A program made the translations under genes and the position numbers. The notes under the pieces were generated by a model. The model ran no database searches. It saw nothing but the letters and a program-made list of their open reading frames with translations, and was not told the origin of the DNA. A stretch of 64,000 bases of DNA from Acidimicrobiaceae bacterium (GTDB lineage: Bacteria > Actinomycetota > Acidimicrobiia > Acidimicrobiales > RAAP-2): positions 1-64,000 of the forward strand of contig PLWZ01000072.1 in NCBI GenBank assembly GCA_003151235.1, in the 5' to 3' direction. This document shows positions 1 through 64,000 of this stretch, one piece after another. How positions within the stretch are numbered: the stretch's first letter is position 1; every line of letters starts with the position of its first letter.

Positions 1-231
1 CCCCGCTCATTTCCGAAGAGCCGGTAATCTCGCTGTCTGTCGACCCGCGATGCCGATACTTACGCCAGAAGCCGTGTTTCCATATAGCTATTGCTGAAGG
101 TTGCATGGTAAGGATGTCTCGGTTCTACCCTGCTGAGTCGGACCGGTTGGACCGACAACAGCGTGAACCGGTTCGGGTTGACTTGTAAGCAGACTGCTCG
201 GCTGAGCAGATGCGAAGCCCCATTCCGATCG

Positions 232-251
232 GACTTGCCCCTGGGCAAGTC
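232..251. repeat. Inverted repeat downstream of integrase 1
   Basis: GACTTGCCCCTGGGCAAGTC can fold into an 8-9 bp stem with a tiny loop. It lies about 40 bases past the stop codon of the leftward integrase gene, so it could be a transcription terminator hairpin, although no T-tract follows it on the minus strand. A second, shorter stem (CTGCTC/GAGCAG) lies near 193-208. The remaining bases from 1 to 290 show no gene I can support; this is the interior of an element that extends left of the window. Confidence 0.35.
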
Positions 252-290
252 GCGGTTGATTCGTTGCGGTAATCAGCCGCCGGCTACTGC

Positions 291-1553
291 TCAGGTCCTC
301 GCCGGTAGCGCTTTCGTCGTTGCATCAAGTGCCTTGGCGAGAGTCGCGAGGGCCTCCCGCATGCGCTCGTTGGTTGGGGCTCCTGTGTACAGATTCAGCG
401 TGACAGTTGGCCGAGCATGACCGAGGATGTACGAAACAGTCGCTGGATCCATGCCCTCCGTCATCATTACGGTCGCCGCGAAATGGAGTAGGTGGTGAAC
501 GGTGATGGTCTCCAGCCCGGCATCATCTACAACGCGCTTGACTGCTCGACTAATGGCGTTCGTTGAGTAGGGGGCACTCCCATCCAGCTCAGGGCTGAAC
601 ACGTAGCCGTCCGGTAACAGCGAGAGATCAAGTCTGGCGGCCTCGCTCTCACAATTCTCCCTATGCCAGCGCAGTGCCTCGAGTCCTGCTCCCAATAAGG
701 GGAAGGTCCGGATCCCCGCCTTGGTCTTCGGTGGCCCTTCGGCGCCATCGCTGAATGACCGAGAAATGCTGATCACTCCACTCTCCAGATCAACGTCAGA
801 CCAGCGGAGCGCGCAGATCTCACCCAGCCGGGGCCCGCAAGATGCCGCCAGTCGCAACAAGTTGGCTAGCCAAAACTTGTCGTGACGATGGCTGGCGTCC
901 CGTCTTGAAAAGTCAGCATCGATGTGCCAACGGTCGCACGCTTCGATGAGAGCAATGACAGCTTCGGCCGATGGTGCCGACCGCCGATTGTCACCCACCG
1001 GGTCCAGGCTGGCGAAGTCCGCTTCGTTGCGGTCCACCCGCCGCTGCTTGACGCCGTATGCCAGTGCCGCCCGGATGAGGGCGTGACAGCGACGGACGGT
1101 CGCTGCAGACCGGCCGGCTTCGTACATCCCCTGATACAGATCGCTGATCTTGCGAGCCGTCAGCTTGGTTAGCTGAATCCTCCCCAGGGTGGGGCGGATC
1201 GTTGCTTCGATCACTTGCCCGTTCGTCCGGGCAGTCGAGGGCTTCCAGCTCCGCCCGGTGTCCTTCACCCAATCGTCAAGCAGGTCCCCGAACGTCTCCC
1301 TACCCCCCGCGGTGCTCCCCTGGTCGATCTCCCGCTGAATGGCCCTCAGGCGCCGCTGTGCGTCCTTAGAGGTGCCTCTGACGGTCTCGGTTCGGAGCAA
1401 GGGCGCGCCCTTCGGGCTGTAACCCCGCAGAGCTCGGACCTTGTACCGCTTGCCAGCCTGGACCTCGATGACCTGGCCCGTCCCCGGTGCTCGCACGATG
1501 CCTCCCTGGTGGCGTCTAGCGCGTGCGCCGAACTCTAGCACTGCTTCTAGCAC
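291..1553 (-). CDS. Tyrosine recombinase/integrase, catalytic Arg substituted
   Basis: This is a phage-type site-specific integrase of 420 residues: an N-terminal arm-binding region, a SAM-like core-binding domain (about 85-180) and a C-terminal catalytic domain. The first catalytic Arg (R242, in GPRLGE), His379 (LGH) and the Tyr nucleophile (Y389, NLYTG) are present. The normally invariant HxLRH box reads HHLLH (353-357), so the second catalytic Arg is Leu356 (codon CTC, one base from CGC). It lies immediately left of the 48-bp att copy at 1613-1660 and reads away from it, in the same arrangement as integrase 2 beside the tRNA. It therefore belongs to a different element that continues left of the window. 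Family knowledge says this Arg is needed for strand exchange, so the enzyme is probably inactive. The start could be internal. Confidence 0.93.
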   Translation of the reverse strand: MLEAVLEFGARARRHQGGIVRAPGTGQVIEVQAGKRYKVRALRGYSPKGAPLLRTETVRGTSKDAQRRLRAIQREIDQGSTAGGRETFGDLLDDWVKDTGRSWKPSTARTNGQVIEATIRPTLGRIQLTKLTARKISDLYQGMYEAGRSAATVRRCHALIRAALAYGVKQRRVDRNEADFASLDPVGDNRRSAPSAEAVIALIEACDRWHIDADFSRRDASHRHDKFWLANLLRLAASCGPRLGEICALRWSDVDLESGVISISRSFSDGAEGPPKTKAGIRTFPLLGAGLEALRWHRENCESEAARLDLSLLPDGYVFSPELDGSAPYSTNAISRAVKRVVDDAGLETITVHHLLHFAATVMMTEGMDPATVSYILGHARPTVTLNLYTGAPTNERMREALATLAKALDATTKALPART

Positions 1554-1570
1554 TTCAACGAGGACGGTAG

Positions 1571-1605
1571 TCCCTAGCTTCTACACTTATGCTTGTGACT
1601 AGGGA
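1571..1605. promoter_or_regulatory. Inverted repeat upstream of integrase 1
   Basis: TCCCTAG (1571-1577) and its exact complement CTAGGGA (1599-1605) are separated by 21 bases in the short gap between the integrase 1 start and the att copy. The position fits a regulator or recombinase arm site over the integrase promoter. Function is inferred from position only. Confidence 0.35.
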
Positions 1606-1612
1606 ATTTATC

Positions 1613-1660
1613 GGAGCCTGGGAGGGGACTCGAACCCCTGACCTGCGCATTACGAATGCG
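1613..1660 (-). repeat. att site: 48-bp copy of tRNA-Thr 3' half (attL)
   Basis: This is identical over 48 bases to 11187-11234 and runs from the 3' end of the tRNA-Thr gene to the base of the anticodon stem. The rest of the tRNA is absent here, so this is not a functional tRNA. Such duplications of a tRNA 3' end are what tyrosine integrases create on insertion. The pair bounds an element of about 9.57 kb. Because a second integrase lies immediately outside it, the same sequence probably also serves as the right end of a neighbouring tandem element. Confidence 0.93.
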
Positions 1661-1759
1661 ATCCCGTTCCTGTCAGGGCACTACTGGCGAAGACTGTAGG
1701 TATCTGACCAGGGCTTATCGTGACCCCGTACCACGGGCACGCACGTGGCGGACTGTATA

Positions 1760-1778
1760 GATATGGAGCGGATATGGA
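1760..1778 (+). repeat. Paired GATATGGA repeats, left end of element
   Basis: GATATGGA occurs at 1760 and again at 1771, exactly 11 bp apart, about 100 bp inside the left att copy. The same pair with the same 11-bp spacing and orientation occurs at the right end (11138 and 11149). One-helical-turn spacing at both ends is what is expected of arm-type integrase binding sites. Confidence 0.55.
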
Positions 1779-1822
1779 TCGGCGACGGCAGTGATTCCAA
1801 ACCCTCCCTCCCAGTCAGGCGC

Positions 1823-2143
1823 TCAGGCGGGGGCGGACGCTTCTTCCGTGTCCGACATGTCCCGAACGGCGCCAACAGCGGCCTTAACGACTGCCCAAAG
1901 CGGGTGATCCTGTCGGAGGTAGTACTGGCGCCGGGTGCCACGATCTCGAGGAAGACGGCTCACCATCCCCAGTTCGGTCAACCTTGCGAGCTCCGTGCCC
2001 ACATTGCTTTGAGGCAGCACCGTCCCTTGGACTGCTTCCGTCTGAAAGAAGAGAGGGTCGTCGTGGAGCATGACCCACTGAGCCACGATCAGCCGGGCCG
2101 CTCGTCCAAAAAGCCTGTCTCCGACCTGAGCAAGATCCGCCAT
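1823..2143 (-). CDS. Winged-helix transcriptional regulator
   Basis: A small (106-residue) DNA-binding protein. The central part (about 35-80), with an SNVGTELARLTELGMVSRLP stretch followed by a basic RGTRRQYY wing, is typical of ArsR/MarR/PadR-like winged helices. No metal-binding cysteines are seen. It is divergent from the DUF5678/retropepsin pair; the gap contains a perfect 7-bp inverted repeat (2151-2167) that overlaps where both promoters must lie, so it probably represses itself and the pair. It is cargo of the integrated element. The ligand or signal cannot be told from the sequence. Confidence 0.75.
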   Translation of the reverse strand: MADLAQVGDRLFGRAARLIVAQWVMLHDDPLFFQTEAVQGTVLPQSNVGTELARLTELGMVSRLPRDRGTRRQYYLRQDHPLWAVVKAAVGAVRDMSDTEEASAPA

Positions 2144-2150
2144 AAACCAT

Positions 2151-2167
2151 AATCTAGTTACTAGATT
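2151..2167. promoter_or_regulatory. Palindromic operator between divergent genes
   Basis: AATCTAGTTACTAGATT is a perfect 7-bp inverted repeat around a 3-base centre. It lies 8 bases upstream of the winged-helix start and about 70 bases upstream of the DUF5678 gene. It is the only strong dyad in this intergenic region and the likely binding site of the adjacent regulator. Confidence 0.6.
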
Positions 2168-2236
2168 CTGTTTGTGCTGGCTGGCCGATTCACTACCCTC
2201 GTGCGACGCTTAACTTCCGCACGAGGGATAGGAACG

Positions 2237-2455
2237 ATGCCCAAAGAACGACCCGATCGGACGCCCGCCCGTCGGCTTCATGAACTGCTCCAAGGGTTCG
2301 ACGGGCAATGGGTTGCGATCCAGGACAGCAAGGTCGTCGCCGTCAACGCGTCGCCGTACGAGCTGGTTGCAGAGCTCCGGAGGCGAGGACTCGATCGGGC
2401 CAGCATCATTCGGGCTCCGGCGGCTTCAGAACCCGAGATGGTCGCGTTCGGCTGA
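2237..2455 (+). CDS. DUF5678-like small protein
   Basis: The 72-residue product contains the FDGQWVAIQDSKVVAVN core followed by an ELVAELRRRG helix and an IIRAP strand, which is the pattern of the DUF5678 family (function unknown). The ATG at 2237 is preferred over the earlier in-frame start because a purine-rich AGGAACG precedes it. The next gene, a retropepsin-like protease, begins 7 bases after the stop, so the two are one transcript. The pairing of a DUF5678 protein with an aspartyl protease is, from memory, a recurring one; whether the protease cleaves its partner is unknown. Confidence 0.72.
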   Translation: MPKERPDRTPARRLHELLQGFDGQWVAIQDSKVVAVNASPYELVAELRRRGLDRASIIRAPAASEPEMVAFG

Positions 2456-2462
2456 CTCGTTC

Positions 2463-2954
2463 GTGACAGCGCCGTTCCCCTGGCTCTTCGAATACTCCGA
2501 TGATCCTGTAGTTGGAACGCAGTCTCGGTGGGGTCGAGCGGTGCTCCGTCCGTTGGTCGAGGTTCGCCTGATCGGACCACACGGGGTCAGTGATCGAGTT
2601 TTCGCCCTAGTTGACTCCGGAACGGAATACACCCTCATCATGCGATGGGTCGCTCAGAGCATCGGGGCCGACGTGTCCTTCAGCTCCGCGATAAGCCTCG
2701 GATTAGGTGGTGAAACGCTGAGGGTTGCTCCTGCCGATGTCGAACTTAGATTTGGCCCGCCAGACGAGCCGGAATCTGAATGGCATCAATGGAACGCGCA
2801 AGTCGGGGTCGTTCAGCACTGGAAAGCGCAATGGCCAGTGGTGCTCGGTCAACGCGGCTTCTTCGACGAATTCACGGTCAGCATGAGCCGAAGCTCCCAG
2901 CTTCTCGTTGTGACAGAACGAGACGAGCTCGATCATCAATATCTGCTGGAGTAG
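2463..2954 (+). CDS. Retropepsin-like aspartyl protease
   Basis: The 163-residue product starts at GTG 2463, just after the DUF5678 gene. The signature FALVDSGTEYTLI (catalytic Asp about residue 51 in the DSG triad) sits in a beta-strand context typical of single-domain retroviral-type proteases, which act as dimers. A later LGQRGFFDEFTV segment matches the conserved C-terminal portion of bacterial members. There is no signal peptide, so it should act in the cytoplasm. It is co-transcribed with the DUF5678 gene and probably controlled by the divergent winged-helix protein. Substrate unknown. Confidence 0.75.
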   Translation: MTAPFPWLFEYSDDPVVGTQSRWGRAVLRPLVEVRLIGPHGVSDRVFALVDSGTEYTLIMRWVAQSIGADVSFSSAISLGLGGETLRVAPADVELRFGPPDEPESEWHQWNAQVGVVQHWKAQWPVVLGQRGFFDEFTVSMSRSSQLLVVTERDELDHQYLLE

Positions 2955-2987
2955 CTCCGTTGAGCAACTTCGCTCACAGCCGACGTC

Positions 2988-3299
2988 CTATGCCACCTCC
3001 ACGCCAGGATCGACCAGCTTCACATCGAGCACTAGGCACGCGCTTGGCGATTGAGCTCCCCAGAGTCGTATCCCGACCACCACGGCATCGGCTCGTCCAT
3101 GTGGGAACCGATCCGAGTCGAGAGGGACTTCCGGACCCACCTTTAGGACACCCTGTCCGTTAGTGATTTCAATCCGGGCTCCAAGAGGAAGCGGGGCCCA
3201 CCCCTGATATTGCATGAGCGTTCCTCCGCCGTCGACGTCCATGATCAACGTAACGGTCGGAACTGGGAACGCCGGGGGGTCAATCGGTTCATCATCCAC
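2988..3299 (-). CDS. Hypothetical protein, last gene of PIG-L operon
   Basis: A 103-residue protein I do not recognise. It is predicted to be mainly beta-strand (alternating hydrophobics in the VTLIMDV and ADAVVVGIRLWG segments), with an acidic, proline-containing N-terminus. It lies 39 bases downstream of the HEPN-like gene on the same strand and is probably the last cistron of the PIG-L, small-protein, HEPN-like transcript. A role as partner or antitoxin of the HEPN-like protein is possible but rests on position alone. Confidence 0.5.
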   Translation of the reverse strand: MDDEPIDPPAFPVPTVTLIMDVDGGGTLMQYQGWAPLPLGARIEITNGQGVLKVGPEVPLDSDRFPHGRADAVVVGIRLWGAQSPSACLVLDVKLVDPGVEVA

Positions 3300-3338
3300 A
3301 TTGGCAAGCTACCTCTAGGCAGAGGTAAGGCTGGTTGT

Positions 3339-3866
3339 CTAGGAAGAGTCAGTCTCCTGCTCCTCGTGGTGTCTGCGATTGAGCTCGCGCTCGAGCTTGC
3401 CCAAACGCTCGTCCGCCTTCCGGATCTCGGCGGGAAGCTCGTCGAGTTGGTCATAGCCGATCGGATTTGGCTGGATTCCCCGTCCCTTCGTGCGCCGACT
3501 GGACACGTCCAACGTCGTCCACACTCGATGACCCGACCCCAGAGACAACGGCGCCCATTGCGAGTGCACGGCCGCATTGCGCTGTTCGCTCAGCGCCTTC
3601 GCTTCCTTCCTCCAGGCTCGGAACTCGCCCAGGAGGTCAGCATCTGGGCCGGCCTTCAGGAGGTCGTCTGCCAGCTCCCACAGTCGCACCACAGATAGTC
3701 CAGCCGTCAGCAGCGACATCAGGACGTTGCCGGGAAAGAGATCAGTGATCGCCCAGATGAGCTGGACCGATCGGGTTTCAAGCCCGCTCCAGGCAAAGAC
3801 CACTGCCCCGAGTTTCGGGAACAGCTCTTCCTGCATTGTCTCGGCGGTGGGCGGTTCCGATGTCAC
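3339..3866 (-). CDS. HEPN-like protein with R-x4-H motif (unassigned)
   Basis: A 175-residue, largely helical protein. Residues 96-101 read RNAAVH, followed by SQW. An R-N-x3-H motif at the end of a long helix is the catalytic signature of HEPN-domain ribonucleases found in toxin-antitoxin and abortive-infection systems. The N-terminal half (AWSGLETRSVQLIWAI, LWELADDLL) gives the expected helices. The C-terminus is a charged coiled-coil-like segment. The GTG start (3864-3866) overlaps the TGA of the upstream small gene. I do not know a named family for it; the HEPN assignment is inference from the motif and fold pattern. Confidence 0.55.
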   Translation of the reverse strand: MTSEPPTAETMQEELFPKLGAVVFAWSGLETRSVQLIWAITDLFPGNVLMSLLTAGLSVVRLWELADDLLKAGPDADLLGEFRAWRKEAKALSEQRNAAVHSQWAPLSLGSGHRVWTTLDVSSRRTKGRGIQPNPIGYDQLDELPAEIRKADERLGKLERELNRRHHEEQETDSS

Positions 3867-4077
3867 CGGTGCCCCACCGACTCGGGCTCCTCGACGCCCT
3901 CTCGGTGCCCCTCACTGCTCCACACAGGGATGCGCTTGCCGCCGGCGAGCCTCGTGTGCCCGCTCACGCTGACCGGCTCGGGACACAGTGTCGGTCGCCC
4001 GCTACGAGTGCCATCGGCAACCATCCGCCAACACGCCCGGGCTCGGAGAACACGGCATCGGCGTAGTGGTCAGTCAC
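3863..4077 (-). pseudogene. Small AVFSEPGR-family gene, copy 1, with 1-base frameshift
   Basis: The GTG start (4077-4075) overlaps the stop of the PIG-L gene. The first 18 residues read HYADAVFSEPGR; the frame must then shift by one base (a missing T before TGTTGG) to continue as CWRMVADG, then LCPEPVSVSGH, ending GHREGVEEPESVGHR and a TGA at 3863. The result matches copy 3 (58501-58713), which is intact and nearly the same length. The upstream and downstream genes both overlap it by GTGA junctions, so it was a working cistron of this operon. A sequencing error rather than decay cannot be excluded. Confidence 0.7.
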
Positions 4078-4772
4078 GAACGCCCAGTCGAGCGAGGCGA
4101 CAGAGACCAATACCCTTCGGCCAGCATTGCCTTCTCGCGTCGTTCCGCTCCCAAACCTCGCATTTGTGTGGGATAGCAGTCGAGGGCGGCGGCCTTGTCG
4201 CTCGAGCGAGGCTCAGCGTCCAGGCCAACCGGCGCAGGTGCCATGTCGGACAGTTTTTCGAGCGCGGCTTCGATGTTGGGCTCTTCATACGCGTAGGGCA
4301 GGTCCTTATAGGCAAACCACGCCAATTCGGAACTTCGCCGAGCAGCCCATGCCGCACCCGCCGCGGTGAGCTCGTGGTCGCGGTGACCGAGGCCCAGCGG
4401 CAAGATGACCGTTTGTGTACCGAGCCGCCTGAGCGCCCCCCTGATCTTTTCGCCGATCACGTGGGGCGCTGGCTCCGATTGAGGGCGCCGGTACTGGGCG
4501 TCAAGAAAGTCGAGCCGATGCCCGCTGGCGTCGAGACGGCTGAGAGCGTCATTGTCCTCGGCGATTCGTAGCTCTACGACATTGATTCCGACTGGAATAC
4601 CACAGTCCACTGCGTCCCAGCCCCGCCGAATCGTCCAATCGACACCCTCTCCTCCGGCAAAGACGGTCATGACGACGCAATCGCCCAGTTGGGGTATCAG
4701 CTCGCCGCAACTCAAGACCGCGTCGTCCATGTGCGGGGACAACACAAGAACGGGCTGCGGAATCGTCACCAT
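4074..4772 (-). CDS. PIG-L family deacetylase
   Basis: LmbE/PIG-L proteins are zinc hydrolases that remove N-acetyl groups from sugar derivatives. The N-terminal metal motif is SPHMDDAVLSC (residues 12-22), a variant of PHPDDE in which the last Glu is replaced, and the later GHRDHELT supplies the HxDH metal and catalytic residues (about 128-135). Length (232) is normal. It is the first gene of a leftward operon with the small AVFSEPGR gene, the HEPN-like gene and a hypothetical protein. As cargo of a mobile element it is unlikely to be the mycothiol deacetylase. Substrate unknown. Confidence 0.85.
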   Translation of the reverse strand: MVTIPQPVLVLSPHMDDAVLSCGELIPQLGDCVVMTVFAGGEGVDWTIRRGWDAVDCGIPVGINVVELRIAEDNDALSRLDASGHRLDFLDAQYRRPQSEPAPHVIGEKIRGALRRLGTQTVILPLGLGHRDHELTAAGAAWAARRSSELAWFAYKDLPYAYEEPNIEAALEKLSDMAPAPVGLDAEPRSSDKAAALDCYPTQMRGLGAERREKAMLAEGYWSLSPRSTGRS

Positions 4773-5052
4773 CGTGCACCCTTACTCATGGCAGTGAGTG
4801 CGCGATCTTGTGGGACGTCACCGACGGCGCCCACGAAGAGCACGTCTCGTAGCGGCCGACGTCGCTGTCCCGATCGGATGCCGTGCGTAGAAGACGCCCC
4901 GCACCGGTTTCGGTGTCAGTCGGCGCCGGGTACTCCTGACCGGGTGCATTGCCCGACGGACCTTGCGAGGGACGAACCAGCGGAAGATGGCCATCGGGGC
5001 TCCGCTCTCAGGTCATCGCGATCAACCGACCGCGCACATCGGTGGGCCCTCC

Positions 5053-5892
5053 CTATTGGGGGGTGAAGCTGGTCGAACAAGCGGCTTCTCCGTTGTTGAT
5101 GTCGACGTCGACCTGCACCGTGTAGTCGATTGTGGGGTGACCAATATCGAACGTGATTGACGCCGATCCACTGCCATCAGTCGTCCCCGAATCGGTCGTG
5201 GTTGTTGTCTTGTAGTACTTGGTCACCAACACTGGAGCATCGAGCACGTTTGACGTCACGTTCACGGTGTCGTCACCACTGTCGCCCGGTGTGGAGTTCG
5301 ACATCGTGGCCGTGCAGGTACTACCAGGCTGGGCCGTGGTTCCCTGCGTCCAGGTTCCACAACCCTGCACTAAGAACCTCATTGCGTTTGACGCCAACGT
5401 CACGGTCTGCGGGCCGTCGCCGAAATTGTTCGAGATGATGCTGTTGCCCGAGTCGAGAAAGTCACTGTCCTGTTCCCAATAGCAGTCCGGGCCACCCGGT
5501 GCCTCATAGGTCCCTGGGGCGATCGCGATACCAATGGCGTAGCCACCGTCACCGAAGGTGGTGGCTTCCGGCCCGCTACTCGGAACGACGGTCCACAACC
5601 CACAACCCTCGCTCTGGAAACCTCCGTCGGTCGGCGCGACCGTCACGACATCCGGGCCGTTTAGGAAGTTGTTGGCGATGATGCTGCTCTCCGAGCCCGA
5701 GAGGTCGGTCGATCGCTGCCAGTAGCAGCCCTGCCCCCCAGTGCTCTCGTAAGTGCCCGGCGTCACGACACCGCCAACGTTCTGGCTGTCGACCGATCCC
5801 ACTGGAAACGTCCCGTCGCCGAAAACATTGCACCCGGTGAGAATGACAACGGTCGCGACAATGATGCCGATAGTGAGCAGGCGTCTTGACAT
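5053..5892 (-). CDS. Secreted lipoprotein with two internal repeats
   Basis: The N-terminus has a short basic stretch, a hydrophobic segment and the lipobox LTGC, so it is exported and lipid-anchored. I chose the ATG at 5892 (MSRRLL) because GGAG lies upstream at good distance. The mature part contains two related units of about 60 residues, each with PGTYES/PGTYEA, a GCYWQR/DCYWEQ motif, SSIIANNF/NSIISNNF, and GCGLW/GCGTW; conserved Cys pairs suggest one disulfide per repeat. A Ser/Thr-rich C-terminal domain of beta character follows. Function unknown; it is cargo of the integrated element. Confidence 0.8.
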   Translation of the reverse strand: MSRRLLTIGIIVATVVILTGCNVFGDGTFPVGSVDSQNVGGVVTPGTYESTGGQGCYWQRSTDLSGSESSIIANNFLNGPDVVTVAPTDGGFQSEGCGLWTVVPSSGPEATTFGDGGYAIGIAIAPGTYEAPGGPDCYWEQDSDFLDSGNSIISNNFGDGPQTVTLASNAMRFLVQGCGTWTQGTTAQPGSTCTATMSNSTPGDSGDDTVNVTSNVLDAPVLVTKYYKTTTTTDSGTTDGSGSASITFDIGHPTIDYTVQVDVDINNGEAACSTSFTPQ

Positions 5893-5927
5893 TTCGCGCT
5901 CCAACCCCTTGAGCCGAGACGGAGGCC

Positions 5928-6020
5928 CTAAGGTCGAAGGTCGTCAACGTTGGGGAGACGGTAGCACCGCCAGCACCGGCCTCGCTCGGAGAAAACGGCC
6001 TCGGCGTAGTGCGGTAGCAC
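5928..6020 (-). pseudogene. Truncated AVFSEPGR-family fragment, copy 2
   Basis: Reading leftward from a GTG at 6020, the first residues (PHYAEAVFSERGRCWR) match the N-terminus of the small protein family seen at 3863-4077 and 58501-58713. After that the similarity ends and a stop follows at residue 31. The metal-binding-like C-terminal half is missing, so this is a 3'-truncated copy, 36 bases upstream of the lipoprotein gene. Whether the short peptide is still made is unknown. Confidence 0.5.
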
Positions 6021-6635
6021 GCCGGGATCGTAGGGACCGGTTGTCACAGGCGGAACGGTCGGGGCGGAAGCTGATTGCCGCGCCCGAACGCTGCGCCTAC
6101 GGTTCCGATCATGACTTCTTCTCGCTTTGTCGCCCTCTGGGTAGTTCTCGGCACCGCCGTTTACGCTGGACTAATCATCGGAGGACTCTGGATCACCCAC
6201 ACACCGCCGATTGGTTAGGCGGCATGGCGCCGGGAGTGCGGAGCCGGCTCGGTCGTGGGAACGTTCATGGCACACCAACGTCCGGGCTTGAAACCCGTAC
6301 CGACTGGCAGGCGCTAACGGTGCCGGGCAACCGGGTGGGACGGGTGGAGGGGTAACCCCGGGGGGGGGCCGATGGCCCGCATAATTGATGTCGGCCCGCC
6401 GGCAAGGACCCCTTGACCAGGGCCTTTGTATCCCGGTACGTGGAGCAGGGCAGGTTGCCTACGGGTCTGGGGCTTTGCCGTCTGCCAGCCAAAACAGCGG
6501 ATCGGCGCATGTATGACGTGGCCTGCTAAACGGGCCGGGGGAACGCAGGGGTGGGGTAACGGGGTGGGTGGCGGCCCCGTTTGGGTGGGGTGGAATAACC
6601 GGCACTCCGGCAATCCGTCCCTGACATCGGGATCA
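6021..6635. other. Non-coding G-rich region with quadruplex motifs
   Basis: No convincing gene of normal size is present in these roughly 600 bases, which separate the element's cargo from its replication and integration genes. The plus strand has two four-run guanine tracts: 6333-6352 (G3-T-G3-AC-G3-TGGA-G4) and 6548-6568 (G4-T-G4-TAAC-G4-T-G3). A hairpin (GGGGTAACCCC) and nine consecutive G follow the first tract at 6349-6368. Such sequence could be an origin of transfer or replication, a non-coding RNA or simply a transcription boundary; nothing decides between these. Confidence 0.45.
6111..6218 (+). CDS. Possible 35-residue single-span membrane peptide
   Basis: An ATG at 6111 opens a short frame whose product is mostly one hydrophobic helix (VALWVVLGTAVYAGLIIGG) with a short polar tail ending PPIG. 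No ribosome binding site is visible. It is on the opposite strand to its neighbours in the element. It could be a genuine small membrane protein or chance; I have no homologue in mind. Confidence 0.28.
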   Translation: MTSSRFVALWVVLGTAVYAGLIIGGLWITHTPPIG

Positions 6636-7169
6636 TCACTTGACCTTTGCCGCGGCCGCAGCGCCAGCCACCGCAGCGGCGTTGAGGTGCTCGTGCCGTG
6701 CCGGGCCGACGAGCGGGGCGATGCGCAACTCGAGCGCCCGGGTGAGTACATCGGAAAACGACCAGCCATCCAGTGGACTCGTCGCGACCATTACGTACGG
6801 ACCATTCTCACCACGCAGCGCGCGGTTCGCATCGCCCAGTACCGCGACGCTGACATCTGTGGCGAGCTTGTATGCCTGGAACGATTCGAATAGCCCGGTC
6901 ACCCCAACCGATTGGTCCACCAGGTCGGCCTCGAAACGAACGCGGGCGGACTCGCGTTTGTCGCTCAGTTCACGGATCGGCCCCGATGTCATCGAGGCGA
7001 GGAGAAACTCCACCTCCACGTCCCGAGCTACTTCTGCTTGCCGTTGCCCCAGTGCTTCGCGTTTGGCCTGGGTCTCGGCCACCTGGGCGGCGACCTTCTC
7101 CTGCGCTGCTCGGGCTGCTGCGGCTGCTTGACGCTGCACTTCCTGGGCGTTCAATGCGTCGATGGTCAT
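6636..7169 (-). CDS. Hypothetical element protein with coiled-coil N-terminus
   Basis: A 177-residue protein not recognised. Residues about 5-60 are Ala/Gln/Glu-rich and should form a long coiled coil; the middle part (about 85-150) has mixed hydrophobic strands (DVSVAVLGDA, PYVMVATSPLDGW); the C-terminus is Ala-rich. It is the last gene in the leftward run that begins with integrase 2, 24 bases after the preceding proline-rich gene, so it belongs to the backbone of the mobile element. Confidence 0.6.
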   Translation of the reverse strand: MTIDALNAQEVQRQAAAAARAAQEKVAAQVAETQAKREALGQRQAEVARDVEVEFLLASMTSGPIRELSDKRESARVRFEADLVDQSVGVTGLFESFQAYKLATDVSVAVLGDANRALRGENGPYVMVATSPLDGWSFSDVLTRALELRIAPLVGPARHEHLNAAAVAGAAAAAKVK

Positions 7170-7193
7170 CTGGGTTCCTTTTCGTGGCTGGCG

Positions 7194-7505
7194 CTATTGG
7201 GACGGGACGTAGCCGGCGGGGAGCGGAAGGTCGAGGTGCTTGCGGGCCTCGTCCGCTATGCGTTCGAGCGAGGTCGCACCTGCCGGCGGTGTCGGCACGG
7301 GGACGTGGCTTCCGCTCGGTGGGGATGTCGGCGACGGGGATACGGCCGATACGGTCGGGTCCGGGGTTGTCTCTGGTGGCAAGGGCCGGCCAGTGGCTCC
7401 ATTGACGGAGCGGGGAAGCTTCCGCAACTGGTCGGCTATCCGACTGTGCGAGCTCTCGGGTCGGGTGTAGCCGTCTCCTGATTCGACGGGTCGGGTGCTG
7501 GTCAT
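7194..7505 (-). CDS. Hypothetical Pro/Ser/Thr-rich element protein
   Basis: A 103-residue protein with a charged N-terminal helix (SRIADQLRKLP), a low-complexity Pro/Ser/Thr linker (about 40-75) and a short C-terminal helix (LERIADEARKHLDLP). The two helices resemble each other (RIADQLRKL and RIADEARKHL), suggesting a repeated short motif joined by a flexible linker. It lies between the VRR-NUC gene and the coiled-coil gene on the same strand. Function unknown. Confidence 0.5.
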   Translation of the reverse strand: MTSTRPVESGDGYTRPESSHSRIADQLRKLPRSVNGATGRPLPPETTPDPTVSAVSPSPTSPPSGSHVPVPTPPAGATSLERIADEARKHLDLPLPAGYVPSQ

Positions 7506-7662
7506 TTGTTGTGCTCCTTCAGTGCTTGGGATTGGAGAGGTGCCCTTCGAGCAAGCTGCCTTGCGGCCAAGGGCAAGACCGTTTGCCGCGGGCCAGGGTG
7601 GCCGGCGGAGGTCAGCGGGACGCGGCTACCAACCGCGCGCTCGAGGGCAGAAATAGAGCGGT

Positions 7663-8001
7663 TCACGCCAGCACCCGCTCGACCTTCGGCCAGTCAGACG
7701 GGCGGAAGACGTACACCTCAGCCTTGGCCGCCTCGAGTGCCGTTATCCAGTCGCTCTGGAGCGTGCTCAGTACGCCGTGTTCGCTCTTGAGCTCGGCGCA
7801 GACGACGCGCTCTCGGACGAGGCACAGATCCGGCCACCCCTGCGCGTCGAAGGACACCGCCGTGCGCCATCCCGAAGCGGTACGGCCGGGACGGAAATGG
7901 CAGACCCGCCAGCCCTTTAGGTGGGCGAGCTCGACCACCTGCTCCATGAACTGGACCTCCGTCGTCGAGGCGTCGAGAAGGGCGCGGGTGTCGGTGGTCA
8001 T
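7663..8001 (-). CDS. VRR-NUC domain nuclease
   Basis: The 112-residue product is a stand-alone VRR-NUC (PD-(D/E)xK superfamily) protein. Visible motifs are a GWPDLCLVRE segment (catalytic Asp), VVCAELKSEHG (the ExK pair) and LQSDWITALEAAKAEVYVFRPSDW, which is the usual Q-x-x-W-x-x-L helix and final strand. The ATG at 8001 overlaps the stop of the SWIM-protein gene in an ATGA junction and is preferred over the longer upstream frame. Stand-alone VRR-NUC proteins are common in phage and element replication modules, where they are thought to process branched DNA. Confidence 0.85.
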   Translation of the reverse strand: MTTDTRALLDASTTEVQFMEQVVELAHLKGWRVCHFRPGRTASGWRTAVSFDAQGWPDLCLVRERVVCAELKSEHGVLSTLQSDWITALEAAKAEVYVFRPSDWPKVERVLA

Positions 8002-8231
8002 CGGGCGACACGACCGGCCGAACAGGTGACCTGCTTGACCGCTTCGACGTGCGAACACCGACCACGAAGCTCGGGGCACGAGCACTCCCAGCGAGCCGAG
8101 AACGAGTCCCAGCGGACCTCGTAGACGTCGTGGTCACCGGCGACGGTGGCAGCCACGAGCTGGTCAGTGGCAAAGCGGATTTGGACCCTCGCCTCGGAAA
8201 GAAGTGCGCGGGCCTTCGTGGCAACCGTCAC
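7998..8231 (-). CDS. SWIM-type zinc finger protein
   Basis: The 77-residue product contains YEVRWDSFSARWECSCPELR followed by GRCSHVEAVKQV, that is CxCx(n)CxH, the SWIM zinc-finger pattern preceded by its typical beta-hairpin. The N-terminal 30 residues form a helix. It overlaps both neighbours (the HTH protein upstream and VRR-NUC downstream) by 4 bases, so the three are translationally coupled. SWIM modules bind DNA or proteins; here it may load or guide the nuclease, which is inference from the coupling. Confidence 0.75.
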   Translation of the reverse strand: MTVATKARALLSEARVQIRFATDQLVAATVAGDHDVYEVRWDSFSARWECSCPELRGRCSHVEAVKQVTCSAGRVAR

Positions 8232-9037
8232 GAGCCCACCCCTTGAAGGGACGGCGAGAACTGGCAGTCGACGTGGATCTGGCCGTCGTCAGCGGAGATG
8301 GCGGCATCGTGCCGCCCGATGCTTTCGGAGCAGCGAGGGCAGCTCGGGAAGGTGCGGGTCATGCACGCGGTGTCATCCTCGGCCGGTTCGAGCTCGAGCA
8401 GAGCGGCGAGCTGCATCGGAGCGATGCCCGGATGCTCAGAGAGAAGCCCGAGCGCGCGGTCTAGGTGCTCTTCGCGAACGCTCTTGAGCGTCGTCGCCTT
8501 GTAGGCCGCGGGGTTGAGGATGCGTGAGGTTGTCGCCGCGATTCGTTGGTCCGCAATGATGCCGAAGGCTTGAGAGATCGTCTCGTCGTCTTCCGAAGAA
8601 GATGACGATTCAATTGACGGTTCAACTGATGATTCTGGTGGCACCGGTGCCACCCCACCCCCCGGCACACGCGCCACCCCACCCCCGGCACCGGTGCCAC
8701 CCCATCCCTGGCAATCTGCCACCCCACCCCCTGGCACATCGCCACCGTCTGCCTCCGAGATATGGACGACGATCCGGTACCTGTTCGACTTGGTTCCGCC
8801 GGACGTGCTGGCCTTGCCACCGCCTCGAATCACCATGACCTCGCCGAGATTTTCGAGGCTTCGGATGCGGCGCTGAGTCGTCCGCTCGTCGATCCGACAC
8901 TTGCGGGCGATGGTCCTGACCGACGGCCAGCACTCGCCCTCATCGTTCGCCATGTCCGCCAGCGACAAGAGCACGAGGAGATCCGTGCCGGCGGCCTTCG
9001 AGTTCTCCCAGACGGCCGACATGACCTTGATGCTCAC
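8228..9037 (-). CDS. HTH replication-initiator-like protein (lambda-O type layout)
   Basis: The 269-residue product begins with a winged-helix domain (about 1-75; SVRTIARKCRIDERTTQRRIRSLENLG) of the HTH_36 type seen in phage and plasmid replication proteins. Residues about 95-135 are a Gly/Pro-rich linker encoded by four DNA repeats (8649-8746), then an acidic Ser/Glu run, a helical region and a C-terminal CPRCSES segment with a later Cys. The layout of an N-terminal DNA-binding domain with direct repeats in the middle of its own gene recalls lambda O. The gene is coupled to the excisionase upstream and the SWIM gene downstream. Role inferred, not shown. Confidence 0.65.
   Translation of the reverse strand: MSIKVMSAVWENSKAAGTDLLVLLSLADMANDEGECWPSVRTIARKCRIDERTTQRRIRSLENLGEVMVIRGGGKASTSGGTKSNRYRIVVHISEADGGDVPGGGVADCQGWGGTGAGGGVARVPGGGVAPVPPESSVEPSIESSSSSEDDETISQAFGIIADQRIAATTSRILNPAAYKATTLKSVREEHLDRALGLLSEHPGIAPMQLAALLELEPAEDDTACMTRTFPSCPRCSESIGRHDAAISADDGQIHVDCQFSPSLQGVGS
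8649..8740. repeat. Four iteron-like direct repeats inside the initiator-like gene
   Basis: Copies of a GCCACCCCACCCCCGGCA-like unit begin at 8649, 8673, 8696 and 8718, a period of 22-24 bases. They encode the GGGVA-type Gly-rich linker. Period and placement are those of origin iterons embedded in an initiator gene, but simple low-complexity coding sequence is the alternative. Confidence 0.5.
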
Positions 9038-9249
9038 GACTCGCCTCGCAGCCCGGTCCCGGGATACACCGTGTCGCGAACGTCACCCGGGGTATCGGCC
9101 CACTCGTCGAGCAACCGTTCCGAAATCACAAGGCGCCGACCGATGCGCCGGACTGGCAGGTGGCCATCACGCGCTAATCGACGAAGGGTCTCAGCGGAGA
9201 TGTTTCGGAGGTGGTCGGACGCCTCCTGCATGTTCAGGAACCGACTCAT
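9034..9249 (-). CDS. xis: Excisionase-like DNA-binding protein
   Basis: The 71-residue product has the MerR-like helix-turn-helix of excisionase-family proteins: a QEASDHLRNISAETLRRLARDG helix pair, then HLPVRRIGRRLVISERLLDEW. It should bend DNA at the att arms and direct excision rather than integration. It overlaps the small ORF upstream and the initiator-like gene downstream by 4 bases each. Being separate from the integrase gene but in the same transcript is usual in actinobacterial integrative elements. Confidence 0.8.
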   Translation of the reverse strand: MSRFLNMQEASDHLRNISAETLRRLARDGHLPVRRIGRRLVISERLLDEWADTPGDVRDTVYPGTGLRGES

Positions 9250-9440
9250 GCCACACCGGCCAGAATCGAAACCAGGCGAACGCGCTGGGCGTCGGTCAGG
9301 CCGGGCGCCTTGCGCCGAATTTCGACGGCCAGCCGTTCTGCGGCAAGGGCGCGTCGCGCTTCGACGAGTTTGGGGTCGTCGGCTGCCCGGTCACGGCTTA
9401 AGGCGGCGACCTGGGCTCTGTAGTGCTTCCACGGTTCCAA
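9246..9440 (-). CDS. Small hypothetical element protein
   Basis: A 64-residue, charged, helical protein (Ala/Arg/Glu-rich) with no recognised domain. Similar small helical ORFs are common just before excisionase genes in actinobacterial elements. Its stop overlaps the excisionase start, which supports it being translated. Confidence 0.6.
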   Translation of the reverse strand: MEPWKHYRAQVAALSRDRAADDPKLVEARRALAAERLAVEIRRKAPGLTDAQRVRLVSILAGVA

Positions 9441-9538
9441 CGTGGGGTCCTCTCGGGGCAGCGTTGTCCACTGCCCCTACTGGGAGCACTACTCGCCGAG
9501 TCAATTAGTGGCCGGCGGCGATCGGCCTTCCTGCTTTC

Positions 9539-9964
9539 CTATGGTAGCTGCACGAGCGACAAGTCAAGGCGATGCCGACCGTGCTCGTGCCAAGTGCGGG
9601 CGGCCGCCACGAGTTCGGCCCGGCGAATCGGCTGGTCCCGCCCGCACTTTCGGCACCGCCATCGGTCGGTCATGCGAACGGCCATGCGACCGTCGAGCAT
9701 GGCCTGGTGCTGGGCGGCCACCGCATCAGGGGAGAGCGGGGCGGCCGCCCGCGTCGTCGCTTCACTCTTGGAAGTGAATCCGTCGCGGAACGCCGTATCG
9801 CCGTCCGCCCAGATGTTGTTGACGACGGTGCACTGCCAGTCCTCGGCCCTTAGCCCGACTTTCCCCAGCACCTTCTCCGGGTGCTGGCCCTTGTCGGTAC
9901 AGATGATGCGAACCACGTCTCCCCGTTGTGCCCAGATCTCCGATGGCGACCGGCGCCGGCTCAT
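9539..9964 (-). CDS. Hypothetical protein with C-terminal zinc-ribbon half
   Basis: The 141-residue product has an N-terminal part with two strands (GDVVRIICTDKG, WQCTVVNNIW) and a C-terminal WRCRKCGRDQPIRR segment. The CxxC knuckle, together with upstream Cys or downstream His (ARTWHEHGRH), could bind zinc. Its ATG overlaps the integrase stop by 4 bases, so it is produced from the integrase transcript. A role in DNA binding or regulation of recombination is plausible, but no family is recognised. Confidence 0.6.
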   Translation of the reverse strand: MSRRRSPSEIWAQRGDVVRIICTDKGQHPEKVLGKVGLRAEDWQCTVVNNIWADGDTAFRDGFTSKSEATTRAAAPLSPDAVAAQHQAMLDGRMAVRMTDRWRCRKCGRDQPIRRAELVAAARTWHEHGRHRLDLSLVQLP

Positions 9965-11121
9965 CGTTCCCCGCCGGTCGGTAACGCCAGCGCCCTGCCC
10001 AGCGCGTCCGCTGCCTCACGGTCCCGCTCAGGTAGAGCGTGAGAGTAGACCCGGAGCGTGGTGGAGGCGTCGCGGTGTCCGAGGCGACCGGCGACCGTCC
10101 TCACGTCGGTCCCCCCGCCGATGAGCTGGGTGGCGGCGAAGTGGCGGAGCTGGTGAAGGTGAACGTCTACCCGTGCCTTAGTGGCGATGTCGCGGACGTA
10201 GTGCGACATCGTGTCCGGTGAGATCGGGGTCGACAGGTTGTAGGTCAGCACCGGTGTGTCGTCGGTCACCGTGACGCCAAGGTCGCTCGCTCGGTCCTCG
10301 AGCCGGGCCCGCTGGCGGCGTAGGACCTCGAGCCCGAACGGGTCGAGGGCCAGCACCCGGGCCGCGTGAGTCTTGGTGTCTTTGGTGATCCACTTCCCGG
10401 CCACTACCGCGACCGACCGCTCGATCCGAAGGGTCGCCGCGTCCAGGTCCACGTCGCCCCACCGAAGCGCACACAGCTCGCCTCGTCGAGCGCCGGTAAC
10501 GGCCGCTAGGGCGATCAGGGCCGCCATGTCCGGGTCGTCGGGCTCGGCGGCGGCGATCATGGCTTGGACGTCCGCGGGCGTTGGCGCGGCCTTCGGAGCC
10601 TGCCTCAAGGGCGGCGGCGTGGTCCTCGCGGCTGGATTGGCGGTCAGGTCGCCCCACTTGACCGCCTGAGCGCACGCAGCGGAGATGACGGCATGGACCC
10701 GGCGGACCGAGGCCGACGACAAGGGCTTCTCCCGGGTGCGGAGCAACGTGTAGAAGGCGTCCAGGACCTCGGGGCCGAGCTTGCGCAGCTCCACCTCGCC
10801 TAGAACGGGCTTGATCGTCTTGTCGATCGTCCTGCGGTGCTCTCGGACGGTTGTAGGCGAGAGGTCCTTGAGCACCGTGGCCCGTGCGAGCCATCGGTCG
10901 AGCAGGGACCCCAGCGTCTCGGCCGGCCCGGCGTGGTCAACGGCGCCCACCTCGGCCACCAGCTCGGCCAGCTTCTCGTCGGCGGCGTCCGCGTTGCCGT
11001 ACGCGGTCCTGGACACGTACACGGGCTTGCTCGTGACCGGCGAGCGGCCGGCATAGGCCCGGAGCTGCCAGACGGCCGTGTCGCCCCTGCCCCGAATCCG
11101 TCGCCGCGAGCCTTTCGCCAT
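9961..11121 (-). CDS. int: Tyrosine recombinase/integrase of the 9.6-kb element
   Basis: The 386-residue product has an N-terminal arm-type DNA-binding domain (1-60), a core-binding domain (about 70-165) and a catalytic domain with all expected residues: Arg212 (TGARRGE), the intact HQLRH box (323-327), His349 (LGH) and Tyr359. The gene starts 67 bases from the tRNA-Thr gene and reads away from it, and a pair of GATATGGA repeats lies in the gap. It is the first gene of the element's leftward operon. Compared with integrase 1 (291-1553), which lacks the second Arg, this one looks functional, so the element may still excise. Confidence 0.95.
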   Translation of the reverse strand: MAKGSRRRIRGRGDTAVWQLRAYAGRSPVTSKPVYVSRTAYGNADAADEKLAELVAEVGAVDHAGPAETLGSLLDRWLARATVLKDLSPTTVREHRRTIDKTIKPVLGEVELRKLGPEVLDAFYTLLRTREKPLSSASVRRVHAVISAACAQAVKWGDLTANPAARTTPPPLRQAPKAAPTPADVQAMIAAAEPDDPDMAALIALAAVTGARRGELCALRWGDVDLDAATLRIERSVAVVAGKWITKDTKTHAARVLALDPFGLEVLRRQRARLEDRASDLGVTVTDDTPVLTYNLSTPISPDTMSHYVRDIATKARVDVHLHQLRHFAATQLIGGGTDVRTVAGRLGHRDASTTLRVYSHALPERDREAADALGRALALPTGGER

Positions 11122-11137
11122 GCACGTCAGGATACCG

Positions 11138-11156
11138 GATATGGATTCGATATGGA
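11138..11156 (+). repeat. Paired GATATGGA repeats, right end of element
   Basis: GATATGGA at 11138 and 11149 (11-bp spacing) lies between the integrase start and the tRNA-embedded att site, matching the pair at 1760/1771 in sequence, spacing and orientation. It is a likely arm-type integrase site that may also autoregulate the integrase promoter. Confidence 0.55.
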
Positions 11157-11186
11157 ACGCCTTTCCGGGCGCACCACTTCTGACCT

Positions 11187-11234
11187 GGAGCCTGGGAGGG
11201 GACTCGAACCCCTGACCTGCGCATTACGAATGCG
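11187..11234 (-). repeat. att site within tRNA-Thr (attR)
   Basis: The 48 bases are identical to 1613-1660 and run from two bases beyond the tRNA 3' end to the base of the anticodon stem. Integration restores an intact tRNA because the element carries the same sequence. Confidence 0.93.
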
Positions 11235-11261
11235 CTGCTCTACCGGCTGAGCTACCCAGGC
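11189..11261 (-). tRNA. tRNA-Thr (anticodon CGT)
   Basis: Read on the minus strand, all four arms fold: acceptor GCCTGGG/CCCAGGC, D-arm GCTC/GAGC, anticodon stem GCGCA/TGCGC with loop TTCGTAA giving anticodon CGT (threonine, codon ACG), and T-arm AGGGG/CCCCT with TTCGAGT. CCA is not encoded. It is the integration target of the element to its left. Confidence 0.95.
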
Positions 11262-11317
11262 GGAAGCCGGCGGCGTCATGAAGCCGCCGACGGGAGCCGT
11301 ATCGTACGCCGCGCTTC

Positions 11318-12409
11318 CTAGGGGTTCGACCCGAGGCGGACCAGCAGCGACTCGAGCAGCAGCGATTCGTTCGGGTTGCGCTCGAGCGACAGTGCCGCAG
11401 CCGTGATCGCGTCCGTGGCCCGGCGGCAACGGTCGATCTCGGCCGGGTCGGCATCCGCCAACGCCACCGCGTGCACCAACCGGTCCCGGTAGGCGCGGGC
11501 GAGAACGCCGAGGCCGGCCCGAATCTCGTCGGTCCGCCAGCGTCGCTCCTCACGGTGGTGGCGGTCGAGCACGTCGCGCCGGCCGGGCACGCTGCGCTCG
11601 CCCAGGCTCTCGGACTCGGCCTCCAATCGGGCCAGCTCGTCGGTGTTGTGGTCGCGCATCGGCGACACCGCCGCCTCGGCGGCCGCCAGGAGGTCGCGGG
11701 TGAGCGAGGCGGCCACCGAGCCCTCCCCGTTCAGGCGGGACGGGACCGAGCGCCACAGGTCGTGGCGGGCCACATACCCGTCGTCCTCGGACAACAACCG
11801 GGCCCGGTCAAGGTCACCACCGCACCCGTCGGCCACCACGGCGGCCCGCTCGGGGTCGACTCCCCGCCCGACCAGCCACCGCTCGATCACCCCCGACGCG
11901 ACCGGCGGGAACCGGACCTCGGCGCACCGGCTGGACACGGTGACCAGTTCGGGCGGCACCGTCTCGCAGAGCAGCACGAAGACCGTGGCCGGCGGCGGCT
12001 CCTCGACGGTCTTCAAGAGGGCCGGGGCCGACCGGATGGCCAGGTGCACATCGCCGACCACCAACACCTGGCGGTGCGCCTCGAACGGGCGGCGCTGGGC
12101 CAGCTGGGCCAGCTTGCGGGCGTCGTCGATGCCGAGCGCGGCGCCGGTCCGTTCGACCAGGACCAGGTCGGGATGGGTCCCGGCCAGCGCACGACGGCAG
12201 GTTTCGCATGCTCCGCAGCCGCCCGACGGGCAGAGCAACGCCGCCGCGAAGGCCCTTGCCGCCGGCCGGACCCCCGATCCATTGGCACCGAGGAACAGAT
12301 AGGCGTGTACGGGATGGCGAGCCGCCGCTCGTAACGTCTCGACCGCCGGGGCCTGGCCCACCACATCGGCGAACAGCTCCGGCACCGGCATGAGGTCCGA
12401 TGCGCTCAT
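11318..12409 (-). CDS. holB: DNA polymerase III delta-prime subunit
   Basis: The 363-residue product belongs to the clamp-loader AAA+ family and should load the beta clamp at replication forks. Visible features are the zinc module CPSGGCGACETC (about 62-73), the sensor/SRC region (VSSRCAEVRFPP) and LLKTVEEPPPATVFVLLCE. The P-loop position reads GANGSGVRP, with the usual Lys replaced, so it is not expected to hydrolyse ATP, as in classical delta-prime. The ATG at 12409 overlaps the tmk stop (ATGA), a very common tmk-holB arrangement; the longer upstream frame is a shadow over tmk. The C-terminus is charged and helical. Confidence 0.93.
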   Translation of the reverse strand: MSASDLMPVPELFADVVGQAPAVETLRAAARHPVHAYLFLGANGSGVRPAARAFAAALLCPSGGCGACETCRRALAGTHPDLVLVERTGAALGIDDARKLAQLAQRRPFEAHRQVLVVGDVHLAIRSAPALLKTVEEPPPATVFVLLCETVPPELVTVSSRCAEVRFPPVASGVIERWLVGRGVDPERAAVVADGCGGDLDRARLLSEDDGYVARHDLWRSVPSRLNGEGSVAASLTRDLLAAAEAAVSPMRDHNTDELARLEAESESLGERSVPGRRDVLDRHHREERRWRTDEIRAGLGVLARAYRDRLVHAVALADADPAEIDRCRRATDAITAAALSLERNPNESLLLESLLVRLGSNP

Positions 12410-13038
12410 TCCGAACCCTTCGGTCGACCGAGACGCTTTGTGAGCACCACCGTCACCTCGCTCGCGACCTCGTCCACGCTCCGGGCCCCGTCGACGACCG
12501 CCCACCGGTTGGGGTCGGACCGGGCGAGCGAACGGAAGCCGTCGGCGACCCGCCGGTGAAAGCCTTCGTCCAGCCGCTCCAGGCGATCGGGCTGGCTGGC
12601 CCTGATCCGGCCCCGGGCCACCTCCAGCGGGACGTCGACGAGGATCGACAGGTCGGCGGCCAGCCCGTCGGTCGCGAACGCCACCAGGTCGACAAGTTCG
12701 CCCTCCTCGAGGCCTCGGCCCGCGCCCTGATAGGCCAGGGTGGAGCCGCTGAATCGGTCGGTGACCACCCATCGGCCGCCGGCCAGGGCCGGGCCGACGA
12801 CCTGGTCGACATGTTGCGCCCGATCGGCCGCCATCAAGAGAGCCTCGGCGCGGGGTGTGACGACGTCCCCCGAGCCGAGCAGGAGTTGGCGCAGCGATGC
12901 ACCAAGCGGCGTATCGCCCGGCTCGAACGTGTAGAGCGCGCCCAGCCATTCGGCGGCCAGCCTGGCCTGTGTCGACTTGCCGCAGCCGTCGATGCCCTCG
13001 AAGGCGATCAGGCGACCCCGGTGATCAGCGCCCGCCAC
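12406..13038 (-). CDS. tmk: Thymidylate kinase
   Basis: Phosphorylates dTMP to dTDP for DNA synthesis. The 210-residue product shows the P-loop EGIDGCGKST (14-23), the catalytic/lid DRFSGSTLAYQGAGRGL region and an arginine-containing substrate segment. It is downstream of topA by 33 bases and overlaps holB by 4 bases, so topA-tmk-holB is a likely operon of DNA metabolism genes. Confidence 0.96.
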   Translation of the reverse strand: MAGADHRGRLIAFEGIDGCGKSTQARLAAEWLGALYTFEPGDTPLGASLRQLLLGSGDVVTPRAEALLMAADRAQHVDQVVGPALAGGRWVVTDRFSGSTLAYQGAGRGLEEGELVDLVAFATDGLAADLSILVDVPLEVARGRIRASQPDRLERLDEGFHRRVADGFRSLARSDPNRWAVVDGARSVDEVASEVTVVLTKRLGRPKGSE

Positions 13039-13071
13039 CTCTTTATTCTGCTTTGTTCGGAGCTGACGGGA

Positions 13072-15942
13072 TCAGAAGTCGCTGGGCTCGGAGCTCGGGC
13101 CGTCGGGCTCCTCCGGGTTCGCCCCTGCGGCGACGGCCCTCTTCGCTGCGGCCTTCTTGGCCGGCGCCCTTTTCTTGGCCGGTGACTTCTTGGCCGCCTT
13201 CTTCGCCGCGGCCTTCTTGGCCGGAGCCTTCTTGGCTCCCCTGGCCCTCGGTGCCCGCGGCCCGGCGGCCCGGCGCTCGGCCAGCAGCTCGGAGGCCCGT
13301 TCGATGGTGATCGACTCGACGTTGTCGCCCTTGCGCAGGGACGCGTTGGTCGTCCCGTCGGTCACGTACGGGCCGAAGCGGCCGTCCCGCACCACGACGG
13401 GCAGCTGGGTGTCGGGATCGGCCCCGAGTTCGCGGAGCGGTCCTGCAGCGGCGCGACCTCGGCGTGTCTTCGGCTGGGCGAAGATCGCCCGCGCCTCGTC
13501 CAGCCCGATCGAGAGGATCTGCTCCTCCTCGGTCAGGCTGCGGGTGTCGGCGCCGCGCTTGAGGTACGGGCCGAAGCGCCCGTTGTGGGCGGCGATCTCC
13601 TCACCGGTGTCCGGATCGACCCCGACGGTGCGGGGGATGCCGAGCAACTCGACGGCCTGTTCGAAGGTGAGCGTGGCCGGGGTCATGGTCGAGAACAGCG
13701 ACGCGGTGCGCGGCTTGGGCTTGCCGTCGACGACGTCGCCCATCTGGACGTAGGGGCCGAACCGGCCGGCCCGGACCGAGACGTCCTCGCCCGTCTCGGG
13801 GTGGACGCCCAGCACCCGGTCGTCGGAGGGCGCGTCCAGGAGCTCTTCGGCCCGGACGTCGGTCAGCTCGTCGGGCATCACGTCGTCGGGCAGGGACGCG
13901 CGGTCCTCGCCTCGTTGCAGGTAGGGGCCGTACCGGCCCACCCTGACCACGATCGGCTCACCGTTGGAGTCGGCGCCGATCGGGATCGAGTTGATCTCCC
14001 GCGCGTCGATCTCGCCCAGGTGGAGCGCGACCGCGGCCTTCAGGCCGAGCCGGAGCGTGTCCCCACCGAGCTCGCCCGGGCCCCCGGCGTGGCCGTTCGA
14101 GGCCTCGGCCCCCTTCGAGCCGTTCGTCTGGCCCCCGGTGCCGAAGTAGAAGCGGGTCAGCCACGGCAGCGCCTCGCCGCGGCCGTCGGCGATCTCGTCG
14201 AGGTCGTTCTCCATCGACGCGGTGAACCCGTAGTCGACCAGCTCGCCGAAGTGGCGCTCGAGCAGCCCCACCACCGCGAAGGCGGTGAAGCTCGGGACGA
14301 GGGCCGAGCCCTTCTTCCACACATACCCGCGGTCGACGATGGTCGAGATGACGCTCGCGTAGGTCGACGGCCGCCCGACGCCGAGCTCCTCCATCGACTT
14401 CACGAGTGAGGCCTCGGTGTAGCGGGCCGGCGGCTGGGTCGTGTGCGACCCCGGCTCGAACCCCAGCGCGGGGACCGACTGGCCCTCGCGGAGCGGCGGC
14501 AGCATGACCTCACGGTCGGCCAGCTCGGCGTCCGGGTCGTCCTCGCCCTCCACGTACGCACGCAGGAAGCCGGGGAAGGTGATCACGCGGCCGTTGGCCG
14601 AGAACTCGACCTCGGTCCCCCCGACCTCCGGCGTCCCGTCCGGGACCTGCGCCACCAGGCGGACCTGGGCGCTCGTGCCGGTGGCGTCGTTCATCTGGCA
14701 CGCCACGGTCCGCTTCCAGATCAGCTCGTAGAGGCGGAGCTCGTCGCCGTTCAGGGAACCGGCGGCCTGCTCGGGGGTGCGGAACGACTCGCCGGCCGGC
14801 CGGATGGCCTCGTGGGCCTCCTGGGCGTTCTTGACCTTGCGCTCGTAGCGGCGCGGCGCGTTGGGCACGTAGTTGGACCCGTAGAGGGCGGTGGCCTGCG
14901 AACGGGCGGCCGTGAGGGCCTGGTCGGACAGGGTCGTCGAGTCGGTCCGCATGTAGGTGATCCATCCCTGCTCGTACAGGCGCTGGGCGACCTGCATGGC
15001 CCGCTGGGCGCTGAACCGGAGCTTGCGGCCGGCCTCCTGCTGGAGGGTCGAGGTCATGAATGGCGGGGCGGGCGAGCGTCGGAACGGGCGCTCGGTCACG
15101 GAGCGGACGGTGAAGCTGTGCCCCTCGAGCCCGGCCGCGAGGGCCCGGGCGACGGTCTCGTCGAGGACCCGGACCTCGCCCGAGCTCTCCACCTCCCCAT
15201 CGGCGCTGAAGTCCCGGCCTGTCGCGAGCGAGGTGCCGTCGATCGATACCAGGGTCGACGTGAAGCTGCGCGGGGTCGTCGTGTCGTCCTCGTCGGGCTG
15301 TTCGGGTGCCGCGAAGGTTCCCTCGACCCCCCACCAGGTCCCGGCCCGGAACCGCATCCGGGCCCGCTCGCGCTCGACGACCATCCGGGTGGCCACGCTC
15401 TGGACGCGCCCGGCGCTGAGGCGTGGCATCACCTTCTTCCACAGGACCGGTGAGACCTCGTAGCCGTACAGGCGGTCGAGGATGCGCCGGGCCTCCTGGG
15501 CGTCCACCAACCGGCGGTCGAGCTCACGCGGCTCATCGACGGCGCGTCGCAGCGCGGCCTGGGTGATCTCGTGGAAGACCATCCGCTTGACCGGGATCTG
15601 GGGGGCCAGAACCTCGAAGAGGTGCCACGCGATCGACTCGCCCTCGCGGTCCTCGTCCGTCGCGAGGTAGAGCTCGTCGGCCTGCTTCAGCAGTCGCTTC
15701 AGGTTGGCGACGACCGCCTTCTTCTCGGAGGAGACGACGTAGAGCGGCTTGAACCCGTTGTCGACATCGACGCCGAGGCGCGACCACTCCTCGCCCTTGT
15801 AGGCGGCCGGGATCTCGTCCGCGCCGCGCGGCAGGTCCCGGATGTGGCCGACCGACGACTCGACCACGAAGTCGGGGCCGAGCATGCCCGCGATGGTGCG
15901 CGCCTTGGCCGGTGACTCCACGATCACGAGTGCTTTAGGCAA
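13072..15942 (-). CDS. topA: DNA topoisomerase I
   Basis: A type IA topoisomerase (956 residues) that relaxes negative supercoils. The Toprim domain starts at once (VIVESPAKARTI) with the metal motif ATDEDREGE; the active-site tyrosine lies in WITYMRTDSTT. The C-terminal third has several FGPYV/YGPYLQRG repeats without zinc-finger cysteines, and the last 50 residues are a Lys/Ala/Pro tail (KKAPAKKAAAKK), typical of actinobacterial enzymes, where it binds DNA. I chose the TTG at 15942 because GGAGGAG lies 6-7 bases upstream and the conserved domain begins right after it; the longer frame adds no conserved residues. Confidence 0.96.
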   Translation of the reverse strand: MPKALVIVESPAKARTIAGMLGPDFVVESSVGHIRDLPRGADEIPAAYKGEEWSRLGVDVDNGFKPLYVVSSEKKAVVANLKRLLKQADELYLATDEDREGESIAWHLFEVLAPQIPVKRMVFHEITQAALRRAVDEPRELDRRLVDAQEARRILDRLYGYEVSPVLWKKVMPRLSAGRVQSVATRMVVERERARMRFRAGTWWGVEGTFAAPEQPDEDDTTTPRSFTSTLVSIDGTSLATGRDFSADGEVESSGEVRVLDETVARALAAGLEGHSFTVRSVTERPFRRSPAPPFMTSTLQQEAGRKLRFSAQRAMQVAQRLYEQGWITYMRTDSTTLSDQALTAARSQATALYGSNYVPNAPRRYERKVKNAQEAHEAIRPAGESFRTPEQAAGSLNGDELRLYELIWKRTVACQMNDATGTSAQVRLVAQVPDGTPEVGGTEVEFSANGRVITFPGFLRAYVEGEDDPDAELADREVMLPPLREGQSVPALGFEPGSHTTQPPARYTEASLVKSMEELGVGRPSTYASVISTIVDRGYVWKKGSALVPSFTAFAVVGLLERHFGELVDYGFTASMENDLDEIADGRGEALPWLTRFYFGTGGQTNGSKGAEASNGHAGGPGELGGDTLRLGLKAAVALHLGEIDAREINSIPIGADSNGEPIVVRVGRYGPYLQRGEDRASLPDDVMPDELTDVRAEELLDAPSDDRVLGVHPETGEDVSVRAGRFGPYVQMGDVVDGKPKPRTASLFSTMTPATLTFEQAVELLGIPRTVGVDPDTGEEIAAHNGRFGPYLKRGADTRSLTEEEQILSIGLDEARAIFAQPKTRRGRAAAGPLRELGADPDTQLPVVVRDGRFGPYVTDGTTNASLRKGDNVESITIERASELLAERRAAGPRAPRARGAKKAPAKKAAAKKAAKKSPAKKRAPAKKAAAKRAVAAGANPEEPDGPSSEPSDF

Positions 15943-16101
15943 CCGATGCTCCTCCGCCGATCGGCGTCGTTGCGGGGCCGACCCTCGGGTCAGCCGACGG
16001 GACACCATCTAGGCCCGGTGGTGGCCCTGTCAATACCCTGAACACCCGCCGGGACAGAAGGCCCTGGTCAACAGGCATGGAAAACACCCGCCGAGCACAC
16101 C

Positions 16102-16123
16102 GAGGGGCGGCATGGCCGCCCTC
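16102..16123. terminator. Possible hairpin terminator of the pyrophosphatase gene
   Basis: GAGGGGCGGC and GCCGCCCTC form a GC-rich stem with one bulge around ATG, starting 27 bases past the hppA stop. No T-tract follows on the minus strand, so termination would be of the weak, U-less type. Confidence 0.35.
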
Positions 16124-16149
16124 TGAGTCCGAATGCAGCGGGCCGTCCT

Positions 16150-18474
<2,325 letters not shown>

Positions 18475-18714
18475 ACGCGGACTGGTTCCCTTCCCATGGC
18501 TGTTCTGTTGATGCTCTCTCGATATCGCTGCGCTATGGACGGATGGTCCGTAGACCGCCGCAGATCCTTACCCGCGGCGCATCCATTCGATGCTCTTCGG
18601 GCCACCGCGCCGGTCAGAGGCGGAAGTACGACGCAGCACGATCTCGATCCCACGATGGGCGGGGGCGACGTTAGCGACCCGACCGGCCCCCGAGCAAGGA
18701 AGGCCCGACCGGCC

Positions 18715-21189
18715 TCAGTTCCCGGGGGTGTTATCGGTCTGCGATTCACCGCCCGCGATCAGCTCGTAGTCGGGGTTCAAGATGGCCAGACGGCGGTCCC
18801 ATGAGGCCACCATCCCCGACGCGACCAGGCGGGCACCGGGCTCGATGCCCGGGATCCTGGGCCGGCCCTGGAAGACCAGCAGCATGCGGCCGGTGTCGTC
18901 GGCCAGCACGCATTCGAGGTTGGTGGTCCCGCCCCGGGGCTGGACCCGGACCGAGTGGACGCGGCCGGCGATTCGGACCCGGTTGCGCCACAGCGCCGAA
19001 CCGATCGGGATCGTCCCGGTCGACCGCCGAGCCAAGGCCTGGTCGACCGGGAAGGCATGTGCGCGAACACTGGCACCGTCGGCACCGGCGGAGTCACGGA
19101 CCATCCTTCGCGCCGCAGAGCGGACCCACTGGCCGCGGCCCGACCCCAAGTTGCCCACGTTGTAGGGCACGATCGTGGCGGCGACGTGGGGGACGTTGCT
19201 CAGGCCCGCCGCGATGCGCTCGGCCGTCCGGTCGTGCAGGAGCCGTTGCCAGGCCGAACGGAAGCTCCGCCTCGGCAGGAGCACGGTGCATTCGGTGTCC
19301 CCGTCGAGTACGACATCGGCCACCAGCTCGACGGCGGCTCGGGTCAGCCGGCGGTCCGGGCACTCGACGATGTCGAGCGCCAGCCGGGACAAGCCGAGCC
19401 TGCTCCAATCCTGCTCGAGCTGGTGGGCCATCTGGGAGTCGATGTCGAAGTGGACCACCCGCAGTTCGTCGGGGGTCAGGCTCCGCGCGTACTGCAGGGT
19501 CCGCGCCACGGCCAGGTCGTAGTGGTCGACGAGGACCACCACCACGTGACGGCTGAGGATCGGGGTCTCGGTGACGGTCGAGGCGCCGAGCTCAAGTAGC
19601 TGCTCCTCGGCTACGTACTCACGATGGAGCCGGATGAGCCCGTAGAAGAGGATCGGCCCCACCACCACCACGACCCACGCGCCCTCCTTGAACTTCGCCA
19701 CGGCGAAGATCAACACGACGGTGGCCGACAGGAACGCCGCGAAGCCGTTGATGGCGAGGCTCCGCCTCCAGTGGCGGTCGCGATGGGTCAGGTGGTGCTT
19801 GACCATCCCCGCGCCGGCCATCGTGAAGCCGGTGAACACGCCGATCGCATACAAGGCGACCAACGCGCTCACCTGCGCACGGGTCACCAACAGGAGCGTG
19901 ATCGCGACTGCGGCCAGGACCAGGATCCCGTTGGAGAAGGCCAGCCGGTGGCCCCGTCGGGTGAGCTGCCGCGGGAGGAACTGGTCCCCGGCGACGAAGC
20001 TGGCCAGGTACGGGAACCCATTGAAGCTGGTGTTGCCGCCCGTGTAGAGGACCAACAGCGTCGCCGCCTGGACGACGTAGAAGAGGACCTTGGCCACCGC
20101 GGAGTGACCGAGGACGTAACGGACCTCCTGGGAGATGACGGTGGGCGAGCCGGCCGCGTAGGGGATCGCGTGGGTCCACCGCGCCAAGAGGGTCACGCCG
20201 ACGAGAAGGAACGCCAACATCGTGCTCATGGCGACGAGCGTCTGGCGGGCGTTGGTGCTCTCGGGCCGCCGGAAGCTGGCCACGCCGTTCGAGATCGCCT
20301 CGAGGCCGGTGAGCGACGACCCGCCGTTGGCGAAAGCCCGGAGCAACGTGATGAAGGCGAGGCCCATGAGCAGGCCGCTGCCCGAGTGCCCGAGCCGGCC
20401 GTCGACGAGCAGGTGGGTGGGCGGCAACGCGTGGGGATGGAGGTGCCCGAGAGCCTCCTTCACATAGCCCACGATGATCACGGCCGACACGGAAACCACG
20501 AAGAAGTACGTCGGGACGGCGAAGAGCTTTCCGGCCTCCCGGATGCCGCGCAGGTTCCCGTACAGGAGCAGGAGCACCACCGCGACCGAGATGGGGACGG
20601 TGTAGGGCAACAAGCGCGGGAACGCGCTCGTCAAGGCGTCGGTGCCGGCCGCGGTCTGCACGGCCACGGTGACCGTGTAGTCGATCAATAGGGCGACCGC
20701 CGCGATCTGGGCGATCTTCGGGCCGAAGTTGTCCCGGGCAACGACGTACGCGCCGCCGGCCTTCGTGTAGCGCTGGATCACCTCGAGGTACGAAAGCGTC
20801 ACGAAGAACAGCACGCCCAAGATGGCCAACATGATCGGGACGACCAACGCGAACGCGGCCAGCCCGATCGCCGGCACCAGCTGGGTGAGCGTCTCCTCGG
20901 TGCCGTATGCCGACGACGAGATGCAGTCGGGCGCGAGCACGCCGAGGGCGACGGGGCGGTTCAGGCGTTCCGACGACAGCTGCTCGCTGACCAGGGGCGG
21001 CCCGAGCAGCTTGTTCTTCAGCCGGTACCGGAACGTCTCTGGGAACTGGGCGGCTGCGTCGATCGACATCGCGAGCGGCGCCCTGGGCGGCGGGGCGGGG
21101 CGGGGCGGAACCGGCTCGGCGGTGCTCGTGGCGACCCGGGCGTCGGGGGGACCACCCTCCTCCAGCTCACCTCCGGTCGGGGTGTTCAC
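18715..21189 (-). CDS. APC-superfamily permease, KimA-like (putative K+ transporter)
   Basis: The 824-residue product has a disordered Pro-rich N-terminus, about 12 transmembrane segments (about 60-500) and a cytosolic C-terminal part of about 300 residues that includes a nucleotide-binding-like fold and a final OB-like strand region. The first membrane helix (ALGVLAPDCISSSAYGTEE) matches the APC/KUP-like group that includes the potassium importer KimA. I prefer the GTG at 21189; ATG at about residue 40 is possible. It is divergent from two TrkA-type genes, the same gene set as Mycobacterium Rv2690c-ceoB-ceoC, which supports a K+ role. Confidence 0.82.
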   Translation of the reverse strand: MNTPTGGELEEGGPPDARVATSTAEPVPPRPAPPPRAPLAMSIDAAAQFPETFRYRLKNKLLGPPLVSEQLSSERLNRPVALGVLAPDCISSSAYGTEETLTQLVPAIGLAAFALVVPIMLAILGVLFFVTLSYLEVIQRYTKAGGAYVVARDNFGPKIAQIAAVALLIDYTVTVAVQTAAGTDALTSAFPRLLPYTVPISVAVVLLLLYGNLRGIREAGKLFAVPTYFFVVSVSAVIIVGYVKEALGHLHPHALPPTHLLVDGRLGHSGSGLLMGLAFITLLRAFANGGSSLTGLEAISNGVASFRRPESTNARQTLVAMSTMLAFLLVGVTLLARWTHAIPYAAGSPTVISQEVRYVLGHSAVAKVLFYVVQAATLLVLYTGGNTSFNGFPYLASFVAGDQFLPRQLTRRGHRLAFSNGILVLAAVAITLLLVTRAQVSALVALYAIGVFTGFTMAGAGMVKHHLTHRDRHWRRSLAINGFAAFLSATVVLIFAVAKFKEGAWVVVVVGPILFYGLIRLHREYVAEEQLLELGASTVTETPILSRHVVVVLVDHYDLAVARTLQYARSLTPDELRVVHFDIDSQMAHQLEQDWSRLGLSRLALDIVECPDRRLTRAAVELVADVVLDGDTECTVLLPRRSFRSAWQRLLHDRTAERIAAGLSNVPHVAATIVPYNVGNLGSGRGQWVRSAARRMVRDSAGADGASVRAHAFPVDQALARRSTGTIPIGSALWRNRVRIAGRVHSVRVQPRGGTTNLECVLADDTGRMLLVFQGRPRIPGIEPGARLVASGMVASWDRRLAILNPDYELIAGGESQTDNTPGN

Positions 21190-21285
21190 CGGATCAGCGT
21201 AAGGCAGGCGGCCGTGGCGGCCCGATTCTTGCCATGAGGGGTGACGCCACCGTTCTTTACAACCCATCGGGGGCCGTGTTGCACT

Positions 21286-21975
21286 GTGCGGGTGCACGTC
21301 GTGGTGGTGGGTTGCGGCCGGGTCGGCTCCGGTCTGGCAATGGCCATGGAGGGTGACGGGCACTCGGTAGCCATCCTCGACAAGAATTCACGGGCGTTCC
21401 GACGCCTGCCGGAGGCGTTCAAGGGTCAACGGCTGGTCGGCTCGGGGTTCGACCGGGACGATCTCGAGGCCGCCGGTGCGGTCGGTGCCGATGCGCTGGC
21501 GGCGGTCACGAGCGGTGACAACACCAACATCTTGACGGTGCGGATCGCCCGCGAGAACTACGGGATCGCCCGCGTCGTCGCCCGCATTTACGACCCCCGA
21601 CGAGCCGAGATCTATCAGCGCCTCGGCATCCCGACCGTCGCCACGGTGACCTGGACCATCGACCAGGTACATCGGACGCTCGTCCCGGATCAGATGTCGG
21701 CCGAGTGGGTCGACTCGACGGCCAAGCTCGTTCTCGTGGAGCGACGGCTGTCGGAGGGCTGGGCCGGCCGGACGCTCGCCGACGTCGAAGAGGCCGGGCG
21801 GGTGAAGCTCGTCGCTGTGTCCCGCGCCGGTAGCCCGAGGCTCGACATCCGCGAGCTGGTCGGCCAGGAGGGCGACGTGCTGCACATCGCCGCGAACAGT
21901 GACGCTCTGGACCTGCTTGCCGAGCGCCTCGGCTTCGGTGTCCCACTGGCCGCGGGGTCGGAACGCCCGACGTGA
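21286..21975 (+). CDS. TrkA-type K+ channel/transporter regulator (RCK_N/RCK_C), first copy
   Basis: The 229-residue product contains an N-terminal Rossmann RCK domain (VVVVGCGRVGSGLA, then acidic D in AILDKN, which selects NAD(H)) and a C-terminal RCK_C domain from about 130. Such proteins bind nucleotides and gate potassium uptake systems. The start is one of two nearby GTG codons (21286 or 21292); upstream residues lack conservation. Its stop overlaps the start of the second TrkA gene by 4 bases. The divergent permease is the probable partner. Confidence 0.9.
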   Translation: MRVHVVVVGCGRVGSGLAMAMEGDGHSVAILDKNSRAFRRLPEAFKGQRLVGSGFDRDDLEAAGAVGADALAAVTSGDNTNILTVRIARENYGIARVVARIYDPRRAEIYQRLGIPTVATVTWTIDQVHRTLVPDQMSAEWVDSTAKLVLVERRLSEGWAGRTLADVEEAGRVKLVAVSRAGSPRLDIRELVGQEGDVLHIAANSDALDLLAERLGFGVPLAAGSERPT

Positions 21976-22634
21976 GGGTGGCCATCTGCGGCGGCGGCAG
22001 CGTCGGCACCACCATCGCCCGGGACCTGAACACGAGCGGGCACGAGGTCCTGGTGCTCGAGCAGGACCCCGACCTCGTCGAACGACGGCGGCGGGAGCTC
22101 GATGTCACCTGGATCGCCGCAGACGCGTGCGAGGTTGCCTCGCTCGACGCAGCCGGGTTCGCAACCGTCGACGTGGTCGTGGCAGCGACCGGTGACGACG
22201 AGGACAACCTGGTGATCTCGCTGCTCGCGAAGCAGGAGTTCGCCGTGCCCCGCGTGGTGGCGAGAGTGAACAACTCGAAGAACCAGTGGCTCTTCAACGA
22301 GAGCTGGGGAGTGGACATCTCGGTGTCGACTCCCCAGCTGATCACCGCGATCGTCGAAGAGGCGGTCTCGGTGGGCTCGTTGGTACGGCTGCTGCAGTTC
22401 GAGGGTGGTGCGACGCACCTCGTCGAGGTCACGCTGGCCCCCGAATCCCCAGCGGTCGGCAACGCGATCAGCACGCTCGGGATCCCCCGCGAGGCCGCAA
22501 TCGTCGCGATCGTCCGCGACGACCGGCTCGTGGTCCCCCGCGCCGAGACGGTGCTGCAAAGCGGGGACGAGGTCCTGGTCCTCGTCTCCGTCGGGGCCGA
22601 GCCCGACGTCCGCAGGGAGCTCGTAGGCGCCTGA
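21972..22634 (+). CDS. TrkA-type K+ regulator, second copy
   Basis: A 220-residue RCK_N/RCK_C protein: VAICGGGSVGTTIA nucleotide-binding loop, acidic LVLEQDPDLV, and a C-terminal RCK_C domain ending VLVLVSVGAEPDV. It starts at a GTG overlapping the previous stop (GTGA), so the pair is translationally coupled and probably forms a hetero-oligomer like the CeoB/CeoC pair of mycobacteria. Confidence 0.9.
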   Translation: MRVAICGGGSVGTTIARDLNTSGHEVLVLEQDPDLVERRRRELDVTWIAADACEVASLDAAGFATVDVVVAATGDDEDNLVISLLAKQEFAVPRVVARVNNSKNQWLFNESWGVDISVSTPQLITAIVEEAVSVGSLVRLLQFEGGATHLVEVTLAPESPAVGNAISTLGIPREAAIVAIVRDDRLVVPRAETVLQSGDEVLVLVSVGAEPDVRRELVGA

Positions 22635-22731
22635 GGCGGCCGGACGAGGCACGGACCGAGGTTTACATTGTGGCCACGCTCGCCCGGGAGCAACGCTCCA
22701 TGCGCGGGTGCTGCACCGTCGCCCCCGTAGC

Positions 22732-23553
22732 ATGGTCGTCATGGAGAGCGCCGCGTTCTTCGACCTCGACAAGACCGTCATCACCAAGGCGTCGATTGCC
22801 GCGTTCAGCGGCCACTTTCGTCGCGATGGGCTGATCAAGCGACGCACGGTGCTCCGCGCCGTGGGCTCCCAGCTGGTGTTCATCCAGATGGGTGCCGACG
22901 AGGAACGCATGAGCACGGTCCGCGAGTCGGTGCTGGCCCTCACCAAGGGTTGGAACCGCGACCGGGTCCGCCAGATCGTGCGGGAAACGCTGCTCCAGAC
23001 CGTCGAACCGCTCATCTACGCGGAAGCACTCGAACTGATGGCAAGCCACCACCTGGCCGGCCAGCGCGTGTACCTGGTGTCGGCGTCCCCCGAGGAGATC
23101 GTCCTACCGATGGCCGAGCTGCTCGGGGCGGACGGGACCGTGTGTTCGAGGGCCGAGGTGGACGAGGACGGTCTCTACACCGGCCGGATGGCGTTCTTCG
23201 CCGGGGGCCAGAACAAGGCAGACGCCATCATCGAGCTCGCGGCCACGGTCGGTCTCGACCTCGCGGCTTCCACGGCCTACTCGGACTCGGCCTCGGACCT
23301 CCCGATGCTCGAACTGGTGGGCCGACCGGTCGCGGTCAACGCGGACCGTGCGCTGGCCAAGCTGGCCAAGGATCGCGGCTGGGAGACGTGCCAGTTCACG
23401 AAGCCGGTCCGGCTTCGTGACAGGGCGGCGACCCGGGCACCGATGGTCACCAGCCTCACCATTGCGGTCGGGGCTGTGGCGATCGGCCTGTGGGGTCGGC
23501 GGCGGAGCGCCGAGGGCCACACCGAACGGCGCCCGACGGCGCTCGTCCGCTAA
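22732..23553 (+). CDS. HAD-superfamily phosphatase (subfamily IB, SerB-like)
   Basis: The 273-residue product has motif I AFFDLDKTVI (nucleophile and acid/base Asp), motif II VYLVSASPEEI, a Lys in GGQNKADAI, and motif IV YSDSASDLPML. This is the HAD-IB pattern of phosphoserine-phosphatase-like enzymes; actinobacterial relatives act on phospholipid intermediates or unknown phosphomonoesters. The C-terminus has a single predicted membrane helix (LTIAVGAVAIGLWG) followed by basic residues, so the enzyme is probably attached to the inner face of the membrane. A start at 22741 is equally possible. Confidence 0.85.
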   Translation: MVVMESAAFFDLDKTVITKASIAAFSGHFRRDGLIKRRTVLRAVGSQLVFIQMGADEERMSTVRESVLALTKGWNRDRVRQIVRETLLQTVEPLIYAEALELMASHHLAGQRVYLVSASPEEIVLPMAELLGADGTVCSRAEVDEDGLYTGRMAFFAGGQNKADAIIELAATVGLDLAASTAYSDSASDLPMLELVGRPVAVNADRALAKLAKDRGWETCQFTKPVRLRDRAATRAPMVTSLTIAVGAVAIGLWGRRRSAEGHTERRPTALVR

Positions 23554-23559
23554 GCGCGC

Positions 23560-23637
23560 TCAGGTCTCGCGGAGCCTTCGGGAGGCGACCGCCCCCGCTA
23601 TCGCGACCAGGACGACGAGCAACAAGAGTTTCTTCAT
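23560..23637 (-). CDS. 25-residue hydrophobic small protein
   Basis: Starts MKKLLLLVVLVAIAGAVASR and ends in a short basic tail: a single membrane helix with positive ends. It resembles in form the DLW-39-type small actinobacterial proteins but lacks their C-terminal DLW. It lies between the convergent HAD gene and the sigma-factor gene, on the sigma-factor strand. Translation is not proven; no clear ribosome site is seen. Confidence 0.45.
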   Translation of the reverse strand: MKKLLLLVVLVAIAGAVASRRLRET

Positions 23638-23678
23638 GACCGTGATGCTAACGGCCGCCTGGCGGCGGCCGTCGAGGG

Positions 23679-24617
23679 TCAGACTGTCAACAGGTCGCGT
23701 GCGCCGGTGTCGGAGGAGGGGTGACGCAGCTTCGACATCGCCCGAGCCTCGATCTGGCGGATCCGCTCACGGGTGAGGTTGAAGTGCTCGCCCACCTCTT
23801 CCAAGGTGCGGGGCTCGCCCCGGTCGAGCCCGAAGCGAAGTCGGAGGATCTCCCTCTCACGCTCGTCGAGCGGGGAGAGGAGCCGACCGATCTCCTCGGG
23901 CAGCAACGAAACGGCCGCGACCTCGAAGGGTGACTCGGCGGAACGGTCCTCGACCACGTCGCCAAGCTCGGCGTCCCCGTCCTCGCGGAGCGGCTCGGAC
24001 AGCGAAAGCGGCTCGGCCCGGAAACGCAGCGCCTCGACCAGCTTGTCCTCGGGCATCTCCACTTCGATCCCGAGCTCGGCCAGCGTCGCCGGGCGACCCA
24101 GTTTCAGCTCGAGGCGGGCTTGGGCCTTTTGCACCCGGGCCAACGTGTCTCCCGCATGGACGGGGAGGCGGATCGTACGGCCGGTGTTGGCGATGCCCCT
24201 CGTGATCGCCTGGCGGATCCACCACGTTGCATAGGTGGAGAACTTAAAGCCCTTGCGCCAGTCGAACTTCTCGACGGCGTGCATGAGACCGAGGTTCCCT
24301 TCCTGGATCAGGTCGAGAAGGGGGAGGCCGGAGGCCTGGTACTTCTTGGCGATCGACACGACCAGCCGGAGGTTGGACTGGACGAAGGTCTGTTGGGCCT
24401 GCTCCCCATGGATCACCGCCCGCCGCAGCTCACGCCGCTTGGAGGTGGTGGTTCCCTTGGGGGCCTTGCGCAACTCGCCCTCGGCGTCCCGACCACCCTC
24501 GATGGCCTGGGCCAGACGGACCTCGTCGTCCTTTGTGAGCAGGGGATACTGCCCGATGTCGGTCAGATAGAGCCGTACGAGGTCTTCGTCGTCTCGCTCG
24601 ATGCGTTCCTTTGCCAA
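23679..24617 (-). CDS. RNA polymerase sigma-70 factor, RpoD/SigB-like (group 1 or 2)
   Basis: The 312-residue product has regions 1.2 to 4.2: DLVRLYLTDIGQYPLLT, QSNLRLVVSIAKKYQ, the invariant LDLIQEGNLGLMHAVEKFDW, FSTYATWWIRQAITR, and region 4.2 TLEEVGEHFNLTRERIRQIE. There is no region 1.1 and no long N-terminal extension, so it is more like a group 2 (SigB/HrdB-like) factor than the essential principal factor of most actinobacteria; phylogenetic placement is needed to tell. A promoter-like sequence lies upstream at 24721-24750. Confidence 0.95.
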   Translation of the reverse strand: MAKERIERDDEDLVRLYLTDIGQYPLLTKDDEVRLAQAIEGGRDAEGELRKAPKGTTTSKRRELRRAVIHGEQAQQTFVQSNLRLVVSIAKKYQASGLPLLDLIQEGNLGLMHAVEKFDWRKGFKFSTYATWWIRQAITRGIANTGRTIRLPVHAGDTLARVQKAQARLELKLGRPATLAELGIEVEMPEDKLVEALRFRAEPLSLSEPLREDGDAELGDVVEDRSAESPFEVAAVSLLPEEIGRLLSPLDEREREILRLRFGLDRGEPRTLEEVGEHFNLTRERIRQIEARAMSKLRHPSSDTGARDLLTV

Positions 24618-24720
24618 GGTCTGCTAAACCCTCCGTGACTCTCGGCATCTCCCTCTGCGGGTGAACGCTTCTGGGAGCTACTGATCTTTGGGGACCGTCT
24701 CGCCGGACCGGCGCGACGAT

Positions 24721-24750
24721 GGTGTATTGCTAGTTTACTGGCGCCGTCAA
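24721..24750 (-). promoter_or_regulatory. Candidate promoter of the sigma-factor gene
   Basis: On the minus strand TTGACG (24750-24745) is followed after 18 bases by TACACC (24726-24721), about 100 bases before the sigma start. The -35 is good, the -10 is weak. The -35 overlaps the stop codon of the upstream ferritin-like gene. Confidence 0.4.
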
Positions 24751-25337
24751 GCCCTCCGGCCGGGCCAGGGCACGAAACCCGGAATCACGCTCGCCGTGAC
24801 GAGTGTCGACTCGAGGCGGACGACCGTTTCACCGGCCGCAGCCACCGCTTCGGGGGTGCCCAGAAACGCCTGGACCAGGGCTTCTCCGGTGACCAGGGCC
24901 TCCACCTCGTCACGCAGGACCAGGCGGAGCGCCCGGAGGTTGGGCTGCTCGGAGGCTGCTGAGGCCGACGCCTCGTGGTCCGCGTACGAGGCGATGAGCC
25001 TCGGGAGCACCACACGGAAGAGGCCCACCATCTGTTCGGCCGGTCCCGCCGACGCGATCGCGTCGAAGACCTCCTTCGCCGGCCGCGGCAGCTCGACCAG
25101 TGCGGCTGCGTCAATCCCGCTCACGACCGGGAGGCGGTCGGCCCACAGCTCGGCGTGCCAGGCGTGTTCAGTGCTCAAGGAGTCGAGGTACACCAGGACC
25201 TCGGGGGGCATTTCGGCCTCGATCGCCAATGACCCGGTGAGCTCGAAGAGCCGGCGCTCGATGGCGCAATAGGCGCCCACCAGCCGGGCGGCCTGGTGGA
25301 GGTCGAGGGTGGTCGGGTCGGCTGGGATCTCGGCCAC
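24747..25337 (-). CDS. Ferritin-like (MiaE_2-type) protein
   Basis: A 196-residue all-helical protein. Carboxylate/His motifs at helix positions expected of a di-iron four-helix bundle are visible: AIERRLFEL (about 26-34), STEHAWHAELW (about 54-64), ASYADHEASA and LRDEVEALV. The pattern matches the actinobacterial ferritin-like family distantly related to the tRNA hydroxylase MiaE; whether it hydroxylates tRNA is not known. It starts 5 bases after the nadE stop and is co-directional, so nadE and this gene are likely co-transcribed. Confidence 0.6.
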   Translation of the reverse strand: MAEIPADPTTLDLHQAARLVGAYCAIERRLFELTGSLAIEAEMPPEVLVYLDSLSTEHAWHAELWADRLPVVSGIDAAALVELPRPAKEVFDAIASAGPAEQMVGLFRVVLPRLIASYADHEASASAASEQPNLRALRLVLRDEVEALVTGEALVQAFLGTPEAVAAAGETVVRLESTLVTASVIPGFVPWPGRRA

Positions 25338-25342
25338 GGGCC

Positions 25343-27145
25343 TCAGCTCCCCGACGGTGCGCCGGAGGCCGGCGCCGTCGGGACGGCCGGGTCTTCGGCC
25401 CGGTAGCGGTTGGTGATCGGCACCCGGCGATCCTTGCCGAAGGCCTTCGCGGTGATGCGGACCCCGGGCGCGAGCTGGCGGCGCTTGTACTCGGCCACGT
25501 CGACCAGCCGCACGACGGCATCGACGACATCGGGGTCGAATCCCTCGGCCACCATCTCGGGCTTGGTCCGGTCGCGCTCGACGTAGGCAGCGAGTATCGG
25601 GTCGAGGATCTCGTAGGGCGGCAGGCTCTGGTCGTCGCGCTGGTCGGGCCGGAGCTCCGCCGAGGGTGGCTTCTCCAACACCGATTGTGGGATCGGCTCG
25701 ATCGGAGCGGGGCCGGGGCGGCTGTTGCGGTACTCGCAGAGCTCATAGACCTGTGTCTTCGCGATGTCCTTGATCGCCGCGAACCCACCGACGGCGTCGC
25801 CGTAGAGGGTGAAGTAGCCCGTCGCGATCTCGCTCTTGTTGCCCGTGGTGAGAACGATCCATCCGTTGGCATTCGAGACCGCCATCAGCAGCAGCCCTCG
25901 TAGCCGCGACTGAAGGTTCTCGTCGGTGAGACCACTCGGCGGGCCCCGCAACACCTCGGTCAGCACGCTTGACAGCGCTTCGTGAGCCGGATCGAGCGGC
26001 ACGATCCGCACATCGATCCCGAGTCGCGCTGCGATGTCCAGCGCGTCGGCGATCGAGCCGTCACTCGAGTATCGCGACGGCATGGACAGGGCGTGTACAT
26101 GGTCGGCGCCCAGTGCATCGGTCGCGATGGTGGCCACGAGCGCCGAGTCGATGCCACCCGAAAGGCCGACCACCGCGTCGGTGAAGCCGTTCTTCAACAG
26201 GTAGTCATGTGTGCCGAGGACGAGCGCCTCGTAGATCTCGGCGCTCGGGGTGAGGGGTGAGTGGATGGTCGGGCCGACCAGCGGCTCGCGCATCGGGCTC
26301 GGACCGCTGACGTGAACGACCGGCAGGCCCCGCGGGCGCGACCCGTTGGTGGACCCGCCGACGATGTCGACGACGATCACGTCCTCTGCGAACTGGCGGG
26401 CCGCGGCGAGAAGCGACCCGTCCCGGTCGAGCACCACGCTCGCCCCGTCGAAAACCAGCTCGTCCTGCCCGCCGACCAGATTGCAGTAGGCGAGCGCGCA
26501 CCCGGCCTGATTCACCCTCTGCTTCAGCATCGCCAGGCGTTCACCCCAACGCCCGTGGGAGTAGGGCGAGGCGTTGATGTTCACGACAAGGTCGGCTCCG
26601 CCGCGACCGAGCTCGACGACCGGTCCGTCGGGGAACCACACGTCCTCGCAGATCGAGACGCCCACCGCCAGGCCGCCGATCTCGTAGAGCTCGTAATGGC
26701 CGGTGCCGGCCACGAACCACCGCTGCTCGTCGAAGACGCCGTAGTTGGGCAGCATCCGCTTGCGGTAGGTGCCGACGATCGAGCCACCCGCACAGATCGC
26801 GGCGGCGTTGGCCAAGATGGCCGGTGGCTTCGTTCCCCCACCGTCTCCGGACCACTCCCCCGACGTCGAGCTCTCGCCGGCCACTTCGACGTACCCGACG
26901 ACCGCCGCACACCGCGACGTGGCCGCAGCCACCTCGCGCAGCGCGACCAGGTTGTCGGCCACGAAGCGCGGCTTCATCAGGAGGTCTTCGGGTGGGTACC
27001 CGGTGATGGCCAGCTCGGGAAAGAGGCACAGGTCGGCGCCCGCGTCCTCGGCCGAGGAGAGCGCCTTGGTGATCCGGGCGACGTTGGCGCTCAGGTCGCC
27101 CACCACGAGATCGAGTTGGGCCATCGCCAACCGGAGGGTAGGCAC
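25343..27145 (-). CDS. nadE: Glutamine-dependent NAD+ synthetase
   Basis: Catalyses the last step of NAD+ synthesis, amidation of deamido-NAD with glutamine-derived ammonia. The 600-residue product has an N-terminal nitrilase-type glutaminase domain (about 1-270, with LFPELAITGYPPED Glu, the YRKRMLPNYGVFDE Lys and the ISICEDVW-type Cys) and a C-terminal synthetase domain with the PP-loop SGGIDSALVA. This is the two-domain form usual in actinobacteria. The gene lies between the ferritin-like gene downstream and the divergent HisI-like gene upstream. Confidence 0.96.
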   Translation of the reverse strand: MPTLRLAMAQLDLVVGDLSANVARITKALSSAEDAGADLCLFPELAITGYPPEDLLMKPRFVADNLVALREVAAATSRCAAVVGYVEVAGESSTSGEWSGDGGGTKPPAILANAAAICAGGSIVGTYRKRMLPNYGVFDEQRWFVAGTGHYELYEIGGLAVGVSICEDVWFPDGPVVELGRGGADLVVNINASPYSHGRWGERLAMLKQRVNQAGCALAYCNLVGGQDELVFDGASVVLDRDGSLLAAARQFAEDVIVVDIVGGSTNGSRPRGLPVVHVSGPSPMREPLVGPTIHSPLTPSAEIYEALVLGTHDYLLKNGFTDAVVGLSGGIDSALVATIATDALGADHVHALSMPSRYSSDGSIADALDIAARLGIDVRIVPLDPAHEALSSVLTEVLRGPPSGLTDENLQSRLRGLLLMAVSNANGWIVLTTGNKSEIATGYFTLYGDAVGGFAAIKDIAKTQVYELCEYRNSRPGPAPIEPIPQSVLEKPPSAELRPDQRDDQSLPPYEILDPILAAYVERDRTKPEMVAEGFDPDVVDAVVRLVDVAEYKRRQLAPGVRITAKAFGKDRRVPITNRYRAEDPAVPTAPASGAPSGS

Positions 27146-27235
27146 GGGATCAGCCTACCGGCGAGGTCGCGCGGCGCCCGAAGTGTACGGGCACGACCGG
27201 TCGGCCCGACGTTCGCGAGGTGAAAGGATTTGGCC

Positions 27236-27661
27236 GTGAACACGCTCGAGGAAGGAACGGTGGCCGAGGTCGACTTCGAGAAGATTCGACGCGCGGCCAA
27301 GAGTCCCCAGGGGTTGATCCCGGTCGTGCTGCAGCATGCCGACACCCTGGACGTTCTCTTCGTCGGCTACGCCAATGAACTGGCTCTCCGAGAGACCCTG
27401 ACTTCAGGGCGAGCGGTGCTCTGGTCCGCGTCCCGCGACGAGCTGTGGCGCAAGGGCGCCACGTCCGGTGACGAGCTGGAAATGGTCGACGTGCGGGTCA
27501 ACTGCGAGCAGAACGCGCTCTTGTACCTCGTGCGCCCCGATCCCGGCGGGGTGTGCCACACGACCGACGCCGAGGGGGCGACCAGGACGACGTGCTTCTA
27601 CCGCCGCATGACCGGGCCGTCGTCGCTCGAGTTCATCTCGGGCTTCGCGCCGGTCGCCTGA
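27236..27661 (+). CDS. HisI (phosphoribosyl-AMP cyclohydrolase)-like protein with altered metal site
   Basis: The 141-residue product carries the HisI framework: VLFVGYANELAL, WSASRDELWRKGATSG, the zinc cysteines (NCEQNA, VCHTT, TTCF). But the conserved Mg-binding DCDxD triad reads NCEQN, so all three aspartates are replaced (Asn, Glu, Asn). GTG 27236 is chosen because AAAGGA precedes it by about 7 bases. No other his genes are nearby. It may bind the nucleotide without classic cyclohydrolase activity, or be a paralogue with another reaction. Confidence 0.8.
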   Translation: MNTLEEGTVAEVDFEKIRRAAKSPQGLIPVVLQHADTLDVLFVGYANELALRETLTSGRAVLWSASRDELWRKGATSGDELEMVDVRVNCEQNALLYLVRPDPGGVCHTTDAEGATRTTCFYRRMTGPSSLEFISGFAPVA

Positions 27662-27680
27662 CGGACGGGGCCTCGGGGGG

Positions 27681-29102
27681 CTAGATGTCGTAGTAGAGCG
27701 AGAACTCGTAGGGGTGCGGCCGGAGTCGCACCGCGTCGGCCTCCTCGAGCCGCTTGTATTCGAGCCATGTGTCGATCAGGTCGTCGGTGAACACGCCGCC
27801 GACGCGCAGGAAGTCGGAGTCAGCCTCGATGGCGTCCATCGCCTCTTCGAGCGAACCCGGCGTGTGGGCGATGAGGGCGAGCTCCTCGGGCGGAAGGTCG
27901 AAGAGGTCCTTGTCGACCGGTGCGGGCGGCTCGATCTTGTTCTGAACCCCGTCGAGGCCGGCGAGCAACATGGCCGAGAACGCGAGGTACGGGTTGCACG
28001 ACGCGTCCGGGCAGCGGAACTCGATCCGCTTCGCCTTCGGACTCGACGAATACAACGGGATCCGGCAGGCGGCGGAACGGTTCCTCATCGAGTAGACGAG
28101 ATTGACCGGCGCCTCGTAACCCGGCACCAACCGCTTGTACGAGTTGGTGGTGGGCGCTGCGAAGCCGAGCACCGCACGCGCGTGCTTCAAGAGGCCGCCC
28201 ACGTACCACCGGCCGATGTCGGAAAGCCCGCCGTAGCCGTCGCCAAAGAAAAGCGGCTCCCCGTCCTTCCACAGTGACTGGTGGCAGTGCATGCCCGAGC
28301 CGTTCTCCTGGAACAGTGGCTTCGGCATGAAGGTGGCGGTGTAGCCGGCCTGCACGGCCACGTTCTTCACCACGTACTTGTAGACGGCCAACTTGTCCGC
28401 CATGACGGCCATGGAGTCGAAGCGCATGTCCATCTCGGCCTGGCCGGCTGTGGCCACCTCGTGGTGCTGCACCTCCATCTCGATGTTGAGGCGCTCGAGC
28501 TCGAGCAGCATCTCGCTGCGGAGGTCCTGGAACTTGTCGTTCGGTGGAACGGGGAAGTACCCCTCCTGCGGCCGCATCTTGTAGCCGAGGTTCGGGAACT
28601 CACTGTCGGTCGTGTTCCAGTGGCCCTCGATCGAGTCGATCTTGTAGCCGCCGTAGTTCACACCCTGGCCGTATTCCACGTGATCGAAGATGAAGTACTC
28701 GGCCTCGGGCCCGAAGTACGCGGTGTCGGCGATCCCCGTCGAAAGCAGGTACGCCTCGGCCTTGCGGGCGATGTGCCGCGGGTCACGCGAGTACGGCTCG
28801 AGGGTTACCGGGTCGTGGACGAAGCAGTGGATGTTGAGCGTCTTGTGTTGGCGGAACGAGTCCAGGAACGCCATGTTCGGGTCGGGGAGAAGGATCATGT
28901 CCGACTCTTGGATCTCCTGGAACCCGCGGATCGACGACCCGTCAAAACCGAACCCCTCGGTGAAGCGGTCCTGACTCAACTCGTGGGCCGGCACTGAGAA
29001 GTGCTGGGTCATGCCGGGCAGGTCGCAGAACCGGATGTCGATGATCTCGACGCCCTCGTCCTTGACCAGCTTCAGCACCTCGGCCGGGGTGCGCTTGATC
29101 AC
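27681..29102 (-). CDS. glnA: Glutamine synthetase type I (GSI-beta-like)
   Basis: Makes glutamine from glutamate, ammonia and ATP as a dodecamer. The 473-residue product has the expected motifs: [33 protein letters not shown], the [12 protein letters not shown] loop and NRSAACRIP. The Tyr modified by GlnE adenylylation in GSI-beta enzymes is replaced: [10 protein letters not shown], Phe401. Start GTG 29102 is supported by GGAGG 6 bases upstream and by family length; longer frames have no conserved residues. It is divergent from a second GS gene with a candidate GlnR site between them. Confidence 0.95.
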
Positions 29103-29155
29103 GGTGTCCTCCTGACTGACCCGGCCTCGCCGGGCGCTTCCGAGAGAGACCGGCG

Positions 29156-29193
29156 GCGCGATCGCGTCCGGGCGCGATCGCGTCCGGGCGCGA
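29156..29193. repeat. Tandem 16-bp repeat upstream of glnA
   Basis: GCGCGATCGCGTCCGG occurs twice in direct succession (29156-29171, 29172-29187) with a partial third unit. Each unit contains the palindrome GCGATCGC. It lies 54 bases upstream of the glnA start, probably in its leader. It may be a regulatory site or a slippage product. Confidence 0.5.
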
Positions 29194-29230
29194 CCCTTGG
29201 TCGGTCCCCGCCCGAGTGTGGGCTTCGACG

Positions 29231-29269
29231 GTTTCAGCGCTGTTGCCCAAATGTAAACGGAGCATGAAC
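29231..29269. promoter_or_regulatory. Candidate GlnR-type binding sites between the two GS genes
   Basis: On the minus strand GCAAC-n6-GAAAC (29246-29231) fits the actinobacterial GlnR half-site pattern (GTnAC-n6-GaAAC) with one mismatch. Next to it on the plus strand GTAAA and ATGAA continue the same 11-base period (29253, 29264). It lies between divergent glnA genes, with a GlnR-like regulator gene just downstream of the second. Confidence 0.4.
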
Positions 29270-29351
29270 TCACCCGCCGAGGCCCCTGGCCCCGGTTCGG
29301 CGCTACGGCGGCCCAGCACGGGGCGCCTCACAGAGCTGGAAGAATGGTCCG

Positions 29352-30692
29352 GTGCAAGACAAGCGGGACTACGTGTTGCGCACCGTCGAGGAGCGGGGGA
29401 TCCGCTTCGTCCAGCTGTGGTTCACCGACGTGCTCGGCACGCCCAAGACGTTCAACATCACACCGGCGGAGCTCGAGAACGCACTCGACGAGGGCATGAC
29501 CTTCGACGGGTCGGCGATCGACGGGTTCAGCCGCGTGCAGGAGTCCGACGTCCTGGCGCGGCCGGACGCAAACACGTTCCAATTGATCCCGTGGCACGGC
29601 CACGACGAGCCGGTCGCACGCGTCTTCTGCGACATCTTCAACCTGGACCTCACCCCGTTCGACGGCTGCCCCCGCCACGCCCTGCGCCGCACCCTCGACC
29701 GCGCCCGGTCGGTCGGTTACACGTTCTTTGCTTCCCCCGAGGTCGAATTCTTCTATTTCGCCGACACCGAGATCGATCCGTCCCGCCCGCCCAGGCCGAT
29801 CGACGCGGGCTCGTACTTCGACCTAACCGGGGCCGACCGGTCGAGCGACCTTCGCCGTCGGACCGTGCTGACCCTGGAGGAGATGGGCATTCCGGTCGAG
29901 CACGCACAGCACGAGGACGCGCCCGGGCAGCAAGAGATCGACCTGCGCTACACCGACGCTCTCACCATGGCCGACACGGTCATGACGGTTCGCCTGGTGG
30001 TCAAGGAGATCGCGCGCAAGGAGAACATCCACGCAAGCTTCATGCCCAAGCCGCTCGCGGGCGTCCAGGGCTCGGGCATGCACACGCACCTCTCGCTCTG
30101 GCAGGGCGAGCAGAACGCCTTTGCCGACCCCAACGACCCCTACGGACTGTCGCCAGTCGCGAAACAGTTCACGGCCGGGTTGCTCCGTCACGCGCGTGAG
30201 ATCTCCGCGATCACCAACCAGTGGGTCAACTCCTACAAGCGCCTCGTGCTCGGCTACGAGGCGCCGATCCACATCAGCTGGGCCCGCAACAATCGCAGCG
30301 CGCTCGTCCGGGTGCCGGTCGTGAAGAGCGGCAAGACGGAGTCGACGCGCGTGGAGTACCGGGCTCCCGATTCGGCTTGCAACCCGTATCTCGCATTCGC
30401 CGTGATCCTCGCGGCCGGACTTCGCGGCATCGAGGAGGGTTACGAGCTCCCGCCGGAGGCCGATGCAAACCTCTTCGAGCTCTCCCCCGACGAGCTCGCG
30501 GCCAAGAGCATCGGCTCGCTGCCCATCAGCCTCAACGACGCGGTCGACGAGATGGAGCGGTCCAAGCTCCTGCTGGACACCTTGGGCGACCACGTCTTCG
30601 AGTGGTTCCTCCGCAACAAGCGGGCCGAGTGGACCGCGTACCGCGCCGAGGTCACCCCGTTTGAACTCAACCGCTACCTCCCGGTGCTCTGA
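29352..30692 (+). CDS. Glutamine synthetase type I, second copy (GlnA2/GSI-alpha-like)
   Basis: The 446-residue product has the GS core motifs: TFDGSAIDGFSRVQESD, SPEVEFFYF, KPLAGVQGSGMHTHLS, and NNRSALVRVP. It is shorter than the first copy and lacks the adenylylation segment (ANLFELSPDE), as in GSI-alpha/GlnA2 proteins. GTG 29352 is the start. The GlnR-like regulator follows 2 bases after the stop, suggesting co-transcription. In some actinobacteria GlnA2-type enzymes act on other glutamyl acceptors, so a true GS role is likely but not certain. Confidence 0.92.
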   Translation: MQDKRDYVLRTVEERGIRFVQLWFTDVLGTPKTFNITPAELENALDEGMTFDGSAIDGFSRVQESDVLARPDANTFQLIPWHGHDEPVARVFCDIFNLDLTPFDGCPRHALRRTLDRARSVGYTFFASPEVEFFYFADTEIDPSRPPRPIDAGSYFDLTGADRSSDLRRRTVLTLEEMGIPVEHAQHEDAPGQQEIDLRYTDALTMADTVMTVRLVVKEIARKENIHASFMPKPLAGVQGSGMHTHLSLWQGEQNAFADPNDPYGLSPVAKQFTAGLLRHAREISAITNQWVNSYKRLVLGYEAPIHISWARNNRSALVRVPVVKSGKTESTRVEYRAPDSACNPYLAFAVILAAGLRGIEEGYELPPEADANLFELSPDELAAKSIGSLPISLNDAVDEMERSKLLLDTLGDHVFEWFLRNKRAEWTAYRAEVTPFELNRYLPVL

Positions 30693-30694
30693 GC

Positions 30695-31501
30695 GTGTCC
30701 TCCGCTGACCTCTCCCGCCGGCTGGTCAAGGTCTCGAGGGCCAACGACCTCTTGTGCTTCCCCGACCCGATGCCCATGGAGTGGGCCCGGCCGCTCCGAG
30801 ATGCCGGGTATGACCTGCTGTCTGTCTCGGGCGCCGCGGCGGCGGCCTCGGCGGAGCGGTCCGGCAACCTCAGCTGGATCGGAGCTGTCATCTGCGCGAC
30901 CGACGACATGACCGAGGCCATGTCGCTCTGCCGCCATCTGCGCCGACGGGAGGAGCCGGTCCCCCTCCTCTTGATCGTGGCCCGGCACGAGGTCGCAGAG
31001 CTCAAGCTTCGCAACGACCTTTTCGACGACTTCTGCGTGGCCCCGCTGCATCCCGGCGAACTGCCTGCCCGCGTCGAGCACCTGTTCTGGCGGACCGGTC
31101 AGCCGGTCGACCAAGAGGTGATCGAGCACGGGCCGCTGGTGCTCAACCTCGAGACGTACCAAGCCGGGATCGGCGGACGGGCGCTCGACCTCACCTACAT
31201 GGAATACCAACTGCTCCGGTTCCTGGCCACCCACCCGGGCAAGGTGTTCACGCGCGAAACCCTGCTCAACCGGGTGTGGGGCTACGAGTACTACGGCGGC
31301 GCTCGCACGGTCGACGTCCACGTCCGACGCCTGCGGGCGAAGCTCGGCGAGGAGCACGCCCACCTCATCCAGACCGTCCGCTCGGTCGGCTACCGACTCG
31401 GCCAGGCCAACTGGAGCCCGTCGTCGCACCGAGAGGCCGAACGGATGGACGACGAGACCGGACCGGGCGGGCCGGCCGATCGGGTCGCGCTGCAGTTCTG
31501 A
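30695..31501 (+). CDS. OmpR-family orphan response regulator, GlnR-like
   Basis: The 268-residue product has an atypical N-terminal receiver domain (about 15-120) without a clear phospho-acceptor Asp pattern, and a C-terminal winged helix (about 145-235) with LDLTYMEYQLLRFLATHPGK, TRETLLNRVWGYEYYGG, ARTVDVHVRRLRAKLG, close to the GlnR consensus. The acidic C-terminal tail varies in the family. Position directly after a GS gene and near a candidate GlnR site supports nitrogen control. It overlaps nothing and is convergent with ridA. Confidence 0.82.
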   Translation: MSSADLSRRLVKVSRANDLLCFPDPMPMEWARPLRDAGYDLLSVSGAAAAASAERSGNLSWIGAVICATDDMTEAMSLCRHLRRREEPVPLLLIVARHEVAELKLRNDLFDDFCVAPLHPGELPARVEHLFWRTGQPVDQEVIEHGPLVLNLETYQAGIGGRALDLTYMEYQLLRFLATHPGKVFTRETLLNRVWGYEYYGGARTVDVHVRRLRAKLGEEHAHLIQTVRSVGYRLGQANWSPSSHREAERMDDETGPGGPADRVALQF

Positions 31502-31514
31502 GCCGAGTTCGTTC

Positions 31515-31880
31515 CTACGTCGCCCCGGCCCAAGCCCAGGCCGCGACCTCGCAGCGGGCCCCGAGCGGCAGTCCGGCCACGGCCACGGCCGTGCGTGCCG
31601 GCCGGTGATCACCGAACGCCTCGATCCACACCTCGTTCGCCGTGACGTAGTCGCCCATGTCGACCAGGTACAGCGTCGCCGTGACCACGTCGGACATGCG
31701 TGCGCCTGCGTCACCGAGCACCTTGGCTAGATTCGCCAATGCTTGGGCCAGTTCGGCGGCAGTGCCACCCGGGACCAGCTCGGGACCCTTGTCACCGGTC
31801 ACGATGCCCACCTGTCCCGACGTCACCACCCACCCACCGGCCGAGATCGACGGCGAATAGGGCCCGACCGGCCGGCTCAC
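31515..31880 (-). CDS. RidA/YjgF family protein
   Basis: The 121-residue product has the family pattern GPYSPSISAGGWVVTSGQVG, a central QALANLAKVLGDAG helix and VVTATLYLVDM, ending with RTAVAVAGLPLGARCEV, which contains the Arg that binds the carboxylate of enamine/imine substrates. RidA proteins hydrolyse reactive 2-aminoacrylate-type intermediates from PLP enzymes. The GTG start overlaps the stop of the upstream fusion gene (GTGA), an unusual partner. Confidence 0.9.
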   Translation of the reverse strand: MSRPVGPYSPSISAGGWVVTSGQVGIVTGDKGPELVPGGTAAELAQALANLAKVLGDAGARMSDVVTATLYLVDMGDYVTANEVWIEAFGDHRPARTAVAVAGLPLGARCEVAAWAWAGAT

Positions 31881-33472
31881 CTCGCGCTCCGACGGGTCGG
31901 CCAGCGCGGGGCCAGGTCATCGGCGAGCCAGGCCGCGGTCGCTGTCGCTGCGAACACCGCATCGGAGCCGTTGACGGGGAGACGGTCGGATGGATGCACC
32001 GTGACCGTCACCTCGGGCGTGTCACGGGCTGAGAGGACACCAAAGGAGCGCACGGTCAGATCTTGCACCCGTCCGTCCTCGTCCACCGCGACACCCTCGC
32101 TCCACACCCAGCCGAGCGCCTGGTGGACGGCCCCGAAGCAATACGAGCGCAGCGTGGTCTCGTCCAGCACTTCCCCCGCCCAAACCTCGACGGCGACCCG
32201 GTCGTGGTCGCCGATCGACACGAGGGCGCGGCCCCCGGTGCGGCCGGTGATCTCGACTGGGACCCCCCGACCGACCGTGCCGACGGACTTCGCCCGAAGG
32301 GCCGCCAGCACCACGGCCGCCTCCACCCAACCCGCCCCGCGCAGCTCCGCGCCGACCGGTGGTCCCGCCACGTCACGTCCCTCGACGTCCAGTCCGGGCG
32401 CGACCTCTGCGACCGCGGAGTGAAGGGGGACGAGGTCGGCCGACCCATCGGGACTGGCCACCCGCATGACACCGGTGCCGTCGGAACGCAGGCCGATCGC
32501 AACCGGGGGGCGCTTCGGGCCCCTGCGGACGACCTCCTCACGCGTCCACAGCGCGAGCACCGGTCGCTGTTCGGCGTCGGCCAACCGGCGCGCCTCGTCG
32601 GCGACACCGGACCGTCGCTTCCCACCGAACGCGCCGCCGTTTGCGAGCGGTGACGTCGGGATGCCCCCGGGAAGGCACCAGCTGGCGTCGGGTTCGAGGT
32701 AGGCGGGCTCGACCCAGGTGGTCTGCAGCGTGATCGCCCACTCCCCCTCGGGCACGTCCAGTGGGTGGCGCAACGCGACGCCGCTCCTGCGACCTTGCAC
32801 CTTTGGCAGTCCCCGGCGCGCCCGTGCGAGACCGTCGGCCAACGACACCCGGCCGTCATCGCAGATCGCGACCGTCGCTCCCTCCGGTGCGGTGTCGCTG
32901 GCGAACCCACCCTGGCCGAGGACCACGGGAGCACCCGAGGTCTGGAAGGCCGGACCCTCGACCTGCGCGCGCCAGGCGGCCAGCAGCGGATCCCGGGGTT
33001 CGGCTGATCCGGCACCGTCGCCCGGTGCATCGCCTGCAAGCACTCGGTTGGCAGCCTCGACGATGCTCTGCCAACCGGTGCAGCGGCACAGATGGGCCAG
33101 CAGCGACGTGCGAACGGCGTCCGGCTTGGCCGGCCGATCCGACAGGGCGGCCAGGCGCATCAGGATCCCCGGCGTGCAAAAGCCGCATTGGCTCGCCCCC
33201 GCGTCCACGAACGCGTCGACCCACACCGTGCGCAGCGCCGGGTCCAAGCCCTCGAGGGTGGTCACGGCGCGGCCCGACACCCGGCGCGACGGGGTGACGC
33301 AGGCGACCCGGGGAGAGCCGTCGACCCAGACCGTGCAGCAGCCGCACTGGCCCTGGGGGCTGCAGCCGTCCTTGACCGATTGGCAGGCAAAGCGGTCGCG
33401 CAGGACGTCGAGAAGGGAGCTGCTGTCGTCCTCGAACTCGACGTCGACCCCGTTCAGCCGGATGGTGAGCAA
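31877..33472 (-). CDS. Fusion: 2Fe-2S (xanthine dehydrogenase small-subunit) plus partial Mo-hydroxylase domain
   Basis: The N-terminal 160 residues are a complete two-cluster ferredoxin module: a plant-type cluster with CSPQGQCGCCTV and a [2Fe-2S]-binding helical domain with CGFCTPG and LCRCTGW. The remaining 370 residues have scattered similarity to the large, molybdopterin-binding subunit (PLANGGAFGGKRR; YCFGAVHQALG; final VNGSDAVFAATAT), but about half the usual large-subunit length is missing. So it may be a reduced Mo-hydroxylase or a non-catalytic electron carrier. The start is uncertain; TTG 33472 is the nearest to the domain. It is coupled to ridA. Confidence 0.72.
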   Translation of the reverse strand: MLTIRLNGVDVEFEDDSSSLLDVLRDRFACQSVKDGCSPQGQCGCCTVWVDGSPRVACVTPSRRVSGRAVTTLEGLDPALRTVWVDAFVDAGASQCGFCTPGILMRLAALSDRPAKPDAVRTSLLAHLCRCTGWQSIVEAANRVLAGDAPGDGAGSAEPRDPLLAAWRAQVEGPAFQTSGAPVVLGQGGFASDTAPEGATVAICDDGRVSLADGLARARRGLPKVQGRRSGVALRHPLDVPEGEWAITLQTTWVEPAYLEPDASWCLPGGIPTSPLANGGAFGGKRRSGVADEARRLADAEQRPVLALWTREEVVRRGPKRPPVAIGLRSDGTGVMRVASPDGSADLVPLHSAVAEVAPGLDVEGRDVAGPPVGAELRGAGWVEAAVVLAALRAKSVGTVGRGVPVEITGRTGGRALVSIGDHDRVAVEVWAGEVLDETTLRSYCFGAVHQALGWVWSEGVAVDEDGRVQDLTVRSFGVLSARDTPEVTVTVHPSDRLPVNGSDAVFAATATAAWLADDLAPRWPTRRSAR

Positions 33473-33510
33473 GCCGAGACCCGGGTGCTCACCCCCGTCG
33501 GGGGATGGGT

Positions 33511-33873
33511 TCAGCTGAAGGAGGACCCGCAGCCACAGGTGCGGGTGGCGTTCGGGTTCGTGATGTGGAACCCGGCGTCGTTCAGCCCGTCGCTGTAGTC
33601 GAGGGTCGACCCGGCCATCAGCTCGGCGCTCGTCTGATCGACGACAACGGACACGTCGCCGTACTTGCGCACGACATCGTCGTCGGCGACCTCGGTGTCG
33701 AAGAACATCTCGTAGCTGTAGCCCGAGCAACCTCCGGGGCGCACTGCAACGCGGAGCACCAGGCCCTCGCCGTCCTCCGACTCCAGGAGCTGGCCGACCT
33801 TGGTCGCGGCGAGATCACTGAGCGTCACGGGGTCCGGCTTCTTGCCGATGCTGACCGAGGTAGCGATCGTCAT
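33511..33873 (-). CDS. A-type iron-sulfur carrier protein (HesB/IscA/ErpA family)
   Basis: The 120-residue product contains the three ligand cysteines of the family: GGCSGYSY in the middle and TCGCGSSF at the end. These proteins deliver Fe-S clusters to target enzymes. ATG 33873 has AGGAGG about 10 bases upstream. Its downstream neighbour encodes a protein with two [2Fe-2S] clusters, and its divergent neighbour an Mrp-type Fe-S ATPase, so this is a small Fe-S assembly neighbourhood. Confidence 0.93.
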   Translation of the reverse strand: MTIATSVSIGKKPDPVTLSDLAATKVGQLLESEDGEGLVLRVAVRPGGCSGYSYEMFFDTEVADDDVVRKYGDVSVVVDQTSAELMAGSTLDYSDGLNDAGFHITNPNATRTCGCGSSFS

Positions 33874-33963
33874 CTCGTACGGCCTCCTTGTCGATCCGTG
33901 CCTCCCATGATACCCAGAAGGGGTCGAGCAGCAGACCGGCCTGCTCCTCCTACAATTCACCCT

Positions 33964-35154
33964 GTGGATAGCCCCTCTGGATCCGGAGCCGGCCCGCCGT
34001 CTGAGCACGACGTGCGAGATGCCCTGCGCGCCGTCATCGACCCCGAGCTGGGCGACAACATCGTCGACCTCGGGATGGTGACCGGGGTCGACGTCTCCGC
34101 GGCCGGGGTGATCGAGGTCGGGGTCGCCCTCACGATTGCCGGCTGCCCGCTGCGGAGCCAACTCGAGCACGACGTGACCAGCCGGCTCGCCAGCCTGCCC
34201 GGGGTGGCCTCGGTCCAGGTGCGAATGGGCGAGATGGATGCTGCCGGTCGGGCCGAGGTCATGAGCCGGGCCCGGTGGAAAGCGCGACAGAACGCCCCCG
34301 AGACCGGCATCGACGCGACGACGCGGATCCTCGCCGTCGGTTCGGGAAAAGGTGGCGTCGGGAAGTCCTCGGTCACCGTGAACCTGGCCGTCGCCCTGGC
34401 CCGCCGCGGGCTGACGGTCGGCGTCCTCGACGCGGATATCTGGGGCTTCTCGGTCCCACGCCTGCTCGGCATGGACGGCGGCATCGAGGCGCGCCAGGGC
34501 AAGATGATCCCCCTCGAGCTCCCCGTCGGCTCGGGCCTCTTGAAGGTGCTGTCGATGGGTTTCCTCGCAGACGAAGACCGGGCGATCATGTGGCGGGGCC
34601 TCGTGCTCAATCGGGCGGTGCAGCAGTTCCTCGAGGACGCCGAGTGGGGAACTCTCGACTATCTCCTGGTCGACCTCCCTCCCGGTACCGGGGACGTGCA
34701 GATGGGATTGGCCCGGATGCTGCCGCGCACCGAGCTCCTCATCGTCACGACACCCCCCGTGGCGGCCCAGAAGGTCGCGTCGAGAGCGGCCGACATGGCG
34801 CGACGCGGCTACCTCCGCGTCGCCGGCGTCATCGAGAACATGAGCGACTTCACCTGCGAGCACGGCACCACCTACCGCCTCTTTGGTTCGGGTGGTGGCG
34901 GTCGCCTGGCCCGCGAGATCGGGGTGCCGCTGATCGGCAATGTCCCGATTCATCCCGAGGTCGCGTCCGGCGGGGACTCGGGGTCGCCCGTCGCGCTCGG
35001 CGACGGGGAGCTGGCCGGGATCTTTGCCGAGCTCGCCCGCGTCGTGGCCGAAGAGGTGGCACCGGTCATCGAGACCTCCGGCTGCACGGCTCGTCTGCTC
35101 GACCAGATAGCCGAAGCTGTCTCGGGCGAACCGGTCGTGGCCCCGCCCGTCTGA
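33964..35154 (+). CDS. mrp: Mrp/ApbC family Fe-S cluster carrier ATPase
   Basis: The 396-residue product has an N-terminal MIP18/DUF59 domain (about 15-95; IDPELGDNIVDLGMV) and a ParA/MinD-like ATPase domain with the deviant Walker A GSGKGGVGKSS, DADIWGFSVPRLLG and DLPPGTGDVQ. Members bind and transfer [4Fe-4S] clusters. The usual CxxC near the C-terminus is not obvious, though a Cys in the DFTCEHG segment is present. GTG 33964 is the start; the gene is divergent from the A-type carrier. Confidence 0.93.
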   Translation: MDSPSGSGAGPPSEHDVRDALRAVIDPELGDNIVDLGMVTGVDVSAAGVIEVGVALTIAGCPLRSQLEHDVTSRLASLPGVASVQVRMGEMDAAGRAEVMSRARWKARQNAPETGIDATTRILAVGSGKGGVGKSSVTVNLAVALARRGLTVGVLDADIWGFSVPRLLGMDGGIEARQGKMIPLELPVGSGLLKVLSMGFLADEDRAIMWRGLVLNRAVQQFLEDAEWGTLDYLLVDLPPGTGDVQMGLARMLPRTELLIVTTPPVAAQKVASRAADMARRGYLRVAGVIENMSDFTCEHGTTYRLFGSGGGGRLAREIGVPLIGNVPIHPEVASGGDSGSPVALGDGELAGIFAELARVVAEEVAPVIETSGCTARLLDQIAEAVSGEPVVAPPV

Positions 35155-35157
35155 CGG

Positions 35158-36090
35158 CTAGCCGACCACCGCCTCCCAGGTGCTCGTTTCGCTCGAGCGC
35201 AACGGGTCCTCGTCGTCGTCGGCGAGCCGTGCGCGCCCATCCACCGCCAGCTTCTGCAGATGCGCCCAGAGCGAACGCCGCGCGACGGGCAGCAGGGCCT
35301 CGCGGACATCCGCATAGACCCCGGGCATCAGCTCGTCGACCGTTCCCCGACCGAGTTCCTGGAGTGTGTCGGCGATCCTGGCCTCCCGTTCGAGCCGGTG
35401 CCGGACGATCGACGAGATCACTCCTGCCGGATCGCCGATCATCCGACGATGACCGGGCGCTATCACGGCGATGGGCGGATCGAGGTGGAGGAGCCGATCG
35501 AGGTTGTCCAGGTACTCGATCATGTTGCCGTCGGGAGGTCCGATCACGACGGTCGACCCCTGCATCACGTGGTCTCCGGAGAAGAGCATCGCTTCCTCCT
35601 CGAGCAGCCAGCACAGGTGGTCGGAGGCATGCCCGGGAGTGTGCAGCGCCCGCAGGTGAAAGTCCGGGCCCTCCAGCACGAAGCCGTCGCCGACCTTGCG
35701 GTCGGGTACCACGCCCTTGGGGTGGCCGAACGCGACGAATTCGGCACCCGTCCGCTCGGCCAGCGTGACGGCGGCGGGCGCGTGGTCGGGATGGTGGTGG
35801 GTCACCGCGATCCAGCGGATCGTGCCGCCCGCGTCGGCGACGGACGCCTCGATCGCGTCGAGGTGGCTGTCGATCACCGGGCCAGGGTCGATCGCGACGA
35901 TCTCTCGCGCGCCGACGAGGTACGTGTTGGTCCCGGGCCCGGTCATGTCCGACGGGTTGGGTGCGGTGAGCCGGAGCACCCGGTCGGCGACCGCGACCGG
36001 CTCTCCCGGCGTCACGCGCGGGCCGATGCCGGCGTCGGGAACCGGGCTCGGCACGCGATCGCGGGTCACGTCAGGTGCTGCCCGGCTCAT
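35158..36090 (-). CDS. Metallo-beta-lactamase-fold hydrolase (LACTB2-like)
   Basis: The 310-residue product has the MBL motif THHHPDH (metal ligands), a later TPGHASDH, SGDHVM, and APGHRR. A C-terminal winged-helix-like extension (about 225-290) is typical of the LACTB2/glyoxalase-II-like branch, which includes RNases and thioesterases. It converges with mrp (3 bases between stops) and overlaps the upstream Nudix gene by 20 bases. Substrate unknown. Confidence 0.88.
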   Translation of the reverse strand: MSRAAPDVTRDRVPSPVPDAGIGPRVTPGEPVAVADRVLRLTAPNPSDMTGPGTNTYLVGAREIVAIDPGPVIDSHLDAIEASVADAGGTIRWIAVTHHHPDHAPAAVTLAERTGAEFVAFGHPKGVVPDRKVGDGFVLEGPDFHLRALHTPGHASDHLCWLLEEEAMLFSGDHVMQGSTVVIGPPDGNMIEYLDNLDRLLHLDPPIAVIAPGHRRMIGDPAGVISSIVRHRLEREARIADTLQELGRGTVDELMPGVYADVREALLPVARRSLWAHLQKLAVDGRARLADDDEDPLRSSETSTWEAVVG

Positions 36091-36889
36091 TCGCGCCGCT
36101 CTTGTCGGGGCCGATGTTCACGATGAGCGACCGTTGGCCCTGCGCGTCGAACACCTGGGTGGGCTCGATGGTCGGGACGACCCCAAAGCTCGACACCGAT
36201 GCGACGAGTTCGGCCGAGGTCGCGTAACTGGCCAGCAGGCGAAGGTTCCACACCGTCGGGAACAGGAGATCGATCTTTCCGCCCTCGTTCTGGGCCAGGG
36301 CGTCGGCCGGGCTCGCCCACATGTGGTCGATCGTCTCGATCTCGTCGTGCCCGGCCGTCTGACCAGACGGCGCGAGCGCTGCGAAGAACCGGGTGTCGTA
36401 CCGGCGCGGAGGGCCCTCGGGGGTGATCCAGTGGCCGACGTAATAGAGGGAGCCGGCGGGCAGGGTCAGATCCTCGGTGCGGCATATCTCGAGGAACGAT
36501 CGCTCCCCTGCGTTGAGTGCCCGGCGGTGCGCGACAAAGCGGGCCTGATCACCCGGATCGTCGAAGGTCAGAGGCTCACCGCCGGCCCGGGTGGCAACCA
36601 GGACACCGGCCTCCTCGAAGCACTCCCGGAATGCCGACACCCAGTAGGCGAGTCCGCCGGATTCGAGCTCGAGCACCGCGCTCGCTTCCGCGTCGGTACG
36701 ACCGGAGCACCGGCCGAGCAATTCGGGGTCGCCGTCGGCCGGGTCGACGGCCCCCCCCGGGAACACATACGCGCCCCGGACGAACTCGGAATTGAGGCTC
36801 CGGCGCAGCATGAGGACCTCGAGCGAACCGTCCGCGTCGCGGACGACCATGACCGTCGCGGCTGGACGCGGCACGAGGACGGCACTCAC
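36071..36889 (-). CDS. Nudix hydrolase (NUDT19/CoA-diphosphatase-like)
   Basis: The 272-residue product shows VFPGGAVDPAD and, after an insertion, AFRECFEEAGVLV, the REx2EExG core of the Nudix box. The long insertion between the Gly-rich start and the RE..EE helix is characteristic of NUDT7/NUDT19-type enzymes that cleave CoA or acyl-CoA. It begins at GTG 36889. Its overlap with the MBL gene suggests coupled expression, perhaps in thioester or CoA metabolism (inference). Confidence 0.85.
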   Translation of the reverse strand: MSAVLVPRPAATVMVVRDADGSLEVLMLRRSLNSEFVRGAYVFPGGAVDPADGDPELLGRCSGRTDAEASAVLELESGGLAYWVSAFRECFEEAGVLVATRAGGEPLTFDDPGDQARFVAHRRALNAGERSFLEICRTEDLTLPAGSLYYVGHWITPEGPPRRYDTRFFAALAPSGQTAGHDEIETIDHMWASPADALAQNEGGKIDLLFPTVWNLRLLASYATSAELVASVSSFGVVPTIEPTQVFDAQGQRSLIVNIGPDKSGANEPGST

Positions 36890-37070
36890 CGGGCGAGGTT
36901 ATCCGAGCGTCCCGTGCCTGCTCCGGTGGGCGAATGGGCAACGAACGGCTCCCCACGCGACCTCGACCGGTCGGGATGCTCGTCTACGCTGGATGTGCCG
37001 CTTCCCAACGACGTCACGGGCCGGGAAGCCTGCCTACATCCCCCCGAACGAGTCGAGGACCCACCAGAAG

Positions 37071-38180
37071 ATGGCCAACCCCCCCACCGGAACGGGTCGC
37101 ACCCAGTCCGACAAGGACCGCAGCAAGCAGATGTCGCGGCCGGTGACCGCCAACCAGTCCGGGCGGGGCAACGGACGCCCATCGGGCCAAGGGTCCGGGG
37201 GGCCACGCCGGAGCAACCAGCGGTCTTCGGCGGGAGGACCGCCCAACCGGGGAGCGGGTGGCGGGAAGCGCCCGGCATCGAGGCCCACTCCCACCAACCC
37301 GGCCGGGCGCTCGCCCACCGCATTGCTGACGTGGGGCACCGCGGCACTGGTGGTCGTGATCGTCGTCGTTCTGGTCGTCGTGAAGATCGTCGGTGGAGGG
37401 GGAACGATATCGAGCGGCGCACAGTGGTCGCCCGTGTCGCCGACCGTCGCCACGCAGGTGACCACCGTGCCGGCCTCGGTGTTCGACGCCGTCGGTGTGA
37501 ACTCGACCGTCGCCCCGATCAACCCGCCGATCGCGATCCCCGGTCAAAAGGCCCTGACCTTCCCGGACGCCACCGGAAAGAGCCTTCCGGGCGTCTACTT
37601 CTACGGTGCCGAGTACTGCCCGTACTGCGCCGCCGCGCGCTGGTCGATCATCACAGCGCTCTCCCGGTTCGGAACGTTCACCGGCCTCGGCAACATGACC
37701 TCCAGCTCGACGGACCAACCCTCGAGCGTCCCGACATTCACCTTCTCGCGAGCGAAGTTCAAGAGCCCCTACATCGTGTTCGAGCCCGAGGAGTACTTCA
37801 GCAACCAGGTCAACTCGGCCGGGACCGGATACACGATCCTCATGAAGCCCTCGGCAACGGAGGTGAGACTGGTGGGCAACTTCGACAACTCGAAGTACTT
37901 CCCCCAGACGCTGGCGGAGGGGGAGTCGGGGTTCCCGTTCATCGACTTCGGCAACAAGATCCTCCAGGACACCCTCTACAGCCCGACCGTCCTCGGCGGC
38001 CTCAGTCGTGACGACATCGCCGCGGGTCTGAAGGACTCGAAGAACCCGATCACCCAGGCCATCGTGGCGGGGGCCAACTACCTGAGCGCCTCGGTCTGCC
38101 ACATCGACGGCCAGCTGCCCACCTCGGTCTGCACGAGCAAGGGCGTGACGGCCGCCACCAAAGCGCTCAAACTGAGCTGA
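37071..38180 (+). CDS. Membrane-anchored thioredoxin-like protein (DUF929-type)
   Basis: The 369-residue product has a basic, Gly/Ser/Pro-rich cytosolic N-terminus (1-85), one membrane helix (about 86-107) and an extracytoplasmic thioredoxin-like domain with YGAEYCPYCAAARW (Cys183/Cys186), the DUF929 pattern. Two more Cys near the C-terminus (SVCHIDG, TSVCTS) may form a structural disulfide. The VKOR gene follows 4 bases after the stop, so this is the likely disulfide donor to secreted proteins, reoxidised by VKOR. Confidence 0.85.
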   Translation: MANPPTGTGRTQSDKDRSKQMSRPVTANQSGRGNGRPSGQGSGGPRRSNQRSSAGGPPNRGAGGGKRPASRPTPTNPAGRSPTALLTWGTAALVVVIVVVLVVVKIVGGGGTISSGAQWSPVSPTVATQVTTVPASVFDAVGVNSTVAPINPPIAIPGQKALTFPDATGKSLPGVYFYGAEYCPYCAAARWSIITALSRFGTFTGLGNMTSSSTDQPSSVPTFTFSRAKFKSPYIVFEPEEYFSNQVNSAGTGYTILMKPSATEVRLVGNFDNSKYFPQTLAEGESGFPFIDFGNKILQDTLYSPTVLGGLSRDDIAAGLKDSKNPITQAIVAGANYLSASVCHIDGQLPTSVCTSKGVTAATKALKLS

Positions 38181-38184
38181 CCCG

Positions 38185-38700
38185 ATGCAAGTCCTGACGC
38201 GCGTCGCCCGCTCGGAAGGGCCCGAGGTCCGACCGGTGTCGGCCTGGCGGATCGCACTGTCGATGGTGCTGTCCCTGGCCGGGTTGGGCCTGTCGATCTA
38301 CCTGACCGTCGCGCACTTCGTCGGCGCCCACATCCTCGAGTGCGCCGGCAACGGGGTCATCGACTGCACCAAGGTGACGACGAGCCCGCAGTCCTACGTC
38401 TTCGGCATGCCGGTGGCGGTCCTCGGCCTCGGCTACTACGTCGTCGTCACCGCGATCAACACCCCGTGGGCGTGGCGATCGGCCGACCGGCGCATCCACC
38501 AGGCCCGGCTCGCGCTCTCGATCCTTGGCATCGGGTTCGTCCTCTACCTGATCTCGGCCGAACTCTTGATCATCAAGGCGATCTGCATCTACTGCACCGG
38601 AGTGCACATCGTCACGTTCGCCTTGCTGGTGCTCGTGATGTCGACCGTGCCCACGATGCTCGGCTGGGGCCAGGAACCGGACCGGACCCGAAGAAGCTGA
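38185..38700 (+). CDS. VKOR family disulfide-generating membrane protein
   Basis: The 171-residue product has four to five membrane helices, the redox-active CIYC (134-137) and the loop cysteines C53 and C61 that shuttle electrons. Bacterial VKOR replaces DsbB and oxidises a DsbA-like partner using quinone. The preceding gene supplies such a partner. The gene ends 3 bases before the convergent whiB stop. Confidence 0.92.
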   Translation: MQVLTRVARSEGPEVRPVSAWRIALSMVLSLAGLGLSIYLTVAHFVGAHILECAGNGVIDCTKVTTSPQSYVFGMPVAVLGLGYYVVVTAINTPWAWRSADRRIHQARLALSILGIGFVLYLISAELLIIKAICIYCTGVHIVTFALLVLVMSTVPTMLGWGQEPDRTRRS

Positions 38701-38703
38701 GGC

Positions 38704-38961
38704 TCAGCCGGCCCGACGCTCGAGGACCAGCTTGCGCTCGACCTCGTTCATCCCGCCCCAGATCCCGTGGGGCTCGCGGATCCTGATCGCGTAGTCGAGA
38801 CAGTCGGGGCGCACCCGACACTCGGCGCAGATCGATTTGGCCCGCGCCTCCCGGGCCAACTTCTCCTCCTTGCGCTCCGCATGCGAAGGCGGAAAGAACG
38901 CATTGGACTGCGGGCCCCGACACGCAGCGCCCGACTGCCAGGACTCAGGACCCTGACGCAT
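38704..38961 (-). CDS. WhiB-family Fe-S transcription factor
   Basis: The 85-residue product has the four cluster cysteines (AACRG, ICAEC, PDCLDYA) and the GIWGGMNEVER turn that contacts the sigma factor, followed by a basic tail. I use the ATG at 38961; the longer frame begins without conservation. It is divergent from a pair of ArsA-like ATPases, the same neighbours as WhiB4/WblA in mycobacteria and Streptomyces (although orientation differs from M. tuberculosis), which suggests the WhiB4 type: redox-responsive control. Confidence 0.93.
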   Translation of the reverse strand: MRQGPESWQSGAACRGPQSNAFFPPSHAERKEEKLAREARAKSICAECRVRPDCLDYAIRIREPHGIWGGMNEVERKLVLERRAG

Positions 38962-39091
38962 ACCCCACCCCCACCCTCTTCCCCTAGCCAAAGGGTAGTT
39001 CCGCACCTCTGCGACCGACAAGGGCCCTGACCAGGACTTCTCCGTGTTCACAGCCGGGATCGGGGGCTGCGAGAACTACGCTCGATGACGG

Positions 39092-40060
39092 ATGGACATC
39101 GCCGCGTTCTGCACCGAAAGCCGGGTCCTCGTGGTCGCCGGCAAGGGTGGGGTCGGCAAGACGACGACGTCGGCGGCCCTGGCCCTCATGGCGGCCAACC
39201 ACGGCCTGTCGGTGCTGCTGGTGGAACTGGAGGGCCGGCCCGCCCTCGCGGCGGCGTTCGGCGAAAAGGGACCGCTCGACTACGAGGACGCGGCGCTCTT
39301 CGACAACGGCCACGGCTCGGTCCGGGCGCGCTGGATCACCCCCGACGACGCGCTGCTCGAGTACCTGGGTGACCACGGCTTCCAGCGGGTCTCACGCCGG
39401 CTGGTGTCGGCGGGGGTGATCGACGTGGTGTCGACGGCCATCCCCGGCATCAGGGACGTCCTGGTGCTCGGGAAGGTCAAGCAACTCGAACGGTCCGGGG
39501 CCGCCGACCTCGTCATCGTGGACGCCCCGGCAACGGGTCATGCCGTGACCTTCCTCACCTCGGCGAGCGGTCTGCTCGACGCGGCGCGGGGCGGACCGAT
39601 CCGCGCGCAGGCGGCCGAGGTCCTCGAAATGCTGAACGACCCGGCGCGGTGCCGTGTGATGCTCGTGACCCTGCCCGAGGAGATGCCGGTCAGCGAGACC
39701 ATCGAGGCCGCCTACCGCCTGGAGGACCAGGCCGGGGTCCAGCTGGGTCCGGTGGTGGTCAACGGCGTCGAGAGCGTGGGCGCGGGCCTCGCCGTCCCGG
39801 CGTCCGAGGCGGCCCGGGCTGCCGGGGTGCGTCTCGGCGCGAGCGAGTTGGCGGCGCTCGACGCCTCCCGCGAGTTCGCATTTGGCCGTTATGACCTGCA
39901 GGCGTCCCAGATCGAGCGGCTGGCGATCGAGCTGCCGCTTCCCCAGCTGCACACCCCGGCACTTTCCACCCCGACGATCGGGCCCGACGAGCTCGGCGTG
40001 CTCGCCGACGCGCTCGGCGCCGGTATCGGCAGGCTCAGCCCGGAGGTTATCGAGCGATGA
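39092..40060 (+). CDS. ArsA/GET3-like ATPase, first of pair
   Basis: A 322-residue P-loop ATPase with deviant Walker A GKGGVGKTTTS, switch I-like region and VDAPATGHAVTFL (switch II). It lacks the arsenite-binding Cys residues. Its stop overlaps the start of the second ATPase by 4 bases. In mycobacteria the corresponding pair (Rv3679/Rv3680) forms a complex with detoxification or tail-anchor functions; by synteny the same is proposed here. Confidence 0.9.
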   Translation: MDIAAFCTESRVLVVAGKGGVGKTTTSAALALMAANHGLSVLLVELEGRPALAAAFGEKGPLDYEDAALFDNGHGSVRARWITPDDALLEYLGDHGFQRVSRRLVSAGVIDVVSTAIPGIRDVLVLGKVKQLERSGAADLVIVDAPATGHAVTFLTSASGLLDAARGGPIRAQAAEVLEMLNDPARCRVMLVTLPEEMPVSETIEAAYRLEDQAGVQLGPVVVNGVESVGAGLAVPASEAARAAGVRLGASELAALDASREFAFGRYDLQASQIERLAIELPLPQLHTPALSTPTIGPDELGVLADALGAGIGRLSPEVIER

Positions 40061-41148
40061 TGGATTCGGACCCCTGGTCATTGGAGTCGGTCGCACGCGA
40101 CCGCGAGGTGGTGGTGTGCGCCGGGCCCGGCGGGGTGGGCAAGACCACGATCTCGGCTGCGATCGCGCTCCACGCGGCGCAGCGTGGTCGGCGAGCGTGC
40201 GTGATCACGGTCGACCCGGCGCGCCGGTTGGCCGACGCGCTCGGGGTCGATGCGCTCACCAACACCCCGACGCCGGTCGATGGGGAATTTGCGGGGTCGT
40301 TACACGCCCTCATGCTCGACCCGAAGGGGACCTTCGACGAGCTGGTCGAGCGCCACGCCCGCTCGCACGCCCAGGCCGAGTCCATCCGGAGCAACCGGAT
40401 CTACCTCAACCTCACGGGGATGCTGTCGGGCACCCAGGAATACATGGCCATGGAGAAGCTCTACGAGCTGACGGAGAGCGGCGAGTTCGACATCGTGGTC
40501 GTCGACACGCCGCCGACCCGCAACGCCCTCGATCTGCTCGACGCACCGCGGCGGCTCACCCGGTTTCTCGAGAACCGTCTCTTCCGGGCACTGCTTGCGC
40601 CGACCCGGGCCTCGCTCCGGGTGCTCTCCATCGCCACCCAGGCGCTGATGCGCACCATCTCCAAGGTCGCCGGCGCCGAGATCGTCCAGGACGCCGTCGC
40701 GTTCTTCCAGGCCTTTGAGGGGATGGAGGAGGGGTTTTCGTCACGCGCGACGGCGGTGCGAGAGCTCCTGGCCGACCCGGCGACCGCCTATGTGCTGGTC
40801 ACCTCGCCGCGGCCCGACTCGATCGATGAGACCGCATACTTCGCGGCGCGGCTGGCCGAGACCGGGATCGAGCCGGCCGCCCTGGTCGTCAACCGCGTCC
40901 ATCCGACCTTCGGGTCCGTCTCGGTGGCCGTCCATGGCGAACCACAGGGCGCGCTCGCGGATCTGCTCGCGAACCACGAGCGCCTGCGCAAGACCGCCGA
41001 GGAGGAGAGTGCCTCGGTGTCCGAGCTGGTGGCCCAGGTGGCCCCGTCACCGGTCGCCCGGGTCCCGCTCCTCGAATCCGACGTCCACGACCTCCGGGGA
41101 CTGGGATTGGTAGCCGAGCAACTCTTCGGCCCGCGCCCGGTTGGGTAA
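40057..41148 (+). CDS. ArsA/GET3-like ATPase, second of pair
   Basis: The 363-residue product has Walker A GPGGVGKTTISA, DPARRLADALG (the A-loop typical of ArsA-type proteins) and VDTPPTRNALDLLDAP. It overlaps the first ATPase gene and is followed 9 bases later by a receiver-domain gene, so four genes (two ATPases, receiver, CorC-like) may be one transcript. No arsenic genes are near, which argues against arsenite export. Confidence 0.9.
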   Translation: MMDSDPWSLESVARDREVVVCAGPGGVGKTTISAAIALHAAQRGRRACVITVDPARRLADALGVDALTNTPTPVDGEFAGSLHALMLDPKGTFDELVERHARSHAQAESIRSNRIYLNLTGMLSGTQEYMAMEKLYELTESGEFDIVVVDTPPTRNALDLLDAPRRLTRFLENRLFRALLAPTRASLRVLSIATQALMRTISKVAGAEIVQDAVAFFQAFEGMEEGFSSRATAVRELLADPATAYVLVTSPRPDSIDETAYFAARLAETGIEPAALVVNRVHPTFGSVSVAVHGEPQGALADLLANHERLRKTAEEESASVSELVAQVAPSPVARVPLLESDVHDLRGLGLVAEQLFGPRPVG

Positions 41149-41157
41149 CCTGCTCTC

Positions 41158-41613
41158 GTGCCCGTCATCGTCGTGGCCAGCGACGCCGCATACCTCCGCA
41201 AGGAGATCGTCGCCGTGGCGGACGGACCCGACATCGAGATCCGTGAGGTCGAATCCGGTCCCGAGGTGATCGCCTCGGCCCGCAACGACCCCCCCGATCT
41301 CGTGGTGGTCGACCTCCAGATGGGAAACATGGGTGGGATGGCCGTCTGCCTGGAGCTCCGACTCCAGGAGTCCTACGACGACCTCCCCCACATCCCGGTG
41401 CTGATGCTGCTCGACCGCAGGCCCGACGTGCACCTGGCTCGCCGCTCGGGGGCCGAGGGCTGGCTGGTCAAGCCGCTCGACCCGCTCCGGCTCCGCCGAG
41501 CCATCCGGGCGCTCATCGACGGGGACGAGTACTTCGACGACTCGTACCAACCCGTGCCGGTGCTCGTCGACGCCGACCGGAACGCCGTCGCGCCGGCACC
41601 GTCGGACGGTTGA
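41158..41613 (+). CDS. Single-domain response regulator (receiver)
   Basis: The 151-residue product is a receiver domain only (about 1-120): acceptor Asp in LVVVDLQMGNMGG, Thr/Ser position replaced by Leu in LMLLDRR, and the conserved Lys in GWLVKPLD. The C-terminal 30 residues are disordered. No kinase gene is close. It may pass a signal to the ATPases or be an orphan. Starts at GTG 41158. Confidence 0.85.
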   Translation: MPVIVVASDAAYLRKEIVAVADGPDIEIREVESGPEVIASARNDPPDLVVVDLQMGNMGGMAVCLELRLQESYDDLPHIPVLMLLDRRPDVHLARRSGAEGWLVKPLDPLRLRRAIRALIDGDEYFDDSYQPVPVLVDADRNAVAPAPSDG

Positions 41614-41614
41614 C

Positions 41615-42604
41615 GTGACCGAGCCAGAGGGCCGGCCTCCACCAGGGCACCCCGACCGACGCCGCTGGCCGTGGTCCAGGCAGGCCGACCGATCGCGTGA
41701 GCACGGCAAGCCCGGCCGCCGGAACTCACCGGGCGCGACCGAACAGGAGCGCCTGATCATCGAGAGCCTGGCCGACCTCCGAGACATGGAGGTCCGAGAG
41801 GTGATGACCCCGCGGGTCGACGTGGTCGCCCTCACCGTCCCGGTCACTGCCAACGACATCATCGAGGCGGTGCGCGAGTCCGGGCACAGCTGCTTCCCAG
41901 TCGTCGCCGACGACCTCGACGACCTGGTCGGCGTTCTCTTCGTGAACGACCTCATCCGGGCCGCCCCCCGCCGCTCGGCCGGCGACCTGACGGAGCGCTC
42001 CCCACTCGACATCTCCCGCCGAATACGCCAGCCGCACGTGGTCCCCGAATCCCGCCAGGTGCTCGACGCGCTCTCCGAGATGCGACAGCAACGACGCACC
42101 TTCGCGGTCGTGGTCGACGAGTACGGGGGCGTGGCCGGGGTGCTCACGGTGAAGGACCTCATCGAGCCGTTGGTCGGCCAGCTGTCCGATGAGTTCGACG
42201 CCGACGAGGGTCCCGAGATCGTCCGTGTGGACGTCAACCGGTGGCTGATCGACGGGCGCACCAGCGTCGACGACGTCCAGGAGCGCCTTGGCATCGGGCT
42301 ACCCGAGGGCGAATACGTCACCATCGGGGGCTACCTGTTCGATGGTTTTGGTCACATCCCGGTCGAGGGTGAAGAGCTCGCAGTCGACGGGTGGGAACTC
42401 CGGGTGGTGGAGCTCGAGAAGCGTCGGATCGCGAAGGTGCTGGCGAAGCACGTGGCGCCGAATCCTTCCGGGGCCGATCGCGAGCCCGGCGCGCCGGATC
42501 AACCGGCCGACGGCAATTCGGGGACGGCCGGACGTGACCGGAGCGTTCCGACGAACGCATCGGTCCAGGTCGCCGCCTCGGAACGCCGCGGGGTGCTCGA
42601 CTAG
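41615..42604 (+). CDS. CBS-domain and CorC-HlyC protein (no DUF21 membrane domain)
   Basis: The 329-residue product has a basic N-terminus, two CBS domains (about 60-180; VREVMTPRVDVVAL and EYGGVAGVLTVKDLIE) and a C-terminal CorC_HlyC domain (about 195-280). The DUF21 membrane part of typical CorC transporters is absent, so it is like the soluble CorC/YbeX form involved in magnesium efflux and ribosome maturation. It starts one base after the receiver stop. Confidence 0.88.
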   Translation: MTEPEGRPPPGHPDRRRWPWSRQADRSREHGKPGRRNSPGATEQERLIIESLADLRDMEVREVMTPRVDVVALTVPVTANDIIEAVRESGHSCFPVVADDLDDLVGVLFVNDLIRAAPRRSAGDLTERSPLDISRRIRQPHVVPESRQVLDALSEMRQQRRTFAVVVDEYGGVAGVLTVKDLIEPLVGQLSDEFDADEGPEIVRVDVNRWLIDGRTSVDDVQERLGIGLPEGEYVTIGGYLFDGFGHIPVEGEELAVDGWELRVVELEKRRIAKVLAKHVAPNPSGADREPGAPDQPADGNSGTAGRDRSVPTNASVQVAASERRGVLD

Positions 42605-42638
42605 GCTGACCGTTTCCGCCGGGCCCTAGGTCAGGCAG

Positions 42639-42716
42639 CGGGCTGTGGCGCAGCTTGGTTAGCGCGCTGCGTTCGGGACGCAGAGGTCCCCGGTTCAAAT
42701 CCGGGCAGCCCGACCA
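42639..42716 (+). tRNA. tRNA-Pro (anticodon CGG)
   Basis: Acceptor CGGGCTG/CAGCCCG, anticodon stem CTGCG/CGCAG with loop TTCGGGA (anticodon CGG, proline), T-loop TTCAAAT with CCCGG/CCGGG stem, and encoded CCA at 42714-42716. No duplicated 3' end is visible inside the window. Confidence 0.95.
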
Positions 42717-42919
42717 GAGGACCAACAGTCCAACTGGGGTTCTGACCCCTTTTTGGCAGACCCGCTCTTCGCCCATCGCGCGTCCATCGCGCGCGCTCGG
42801 GCCCCATGACTCCAGCAAACCGCCTCTGGACCACCCATCCTGAACGCGGATCACCAGTGCCCACGCCCACAGCTAGGGGTACCTTTGGTGTCCGACCGAA
42901 CGGGTGATTGGAGTTTGGC

Positions 42920-43219
42920 ATGGCGGGATTTGTGCAGATCATGGAGCTAAAGACCTCGCGGATCGACGAGGTGGAAGCCATGTCCAAGAAGATGCAGGAG
43001 GAGCGGGGCGACACCCTGCTCGCAACCAAGGGGACCGTCACCGCAGACCGCGACCGGCCCGGGTACTACTTGGTCATCGTCGAGTTCGACTCCTACGAGG
43101 AGGCGATGAAGAACTCGAACGATCCCGCAACCAGCAAGTACGCCGAGCAGATGGGCGCGTTGCTCGAACAGCCACCCAAGTTTTACAACCTCGACGTCCG
43201 TCTCGTGATGGAGATGTAG
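42920..43219 (+). CDS. Hypothetical dimeric alpha/beta-barrel-like protein
   Basis: The 99-residue product from ATG 42920 (TTGGAG upstream) has the beta-alpha-beta-beta-alpha-beta pattern of ABM/EthD-like small proteins: FVQIMELKT, a long charged helix, GYYLVIVEFDSYEEAMKNSN and a final YNLDVRLVMEM. Such proteins bind small aromatic compounds or act as monooxygenases. No catalytic motif decides. It precedes a decayed maleylpyruvate-isomerase-like gene. Confidence 0.65.
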   Translation: MAGFVQIMELKTSRIDEVEAMSKKMQEERGDTLLATKGTVTADRDRPGYYLVIVEFDSYEEAMKNSNDPATSKYAEQMGALLEQPPKFYNLDVRLVMEM

Positions 43220-43225
43220 CGGCCT

Positions 43226-43686
43226 GCGGGCTGGACGGCCAGGCAGCTCGTCGGGCATTTGATCGGCGGGTTCCAGAGTGTCTCGGCCGTGGAAACCGGG
43301 ACGAGTTCCGAGCCCGATGACCCCGCAACAGCGGTGGGCGACGATCCGGCCGCCGCCTACGCCGAAAAGCCAGGGATGGTGCCCTCGGCGTCCTGACCGA
43401 GGAGAACCTGGCCAAGAATGTCCAAGGCCGGATGGGCCAGATCCCTCTCGACCAGCAAGTCGGCAGGTTCTCCACCCCCGACGTGCTGATCCACACCTGG
43501 GACCTGGCCAAGGCGGCCGGCATCGACGTAAACCTCGACGCCGACCTATTGCAAGAGACCTATGACGCCTTGGTCCCAATGGACGAGATGATCCGCATGG
43601 CGGGCGTGTTCGGCCCCAAGGTCGAGCCACCGGCGGGCGCCGACCTCCAGACGACCCTCATGTGCTTCACGGGACGCCAGCCCTAG
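43226..43686 (+). pseudogene. Decayed TIGR03086-type (maleylpyruvate-isomerase-like) gene
   Basis: Frame one reads WTARQLVGHLIGGFQSVSAV and GDDPAAAYAEK up to about 43,370, then stops; frame two continues as ARDGALGVLTEENLAK, GRFSTPDVLIHTWDLAKAAG, to a natural-looking end at 43686. Together they give the metal-binding N-terminal helix (HLIGG) and the VHTWDLA motif of the mycothiol-dependent-isomerase-like family. A start codon and the first residues are missing and there is at least one frameshift. Confidence 0.75.
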
Positions 43687-43860
43687 CGCGGACTCCGCCG
43701 GCACGCCGTTGCGCGGGCTGCCGGCTACTCCTGGCCGAGACCATTGTCACGACCGGCTCGGGAAAGTGTGTTCGGCTAGCGAATGGAGTGAGGCGACCGT
43801 CGCCTGTCGGTTGCCGGGGCAACAAACGGCGGTCAGAAGGCGGCAACGAGCGCATCCCCG

Positions 43861-45015
43861 TCAAACGGACACCCCGGCCAGGGCCAGCGCGATGCCGATC
43901 ACCGCACCCCCGAGCAATCCACTAACCACCCCACGTCGGAAAAGGAACATCCAGAAAAGAGCCCCCGCCAAGACCCCGATCTGCCACGTATTCTGAAAAG
44001 AACGGCCGAGCAGAACTGCGGACCCCGCGATGGCGCCGATCACGGCCGGACCTGCCCCGCTGAGGAACGACTCCACCGAGCGGTTCGCCCGGATCTGATC
44101 GAAGTGCGGGCCACCGACGATGACAAAGAAAAACGACGGGGCGAAAGCGATCAGTGCGGCGATCAGTCCACCGAAGATCCCTTTCGCCGCGTAGCCAACG
44201 ACGGCCACTGTTTGGACGACCGGACCCGGGGTGATCTGACCCAGCGTCACAGCGGTCAGGAACTGGGCACTGCTCATCCAGTGATATGTGGTCACTGCGT
44301 CGTGCTGCATGAGCGGGATGATGACGAACCCGCCGCCGTAGGACAGAGCACCCACCTTGAAGGCGACCCACGCCAGAGCTCCGAGGCCACCGAAACCGGC
44401 CACATGAAGCATGGCCGCCGGGACGACGGAGAGGGCCGGACCCCGGTTCGCCCGTCGACGTATCTCGACCTCGGTCAAACCGCAGGCGAGGAGCACGAGG
44501 ACGAGGTACGGCCCAATCAAGTTTGCGGCGACCGCACCAAGCACTCCATAGACCAGCCAACGAATGTGCTCCGATCGCCCCGTGCCGATGCGCCTCCAAC
44601 TCGTCGGGCTGAGCGTCCATGCGGCATGCAACGCAACGGCGGGCACGGCGGCGCCCCCCCCTGCAGCCGCGCCGAGCACCCAATCTGGCGGGTGCCGACC
44701 CAGAAACAGATCTGCCAGCAACAGGATCAACGCCAATCCCGGCGCGATGAAACAAACACCTCCGATGACTGCTCCGGCGATGCCCCTCAATCGCCAGGCG
44801 CAGAAGATCGCCATCTGAGTCGAGGCCGGACCCGGCAACAGATTGGTCGCTGCGATGGTGTCGTCGAATTCCTTGGCTTCCAGCCATCGTCGCTCCTCGA
44901 CGCACAGCCTTCGAAAGAGCGCTATGTGGGTCGGAGGTCCTCCGAACCCAATACAGCCGATCCGAAACCACTCACGAGCGACCGTGCCGAGAGAGACGCG
45001 AGAGGATGGTCTCAA
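43861..45015 (-). CDS. chrA: Chromate transporter (ChrA family)
   Basis: The 384-residue product is the two-domain (long-chain) form: about 10-12 membrane segments, N-half motif FGGPPTHIALF and NLLPGPASTQMAIF, C-half motif FKVGALSYGGGFVIIPLM and ITPGPVVQTVAVVGY. It exports chromate, or acts as a sulfate/chromate antiporter. The start appears to be TTG 45015; an internal start is possible. No chrB regulator is seen. Confidence 0.92.
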   Translation of the reverse strand: MRPSSRVSLGTVAREWFRIGCIGFGGPPTHIALFRRLCVEERRWLEAKEFDDTIAATNLLPGPASTQMAIFCAWRLRGIAGAVIGGVCFIAPGLALILLLADLFLGRHPPDWVLGAAAGGGAAVPAVALHAAWTLSPTSWRRIGTGRSEHIRWLVYGVLGAVAANLIGPYLVLVLLACGLTEVEIRRRANRGPALSVVPAAMLHVAGFGGLGALAWVAFKVGALSYGGGFVIIPLMQHDAVTTYHWMSSAQFLTAVTLGQITPGPVVQTVAVVGYAAKGIFGGLIAALIAFAPSFFFVIVGGPHFDQIRANRSVESFLSGAGPAVIGAIAGSAVLLGRSFQNTWQIGVLAGALFWMFLFRRGVVSGLLGGAVIGIALALAGVSV

Positions 45016-45057
45016 AGCCGGGCTCGGTCAGGTTGCCGGGCCGTAGCCGGCTCTAGG

Positions 45058-46500
45058 TCAGGCGGCTTTTGGCTCAGACGTGACCCCCTCGGCGCGACAC
45101 GGGTCGTGACACGGTTGTTGAAGTGCCGGTTGGATCGTCGAGACGATCTCAACCGATGAGCGGATTGTGAGCAGCGCGATCAGTCCTCCCACTGCAGCGA
45201 TCGCTGCACTGACCACCATGGCCTCGTGGTAGCCGGCCGAGACGCTCGTGTGGGTGAGTCCCCTGCCCATGTGCGTGATCTCGGGGAGGAGGGCCACGGT
45301 GATCAGCCCGGCCACGCGAGCCGCGGCGTTGTTGACCCCCGACGCCACCCCGACGTGGCGTTGGTCGACCGAGGCGAGCACCGTGCCCGTGAGGGGGCCG
45401 ACGGTTATGGCCAGGCCGATGCCGAAGACGAACACCCCCGGGAACACCCCATCGATATAGGTGTGCCCGGGGGCGGCCCGCACCAAGAGCAGCGTGCCCG
45501 CGGCCACGACCAGCGGCCCGACCGTCATCGGAATCCTCGGCCCGATTCGCTGGGTCAACTGGCCCATCCGTGGGGACAGCACGAGCATGAGGCCGGTGAT
45601 GGGCAGGAGAGACGAGCCGGCCGCGACCGCCGAGTAGCCGAGCACCAGCTCGAGGTTCAGCACGACCAGGAACATGAACCCGCCGAGGGCGCCGTACACG
45701 GCGACCGTGGTCAGGTTGGCTCCGGTGAACTGACGGCTCTTGAAGATGTCGAGCGGCAGCACCGCGTTCGGGACGCTGCTTTCGATCCAGATGAACGTGA
45801 CCAGAAGTACGACGGCCGCCCCTTCCAGCCACCAAAGCTTTTGGATCAGTCCGGCGGTCATGGCGGCCAGAGCCAAGGACGCGACGACGGCGCCCACGAT
45901 GTCGGGCCGGCCGGTGGCCTGCTCGTCCCGGGTCTCGGGAACGTGGCGAAGCGCCCACAGCGTCGCGAAAGCCAGCGGCACGTTGAGGAAGAAGATGGCC
46001 CGCCAGCTCACCGAGTCGGTCAGCCACCCACCGACGAGCGGCGCGATCGCTGTCGAGACCCCGGCCAGCCCGGACCAGGCGCCGATCGCACGCCGGCGGT
46101 CCTCGGCCTCGAACGTGGCCGAGAGGATGGCCAGGCTGCCGGGGACCAACAGCGCTCCCCCGGCCCCCTCGAGGGCCCGAGCTGCGATCAGCAGGCCGAG
46201 GTCGGGCGCGATGCCGCAGAGCACCGACGACGCCGTGAAGATCGAGAGCCCGAGCGCGAAGACACGTCGACGGCCGTAACGGTCGCCGAGGCTTCCTCCC
46301 AAGAGCAACAGCGCCGAGAGGACGACGAGATAGGCGTCGAGCACCCACTGGACGCCCGAGATCCCGGCGTGAAGATCTCGACCTATCGCGGGGATGGCGA
46401 TGTTGACCACGGTGCCGTCCAGGAAGACCATGCCCGAGCCGAGGACCGTGGCCAGCAGCACCCAACGCGCCTTTGCGGTGCCGTGGTGAACCTCAGGCAT
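45058..46500 (-). CDS. MFS drug exporter, DHA2 (14-TM) family
   Basis: The 480-residue product has 14 predicted membrane helices, motif A GGSLGDRYGRRRVF, motif C region GPLVGGWLTDSVSWRAIFFLNVP and FLDGTVVNIAIPAIG in helix 1, typical of EmrB/QacA exporters. It lies 51 bases downstream of the putative nuclease gene on the same strand; no dedicated regulator is adjacent. Confidence 0.9.
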   Translation of the reverse strand: MPEVHHGTAKARWVLLATVLGSGMVFLDGTVVNIAIPAIGRDLHAGISGVQWVLDAYLVVLSALLLLGGSLGDRYGRRRVFALGLSIFTASSVLCGIAPDLGLLIAARALEGAGGALLVPGSLAILSATFEAEDRRRAIGAWSGLAGVSTAIAPLVGGWLTDSVSWRAIFFLNVPLAFATLWALRHVPETRDEQATGRPDIVGAVVASLALAAMTAGLIQKLWWLEGAAVVLLVTFIWIESSVPNAVLPLDIFKSRQFTGANLTTVAVYGALGGFMFLVVLNLELVLGYSAVAAGSSLLPITGLMLVLSPRMGQLTQRIGPRIPMTVGPLVVAAGTLLLVRAAPGHTYIDGVFPGVFVFGIGLAITVGPLTGTVLASVDQRHVGVASGVNNAAARVAGLITVALLPEITHMGRGLTHTSVSAGYHEAMVVSAAIAAVGGLIALLTIRSSVEIVSTIQPALQQPCHDPCRAEGVTSEPKAA

Positions 46501-46551
46501 CGCGGCGTTCCGGGTCGACCGGCTGAATCTCCATCGCGCTCAGATCGGACG

Positions 46552-47544
46552 CTATAGGCCGTGGTATCCGGGCACGTCCTCGTGGCGGGAGTCCAGGTAG
46601 ACCTTTGCCTCCGGTGGCTGGGCGAACCGACCGTGACTCCAGCGGATCTCGACGTGGCCTCGCACGACACGCTCCTCGTGCGTTCGCCTGTCCTCGTAGA
46701 GGACCGACCAACCCACCCGGGGCTGACCGCCCTGTTGCGGTTCGACGTGAAGTTGACGGAAGCGGTACGCCTGCCGCCAGTCCCACGGCGTGTCGACGCG
46801 GAGCCGCATCGCACCCGATGGGTTGGAGCCGAGCACGAAGTATGGCGCCGATCCGATCCGAAGCAACCGCCACATCGCGTTCTCCGCGCTCCCGGACCGG
46901 ATCGCGGCCGCCCAGGCATCGGCGGTGGCCTGGGAGACGGTGCGGCACAGACGTTCGTACGCCTCCACGCCGCCGGCAGGCCAACCGGAGCGGAGCCGCA
47001 CCGCCGCGCCGCGCCGTTCGGCGGTGGTCATCTCGGTCGCGAGCTCCGGGAGCCCGGGATCGTCCTCGGCGCAGATCTCGTAAAGCTCCTGGTACTCGGC
47101 CGGGGCTACCCGCTCGTACCAATCCCGGGCGTCATCGACCGGGGCCTTGCTCAGCAACCCGTCGACGAGCCGCGCCGGGCTCGGGTTGTGCAGGATCCCT
47201 GACAGGTACTTGCAGCTCACCAGGTACACGTGGTCGATCCGGAGATCCGACGGGACGACCTCATCCCCCGGTGATCGACGACCACCCGTCCACTCGACGA
47301 TCCGGGGTGTCCGTCCGTTGAGGGCGTCGGCCGCCGCGAGGAACGCCCGGCCGTTCAAGAACCCCCCGACGAACTCGGCGCCGTACTGGTGGCCGGACCA
47401 GAGATCGGACAGTCGGTCCCAATCCCCAGAAGACAGGCTGACGAAGGCCGACGGTCGCCTCACCATCACGATGTCCAGATCGTCGTCGCCGAACATGCCG
47501 AGGCCAGTGGCCAGCTCGGTGACGAACGTGCGATCCGACGGCAT
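46552..47544 (-). CDS. Putative restriction endonuclease-like protein paired with methyltransferase
   Basis: A 330-residue protein I cannot assign with certainty. Residues about 78-105 read IVEWTGG, then DEVVPSDLRIDHVYLVSCKYLS; an acidic residue followed by a strand ending S-C-K resembles a PD-(D/E)xK nuclease core in which the middle acid is Ser. The C-terminal part contains many aromatic/basic residues. It begins one base after the stop of the DNA methyltransferase, so it is the likely nuclease partner of a restriction-modification system. Nuclease activity is inference. Confidence 0.5.
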   Translation of the reverse strand: MPSDRTFVTELATGLGMFGDDDLDIVMVRRPSAFVSLSSGDWDRLSDLWSGHQYGAEFVGGFLNGRAFLAAADALNGRTPRIVEWTGGRRSPGDEVVPSDLRIDHVYLVSCKYLSGILHNPSPARLVDGLLSKAPVDDARDWYERVAPAEYQELYEICAEDDPGLPELATEMTTAERRGAAVRLRSGWPAGGVEAYERLCRTVSQATADAWAAAIRSGSAENAMWRLLRIGSAPYFVLGSNPSGAMRLRVDTPWDWRQAYRFRQLHVEPQQGGQPRVGWSVLYEDRRTHEERVVRGHVEIRWSHGRFAQPPEAKVYLDSRHEDVPGYHGL

Positions 47545-47545
47545 G

Positions 47546-49000
47546 TCAGCGGGCGGGGCGCCCCCTGAGCGCGTAGTCCCGAAGCCGTTCGTGACCGCCG
47601 GCATCGAGCAGCTCGACGAGATCAAAGACGGGGCGGGCGGCTCCGGTCACTGCCTCGAGTGAGAGGTGGCCCGCGCTTCCCCGCTTCGGTCGATCGGTGG
47701 TGAGCAACACCAGGGCCAGATCGGGCCGGGCCTCGTGCAGGACCGTCGCCCGTCCGAGCGCCCGCCACAGGGTCTCGGCGCGCTTCAGGCCGGACCGGTT
47801 CGAGGTGAACGCCCCCGAGACGTCGAAGGCCCAGTCGCGGCCGGTTTGGTCGGCGGCCACGAAGTGGACCTCCAGCCCGAGGCCGGGGATCTTGACGTCA
47901 GGTCGAACGTCGACGAAGCCGCACGTGGTCAAGAGGATCCCGGCCAGCTCTTTCGCCTGGAGTCCCTGTCGCAGACCGCGCGAGAGCGGATCCTCTCCTT
48001 CGGCTGGCAATGCCTTTGCGGCTATCCGCACCCGCGCCGGGAACGCGGCCTCCTCGCGGCCGAGGCGGTCTCGTTCTTGTTTGATCCGCTCCTTGGCCTT
48101 GGCCACGTAGGCGGTGTCCGTGTCGAACCCGACGAAGTGCCGGTCGCCCCGGATGGCAGCAACCGCGGTCGAGCCTGAACCCATGAAGGGGTCGAGCACG
48201 ACGTCGCCCTCGTACGTGAAGAGGTCGATCAGGCGCCTCGGTAGCTCGACGGGGAACGGGGCCGGGTGGCCGACGCGAGTTGCGCTCTCGGGAGGGATCT
48301 CCCAGAGGTCCGTGGTCGCCTCCAGGAATTCGTCACGCGAGATGGTGGAGGTCGAGGGCAGCCCCACTTCGAGCCGCTTCTCCGGTCTGATGGCACGGTC
48401 GAACCGTCCCTTGCTCGCGATGACGATGCGTTCGGTGATGTCCCGTAACACCGGGTTGCTCGGACGCTGGAACGTGCCCCAGGCACAAGATCCGCCGGCG
48501 GCTCGCCCCTTCCACCACACGACCTCGCCACGCAACAACAGCCCGAGGCCCTGGAGGATCTCGACGACGTCACCGGCCAGCGATCGATAGGGACGCCGAC
48601 CAAGGTTGGCCACATTCACCGCGATGCGCCCACCGGGTTCGAGAACCCTCTTGCACTCGGAGAAGACGTCCTTCAGCAGCGCCAGATACTCGAAGTAGCT
48701 TCCCGGCACCCCGTTTTGTCCGAGGCTCTCCTCGTACTCCTTGCCTGCGAAGTACGGCGGCGACGTGACGACAAGGGCGATCGAGTTGGATTCGACCTTG
48801 CTCATGTCGCGGGCGTCGTGCGTGTAGATCACGTCAACCCGCTTGGGCCGCAGCACCGTGTCATCGCCGGAGACTTCGGGAGCGACGAATCGCCGGTAGA
48901 AACCCGTCGCGTCGTGGCTCTCGCGGCGCGAGGAACCAAATGACGCGGTGGCCGTGGGTCGGCGAGGCCGACCGGGACGGATCTCGGGAAGTGCCGTCAC
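47546..49000 (-). CDS. DNA methyltransferase (N4-cytosine/N6-adenine, beta class) with extra C-terminal domain
   Basis: The 484-residue product has motif IV TSPPYF (about 75; SPPY is usual for N4-cytosine enzymes) before motif I DPFMGSGSTAVAA (about 260), the beta-class order, and motif VVWWKGRAAGGS. Residues about 330-480 form an additional domain (GLEVHFVAADQTGRDWAFDVSGAF, then LWRALGRA) that looks like a nuclease-fold or target-recognition module. The GTG at 49000 overlaps the stop of the upstream RHH gene (GTGA). The longer upstream frame is a shadow. Confidence 0.9.
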   Translation of the reverse strand: MTALPEIRPGRPRRPTATASFGSSRRESHDATGFYRRFVAPEVSGDDTVLRPKRVDVIYTHDARDMSKVESNSIALVVTSPPYFAGKEYEESLGQNGVPGSYFEYLALLKDVFSECKRVLEPGGRIAVNVANLGRRPYRSLAGDVVEILQGLGLLLRGEVVWWKGRAAGGSCAWGTFQRPSNPVLRDITERIVIASKGRFDRAIRPEKRLEVGLPSTSTISRDEFLEATTDLWEIPPESATRVGHPAPFPVELPRRLIDLFTYEGDVVLDPFMGSGSTAVAAIRGDRHFVGFDTDTAYVAKAKERIKQERDRLGREEAAFPARVRIAAKALPAEGEDPLSRGLRQGLQAKELAGILLTTCGFVDVRPDVKIPGLGLEVHFVAADQTGRDWAFDVSGAFTSNRSGLKRAETLWRALGRATVLHEARPDLALVLLTTDRPKRGSAGHLSLEAVTGAARPVFDLVELLDAGGHERLRDYALRGRPAR

Positions 49001-49194
49001 GACGCCCTTTTGTGTCGCGTCCGGCGTCGGCTGCGAGCGGCCGTGTTCAGGTACTCCGACAGGGTGCGCACGACCAACTGGTTGACCGAGACCCCTTGGT
49101 CGTTCGCCGCCCTGCGGAGCTCGTCTCTCATTTCCGGTGTCAGCCGAAACGCCGTCGTGACCCGCGGCTCGTCGTAGATCCTGGGCCGAGCCAT
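48997..49194 (-). CDS. Ribbon-helix-helix protein (Arc/CopG/HicB-like)
   Basis: The 65-residue product has the RHH pattern: RVTTAFRLTPEMRDELRRAA strand-helix, then GVSVNQLVVRTLSEYLN second helix, and a very basic tail. It overlaps the methyltransferase gene by 4 bases. As the first gene of an RHH-methyltransferase-nuclease operon it may be a transcriptional controller of the restriction system. Confidence 0.8.
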   Translation of the reverse strand: MARPRIYDEPRVTTAFRLTPEMRDELRRAANDQGVSVNQLVVRTLSEYLNTAARSRRRTRHKRAS

Positions 49195-49269
49195 GCGCCG
49201 ACACTAACGATTGGCTGCGACAGCGTCCGGGATACCGCGCGCACAAATGGCCCGGCCGGCGCTGTTCAG

Positions 49270-49686
49270 CTACGAGGCCCGTTCGAGGGCGATCACCGGG
49301 ATCACTCGGGACGTCTTCCCCTGGTATTCGGCGAAGCCGGGATAGAGCTCGGCCTGCTGGGTGTAGATCCGGTCCCGCTCCTCGCCGGTTGCGACACGGG
49401 CGGTGGCTTTGAAGGTCTCCGCCCCCACCTCGACCGTGACGCCCGGATTGGCCACGAGATTGTGGTACCAGTCCGGGTTGGTCGGCTGCCCAGCCTTGGA
49501 CGCGAACACGTAGGTCGTGCCGCCGGCCACCAGATACATCATCGGATTCACACGGGTCTGGCCGCTCTTGGCCCCGGTGGTTGACAGGAGCAGCACGGGC
49601 GCTCCTTCAAACGGTCCGGCCACACGACCCTCGTTGGATCGGAACTCGTCGATGATCTTGGCGTTCCAATCGTTGACCTCAGCCAT
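49270..49686 (-). CDS. Deazaflavin(F420)-dependent nitroreductase-family protein
   Basis: The 138-residue product matches the DDN-like split-barrel family: PVLLLSTTGAKSGQTRVNPMMYLV, YVFASKAGQPTNPDWYHNLVANPGVTVEVG, and a final TSRVIPVIALER. Such actinobacterial proteins bind F420 and reduce quinones or other acceptors. I chose the ATG at 49686; it is divergent from the phosphotriesterase-like gene. Confidence 0.88.
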   Translation of the reverse strand: MAEVNDWNAKIIDEFRSNEGRVAGPFEGAPVLLLSTTGAKSGQTRVNPMMYLVAGGTTYVFASKAGQPTNPDWYHNLVANPGVTVEVGAETFKATARVATGEERDRIYTQQAELYPGFAEYQGKTSRVIPVIALERAS

Positions 49687-49786
49687 GGCTTCCCCTCGTC
49701 GTCGCCGGCCCGCGTTGGACGGGACAACGCAATTCAAGCGTGCTACGACAAGACCCGAAACACGGATCAGAAGGGGGAAGCGGCAG

Positions 49787-50752
49787 ATGGCTCATCTGGA
49801 GACCGTCCGGGGACCAATTGACACGGGCGAGCTGGGAACAACCCTCATGCATGAGCATGTCTTCGTGCTCACCGCCGACGTCCAAGCGAACGTTCCGGGC
49901 ATTTGGGACGAGGAGGAGCGGGTGGCGGATGCGATAGCCAAGCTCCAACTGATGGCCGATATAGGCATCAAGTCCATCGTCGACCCAACCGTCATCGGGC
50001 TCGGCCGGTACATCCCTCGTATCCAACGGATCAACGAGCACGTCGACATCAACATCGTGGTAGCGACCGGCATCTACACCTACGACTCGGTTCCCTTCTA
50101 TTTCCGCACCCGCTTTGCCCGGGAAGGCGGCGCGGATCCCATGGTCGACATGTTCGTCCGGGACATCACCGAGGGCATCGCCGACACCGGGGTCAAGGCT
50201 GGCCTCCTCAAATGCGCCGTCGACGAGCTGGGCCTGACACCGGGTGTCGAACGGATCCTCCGAGCGGTCGCGGCCACGCACCGGATGACCGGCACCCCCA
50301 TCACCGTCCATACCCATCCCGAGACAAAGCGCGGGTTCGAGGTGGCGCGGGTCCTGATCGAAGAGGGGGCGGACCCCCGTCGAGTGGTGCTGGGCCACAG
50401 CGGCGACTCACAGGATGCAGACCAGCTCCAGGAGCTCGCCGAGATGGGGTTCTTGCTCGGCATGGACCGCTTCGGCCTCGACTATGCGATCACGGCCGAG
50501 CAGCGGGCCCAGATGGTCATCGAGCTTTGCCGGCGCGGACTGTCGAAGAGCATGGTCCTCTCCCACGACACCTCGTGCCACATCGACTGGGTCGACGACG
50601 GGGTCCGGGACATGTTCATGCCCAACTGGCATTACGCCCACATTCACCAGCACGTGTTACCGGCCCTGCGCGAAGGAGGCGTTACCGAGGAACAGATCGA
50701 GGACATGCTGGTCGGCAACCCGCGACGGTACTTTGAGGCTGCCGACGCCTAG
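49787..50752 (+). CDS. Phosphotriesterase-family metallohydrolase (PTE/PLL-like)
   Basis: The 321-residue TIM-barrel enzyme shows all metal ligands: MHEHVF, the carboxylated Lys in AGLLKCAV, VHTHPE, GHSGDS and LSHDTS. Relatives hydrolyse lactones (quorum-sensing PLLs) or organophosphates, so a lactonase is the more likely natural role. ATG 49787 follows a strong GGGGGAAG ribosome site. No lactone-synthase gene is adjacent. Confidence 0.92.
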   Translation: MAHLETVRGPIDTGELGTTLMHEHVFVLTADVQANVPGIWDEEERVADAIAKLQLMADIGIKSIVDPTVIGLGRYIPRIQRINEHVDINIVVATGIYTYDSVPFYFRTRFAREGGADPMVDMFVRDITEGIADTGVKAGLLKCAVDELGLTPGVERILRAVAATHRMTGTPITVHTHPETKRGFEVARVLIEEGADPRRVVLGHSGDSQDADQLQELAEMGFLLGMDRFGLDYAITAEQRAQMVIELCRRGLSKSMVLSHDTSCHIDWVDDGVRDMFMPNWHYAHIHQHVLPALREGGVTEEQIEDMLVGNPRRYFEAADA

Positions 50753-51065
50753 GACCGCCACGTCGCCGCAGGCCCTGCCGTGTCGGGCACCGAACTGGTA
50801 ACCCCACCCCCGAGTAGTCCCCGACGACAGCCATCTCGGCGAATCGGGTCTCGTCGAGCAACGACGGAAGCGAGGTGGTCAGGTTGGCCGAGACACGCGG
50901 GGGCACCCGGGCAAAAGCCTTTGCGGCCATTCGAGCGAGCCTAGGACCGGGACACCCTGAGCGGGCTCCCGACTTGTGGCATCCGAGGGGTGCGTTTGAC
51001 TCGACTCGGTTCAGCTCACAGAGTCTCGATGGAGCGCCCCGGCGATGGAGAGAGGAACCCGACCG
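50753..51065. other. Intergenic region without a supported gene
   Basis: About 310 bases between two rightward genes. A leftward reading frame gives a short stretch beginning MAAKAFARVPPRVSANL that could be a gene remnant, but it has no recognisable family and runs into the antisense of the flanking gene. No strong hairpin seen. Confidence 0.3.
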
Positions 51066-52037
51066 ATGCCCGACCGAGTCGAGCCGCTGGTACTCGGGAG
51101 TTGGCCGACCCCACTCGAGCCGGCTCCCCGATTGAGCGTCAAAATTGGGTTGCTGCCGGCCGACCTCTGGATCAAACGCGACGACCTGACCGGCCTCGGC
51201 GGCGGAGGCAACAAGGTCCGCAAGCTCCAGTACACGTGTGCTGTCGCCCTGGCCAACGGCGCCACGACCCTCATCACGTGCGGGGCGGCCCAGAGCAACA
51301 ACGCCCGGCTGACAGCGGCGGCGGGTGCGCATTTGGGACTCGAAGTGATCCTTGTGCTGGCGGGCGGACACGACAGTCCGACCACCGGCAACCTGGCCCT
51401 CGACGAGTTGTTCGGCGCCACCATCGTGTGGGCCGGCGATGCCGACGACATCGATATGGACGCGCGCGCCAAGGAGATCGCCCGGGAACTCCGGCATCGG
51501 GGCGTCGTTGCCGAGGTGCTCCCCTACGGCGGTTCGAGCGTGGAAGGGGCGCGCGGGTACGCCGACTGTGCCCGGGAACTGCTCGCCCAGGCACCCGACC
51601 TGGAGCACCTGGTGGTCGCGGTCGGCTCGGGCGGCACGATGGCGGGACTGGTCCACGTCCTTGGGACAACAAAGGTGCTCGGAGTACACACCGGCGCGGT
51701 CGCAGATCCCCTGGGCCGGGTCCAGGTGCTGCTGGACGGACTCGCCGACCGTAAGGCACGGTCCGGAGAGCACACGCAGATCCGGCTCGATCTGGACCAG
51801 GTCGGTGACGGCTACTCCCACCTCACACCTCGGGTGCGAGAAGCACTGCGATTGGCCGCACGCACCGAGGGCATCGTCCTTGACCCCATCTACACGGGTC
51901 GCGCGTTGGCGGGACTGCAGGCAGCCGTGGCGGAGGGTGAAGTACGCCCGGGTCAACGGACCGTCCTGCTGCACTCCGGGGGCTTGCCCGGGCTGTTCGG
52001 GCATCCCGATTTCGGCTCGGTTGCCCGGAGCCCGTAA
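51066..52037 (+). CDS. PLP-dependent D-cysteine desulfhydrase/ACC-deaminase family enzyme
   Basis: The 323-residue fold-type II enzyme has the PLP-Lys in LGGGGNKVRKL, AAQSNNARLTAAAG, and VGSGGTMAGL (phosphate loop). Members split D-cysteine to pyruvate, sulfide and ammonia, or 1-aminocyclopropane-1-carboxylate; the sequence alone does not decide which. ATG 51066 has GAGAGAGGA upstream. It stands alone. Confidence 0.9.
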   Translation: MPDRVEPLVLGSWPTPLEPAPRLSVKIGLLPADLWIKRDDLTGLGGGGNKVRKLQYTCAVALANGATTLITCGAAQSNNARLTAAAGAHLGLEVILVLAGGHDSPTTGNLALDELFGATIVWAGDADDIDMDARAKEIARELRHRGVVAEVLPYGGSSVEGARGYADCARELLAQAPDLEHLVVAVGSGGTMAGLVHVLGTTKVLGVHTGAVADPLGRVQVLLDGLADRKARSGEHTQIRLDLDQVGDGYSHLTPRVREALRLAARTEGIVLDPIYTGRALAGLQAAVAEGEVRPGQRTVLLHSGGLPGLFGHPDFGSVARSP

Positions 52038-52114
52038 CGACGGCGGCGTTGCCGAGGCGCAGAGCCCAAGGGGATCCTCGAAGTCTCGAAGGGGCGGCCA
52101 GATACGATTTTCCG

Positions 52115-53194
52115 ATGGCCCAGTCGTCGCTTCGTCGTCTCGCGCACCGGCTGCCGGCGCCGGCGAGGCGGTTGGGATCCCGCGCGAGAACCGGCATCTA
52201 TCGCAACGTTCTCGGTCGGCAACAGAAGGCGTCGACGCCCGGGGAGTTCTGCTTCTCCCTGAACGAGCTGCTCAACTTCCTCTATCCCGAGGGGCTGCCG
52301 GAAGGCCTGTTCCTCGACGATCTCGCCCTCGCCGTCGCGGATTCGCTGCGGGTCCGTGATCTCGACACCGTGCGGCGCATCCTCGCCGCGCTCGATGGGC
52401 CGAGCGCCCCCACGCCGGTGCAGATCCGGTTCGGCCCGAACGACCTGACCAATGTCGAGGCCAACGGAATCACGTTCGTGCTGGACCGGGCCGACTGTTC
52501 GGTGGCCAAGGAGATCATCGAGCAACGCAGCTATGAGCCCGAGGTCACGGCACTGCTCAACGGGTTGCTTCAACCGGGAATGACGTTCGTCGACATCGGG
52601 GCGAATGTCGGCTACTTCACGCTCCTGGCGTCGCGGCTCGTCGGCCCGAGCGGGCGGGTGATAGCGGTCGAGCCGTTCTCCGAGAACTGTCGGTCGATTC
52701 TGATTTCGGTAGCGGAGAATGAAGCCACAAACGTCACCCTGTTCCCAGTCGCGCTCGACGAGCAGACGGGTTGGGCGCACATGGCGGCTCACATCGGCTC
52801 GAACGCCAGCTTTGTGCCGGATCAGGTCGACCAGATCGCCCGGGGCTACGGAACCATCGTCCCGACGTTTCCCCTGGACCAGTTGATGCAGGGCCCCGTC
52901 GACGTCATGAAGATCGACGTGGAGGGAGCCGAGGGGCGCGTTGTGTCGGGTGCAGCCGAACTCATCACGAAACACCGTCCGATCGTCGTCACCGAGGTAA
53001 GCGACGCGATGCTCACCCTGCGTTCGAACTGGTCTATGCGTTCGTACATCGAGTGGTTCACGATGAAGGGGTACTCGGTTTCCATCGTTGACCGCAACGG
53101 CGGAGACCCCGGGCGCGTCGAAAACCTCGAGGAGCTGCTTTCGTCGTGGTCGGACCCCTACAGGATCGAGAACCTCCTCCTTCTGCCGGAGTGA
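52115..53194 (+). CDS. FkbM-family SAM methyltransferase
   Basis: The 359-residue product has a long N-terminal helical region (1-110) and a C-terminal FkbM methyltransferase domain: GMTFVDIGANVGYFTLLAS (SAM site), VIAVEPFSEN, MKIDVEGAEGRVVSGA. FkbM enzymes O-methylate sugars or polyketides. No glycosyltransferase genes are adjacent in the window. Confidence 0.88.
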   Translation: MAQSSLRRLAHRLPAPARRLGSRARTGIYRNVLGRQQKASTPGEFCFSLNELLNFLYPEGLPEGLFLDDLALAVADSLRVRDLDTVRRILAALDGPSAPTPVQIRFGPNDLTNVEANGITFVLDRADCSVAKEIIEQRSYEPEVTALLNGLLQPGMTFVDIGANVGYFTLLASRLVGPSGRVIAVEPFSENCRSILISVAENEATNVTLFPVALDEQTGWAHMAAHIGSNASFVPDQVDQIARGYGTIVPTFPLDQLMQGPVDVMKIDVEGAEGRVVSGAAELITKHRPIVVTEVSDAMLTLRSNWSMRSYIEWFTMKGYSVSIVDRNGGDPGRVENLEELLSSWSDPYRIENLLLLPE

Positions 53195-53221
53195 CGACCT
53201 CGTAGCGGGACCGGTATACAG

Positions 53222-53710
53222 CTACACGTCAAGTGGGGCGACAACCTGGCGAAGGAGCCCCGCGAGTGTGGCCCGTTGTGTCTCGTCGAGCGTCCCGAGG
53301 AGCGCGTTCTCCCGAGCTGCCAGATCGCGGAGTGCGAGGTCGACTCGTCTTCTTCCCGCTGCGGTGGGCTGCACCCGGACCGATCGTGCGTCGTTCGGGT
53401 CGGGGCGACGCCGGACGAGACCTCGCTTCTCGAGGTGATCGAGCCGATTGGTCATGGTCCCCGACGTGACGAGTGTCTGGGCGAGCAGCTGCCCCGGTGA
53501 GAGGTGGTGGGGGGGGTCCGATCGCCGGAGCGCCGAAAGCACGTCGAAACTCCAGGTCTCGAGATCGTGACGGGCGAACACAACGGTCCGTTGTCGTTCC
53601 AGATGGCGGGCGAGTCGGGTAACCCGCGAAAGCACCTCGAGCGGGGACACATCGGCGTCGGGCAACACGCGTTGCCAACCCGCCACCAGCCGGTCGACCT
53701 CATCTTCCAT
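53222..53710 (-). CDS. MarR-family regulator
   Basis: The 162-residue product is a MarR winged helix: LSPGQLLAQTLVTSGTMTNRLDHLEKRGLVRRRPDPNDARSVRVQPT, with long dimerisation helices at both ends. It is divergent from an aconitase gene; two near-identical palindromes (53738-53751, 53769-53782) lie in the gap, the second just upstream of the aconitase start. It therefore probably represses itself and the aconitase gene in response to an unknown ligand. Start ATG 53710. Confidence 0.9.
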   Translation of the reverse strand: MEDEVDRLVAGWQRVLPDADVSPLEVLSRVTRLARHLERQRTVVFARHDLETWSFDVLSALRRSDPPHHLSPGQLLAQTLVTSGTMTNRLDHLEKRGLVRRRPDPNDARSVRVQPTAAGRRRVDLALRDLAARENALLGTLDETQRATLAGLLRQVVAPLDV

Positions 53711-53737
53711 CTCAGCCCCTCCCCACCTCCGACTATA

Positions 53738-53751
53738 TCTTGACATCAAGA
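53738..53751. promoter_or_regulatory. MarR operator 1
   Basis: TCTTGACATCAAGA is a perfect 6-bp inverted repeat around CA, located 28 bases upstream of the marR start. Its centre is 31 bp from that of operator 2, three helical turns, so two MarR dimers would sit on the same DNA face. Confidence 0.75.
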
Positions 53752-53768
53752 GATCTGTTGTGTCACTA

Positions 53769-53782
53769 TCTTGATGTCAAGA
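53769..53782. promoter_or_regulatory. MarR operator 2
   Basis: TCTTGATGTCAAGA has the same half-sites as operator 1 with TG as centre. It ends 12 bases before the aconitase start codon, so binding would block that promoter or its early transcription. Confidence 0.75.
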
Positions 53783-53794
53783 GAGTGGGACGGC

Positions 53795-56134
53795 ATGGAT
53801 ACTCCACCGGACAATTCGCCTCACGTCGACCGACGACTCGGTGACGCACGATCGACTTCATCGACCCCGGCGTCGCTCGTCGAACCCGTCTATGCGCGGT
53901 GGCGCGAGTCTGCGGCCCTCGGACGGGTGCGCCTCGGGCGGCCACTGACATTCGCCGAGAAGGCACTCCTGAACCATCTGCGAGACCCGGAGGGGCAGGA
54001 GCTTGAACGCGGGCGCAGCTACGCGGCCTTCGATCCCGACCGGGTCGCCCTGCAGGACGCCCTCGCGCAGATCGTGACGCTCCAGCTCCTGGTGGCCGGC
54101 CTGGACCAGCTGCCGGTGCCGGTCACCGTCCACTGCGATCACCTCATCCAGGCAAAGGTGGCGTCCACCGCCGATCTCCGCTCCGCGCTTGACCAGAACT
54201 CAGAGGTCTATGACTTCCTTCGAACCGCCTGCGCAAGGTTCGGAATGGGATTCTGGAAACCGGGCTCGGGGATCATCCATCAGGTCGTGCTCGAGAACTA
54301 CGCCTTTCCAGGCGGAATGATGATCGGCACCGACAGCCACACGCCCAACGCGGGTGGGCTCGGAATGGTGGCCATCGGGGTGGGCGGAGGCGACGCCATC
54401 GACGTCATGACCGGGCAGGCGTTCAACCTTCGATGGCCCAAGCTCATCGGCGTCCACCTCACTGGATCGCTTTCCGGCTGGACGGCACCGAAGGACGTGA
54501 TCCTCCGGGTGGCCGACGTGCTCACCGTGCGAGGCGGCACCGGCGCCATCGTGGAGTACTTCGGGTCGGGCGCCGACACCATCAGTGCGACCGGAAAGGC
54601 CACGATCTGCAACATGGGGGCCGAGATCGGCGCCACCACCTCGCTGTTCCCGTTCGATGCCAACATCGCGGCCTACTTGACCGCAACGGGACGCCGAGCG
54701 GTGGCCAACCTCGCCTCCGGGGTCGGCGAGGATCTTCGCCCCGACCCCGAGGTCCAGGCCGATCCCGAGCGTTTCTTCGACCAGGTCATCGAGATCGACC
54801 TGTCCTCGCTGGCCCCACTGATCAACGGGCCCGACACCCCCGACCTGGCTCACCGGGTTGGCGAGGTTGGTGCATGGGCACATGACAACGGCGTGCCGTC
54901 GGAGATCTCGGCGGCTCTGATCGGGTCGTGCACGAACTCTTCCTATGAGGACATGACCCGGGCCGCGTCCATCGCGAGGCAGGCGCTGGTGAACGGGCTG
55001 CGGGCAAAGACCCAGCTTCTCGTCACGCCGGGGTCCGAGCAGGTGCGCGCCACCATCGAGCGCGACGGGTTGCTCGCCGACCTGGAGGCCATCGGCGCCA
55101 CGGTGTTGGCCAACGCGTGCGGTCCCTGCATCGGCCAGTGGGACAGAGGTGAATCCGGGCCGACCAAGCTCAACACGATCGTCAACAGCTTCAATCGCAA
55201 CTTCCCGAAACGCAACGACGGCAACGCCAACACCAAGGCCTTCGTGACCTCACCCGAGATGGTCGTTGCATACTCGCTCGCCGGCACGCTCGACTTCGAT
55301 CCCTTGACCGATTCCATCCGGGCCGACTCGGGTGCGGACATCCGGCTCGACCCTCCCGTCGGCGACCACCTGCCCTCTCTCGGGTTCGATTCCGGCGAGT
55401 CCGGCTTCGTTCCGCCACCCGATGATGGGACCGAAATCGTTGTCGCCGTCGCCCCCACCTCGGACCGACTGCAGCTCCTAACCCCATTCCCGCCGTGGGA
55501 CGGCCACGACTACATGGAGCTTGCGGTGCTGTTGAAGGCGAAGGGCAAGTGCACGACCGACCACATCTCGGCGGCCGGTTCGTGGCTGCGGTACCGCGGC
55601 CACCTCGAGAACATCTCGGACAATCTGTTCCTCGGCGTGACCAACGCCTTCACCGGTGCGACCGGCGAGGGCAAGGACCCGTCCGACGGCCGCACCCGCT
55701 CCTTTCCCGAGATCGCGAGAAGGCTCGCCGAGTCCGGCACCCCTTGGTGCGCGGTAGGCGATGAGAACTACGGGGAGGGCTCCTCGCGCGAACACGCGGC
55801 CATGGAGCCTCGATACCGGGGTGGGCTCGTGATCCTCGCCCGTTCCTTCGCTCGGATCCACGAGACCAACCTGAAGAAGCAGGGCCTACTCCCGCTCACA
55901 TTCGACGACCCGAGCGCGTATGACCTGATCGGCGAAGGCGACCGCATCTCCGTCCTCGGGTTGGCTTCGCTCGCTCCCGACACGCCGTTGCGTTGCCGGA
56001 TCATCAGGCCCGATGGCGGCCCGGTGGAAATCAGCTGCAGCCACACGTTCAGCTCCGAACAGATCGAATGGTTTGTGGCCGGGAGTGCCCTGAACGTCAT
56101 CCGGAACCGAAAGACGGCTGCCGGGCGCCGATAG
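53795..56134 (+). CDS. Aconitate hydratase, mitochondrial type
   Basis: The 779-residue product isomerises citrate to isocitrate using a [4Fe-4S] cluster. Cluster ligands appear in IGSCTNSSYEDM and NACGPCIGQW; the C-terminal swivel domain has GDENYGEGSSREHAA. Length and motifs fit the eukaryotic-mitochondrial (ACO2) type, not the longer AcnA type normal for actinobacteria. Start ATG 53795 is preferred over the frame beginning inside the operator. It is controlled apparently by the divergent MarR. It could serve a side pathway using a citrate-like substrate. Confidence 0.9.
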   Translation: MDTPPDNSPHVDRRLGDARSTSSTPASLVEPVYARWRESAALGRVRLGRPLTFAEKALLNHLRDPEGQELERGRSYAAFDPDRVALQDALAQIVTLQLLVAGLDQLPVPVTVHCDHLIQAKVASTADLRSALDQNSEVYDFLRTACARFGMGFWKPGSGIIHQVVLENYAFPGGMMIGTDSHTPNAGGLGMVAIGVGGGDAIDVMTGQAFNLRWPKLIGVHLTGSLSGWTAPKDVILRVADVLTVRGGTGAIVEYFGSGADTISATGKATICNMGAEIGATTSLFPFDANIAAYLTATGRRAVANLASGVGEDLRPDPEVQADPERFFDQVIEIDLSSLAPLINGPDTPDLAHRVGEVGAWAHDNGVPSEISAALIGSCTNSSYEDMTRAASIARQALVNGLRAKTQLLVTPGSEQVRATIERDGLLADLEAIGATVLANACGPCIGQWDRGESGPTKLNTIVNSFNRNFPKRNDGNANTKAFVTSPEMVVAYSLAGTLDFDPLTDSIRADSGADIRLDPPVGDHLPSLGFDSGESGFVPPPDDGTEIVVAVAPTSDRLQLLTPFPPWDGHDYMELAVLLKAKGKCTTDHISAAGSWLRYRGHLENISDNLFLGVTNAFTGATGEGKDPSDGRTRSFPEIARRLAESGTPWCAVGDENYGEGSSREHAAMEPRYRGGLVILARSFARIHETNLKKQGLLPLTFDDPSAYDLIGEGDRISVLGLASLAPDTPLRCRIIRPDGGPVEISCSHTFSSEQIEWFVAGSALNVIRNRKTAAGRR

Positions 56135-56201
56135 TTGATCGTCCCGGCCATCTCGATGTGGGTGAAAGGCCCAACCCGCACCGGGTCCGGTCATCCCCTC
56201 T

Positions 56202-58211
56202 CTACTCGACGACCACCCGAACCCGCCCGAGGTTCTGGACCTGGGCATGCGGCTTGGCCATGTTTCCCTGCCGTTGGCTGCGGACTCGGATCGCTGGAAA
56301 GTAGGTGCCGGGTTCGGTGAATGCGTGGGATGCCCGAACGTTCAGGCGGGACGCCGAGCCGTCGAGACCGGGCTCGCTGACTGCGTACTCACCGGAGCCG
56401 TCGAAGTCCCATTCCGCGACCACGACGGTACCCGCACCGAGCGGCACCTCCACGAAGGCCGCGAATTCGACGGCTTCTCCGACAACCACATCGGCGCGCG
56501 TCCCGCCGTTGGCGGTCAGATCGACAGTGGGTTGTACGCCGTTGCGGTCGGCCGCATGGGCCGGGACCACCATCTGGCCATCGACGACCTGGTAGGCGGT
56601 GCTGGCCGGCGGAGCAATGCCGTGCTCGACCCACGCGGCGACATCACGGAGCGCCTGCTCGAGTACTCCCCGGTAGCTGACGATGCGGGTGGTCCGAACC
56701 GGACGAGGGTCATCGGGGCCGACGAAGGGTGCGAGATGCATGGCATGGTCGACAAACCAGAGCCGGAACTTGTCGTCGGCGGCTGGTCCCTGGACCTTGT
56801 GCACGAGCTCGTCGTACCAAGCTCCCTGCCAGGGGTAGGCGGCCTCGTCCATGAGGCACTCGACGACGATCATCTTCCCTGCAAACCGACCACTTTGGAT
56901 CGACCCTGAGCCGGGCTTGCTCATGCTCGTCCCGATGAGTCTCGGGCGCTGGGGGTAAACCGCCTTGCCCCCATTGCAGAACTGGTCCCAGACCCGGTAG
57001 TCGGGATGGACCTGGTGGCGGTGATAGGTCTGGAAAGCGAGATACACGGAGTTGTCGATCAGTACCTCGTCTCCCGCGGCGATCCCCGAGAGTGCCTCGA
57101 AGTGGGCCTCTCCCTGACCGGTCATGACGATGTCATCGTGGGCACTAATGATCCAGAAGTTGTGGCCGGCCGCCTTCCCGCTCTTGACGGACAACATGGC
57201 ACCCATCAGATTGGCGTCGGGCAGTCCTTCGACTCGCAGAGCGACCGGGATATCCGCCATCGCATCGGTCCGGAAGATCGCGACCCCCGTCGTGATCCCG
57301 AGCTGCTTCGCCTCGTCGGCCAGGATCGGCTTCACCACCTTGGTGCTGTATTGCACGCGCGCCTCACGGAGCGATTCGGTCGGGTTGGCGCCGAGGTAGC
57401 CGGGAACGCTCCAGAAGTCTTCGAAGTACTGCGGATCCAACTTGATCATGTTGTCGGCGATCATGGACCACACGCCGGTGTAGCCCGCGGCGATGCGGCG
57501 CACGTCGAACCACGCCCGGGGTGGGAAGCCCATAGCGGTCACCTCGGCGAGCGCCTCGCGCTCCTCGGCGCTTAACCCGCCATACATGTCGCCGCTTCCG
57601 CCGGGATCGGTCGCATCGACGATCATCGGAAACTTGTCCCAGAGGATTCGCATGGCGTGTGCCTGCACCGAGAACACATTTGGCAGGGACTGCGGGCCAC
57701 CAATGATGAAGGGCACCCCACCGTCCCAGGCTTCGGTGTTCTCCATGCAGCTCATCGTCTTGAACCCGCCGCCGCTGCCTCCGAAGCAGTAGCCGAAGGG
57801 CCGATGCTCGCCATACATCTCGGCGGCCACAGTCCGCGAGTACTCCGCCGCCGCCGCGCTCGCTCGAAACCCGGTAACGGTCGAATCCTCGCCGGGATAG
57901 GGAGTGAGCCGACCGAGGTTCGATTCGACCATGTAGGCGCCGCTGTCAATAGCCATTGCAATCGATCCGCCCATGGCGGTCAGCGTTCCGCTCCCGAAGG
58001 CGTGCTCGGTGCCAGATACTGCCAGGATGGGCTGGAAGAAGCGTCCTTCGTATTGCTCAGCCGCCGGAAAGTAAAAGGAAAAACGAAGATCGGTGTCCTT
58101 GAAGCCACCGTGCACATAGCGGTGGCGAGTGGGCTCATCGCGCCACTCGTCGACGTCCACGTACGGCTTGTCGAATTCGGGGTCCTTCAGGGTCCTCTGC
58201 AACACGCTCAT
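56202..58211 (-). CDS. Alpha/beta-hydrolase with C-terminal PKD-like domain
   Basis: The 669-residue product has a hydrolase domain with nucleophile elbow GYCFGGSGGGFKT (GxSxG) and late WFVDHAMHLAP as a candidate catalytic His, similar to tannase/feruloyl-esterase-like proteins, and residues about 575-650 resemble a PKD fold (VAEWDFDGSGEY, SHAFTEPGTYFPAIRV). No signal peptide is seen at the ATG 58211 start, which has GAGGTGG just upstream. It converges with the aconitase gene. Substrate unknown. Confidence 0.7.
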   Translation of the reverse strand: MSVLQRTLKDPEFDKPYVDVDEWRDEPTRHRYVHGGFKDTDLRFSFYFPAAEQYEGRFFQPILAVSGTEHAFGSGTLTAMGGSIAMAIDSGAYMVESNLGRLTPYPGEDSTVTGFRASAAAAEYSRTVAAEMYGEHRPFGYCFGGSGGGFKTMSCMENTEAWDGGVPFIIGGPQSLPNVFSVQAHAMRILWDKFPMIVDATDPGGSGDMYGGLSAEEREALAEVTAMGFPPRAWFDVRRIAAGYTGVWSMIADNMIKLDPQYFEDFWSVPGYLGANPTESLREARVQYSTKVVKPILADEAKQLGITTGVAIFRTDAMADIPVALRVEGLPDANLMGAMLSVKSGKAAGHNFWIISAHDDIVMTGQGEAHFEALSGIAAGDEVLIDNSVYLAFQTYHRHQVHPDYRVWDQFCNGGKAVYPQRPRLIGTSMSKPGSGSIQSGRFAGKMIVVECLMDEAAYPWQGAWYDELVHKVQGPAADDKFRLWFVDHAMHLAPFVGPDDPRPVRTTRIVSYRGVLEQALRDVAAWVEHGIAPPASTAYQVVDGQMVVPAHAADRNGVQPTVDLTANGGTRADVVVGEAVEFAAFVEVPLGAGTVVVAEWDFDGSGEYAVSEPGLDGSASRLNVRASHAFTEPGTYFPAIRVRSQRQGNMAKPHAQVQNLGRVRVVVE

Positions 58212-58500
58212 AGCCACCTCGTCAGTCTCGGCTCCCCATGGGCACCACCTCATCGGATCGTAACGAGTCCCCAACAGCGTTGCCGAAGGGTGCCGGTCGT
58301 TCGGCCCGTGACCGTCGGCACTGCTCGGTCGTTTGCCTCTCGAGAACGGCAATGCGTTCCGACGTGTTGCATCCCGTTCGATCAATTTTGGCTCATGGCC
58401 CCCACGTTCAGCCCAGCTCTTCCACGAAGCGATCGCGTCGCTGGGCGAACCGGTCCCGACCGCGCGCTGTGAGTGCGAACCGGGGAGGGAGCCGGTGCCG

Positions 58501-58713
58501 TTACCGATGGCCCACCGACTCTGCCTGCTCAAGTCCTTCGCGGTGCACATCGCACGACCAGACCCGGATCTGCTCCCCGCCAACCAGGTGGTGGTTGCCG
58601 ACCCACACGACAGGCTCGGAGCAGTGATCAGGAGCACCTACGCCGGCCGTCTGGATCAGGCGCCAGCAACGGCCGGGCTCAGAGAACACAGCGGACTCGG
58701 AGTGGTCGAGCAT
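58501..58713 (-). CDS. Small Cys-containing AVFSEPGRCWR-family protein, copy 3 (intact)
   Basis: A 70-residue protein. Conserved features shared with the copies at 3863-4077 and 5928-6020: SAVFSEPGRCWR (residues 7-18), HCSEPVVW (30-37), IRVWSCDVHREG (49-60) and the C-terminal ESVGHR. Cys16, Cys31, Cys54 and His57 could bind one metal ion. The ATG shares one base with the stop of the upstream membrane-protein gene (TAATG), a re-initiation junction. I recognise no named family; function unknown. About 290 bases between this gene and the hydrolase hold nothing clear. Confidence 0.65.
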   Translation of the reverse strand: MLDHSESAVFSEPGRCWRLIQTAGVGAPDHCSEPVVWVGNHHLVGGEQIRVWSCDVHREGLEQAESVGHR

Positions 58714-58889
58714 TAGAACCCTGATCCGTTGGACCCGTTCCCGCCACCGAACGGACCTCGGCCAAATGGGCCGCCGCGCCCTCGACCGCCGCCCCGCCTC
58801 GAGCGCATCCACATCCGCACTGCCATCGACCCGACCATGACAACCACGAGGACCGCCCCGGTGCCGCCGAAGCCCACGATGGCGATCAT
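58713..58889 (-). CDS. Small membrane protein with Gly/Arg-rich tail
   Basis: The 58-residue product has one membrane helix (IVGFGGTGAVLVVVMVGSM), then MWMRSRR and a low-complexity Gly/Arg/Phe/Asn tail of about 25 residues. The start may be ATG 58889 or a TTG 9 bases upstream. It overlaps the AVFSEPGR-family gene by one base, so the two are coupled. Function unknown. Confidence 0.5.
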   Translation of the reverse strand: MIAIVGFGGTGAVLVVVMVGSMAVRMWMRSRRGGGRGRGGPFGRGPFGGGNGSNGSGF

Positions 58890-59040
58890 CGACGCCAACG
58901 GTAGTGCTTGCTCCAAAATTGGCGGCGTCGCCTCAGTGCTCCACGATCTCGCGCCCAGACGCCTCGTGATCGCGTGTTGTGGCGATGCAGCCAAGACGGA
59001 ACCTAACCAAAATTCACAAGAGACCAAGGTCCGAGGGAGA

Positions 59041-59056
59041 TTGTGGAGACGATGGG
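59041..59056. repeat. 16-bp direct repeat, left copy
   Basis: TTGTGGAGACGATGGG (the tRNA-Ala acceptor end in reverse) recurs exactly at 61917-61932. The two copies flank the first FtsX-type permease gene. Confidence 0.6.
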
Positions 59057-59086
59057 ACTCGAAACCACGACTTCCTGCTTGCAAAG
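59041..59086 (-). pseudogene. tRNA-Ala(TGC) 3'-half remnant (att-like scar)
   Basis: Read on the minus strand, 46 bases contain an anticodon loop TTTGCAA followed by GCAGG, a T-arm with TTTCGAG and an acceptor end CGTCTCCAC, close to the 3' half of actinobacterial tRNA-Ala(TGC). The 5' half needed to pair is absent, so it is not a working tRNA. The break at the anticodon is the same kind as in the tRNA-Thr att copy, which suggests a scar of an element integrated at a tRNA-Ala gene. The other bases of the gap 58890-59346 show no gene. Confidence 0.6.
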
Positions 59087-59346
59087 CGTTCCGACTTGAG
59101 CGCTTTAGCAAACCCGGGTCTCCCAGGTCACTCTCGAACGTGGGTACGAAAGTAACGTGCTGTTGAAATGGCCTCGCTTGACGAGCATGGGCCGGGGCCG
59201 GTGTGGCGGTGCCACCCGGTAGGCACACCGGTTAACCACCTTGGCCAACGACAGAGCCGACGGGAGGCTCTCACGGAACGGGTCGAACTGGCGCGTCGAT
59301 GGAGGGGTATGCAAGTGGGCCGGCCTGAGCTAGGTGCTGGCCCTCG

Positions 59347-61839
59347 GTGAACGGCCAGGTTCTGCGGTTTGCCTGGTACCGATTCGGGGCCACGTTCGGT
59401 CGTCGCCGAGCCGGGTATCTCAGCATCGTCATTTTGATCGGCCTTTTGGGTGGCTTGGCCATTGGGAGCGCGGCCGGTGCCCGGCGCACCGAGTCGTCGT
59501 TTCCCACCTTCCTGGCCAGCACGAATCCCTCCGACCTGGACGTCATCACAGGACCGATTCCGGTGGCCGAGTTCGCTCGCCTGCCCGGTGTGAAACACGT
59601 CGAGAGCGCCACGTTCCTGGCCAACGCCGCTTTCTTGGCTCCGAGCGGGGCCCCAATCAAATTTCGGAGCTCCGCCGGGGCTTACGCCATCGGCAGCGTC
59701 GACGGCCTCTACTTCAACCAGGATCGCGCGACGGTCGTGCAGGGTCGGATGGCCGATCCGGCGCGGGCGGACCAGGCGGTCCTGACTGCGCAGGCGGCCC
59801 GGGTCCTCGGGGTGCACGTGGGAGAGACCGTTCCCGTGGGTTTCTACACCGGTGCACAGACGAGCTTGCCGGGTTACGGGACGCCGAGCGTCCGGCCGAA
59901 GCGCCAGATCGACATCACGCTCGTCGGGATCGTCGTACCCAACAGTGCGGTGGTCGAGGACGACGCCGAACGGTCGATCTCGAGCGTGGTGCTCATGACG
60001 CCGGCGCTCACCGCGCAGATCAATCGATGCTGCTCTTCGGGCCTTGTGCAGTTCGGGTTCCAGCTCGACCGCGGCGCCGGTGGCGTCAGCGCGATAGAGC
60101 GGGAAGTAGAGCGAACCCTTATTAGCTTTGGCGGCGGCGGCGGCGGCTTCTACGTCAGTGCCACCTCTGTCACCGAGGCGGAAACCCAACGGTCCATTCA
60201 GCCAGAGTCCATCGCCCTCGGCGTGTTCGGCGGCATCGCCGGGTTGGCTGCCCTGCTCATCGCGGCCCAGGTGATCGGCCGGCAGCTCCGCCTTGACGCC
60301 GATGAACTGGCTACGCTCCGGGCCCTCGGAGCCAATCCGGCCATGACGGCGAGCGACGGTCTGGTCGGGATCTTGGCCGCGGTGCTCCTCGGATCGCTGC
60401 TGGCTGCGGCCGCGGCGGTGGCTCTCTCCCCGCTGACCCCGATCGGCGCGGTCCGCCCGGTGTATCCCAATGGCGGGATCGCCTTCGACTGGACCGTTCT
60501 CGGGTTCGGCGTCATCGGGCTGGTCGCGGTTCTGAGCGCCGTGGCGGGTCTCCTGGCAATCCGCGAGGCGCCTCACCGGATCGCGCGTCGTCACGAGCGG
60601 CTACGGCACGAGTCGAGTGTGACGCGCGCCGTCGGGGCTTCGCGACTGCCGATCGCCGCGGCCACCGGGGTGCAATTCGCTCTGGGTTCGGGCAATCGCC
60701 GGAACGCTGCACCCGTGCGCTCGGCAATCATCGGAGCCACCGCGGCCATCATCGTCGTGGTCGGCACCGTCACATTCGGCGCCAGCTTGAACTCGCTGGT
60801 CTCGCACCCCGCTCTCTACGGGTGGAACTGGAACTACGAGCTAGAAACACCAGGAGGTGGCGGGTACATCGACGCGCACCAGGCGGTGCAGCTCCTGCGG
60901 CGCGATCCCGAGGTTGCCGCCTGGACGGGCGTCTACTTCGACTCGCTGCGCGTCGACGGCTTGACGGTCCCGATCATCGGGGCGACACCAAACTCGCCGG
61001 TCGGGCCACCCATCGTGTCGGGACACACGTTGAGGGCACGCAACCAGATCGTGCTCGGCGCGACCACGCTCGCCGAGCTCCACAAGCGCGTGGGTGAAAC
61101 GGTCGAGGCACGCTACGGCACGGTTGCCAAACCGACGCGCCTTCGGATCGTTGGAACAGCGACGATGCCCGCGGTCGGGCCCAGCCTGGGCCTCCGCCTG
61201 TCCTTGGGCACCGGGGCGCTGGTCTCTGACCTCCTCCTGCCGGCCAACGATCGGAATCCCACGAGCGGGCCACCGGGGCCGGCGGCCTATTTCGTCCGCT
61301 TGCGGGCCGGCGCGAATCCGACGGCCGCGCTCCTCTCCCTCCGACGAATCGACGCATCCTTGGATTCGGACCCCAATGCCGCGCCGATGTCGTTGTTGTC
61401 CGCGCAGCGCCCGGCAGAGATCGTGAACTACCGATCCATGGGGAGCATTCCGGCGTATCTGGGGGCGGGTCTCGCGGTTGGCGCCGTGGTCGCGCTGGGC
61501 CTCACCCTGGTGGCGTCCGTCCGGCGACGGCGACGTGATCTCGCCCTGCTGAAGACACTCGGCTTCACCCGGCGCCAGCTGGCCGCCGTGGTCGCTTGGC
61601 AGTCGAGCGTCGCCGTCGTCATCGGGACCGTGGTGGGCATCCCCCTCGGGATCGTGCTCGGGCGCGTCCTGTGGGACGCGTTTGCCAACGAGATCGGGGC
61701 CGTGCCCGCACCGACCGTCTCGGGACTGTCGATCGTTCTCATCGCGCTCGGCGCGCTGGCACTCGCCAACGTCCTCGCTGCCGTTCCGGGCTGGATCGCA
61801 GCCCGAACACCGACCGCAGTGCTGCTACGAACCGAGTAA
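59347..61839 (+). CDS. FtsX/MacB-type ABC transporter permease (two FtsX domains)
   Basis: The 830-residue product has an N-terminal membrane helix (IVILIGLLGGLAIGSAAG), a large external domain, two groups of three or more membrane helices (about 290-410 and 700-820), each an FtsX domain, and the typical VRRRRRDLALLKTLGFTRRQL coupling-helix region before the last group. Such permeases work with a MacB/LolD ATPase in export of lipoproteins, peptides or antibiotics. No ATPase gene lies in the window. It is flanked by 16-bp direct repeats. GTG 59347 is the start. Confidence 0.88.
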   Translation: MNGQVLRFAWYRFGATFGRRRAGYLSIVILIGLLGGLAIGSAAGARRTESSFPTFLASTNPSDLDVITGPIPVAEFARLPGVKHVESATFLANAAFLAPSGAPIKFRSSAGAYAIGSVDGLYFNQDRATVVQGRMADPARADQAVLTAQAARVLGVHVGETVPVGFYTGAQTSLPGYGTPSVRPKRQIDITLVGIVVPNSAVVEDDAERSISSVVLMTPALTAQINRCCSSGLVQFGFQLDRGAGGVSAIEREVERTLISFGGGGGGFYVSATSVTEAETQRSIQPESIALGVFGGIAGLAALLIAAQVIGRQLRLDADELATLRALGANPAMTASDGLVGILAAVLLGSLLAAAAAVALSPLTPIGAVRPVYPNGGIAFDWTVLGFGVIGLVAVLSAVAGLLAIREAPHRIARRHERLRHESSVTRAVGASRLPIAAATGVQFALGSGNRRNAAPVRSAIIGATAAIIVVVGTVTFGASLNSLVSHPALYGWNWNYELETPGGGGYIDAHQAVQLLRRDPEVAAWTGVYFDSLRVDGLTVPIIGATPNSPVGPPIVSGHTLRARNQIVLGATTLAELHKRVGETVEARYGTVAKPTRLRIVGTATMPAVGPSLGLRLSLGTGALVSDLLLPANDRNPTSGPPGPAAYFVRLRAGANPTAALLSLRRIDASLDSDPNAAPMSLLSAQRPAEIVNYRSMGSIPAYLGAGLAVGAVVALGLTLVASVRRRRRDLALLKTLGFTRRQLAAVVAWQSSVAVVIGTVVGIPLGIVLGRVLWDAFANEIGAVPAPTVSGLSIVLIALGALALANVLAAVPGWIAARTPTAVLLRTE

Positions 61840-61916
61840 GCGCGCCAGCTGGGGACGTGCACGAAACCCTTCCGGCCGCCCGGCACGTCCACACTTTCCT
61901 TTGCGCTACTAGAACC

Positions 61917-61932
61917 TTGTGGAGACGATGGG
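61917..61932. repeat. 16-bp direct repeat, right copy
   Basis: An exact second copy of TTGTGGAGACGATGGG, in the 120-base gap between the two convergent permease genes. It lacks the remaining tRNA-like sequence of the left copy. Confidence 0.6.
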
Positions 61933-61960
61933 CCTCCCCAGGCACTTTTGAGGGAGCGGC

Positions 61961-64000
61961 CTACTGCGTGCGCAGGAGCTCTCCAGCACTCCTGGAGCGG
62001 GCAGCCAGTGCCGGCGCTACGGCCAGTAGATTCGCCACCACGAATACGCCGGCCCCAAGCGCCATGATGAGCCACACCGGTACCGTGGCCACTGGCACGG
62101 TACCCAGGTTGGTGGCAAACGCCCGCCAGACCGCTTGACCCACCGCAATGCCCACCGGGATGCCGATCACAACCCCGACCAGGGCAACCGTTGTCGCCTG
62201 CCAGCACACGGCCGCCCCAACCTGGCCGTTGACGAACCCGAGCGACTTCAGCAAGCCGATCTCGCGCCGGCGGCGGGCCACACTGACCACCAGCAGGTGC
62301 ATAAGCATTGCCGCACCGAACAATGCCAGCATCGATCCCACGATGAGCGGGAAGTTCACCGCCTCACCGAAGTTGATCAGTGAAATAGGGGTGATTGACC
62401 GCGTCGCGCTGCCTTCGGAGACGTAGCGGTTGATGTCGGCCCGCCCCTTCGGACCCGGGGCGACTCTCGCCAAGACCGCGACGCTTTCTTTCGCGTACGC
62501 GCTCTGACACCTACTCTGTGTCGGTCCGGGCGAGCACAGGGCGTTCAGGTAGTCGGCAAACGTGAACGCCGCCCCGGTACCCAGTCCTCCCAGCCCAGCC
62601 TCGCTTGGGAACGACGCCGTCCCAACGACGCGAAATCCAGCGCTGCGTGTGCCGCCGGTCGGCACCTGCAGGGTCACGTGGACGACCGACCCCACATGGG
62701 CACCAACCTGGTGCAAGGTGGTTGTGCCGAGCGCGATTTCGCCGTTACCAGCCGGGAGCCGGCCGTTGACCGTCGACAGGAGTAGTGGCCCACGCACGGC
62801 CTTTCCGGTGACGGCGGGAACGCTGATCCCGTTGATCGACACGAGATCCGGGGTGACCACCATGATCGCGGTGATGGATCGGTCATGCTCCAGGGTGGCC
62901 ACCTCGGAGGTGGGGTTGTCGGCGCCACCCATGTTCGAGAACGTCAGCTGGAAGTCGCTGCCGTAGAGCGCGGGGGTGGCCGTGAGGTGCGACAAGCTGG
63001 CGCCGAACACGGCCGTCGCGCACAGGGCCATGACCGCCAATGCCGTGCCGAACAAAGCCGTTCCCACCGGGACCGACGCGGCACCGCGTCCCCGCTCGAG
63101 CGCGTGGCGGACTCCGATCACCGCGCTCGGGGGAGCGCCCATCGCAGCTACGCGGGCCGCGATCGCTGACGGGCGATGGTCTGGCGCTCGGTCTTCACCG
63201 ATGTCCACCCGCGAGGCACGCACCGCCGGCCAGATGCCCAAGCACAGCACCGCAACCACCGTGGCCAGCGCCCCGAGCAAGAGGACCACTGGGTCGAAGG
63301 CAAAGCCGGGGGATGGCTCGGCGAGGCGAGCCTCTCCGACGGGGGTAAGCGGGGATAGGGCGAAGGCGACGACCACAGTGCCGGCCGCTCCGGCGAGTGC
63401 CACGAGCAGGTTCCGAGCGGTCCCGAGCACCACCAGCTGGTTCCGGGGCAAACCCAGAGCGATCAGCGTGGGGTACTCCTCGCTCTCGACGACACTCTGT
63501 CGACCGAGCCCCTGACCGACGACCGCCAGGCCCGCCAGTGCGGCCAGAGCGGCAAGAACCCACCAGCCCACACCCTGGGGGTGGATCGACGCCGCTACCG
63601 CCGCGGCCGTGGCGTCCTGGTCTGAGACGTAGACCAGGTGGAGGGCGTTGGTGTCGGCGGCGAATCGGGGGAGGTCGGCGGTCCCGTGACGCAGCCGGAC
63701 GAGGTATACCGAGGCGAGCACGATGTGCTTGTTCGTGGCACGTGCGAATGCCTGGGTGGTGAACAGCTCGTATTCGGGTGTCTGTCCGGACGGGAACTCA
63801 GACTCGGCTGCTTCGATGCCGACGACATGCAAGGCAACCGTCGGCCCCGATGGGGCTTCGTTGGCGCCGCCCGTGAGCGCCTGACGCTGTGACGAGGCAT
63901 ACAACGGGGCGCGGATCACCGTCCCGATGTGCACGCCATAGTCCTGTTGGAGGGTGAAGGACGCCAGCACCTCGTCTGTCGACGACTGGGTGGGCATCCG
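61961..64000 (-). CDS. FtsX/MacB-type permease, second copy (5' end outside window)
   Basis: At least 678 residues are visible; the frame continues beyond the right edge, so the N-terminus is missing. It is a paralogue of the convergent neighbour: two FtsX domains with VARRRREIGLLKSLGFVNGQV before the last helices and an external domain between. The two proteins may form a heterodimer or belong to two separate transporters. The ATPase gene may lie upstream outside the window. Confidence 0.85.
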   Translation of the reverse strand, partial: RMPTQSSTDEVLASFTLQQDYGVHIGTVIRAPLYASSQRQALTGGANEAPSGPTVALHVVGIEAAESEFPSGQTPEYELFTTQAFARATNKHIVLASVYLVRLRHGTADLPRFAADTNALHLVYVSDQDATAAAVAASIHPQGVGWWVLAALAALAGLAVVGQGLGRQSVVESEEYPTLIALGLPRNQLVVLGTARNLLVALAGAAGTVVVAFALSPLTPVGEARLAEPSPGFAFDPVVLLLGALATVVAVLCLGIWPAVRASRVDIGEDRAPDHRPSAIAARVAAMGAPPSAVIGVRHALERGRGAASVPVGTALFGTALAVMALCATAVFGASLSHLTATPALYGSDFQLTFSNMGGADNPTSEVATLEHDRSITAIMVVTPDLVSINGISVPAVTGKAVRGPLLLSTVNGRLPAGNGEIALGTTTLHQVGAHVGSVVHVTLQVPTGGTRSAGFRVVGTASFPSEAGLGGLGTGAAFTFADYLNALCSPGPTQSRCQSAYAKESVAVLARVAPGPKGRADINRYVSEGSATRSITPISLINFGEAVNFPLIVGSMLALFGAAMLMHLLVVSVARRRREIGLLKSLGFVNGQVGAAVCWQATTVALVGVVIGIPVGIAVGQAVWRAFATNLGTVPVATVPVWLIMALGAGVFVVANLLAVAPALAARSRSAGELLRTQ

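What the first reader, a model, noticed from the sequence alone, without database searches (positions are those of the whole stretch)
2988..4772. Mobile operon PIG-L, small Cys protein, HEPN-like protein, unknown: a possible new defence or toxin module
Four genes with GTGA overlaps or short gaps lie in the cargo of the element. The 175-residue protein has RNAAVH on a helix, the R-x4-H catalytic motif of HEPN RNases common in phage defence. A deacetylase as partner enzyme is unusual. The combination is not one I know.
Basis: inference. Interest (0 to 1): 0.7.

Follow-up and report, generated by a model that had tools for sequence, protein, structure and literature searches.

The report
Orphan HEPN-motif cargo, not conserved operon
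A small mobile DNA element inserted at a tRNA gene carries, side by side, a sugar-deacetylase-like gene, a broken copy of a repeated local gene, and a rare gene resembling RNA-cutting defence proteins; nothing suggests they work together, but the rare gene is a reasonable single candidate to test.

Summary
The four ORFs are real DNA features, but the "four-gene operon" does not hold up. (1) 4074-4772(-) is a PIG-L/LmbE-type deacetylase with its metal and catalytic residues intact. Its relatives occur in 35 of 247 class genomes, never beside the other genes in the 20 loci examined. (2) The "small Cys protein" is a frameshifted, Cys-losing copy of a dispersed ~70-aa Cys/His ORF family: at least 7 open copies elsewhere in this genome, others in its genus and family. 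The GTGA junctions flank two different reading frames. (3) 3339-3866(-) carries RNAAVH, in the RN-x3-H form typical of HEPN RNases. It is an orphan in all genomes sampled. Its only clear relatives are gp31 of two Gordonia phages, which conserve R96, N97, H101, W104 and E30. The fold could not be tested (AlphaFold pLDDT 43 and 53). (4) 2988-3299(-) has no relatives. The genes are cargo of a 9.6-kb tRNA-Thr element (48-bp direct repeats, own integrase) with a second element in tandem. Most likely: unrelated cargo genes, one of them a plausible stand-alone HEPN-type RNase. A joint PIG-L/HEPN system is unsupported. Side lead: the small ORF family marks modules shared between elements.

The parts
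1613..11234 (.). Integrative element B (about 9.6 kb) between two copies of the tRNA-Thr 3' end; carries all four reported ORFs
   Evidence: 48-bp exact direct repeat 1613-1660 / 11187-11234; tRNA-Thr 11186-11261(-)
9961..11121 (-). Tyrosine integrase of element B
   Evidence: PHROG 1 integrase E 2.4e-66
8228..9037 (-). Replication-initiation-like protein of element B
   Evidence: phrog_8540 E 5e-25
9034..9249 (-). HTH_17 excisionase-like protein
   Evidence: Pfam PF12728 E 4e-10
7663..8085 (-). VRR-NUC-like endonuclease domain protein (weak)
   Evidence: phrog_93 E 8e-9; PF08774 just below cut-off
5967..6011 (-). Truncated copy (first ~17 codons) of the dispersed small Cys/His ORF, directly upstream of the secreted-protein gene
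5053..5904 (-). Predicted lipoprotein/secreted protein with Rv1352/Rv1906c domains; block 4900-6011 is 92% identical over 1112 bp to a second locus of the genome
   Evidence: NCBIfam NF053833 E 2e-39
4074..4772 (-). PIG-L/LmbE-type deacetylase; metal/catalytic residues present (SPH14-M-D16-D17, G-H130-R-D-H133)
   Evidence: PF02585; aligned to Dbv21/Orf2* deacetylases
3863..4077 (-). Frameshifted copy of the dispersed ~70-aa Cys/His ORF family (the 'small Cys protein')
3339..3866 (-). 175-aa HEPN-motif protein (R96-N97-x3-H101-x2-W104); candidate RNase
3310..3327 (.). Perfect 7-bp inverted repeat TACCTCT-GCCT-AGAGGTA between the 175-aa gene and the next; possible operator or hairpin
2988..3299 (-). 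103-aa ORF of unknown family, no credible relatives

Best explanation
The region is the cargo end of a small tRNA-Thr integrative element, made of independent genes that happen to lie in a row on the minus strand. The PIG-L gene encodes a probably active zinc-dependent amide deacetylase acting on a small glycosylated or amino-sugar substrate. The 'small Cys' gene is a dead copy of a dispersed small-ORF family of this bacterial lineage. The 175-aa protein is most likely a stand-alone HEPN-type, metal-independent RNase: R96, N97 and H101 would form the active site, usually at a dimer interface, and it would act as a toxin or abortive-infection factor carried by mobile elements and temperate phages. 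Shown: element boundaries, PIG-L family and residues, the frameshift and Cys loss in the small gene, the R-N-x3-H motif and its conservation in Gordonia phage gp31, and the absence of the gene set elsewhere in the sample. Inferred: HEPN fold, RNase activity, any defence or toxin role, independence of the genes.
For: Element limits and integrase. PIG-L family and residues. PIG-L relatives at E<=1e-8 in 35 of 247 class genomes, with no homologue of the HEPN-like, small or 103-aa protein in the 20 neighbourhoods examined. HEPN-like protein found only in this genome among 296 class, 396 phylum and 57 relative genomes, with the noise-level class hits shown to be shadow frames or unrelated ORFs. Gordonia phages RayTheFireFly and Melba gp31 are true relatives (pairwise BLASTP E 5e-9; 0 of 5000 shuffles reach the score) and keep FxAWRKEA...ExRNxxxHxxW. 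In profile comparison with HepT-like HEPN toxins the only aligned stretch is the motif itself, RNAAVHSQW on RDRLVHHYF (score 18.6; best of 20 column shuffles 14.3). Small ORF family.
Against: AlphaFold models of the 175-aa protein are unreliable (pLDDT 42.9 and 52.7) and Foldseek finds nothing, so the HEPN bundle is not shown. No Pfam, NCBIfam, PHROGs or PADLOC family hits it. The Ex3[KR] element reported for many HEPN domains is not present around the conserved E30. A contiguous same-strand layout with overlaps is what an operon would look like, so cotranscription of PIG-L and the HEPN-like gene is not excluded. The 1-nt deletion could be an assembly error in this draft genome.
Confidence: 0.55

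Rival explanations
1. The HEPN-like protein and the 103-aa protein downstream form a toxin-antitoxin pair: the HEPN RNase is the toxin, the small beta-rich protein its inhibitor, with the palindrome 3310-3327 between them as operator.
For: 39-bp gap, same strand, perfect inverted repeat between them; HEPN toxins commonly sit in two-gene modules (PMC3710099, PMC7641770, found).
Against: No relative of the 103-aa protein was found near any HEPN gene or at all; Gordonia gp31 has no counterpart next to it; the order would be toxin first.
Confidence: 0.15
2. PIG-L and the HEPN-like protein form a new two-enzyme defence operon.
For: Adjacent, same strand, inside a mobile element; active-site residues intact in both.
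Against: Separated by about 200 bp that is a decayed repeat-family ORF; not together in any other genome, phage or plasmid sampled; no PADLOC match; the literature search found no paper joining PIG-L, HEPN and phage.
Confidence: 0.06
3. The 175-aa protein is not a HEPN RNase but an unrelated helical phage/element protein whose RN-x3-H is incidental.
For: No family hit, no reliable model; R-x4-H alone is common by chance (28% of shuffles).
Against: The full RN-x2-[VILM]-H form is rare by chance (0.2%) and R, N, H and W are all kept in a homologue only ~30% identical.
Confidence: 0.24

Closest known systems
HEPN RNases (HepT/DUF86 type, Abi-type and stand-alone HEPN)
   Same: R-N-x3-H motif with polar residue after R and hydrophobic residue before H, placed at the end of a predicted long helix; mobile or phage context
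   Different: No detectable sequence similarity beyond the motif; no nucleotidyltransferase partner; fold not shown; no Ex3[KR] motif
Gordonia phage RayTheFireFly/Melba gp31 (hypothetical proteins)
   Same: Homologous over about 100 residues (30% identity), all candidate catalytic residues conserved
   Different: Phage gene transcribed against the neighbouring minor tail genes, near a Fic/Doc 'toxin' gene; no PIG-L, small Cys or 103-aa partner
PIG-L/LmbE deacetylases, closest solved relatives Dbv21 and teicoplanin Orf2* pseudoaglycone deacetylases
   Same: SPHxDDAVLS and HxDH motifs, overall family
   Different: Only the family is clear; no glycopeptide or glycosyltransferase neighbour here, unlike two of three Burkholderiaceae plasmid relatives checked
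tRNA-targeting actinobacterial integrative elements
   Same: Tyrosine integrase beside the tRNA, att repeat from the tRNA 3' end, xis-like HTH, replication initiator
   Different: No conjugation genes recognised; a second element sits in tandem at the same site

Membership tests
HEPN superfamily | R-x4-6-H motif | tested here: met
   R96-N97-A-A-V-H101; conserved in Gordonia gp31
HEPN superfamily | Polar residue (mostly N, D or H) right after the R (PMC3710099) | tested here: met
   N97, invariant in A1
HEPN superfamily | Upstream conserved acidic residue, typically in an Ex3[KR] motif, in helix 2 | tested here: inconclusive
   E30 is invariant but is followed at +4 by V/F, not K/R
HEPN superfamily | Helical bundle with the motif at the end of helix 3 | tested here: inconclusive
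   Single-sequence models are mainly helical with the motif at the end of helix 76-100, but pLDDT is 43-53
HEPN superfamily | Profile similarity to a known HEPN family | tested here: inconclusive
   No Pfam/NCBIfam/PADLOC hit; hhalign against HepT aligns only the 14-residue motif
HEPN superfamily | Metal-independent RNase activity | not testable with these tools
   needs biochemistry
PIG-L/LmbE deacetylase (PF02585) | Family score above curated cut-off | tested here: met
   36.3 bits against cut-off 28.2
PIG-L/LmbE deacetylase (PF02585) | (P/A)HxDD and HxxH metal/catalytic motifs | tested here: met
   PH14MD16D17 and H130RDH133
Conserved defence operon PIG-L + HEPN | Gene pair conserved in unrelated genomes | tested here: not met
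Known anti-phage systems (PADLOC-DB 2.0.0) | Component model match | tested here: not met
   No credible match for any of the four ORFs
Dispersed small Cys/His ORF family of this lineage | Consensus VDHYADAVFSEPGRCWRMVHDGEGSGRPTFCEEP...VWSCDGHREG in one open frame | tested here: not met
   Window copy matches in sequence but is frameshifted and has lost the last Cys: decayed member

The most novel reading that the evidence does not exclude
The dispersed small Cys/His ORF family (broken copy 3863-4077, truncated copy 5967-6011) marks the joints of a cassette-like system that shuffles gene modules between integrative elements of this lineage. In five contigs a truncated copy lies 0.1-4 kb upstream of a fuller copy on the same strand with DNA between; truncations and the window's 1-nt deletion mostly fall at codons 14-20; and the module 4900-6011 exists 92% identical beside another integrase and tRNA-Lys. 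The PIG-L and HEPN-like genes would be recent passengers of such a system.
Probability: 0.1. Interest if true: 0.55.

Novelty: new member of a known kind. Interest (0 to 1): 0.25.

Why it matters
If the 175-aa protein is a HEPN RNase it adds a sequence-orphan branch, shared by a chromosomal integrative element and temperate Gordonia phages, to a superfamily rich in defence and toxin proteins, and gives one clean gene to test. The main value of this check is negative: the eye-catching four-gene combination is an accident of position, with a dead repeat-family ORF in the middle, so a deacetylase should not be invoked as a defence partner on this evidence.

Tried and rejected
Pattern scans for relatives of the HEPN-like protein in genome contigs and viral contigs gave none; the single motif hit L068 has no matching ORF. 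Weak class-level matches were rejected as noise; for the frames behind the six matches were read. AlphaFold on the full protein and the core (118 aa) was too poor to use; the Foldseek result on the core is meaningless at that confidence. HEPN family PF18734 gave too few sequences to compare. The idea that the small ORF is a non-coding repeat (attC-like or MITE) was rejected: differences among the 7 open copies concentrate in third codon positions (0.21, 0.23, 0.42). Phage tblastn with the small protein gave only E 3-9 matches and none with an intact copy. No sigma-70 promoter above chance was found.

Full report
Where it lies. The window is the first 64 kb of a 164-kb contig (C70) of a 3.57-Mb draft genome in 93 contigs. 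A 48-bp exact direct repeat at 1613-1660 and 11187-11234 is the 3' part of tRNA-Thr(cgt) 11186-11261(-). Between the copies lie a tyrosine integrase next to the tRNA (9961-11121), an HTH_17 excisionase-like gene, a replication-initiation-like gene and a VRR-NUC-like gene, so 1613-11234 is an integrative element. A second integrase (291-1553, 34% identical to the first) begins 60 bp beyond the left repeat, as expected of a second element in tandem, cut off by the contig end. The reported ORFs are cargo at the far end from the integrase. Their third-position GC (0.60-0.75) is below that of the large chromosomal genes in the window (mostly about 0.8-0.94), in keeping with foreign origin.

The four ORFs. 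PIG-L: 232 aa, PF02585 at 36.3 bits against a cut-off of 28.2; nearest solved proteins are the glycopeptide deacetylases Dbv21 and Orf2*, with PHMDD and GHRDH aligned to their motifs. HEPN-like: 175 aa, RNAAVH at 96-101. 103-aa ORF: no family, no credible relative. Small Cys gene: see next paragraph. The GTGA overlaps exist (4077-4074, 3866-3863).

The small gene is a broken copy of a dispersed family. Searching the class with the 53-aa frame returned 7 strong further matches in the own genome and nothing convincing in 246 others. At DNA level the whole interval 4076-3862, exactly the space between PIG-L and the HEPN-like gene, is repeated. Seven copies elsewhere in the genome read as one open frame of 68-72 aa, consensus about VDHYADAVFSEPGRCWRMVHDGEGSGRPTFCEEPVVWVGNHRLVGGKQIRVWSCDGHREGVEEPESVGHR; their differences fall in third codon positions (0.21, 0.23, 0.42 per position), so it is a protein family, with three Cys and one His suggesting a metal site (inference). 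The window copy has a 1-nt deletion at codon 14-15, which splits it into a 37-aa and a 53-aa frame, and its last Cys is Ser. An intact copy used as query finds five matches in one of six other genomes of the same genus and weaker ones in five other genomes of the family, none in phages or viral contigs.

No synteny. PIG-L relatives (E<=1e-8) occur in 35 of 247 class genomes; phmmer of all cargo proteins against all ORFs in 20 of these neighbourhoods finds only PIG-L. Three plasmid relatives in Burkholderiaceae lie among unrelated genes, two of them directly before a glycosyltransferase. The HEPN-like protein or its profile finds only itself in 296 class genomes (weak hits rejected), 396 phylum genomes and 57 close relatives, and nothing in plasmids. 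Samples overlap and are not exhaustive; metagenomes could not be searched.

What the 175-aa protein is. tblastn in phages gave a weak match to gp31 of Gordonia phages RayTheFireFly and Melba (E 0.03). Direct comparison shows this is real: BLASTP E 5e-9 for the pair, local score 93 against a shuffle maximum of 56 in 5000. The best-kept stretch is FrAWRKEA...EqRNaavHsqW / FkAWRKEA...ErRNsllHatW. In the phages the gene runs against the neighbouring minor tail genes, close to a Fic/Doc gene, a position typical of accessory genes. [quoted passage not shown] The first two are met, the helix position agrees with a low-confidence model, an invariant E30 exists but without the following K/R. Profile comparison to HepT-like proteins taken from the same class aligns only the motif. 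Membership in HEPN is therefore likely but not shown.

Mechanism. Most likely a single-gene HEPN-type RNase that limits growth of the cell or an incoming phage when triggered (inferred by analogy), and an independent deacetylase. Nothing links the two enzymes. Cotranscription is possible; a palindrome at 3310-3327 sits before the 103-aa gene.

Side lead. Window 4900-6011 (truncated small ORF plus lipoprotein gene) is 92% identical over 1112 bp to contig C42, near an integrase and a tRNA-Lys. Truncated and fuller copies of the small ORF lie on the same strand 0.1-4 kb apart on contigs C70, C83, C11, C42 and C27, and in a same-genus genome a homologue of the lipoprotein's C-terminal part lies between two copies. 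This looks like modular shuffling of element cargo; homologous recombination between repeats would be enough to explain it.

Verdict. An ordinary integrative element with an interesting orphan candidate; not a new four-gene system.

Noticed in passing
window 3863-4077, 5967-6011, 58497-58712; loci L100-L107, L141-L144: Dispersed ~70-aa Cys/His small-ORF family in this genome and relatives, with truncated copies lying upstream of fuller copies on the same strand; most breaks fall at codons 14-20.
   Followed up: partly
window 4900-6011 and L145:5826-6936: A 1.1-kb module (truncated small ORF plus Rv1352-like lipoprotein gene) is 92% identical to a second place in the genome near an integrase and a tRNA-Lys.
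   Followed up: partly
window 291-1553: Second integrase directly left of the att repeat: start of another element in tandem at the same tRNA-Thr, cut by the contig end.
   Followed up: partly
window 2174-2954(+): DUF5678 protein followed by a retropepsin-like (Asp_protease_2, sub-threshold) gene on the opposite strand, inside the element.
   Followed up: no
window 1823-2143(-): Winged-helix/MarR-like regulator at the far end of the element, with a weak match to PADLOC candidate PDC-M05A (E 3e-5).
   Followed up: no
L008:1923-2771: Gordonia phage RayTheFireFly gp33, annotated toxin, is a Fic/Doc protein with a C-terminal DUF6941-like stretch, near the HEPN-like gp31.
   Followed up: no
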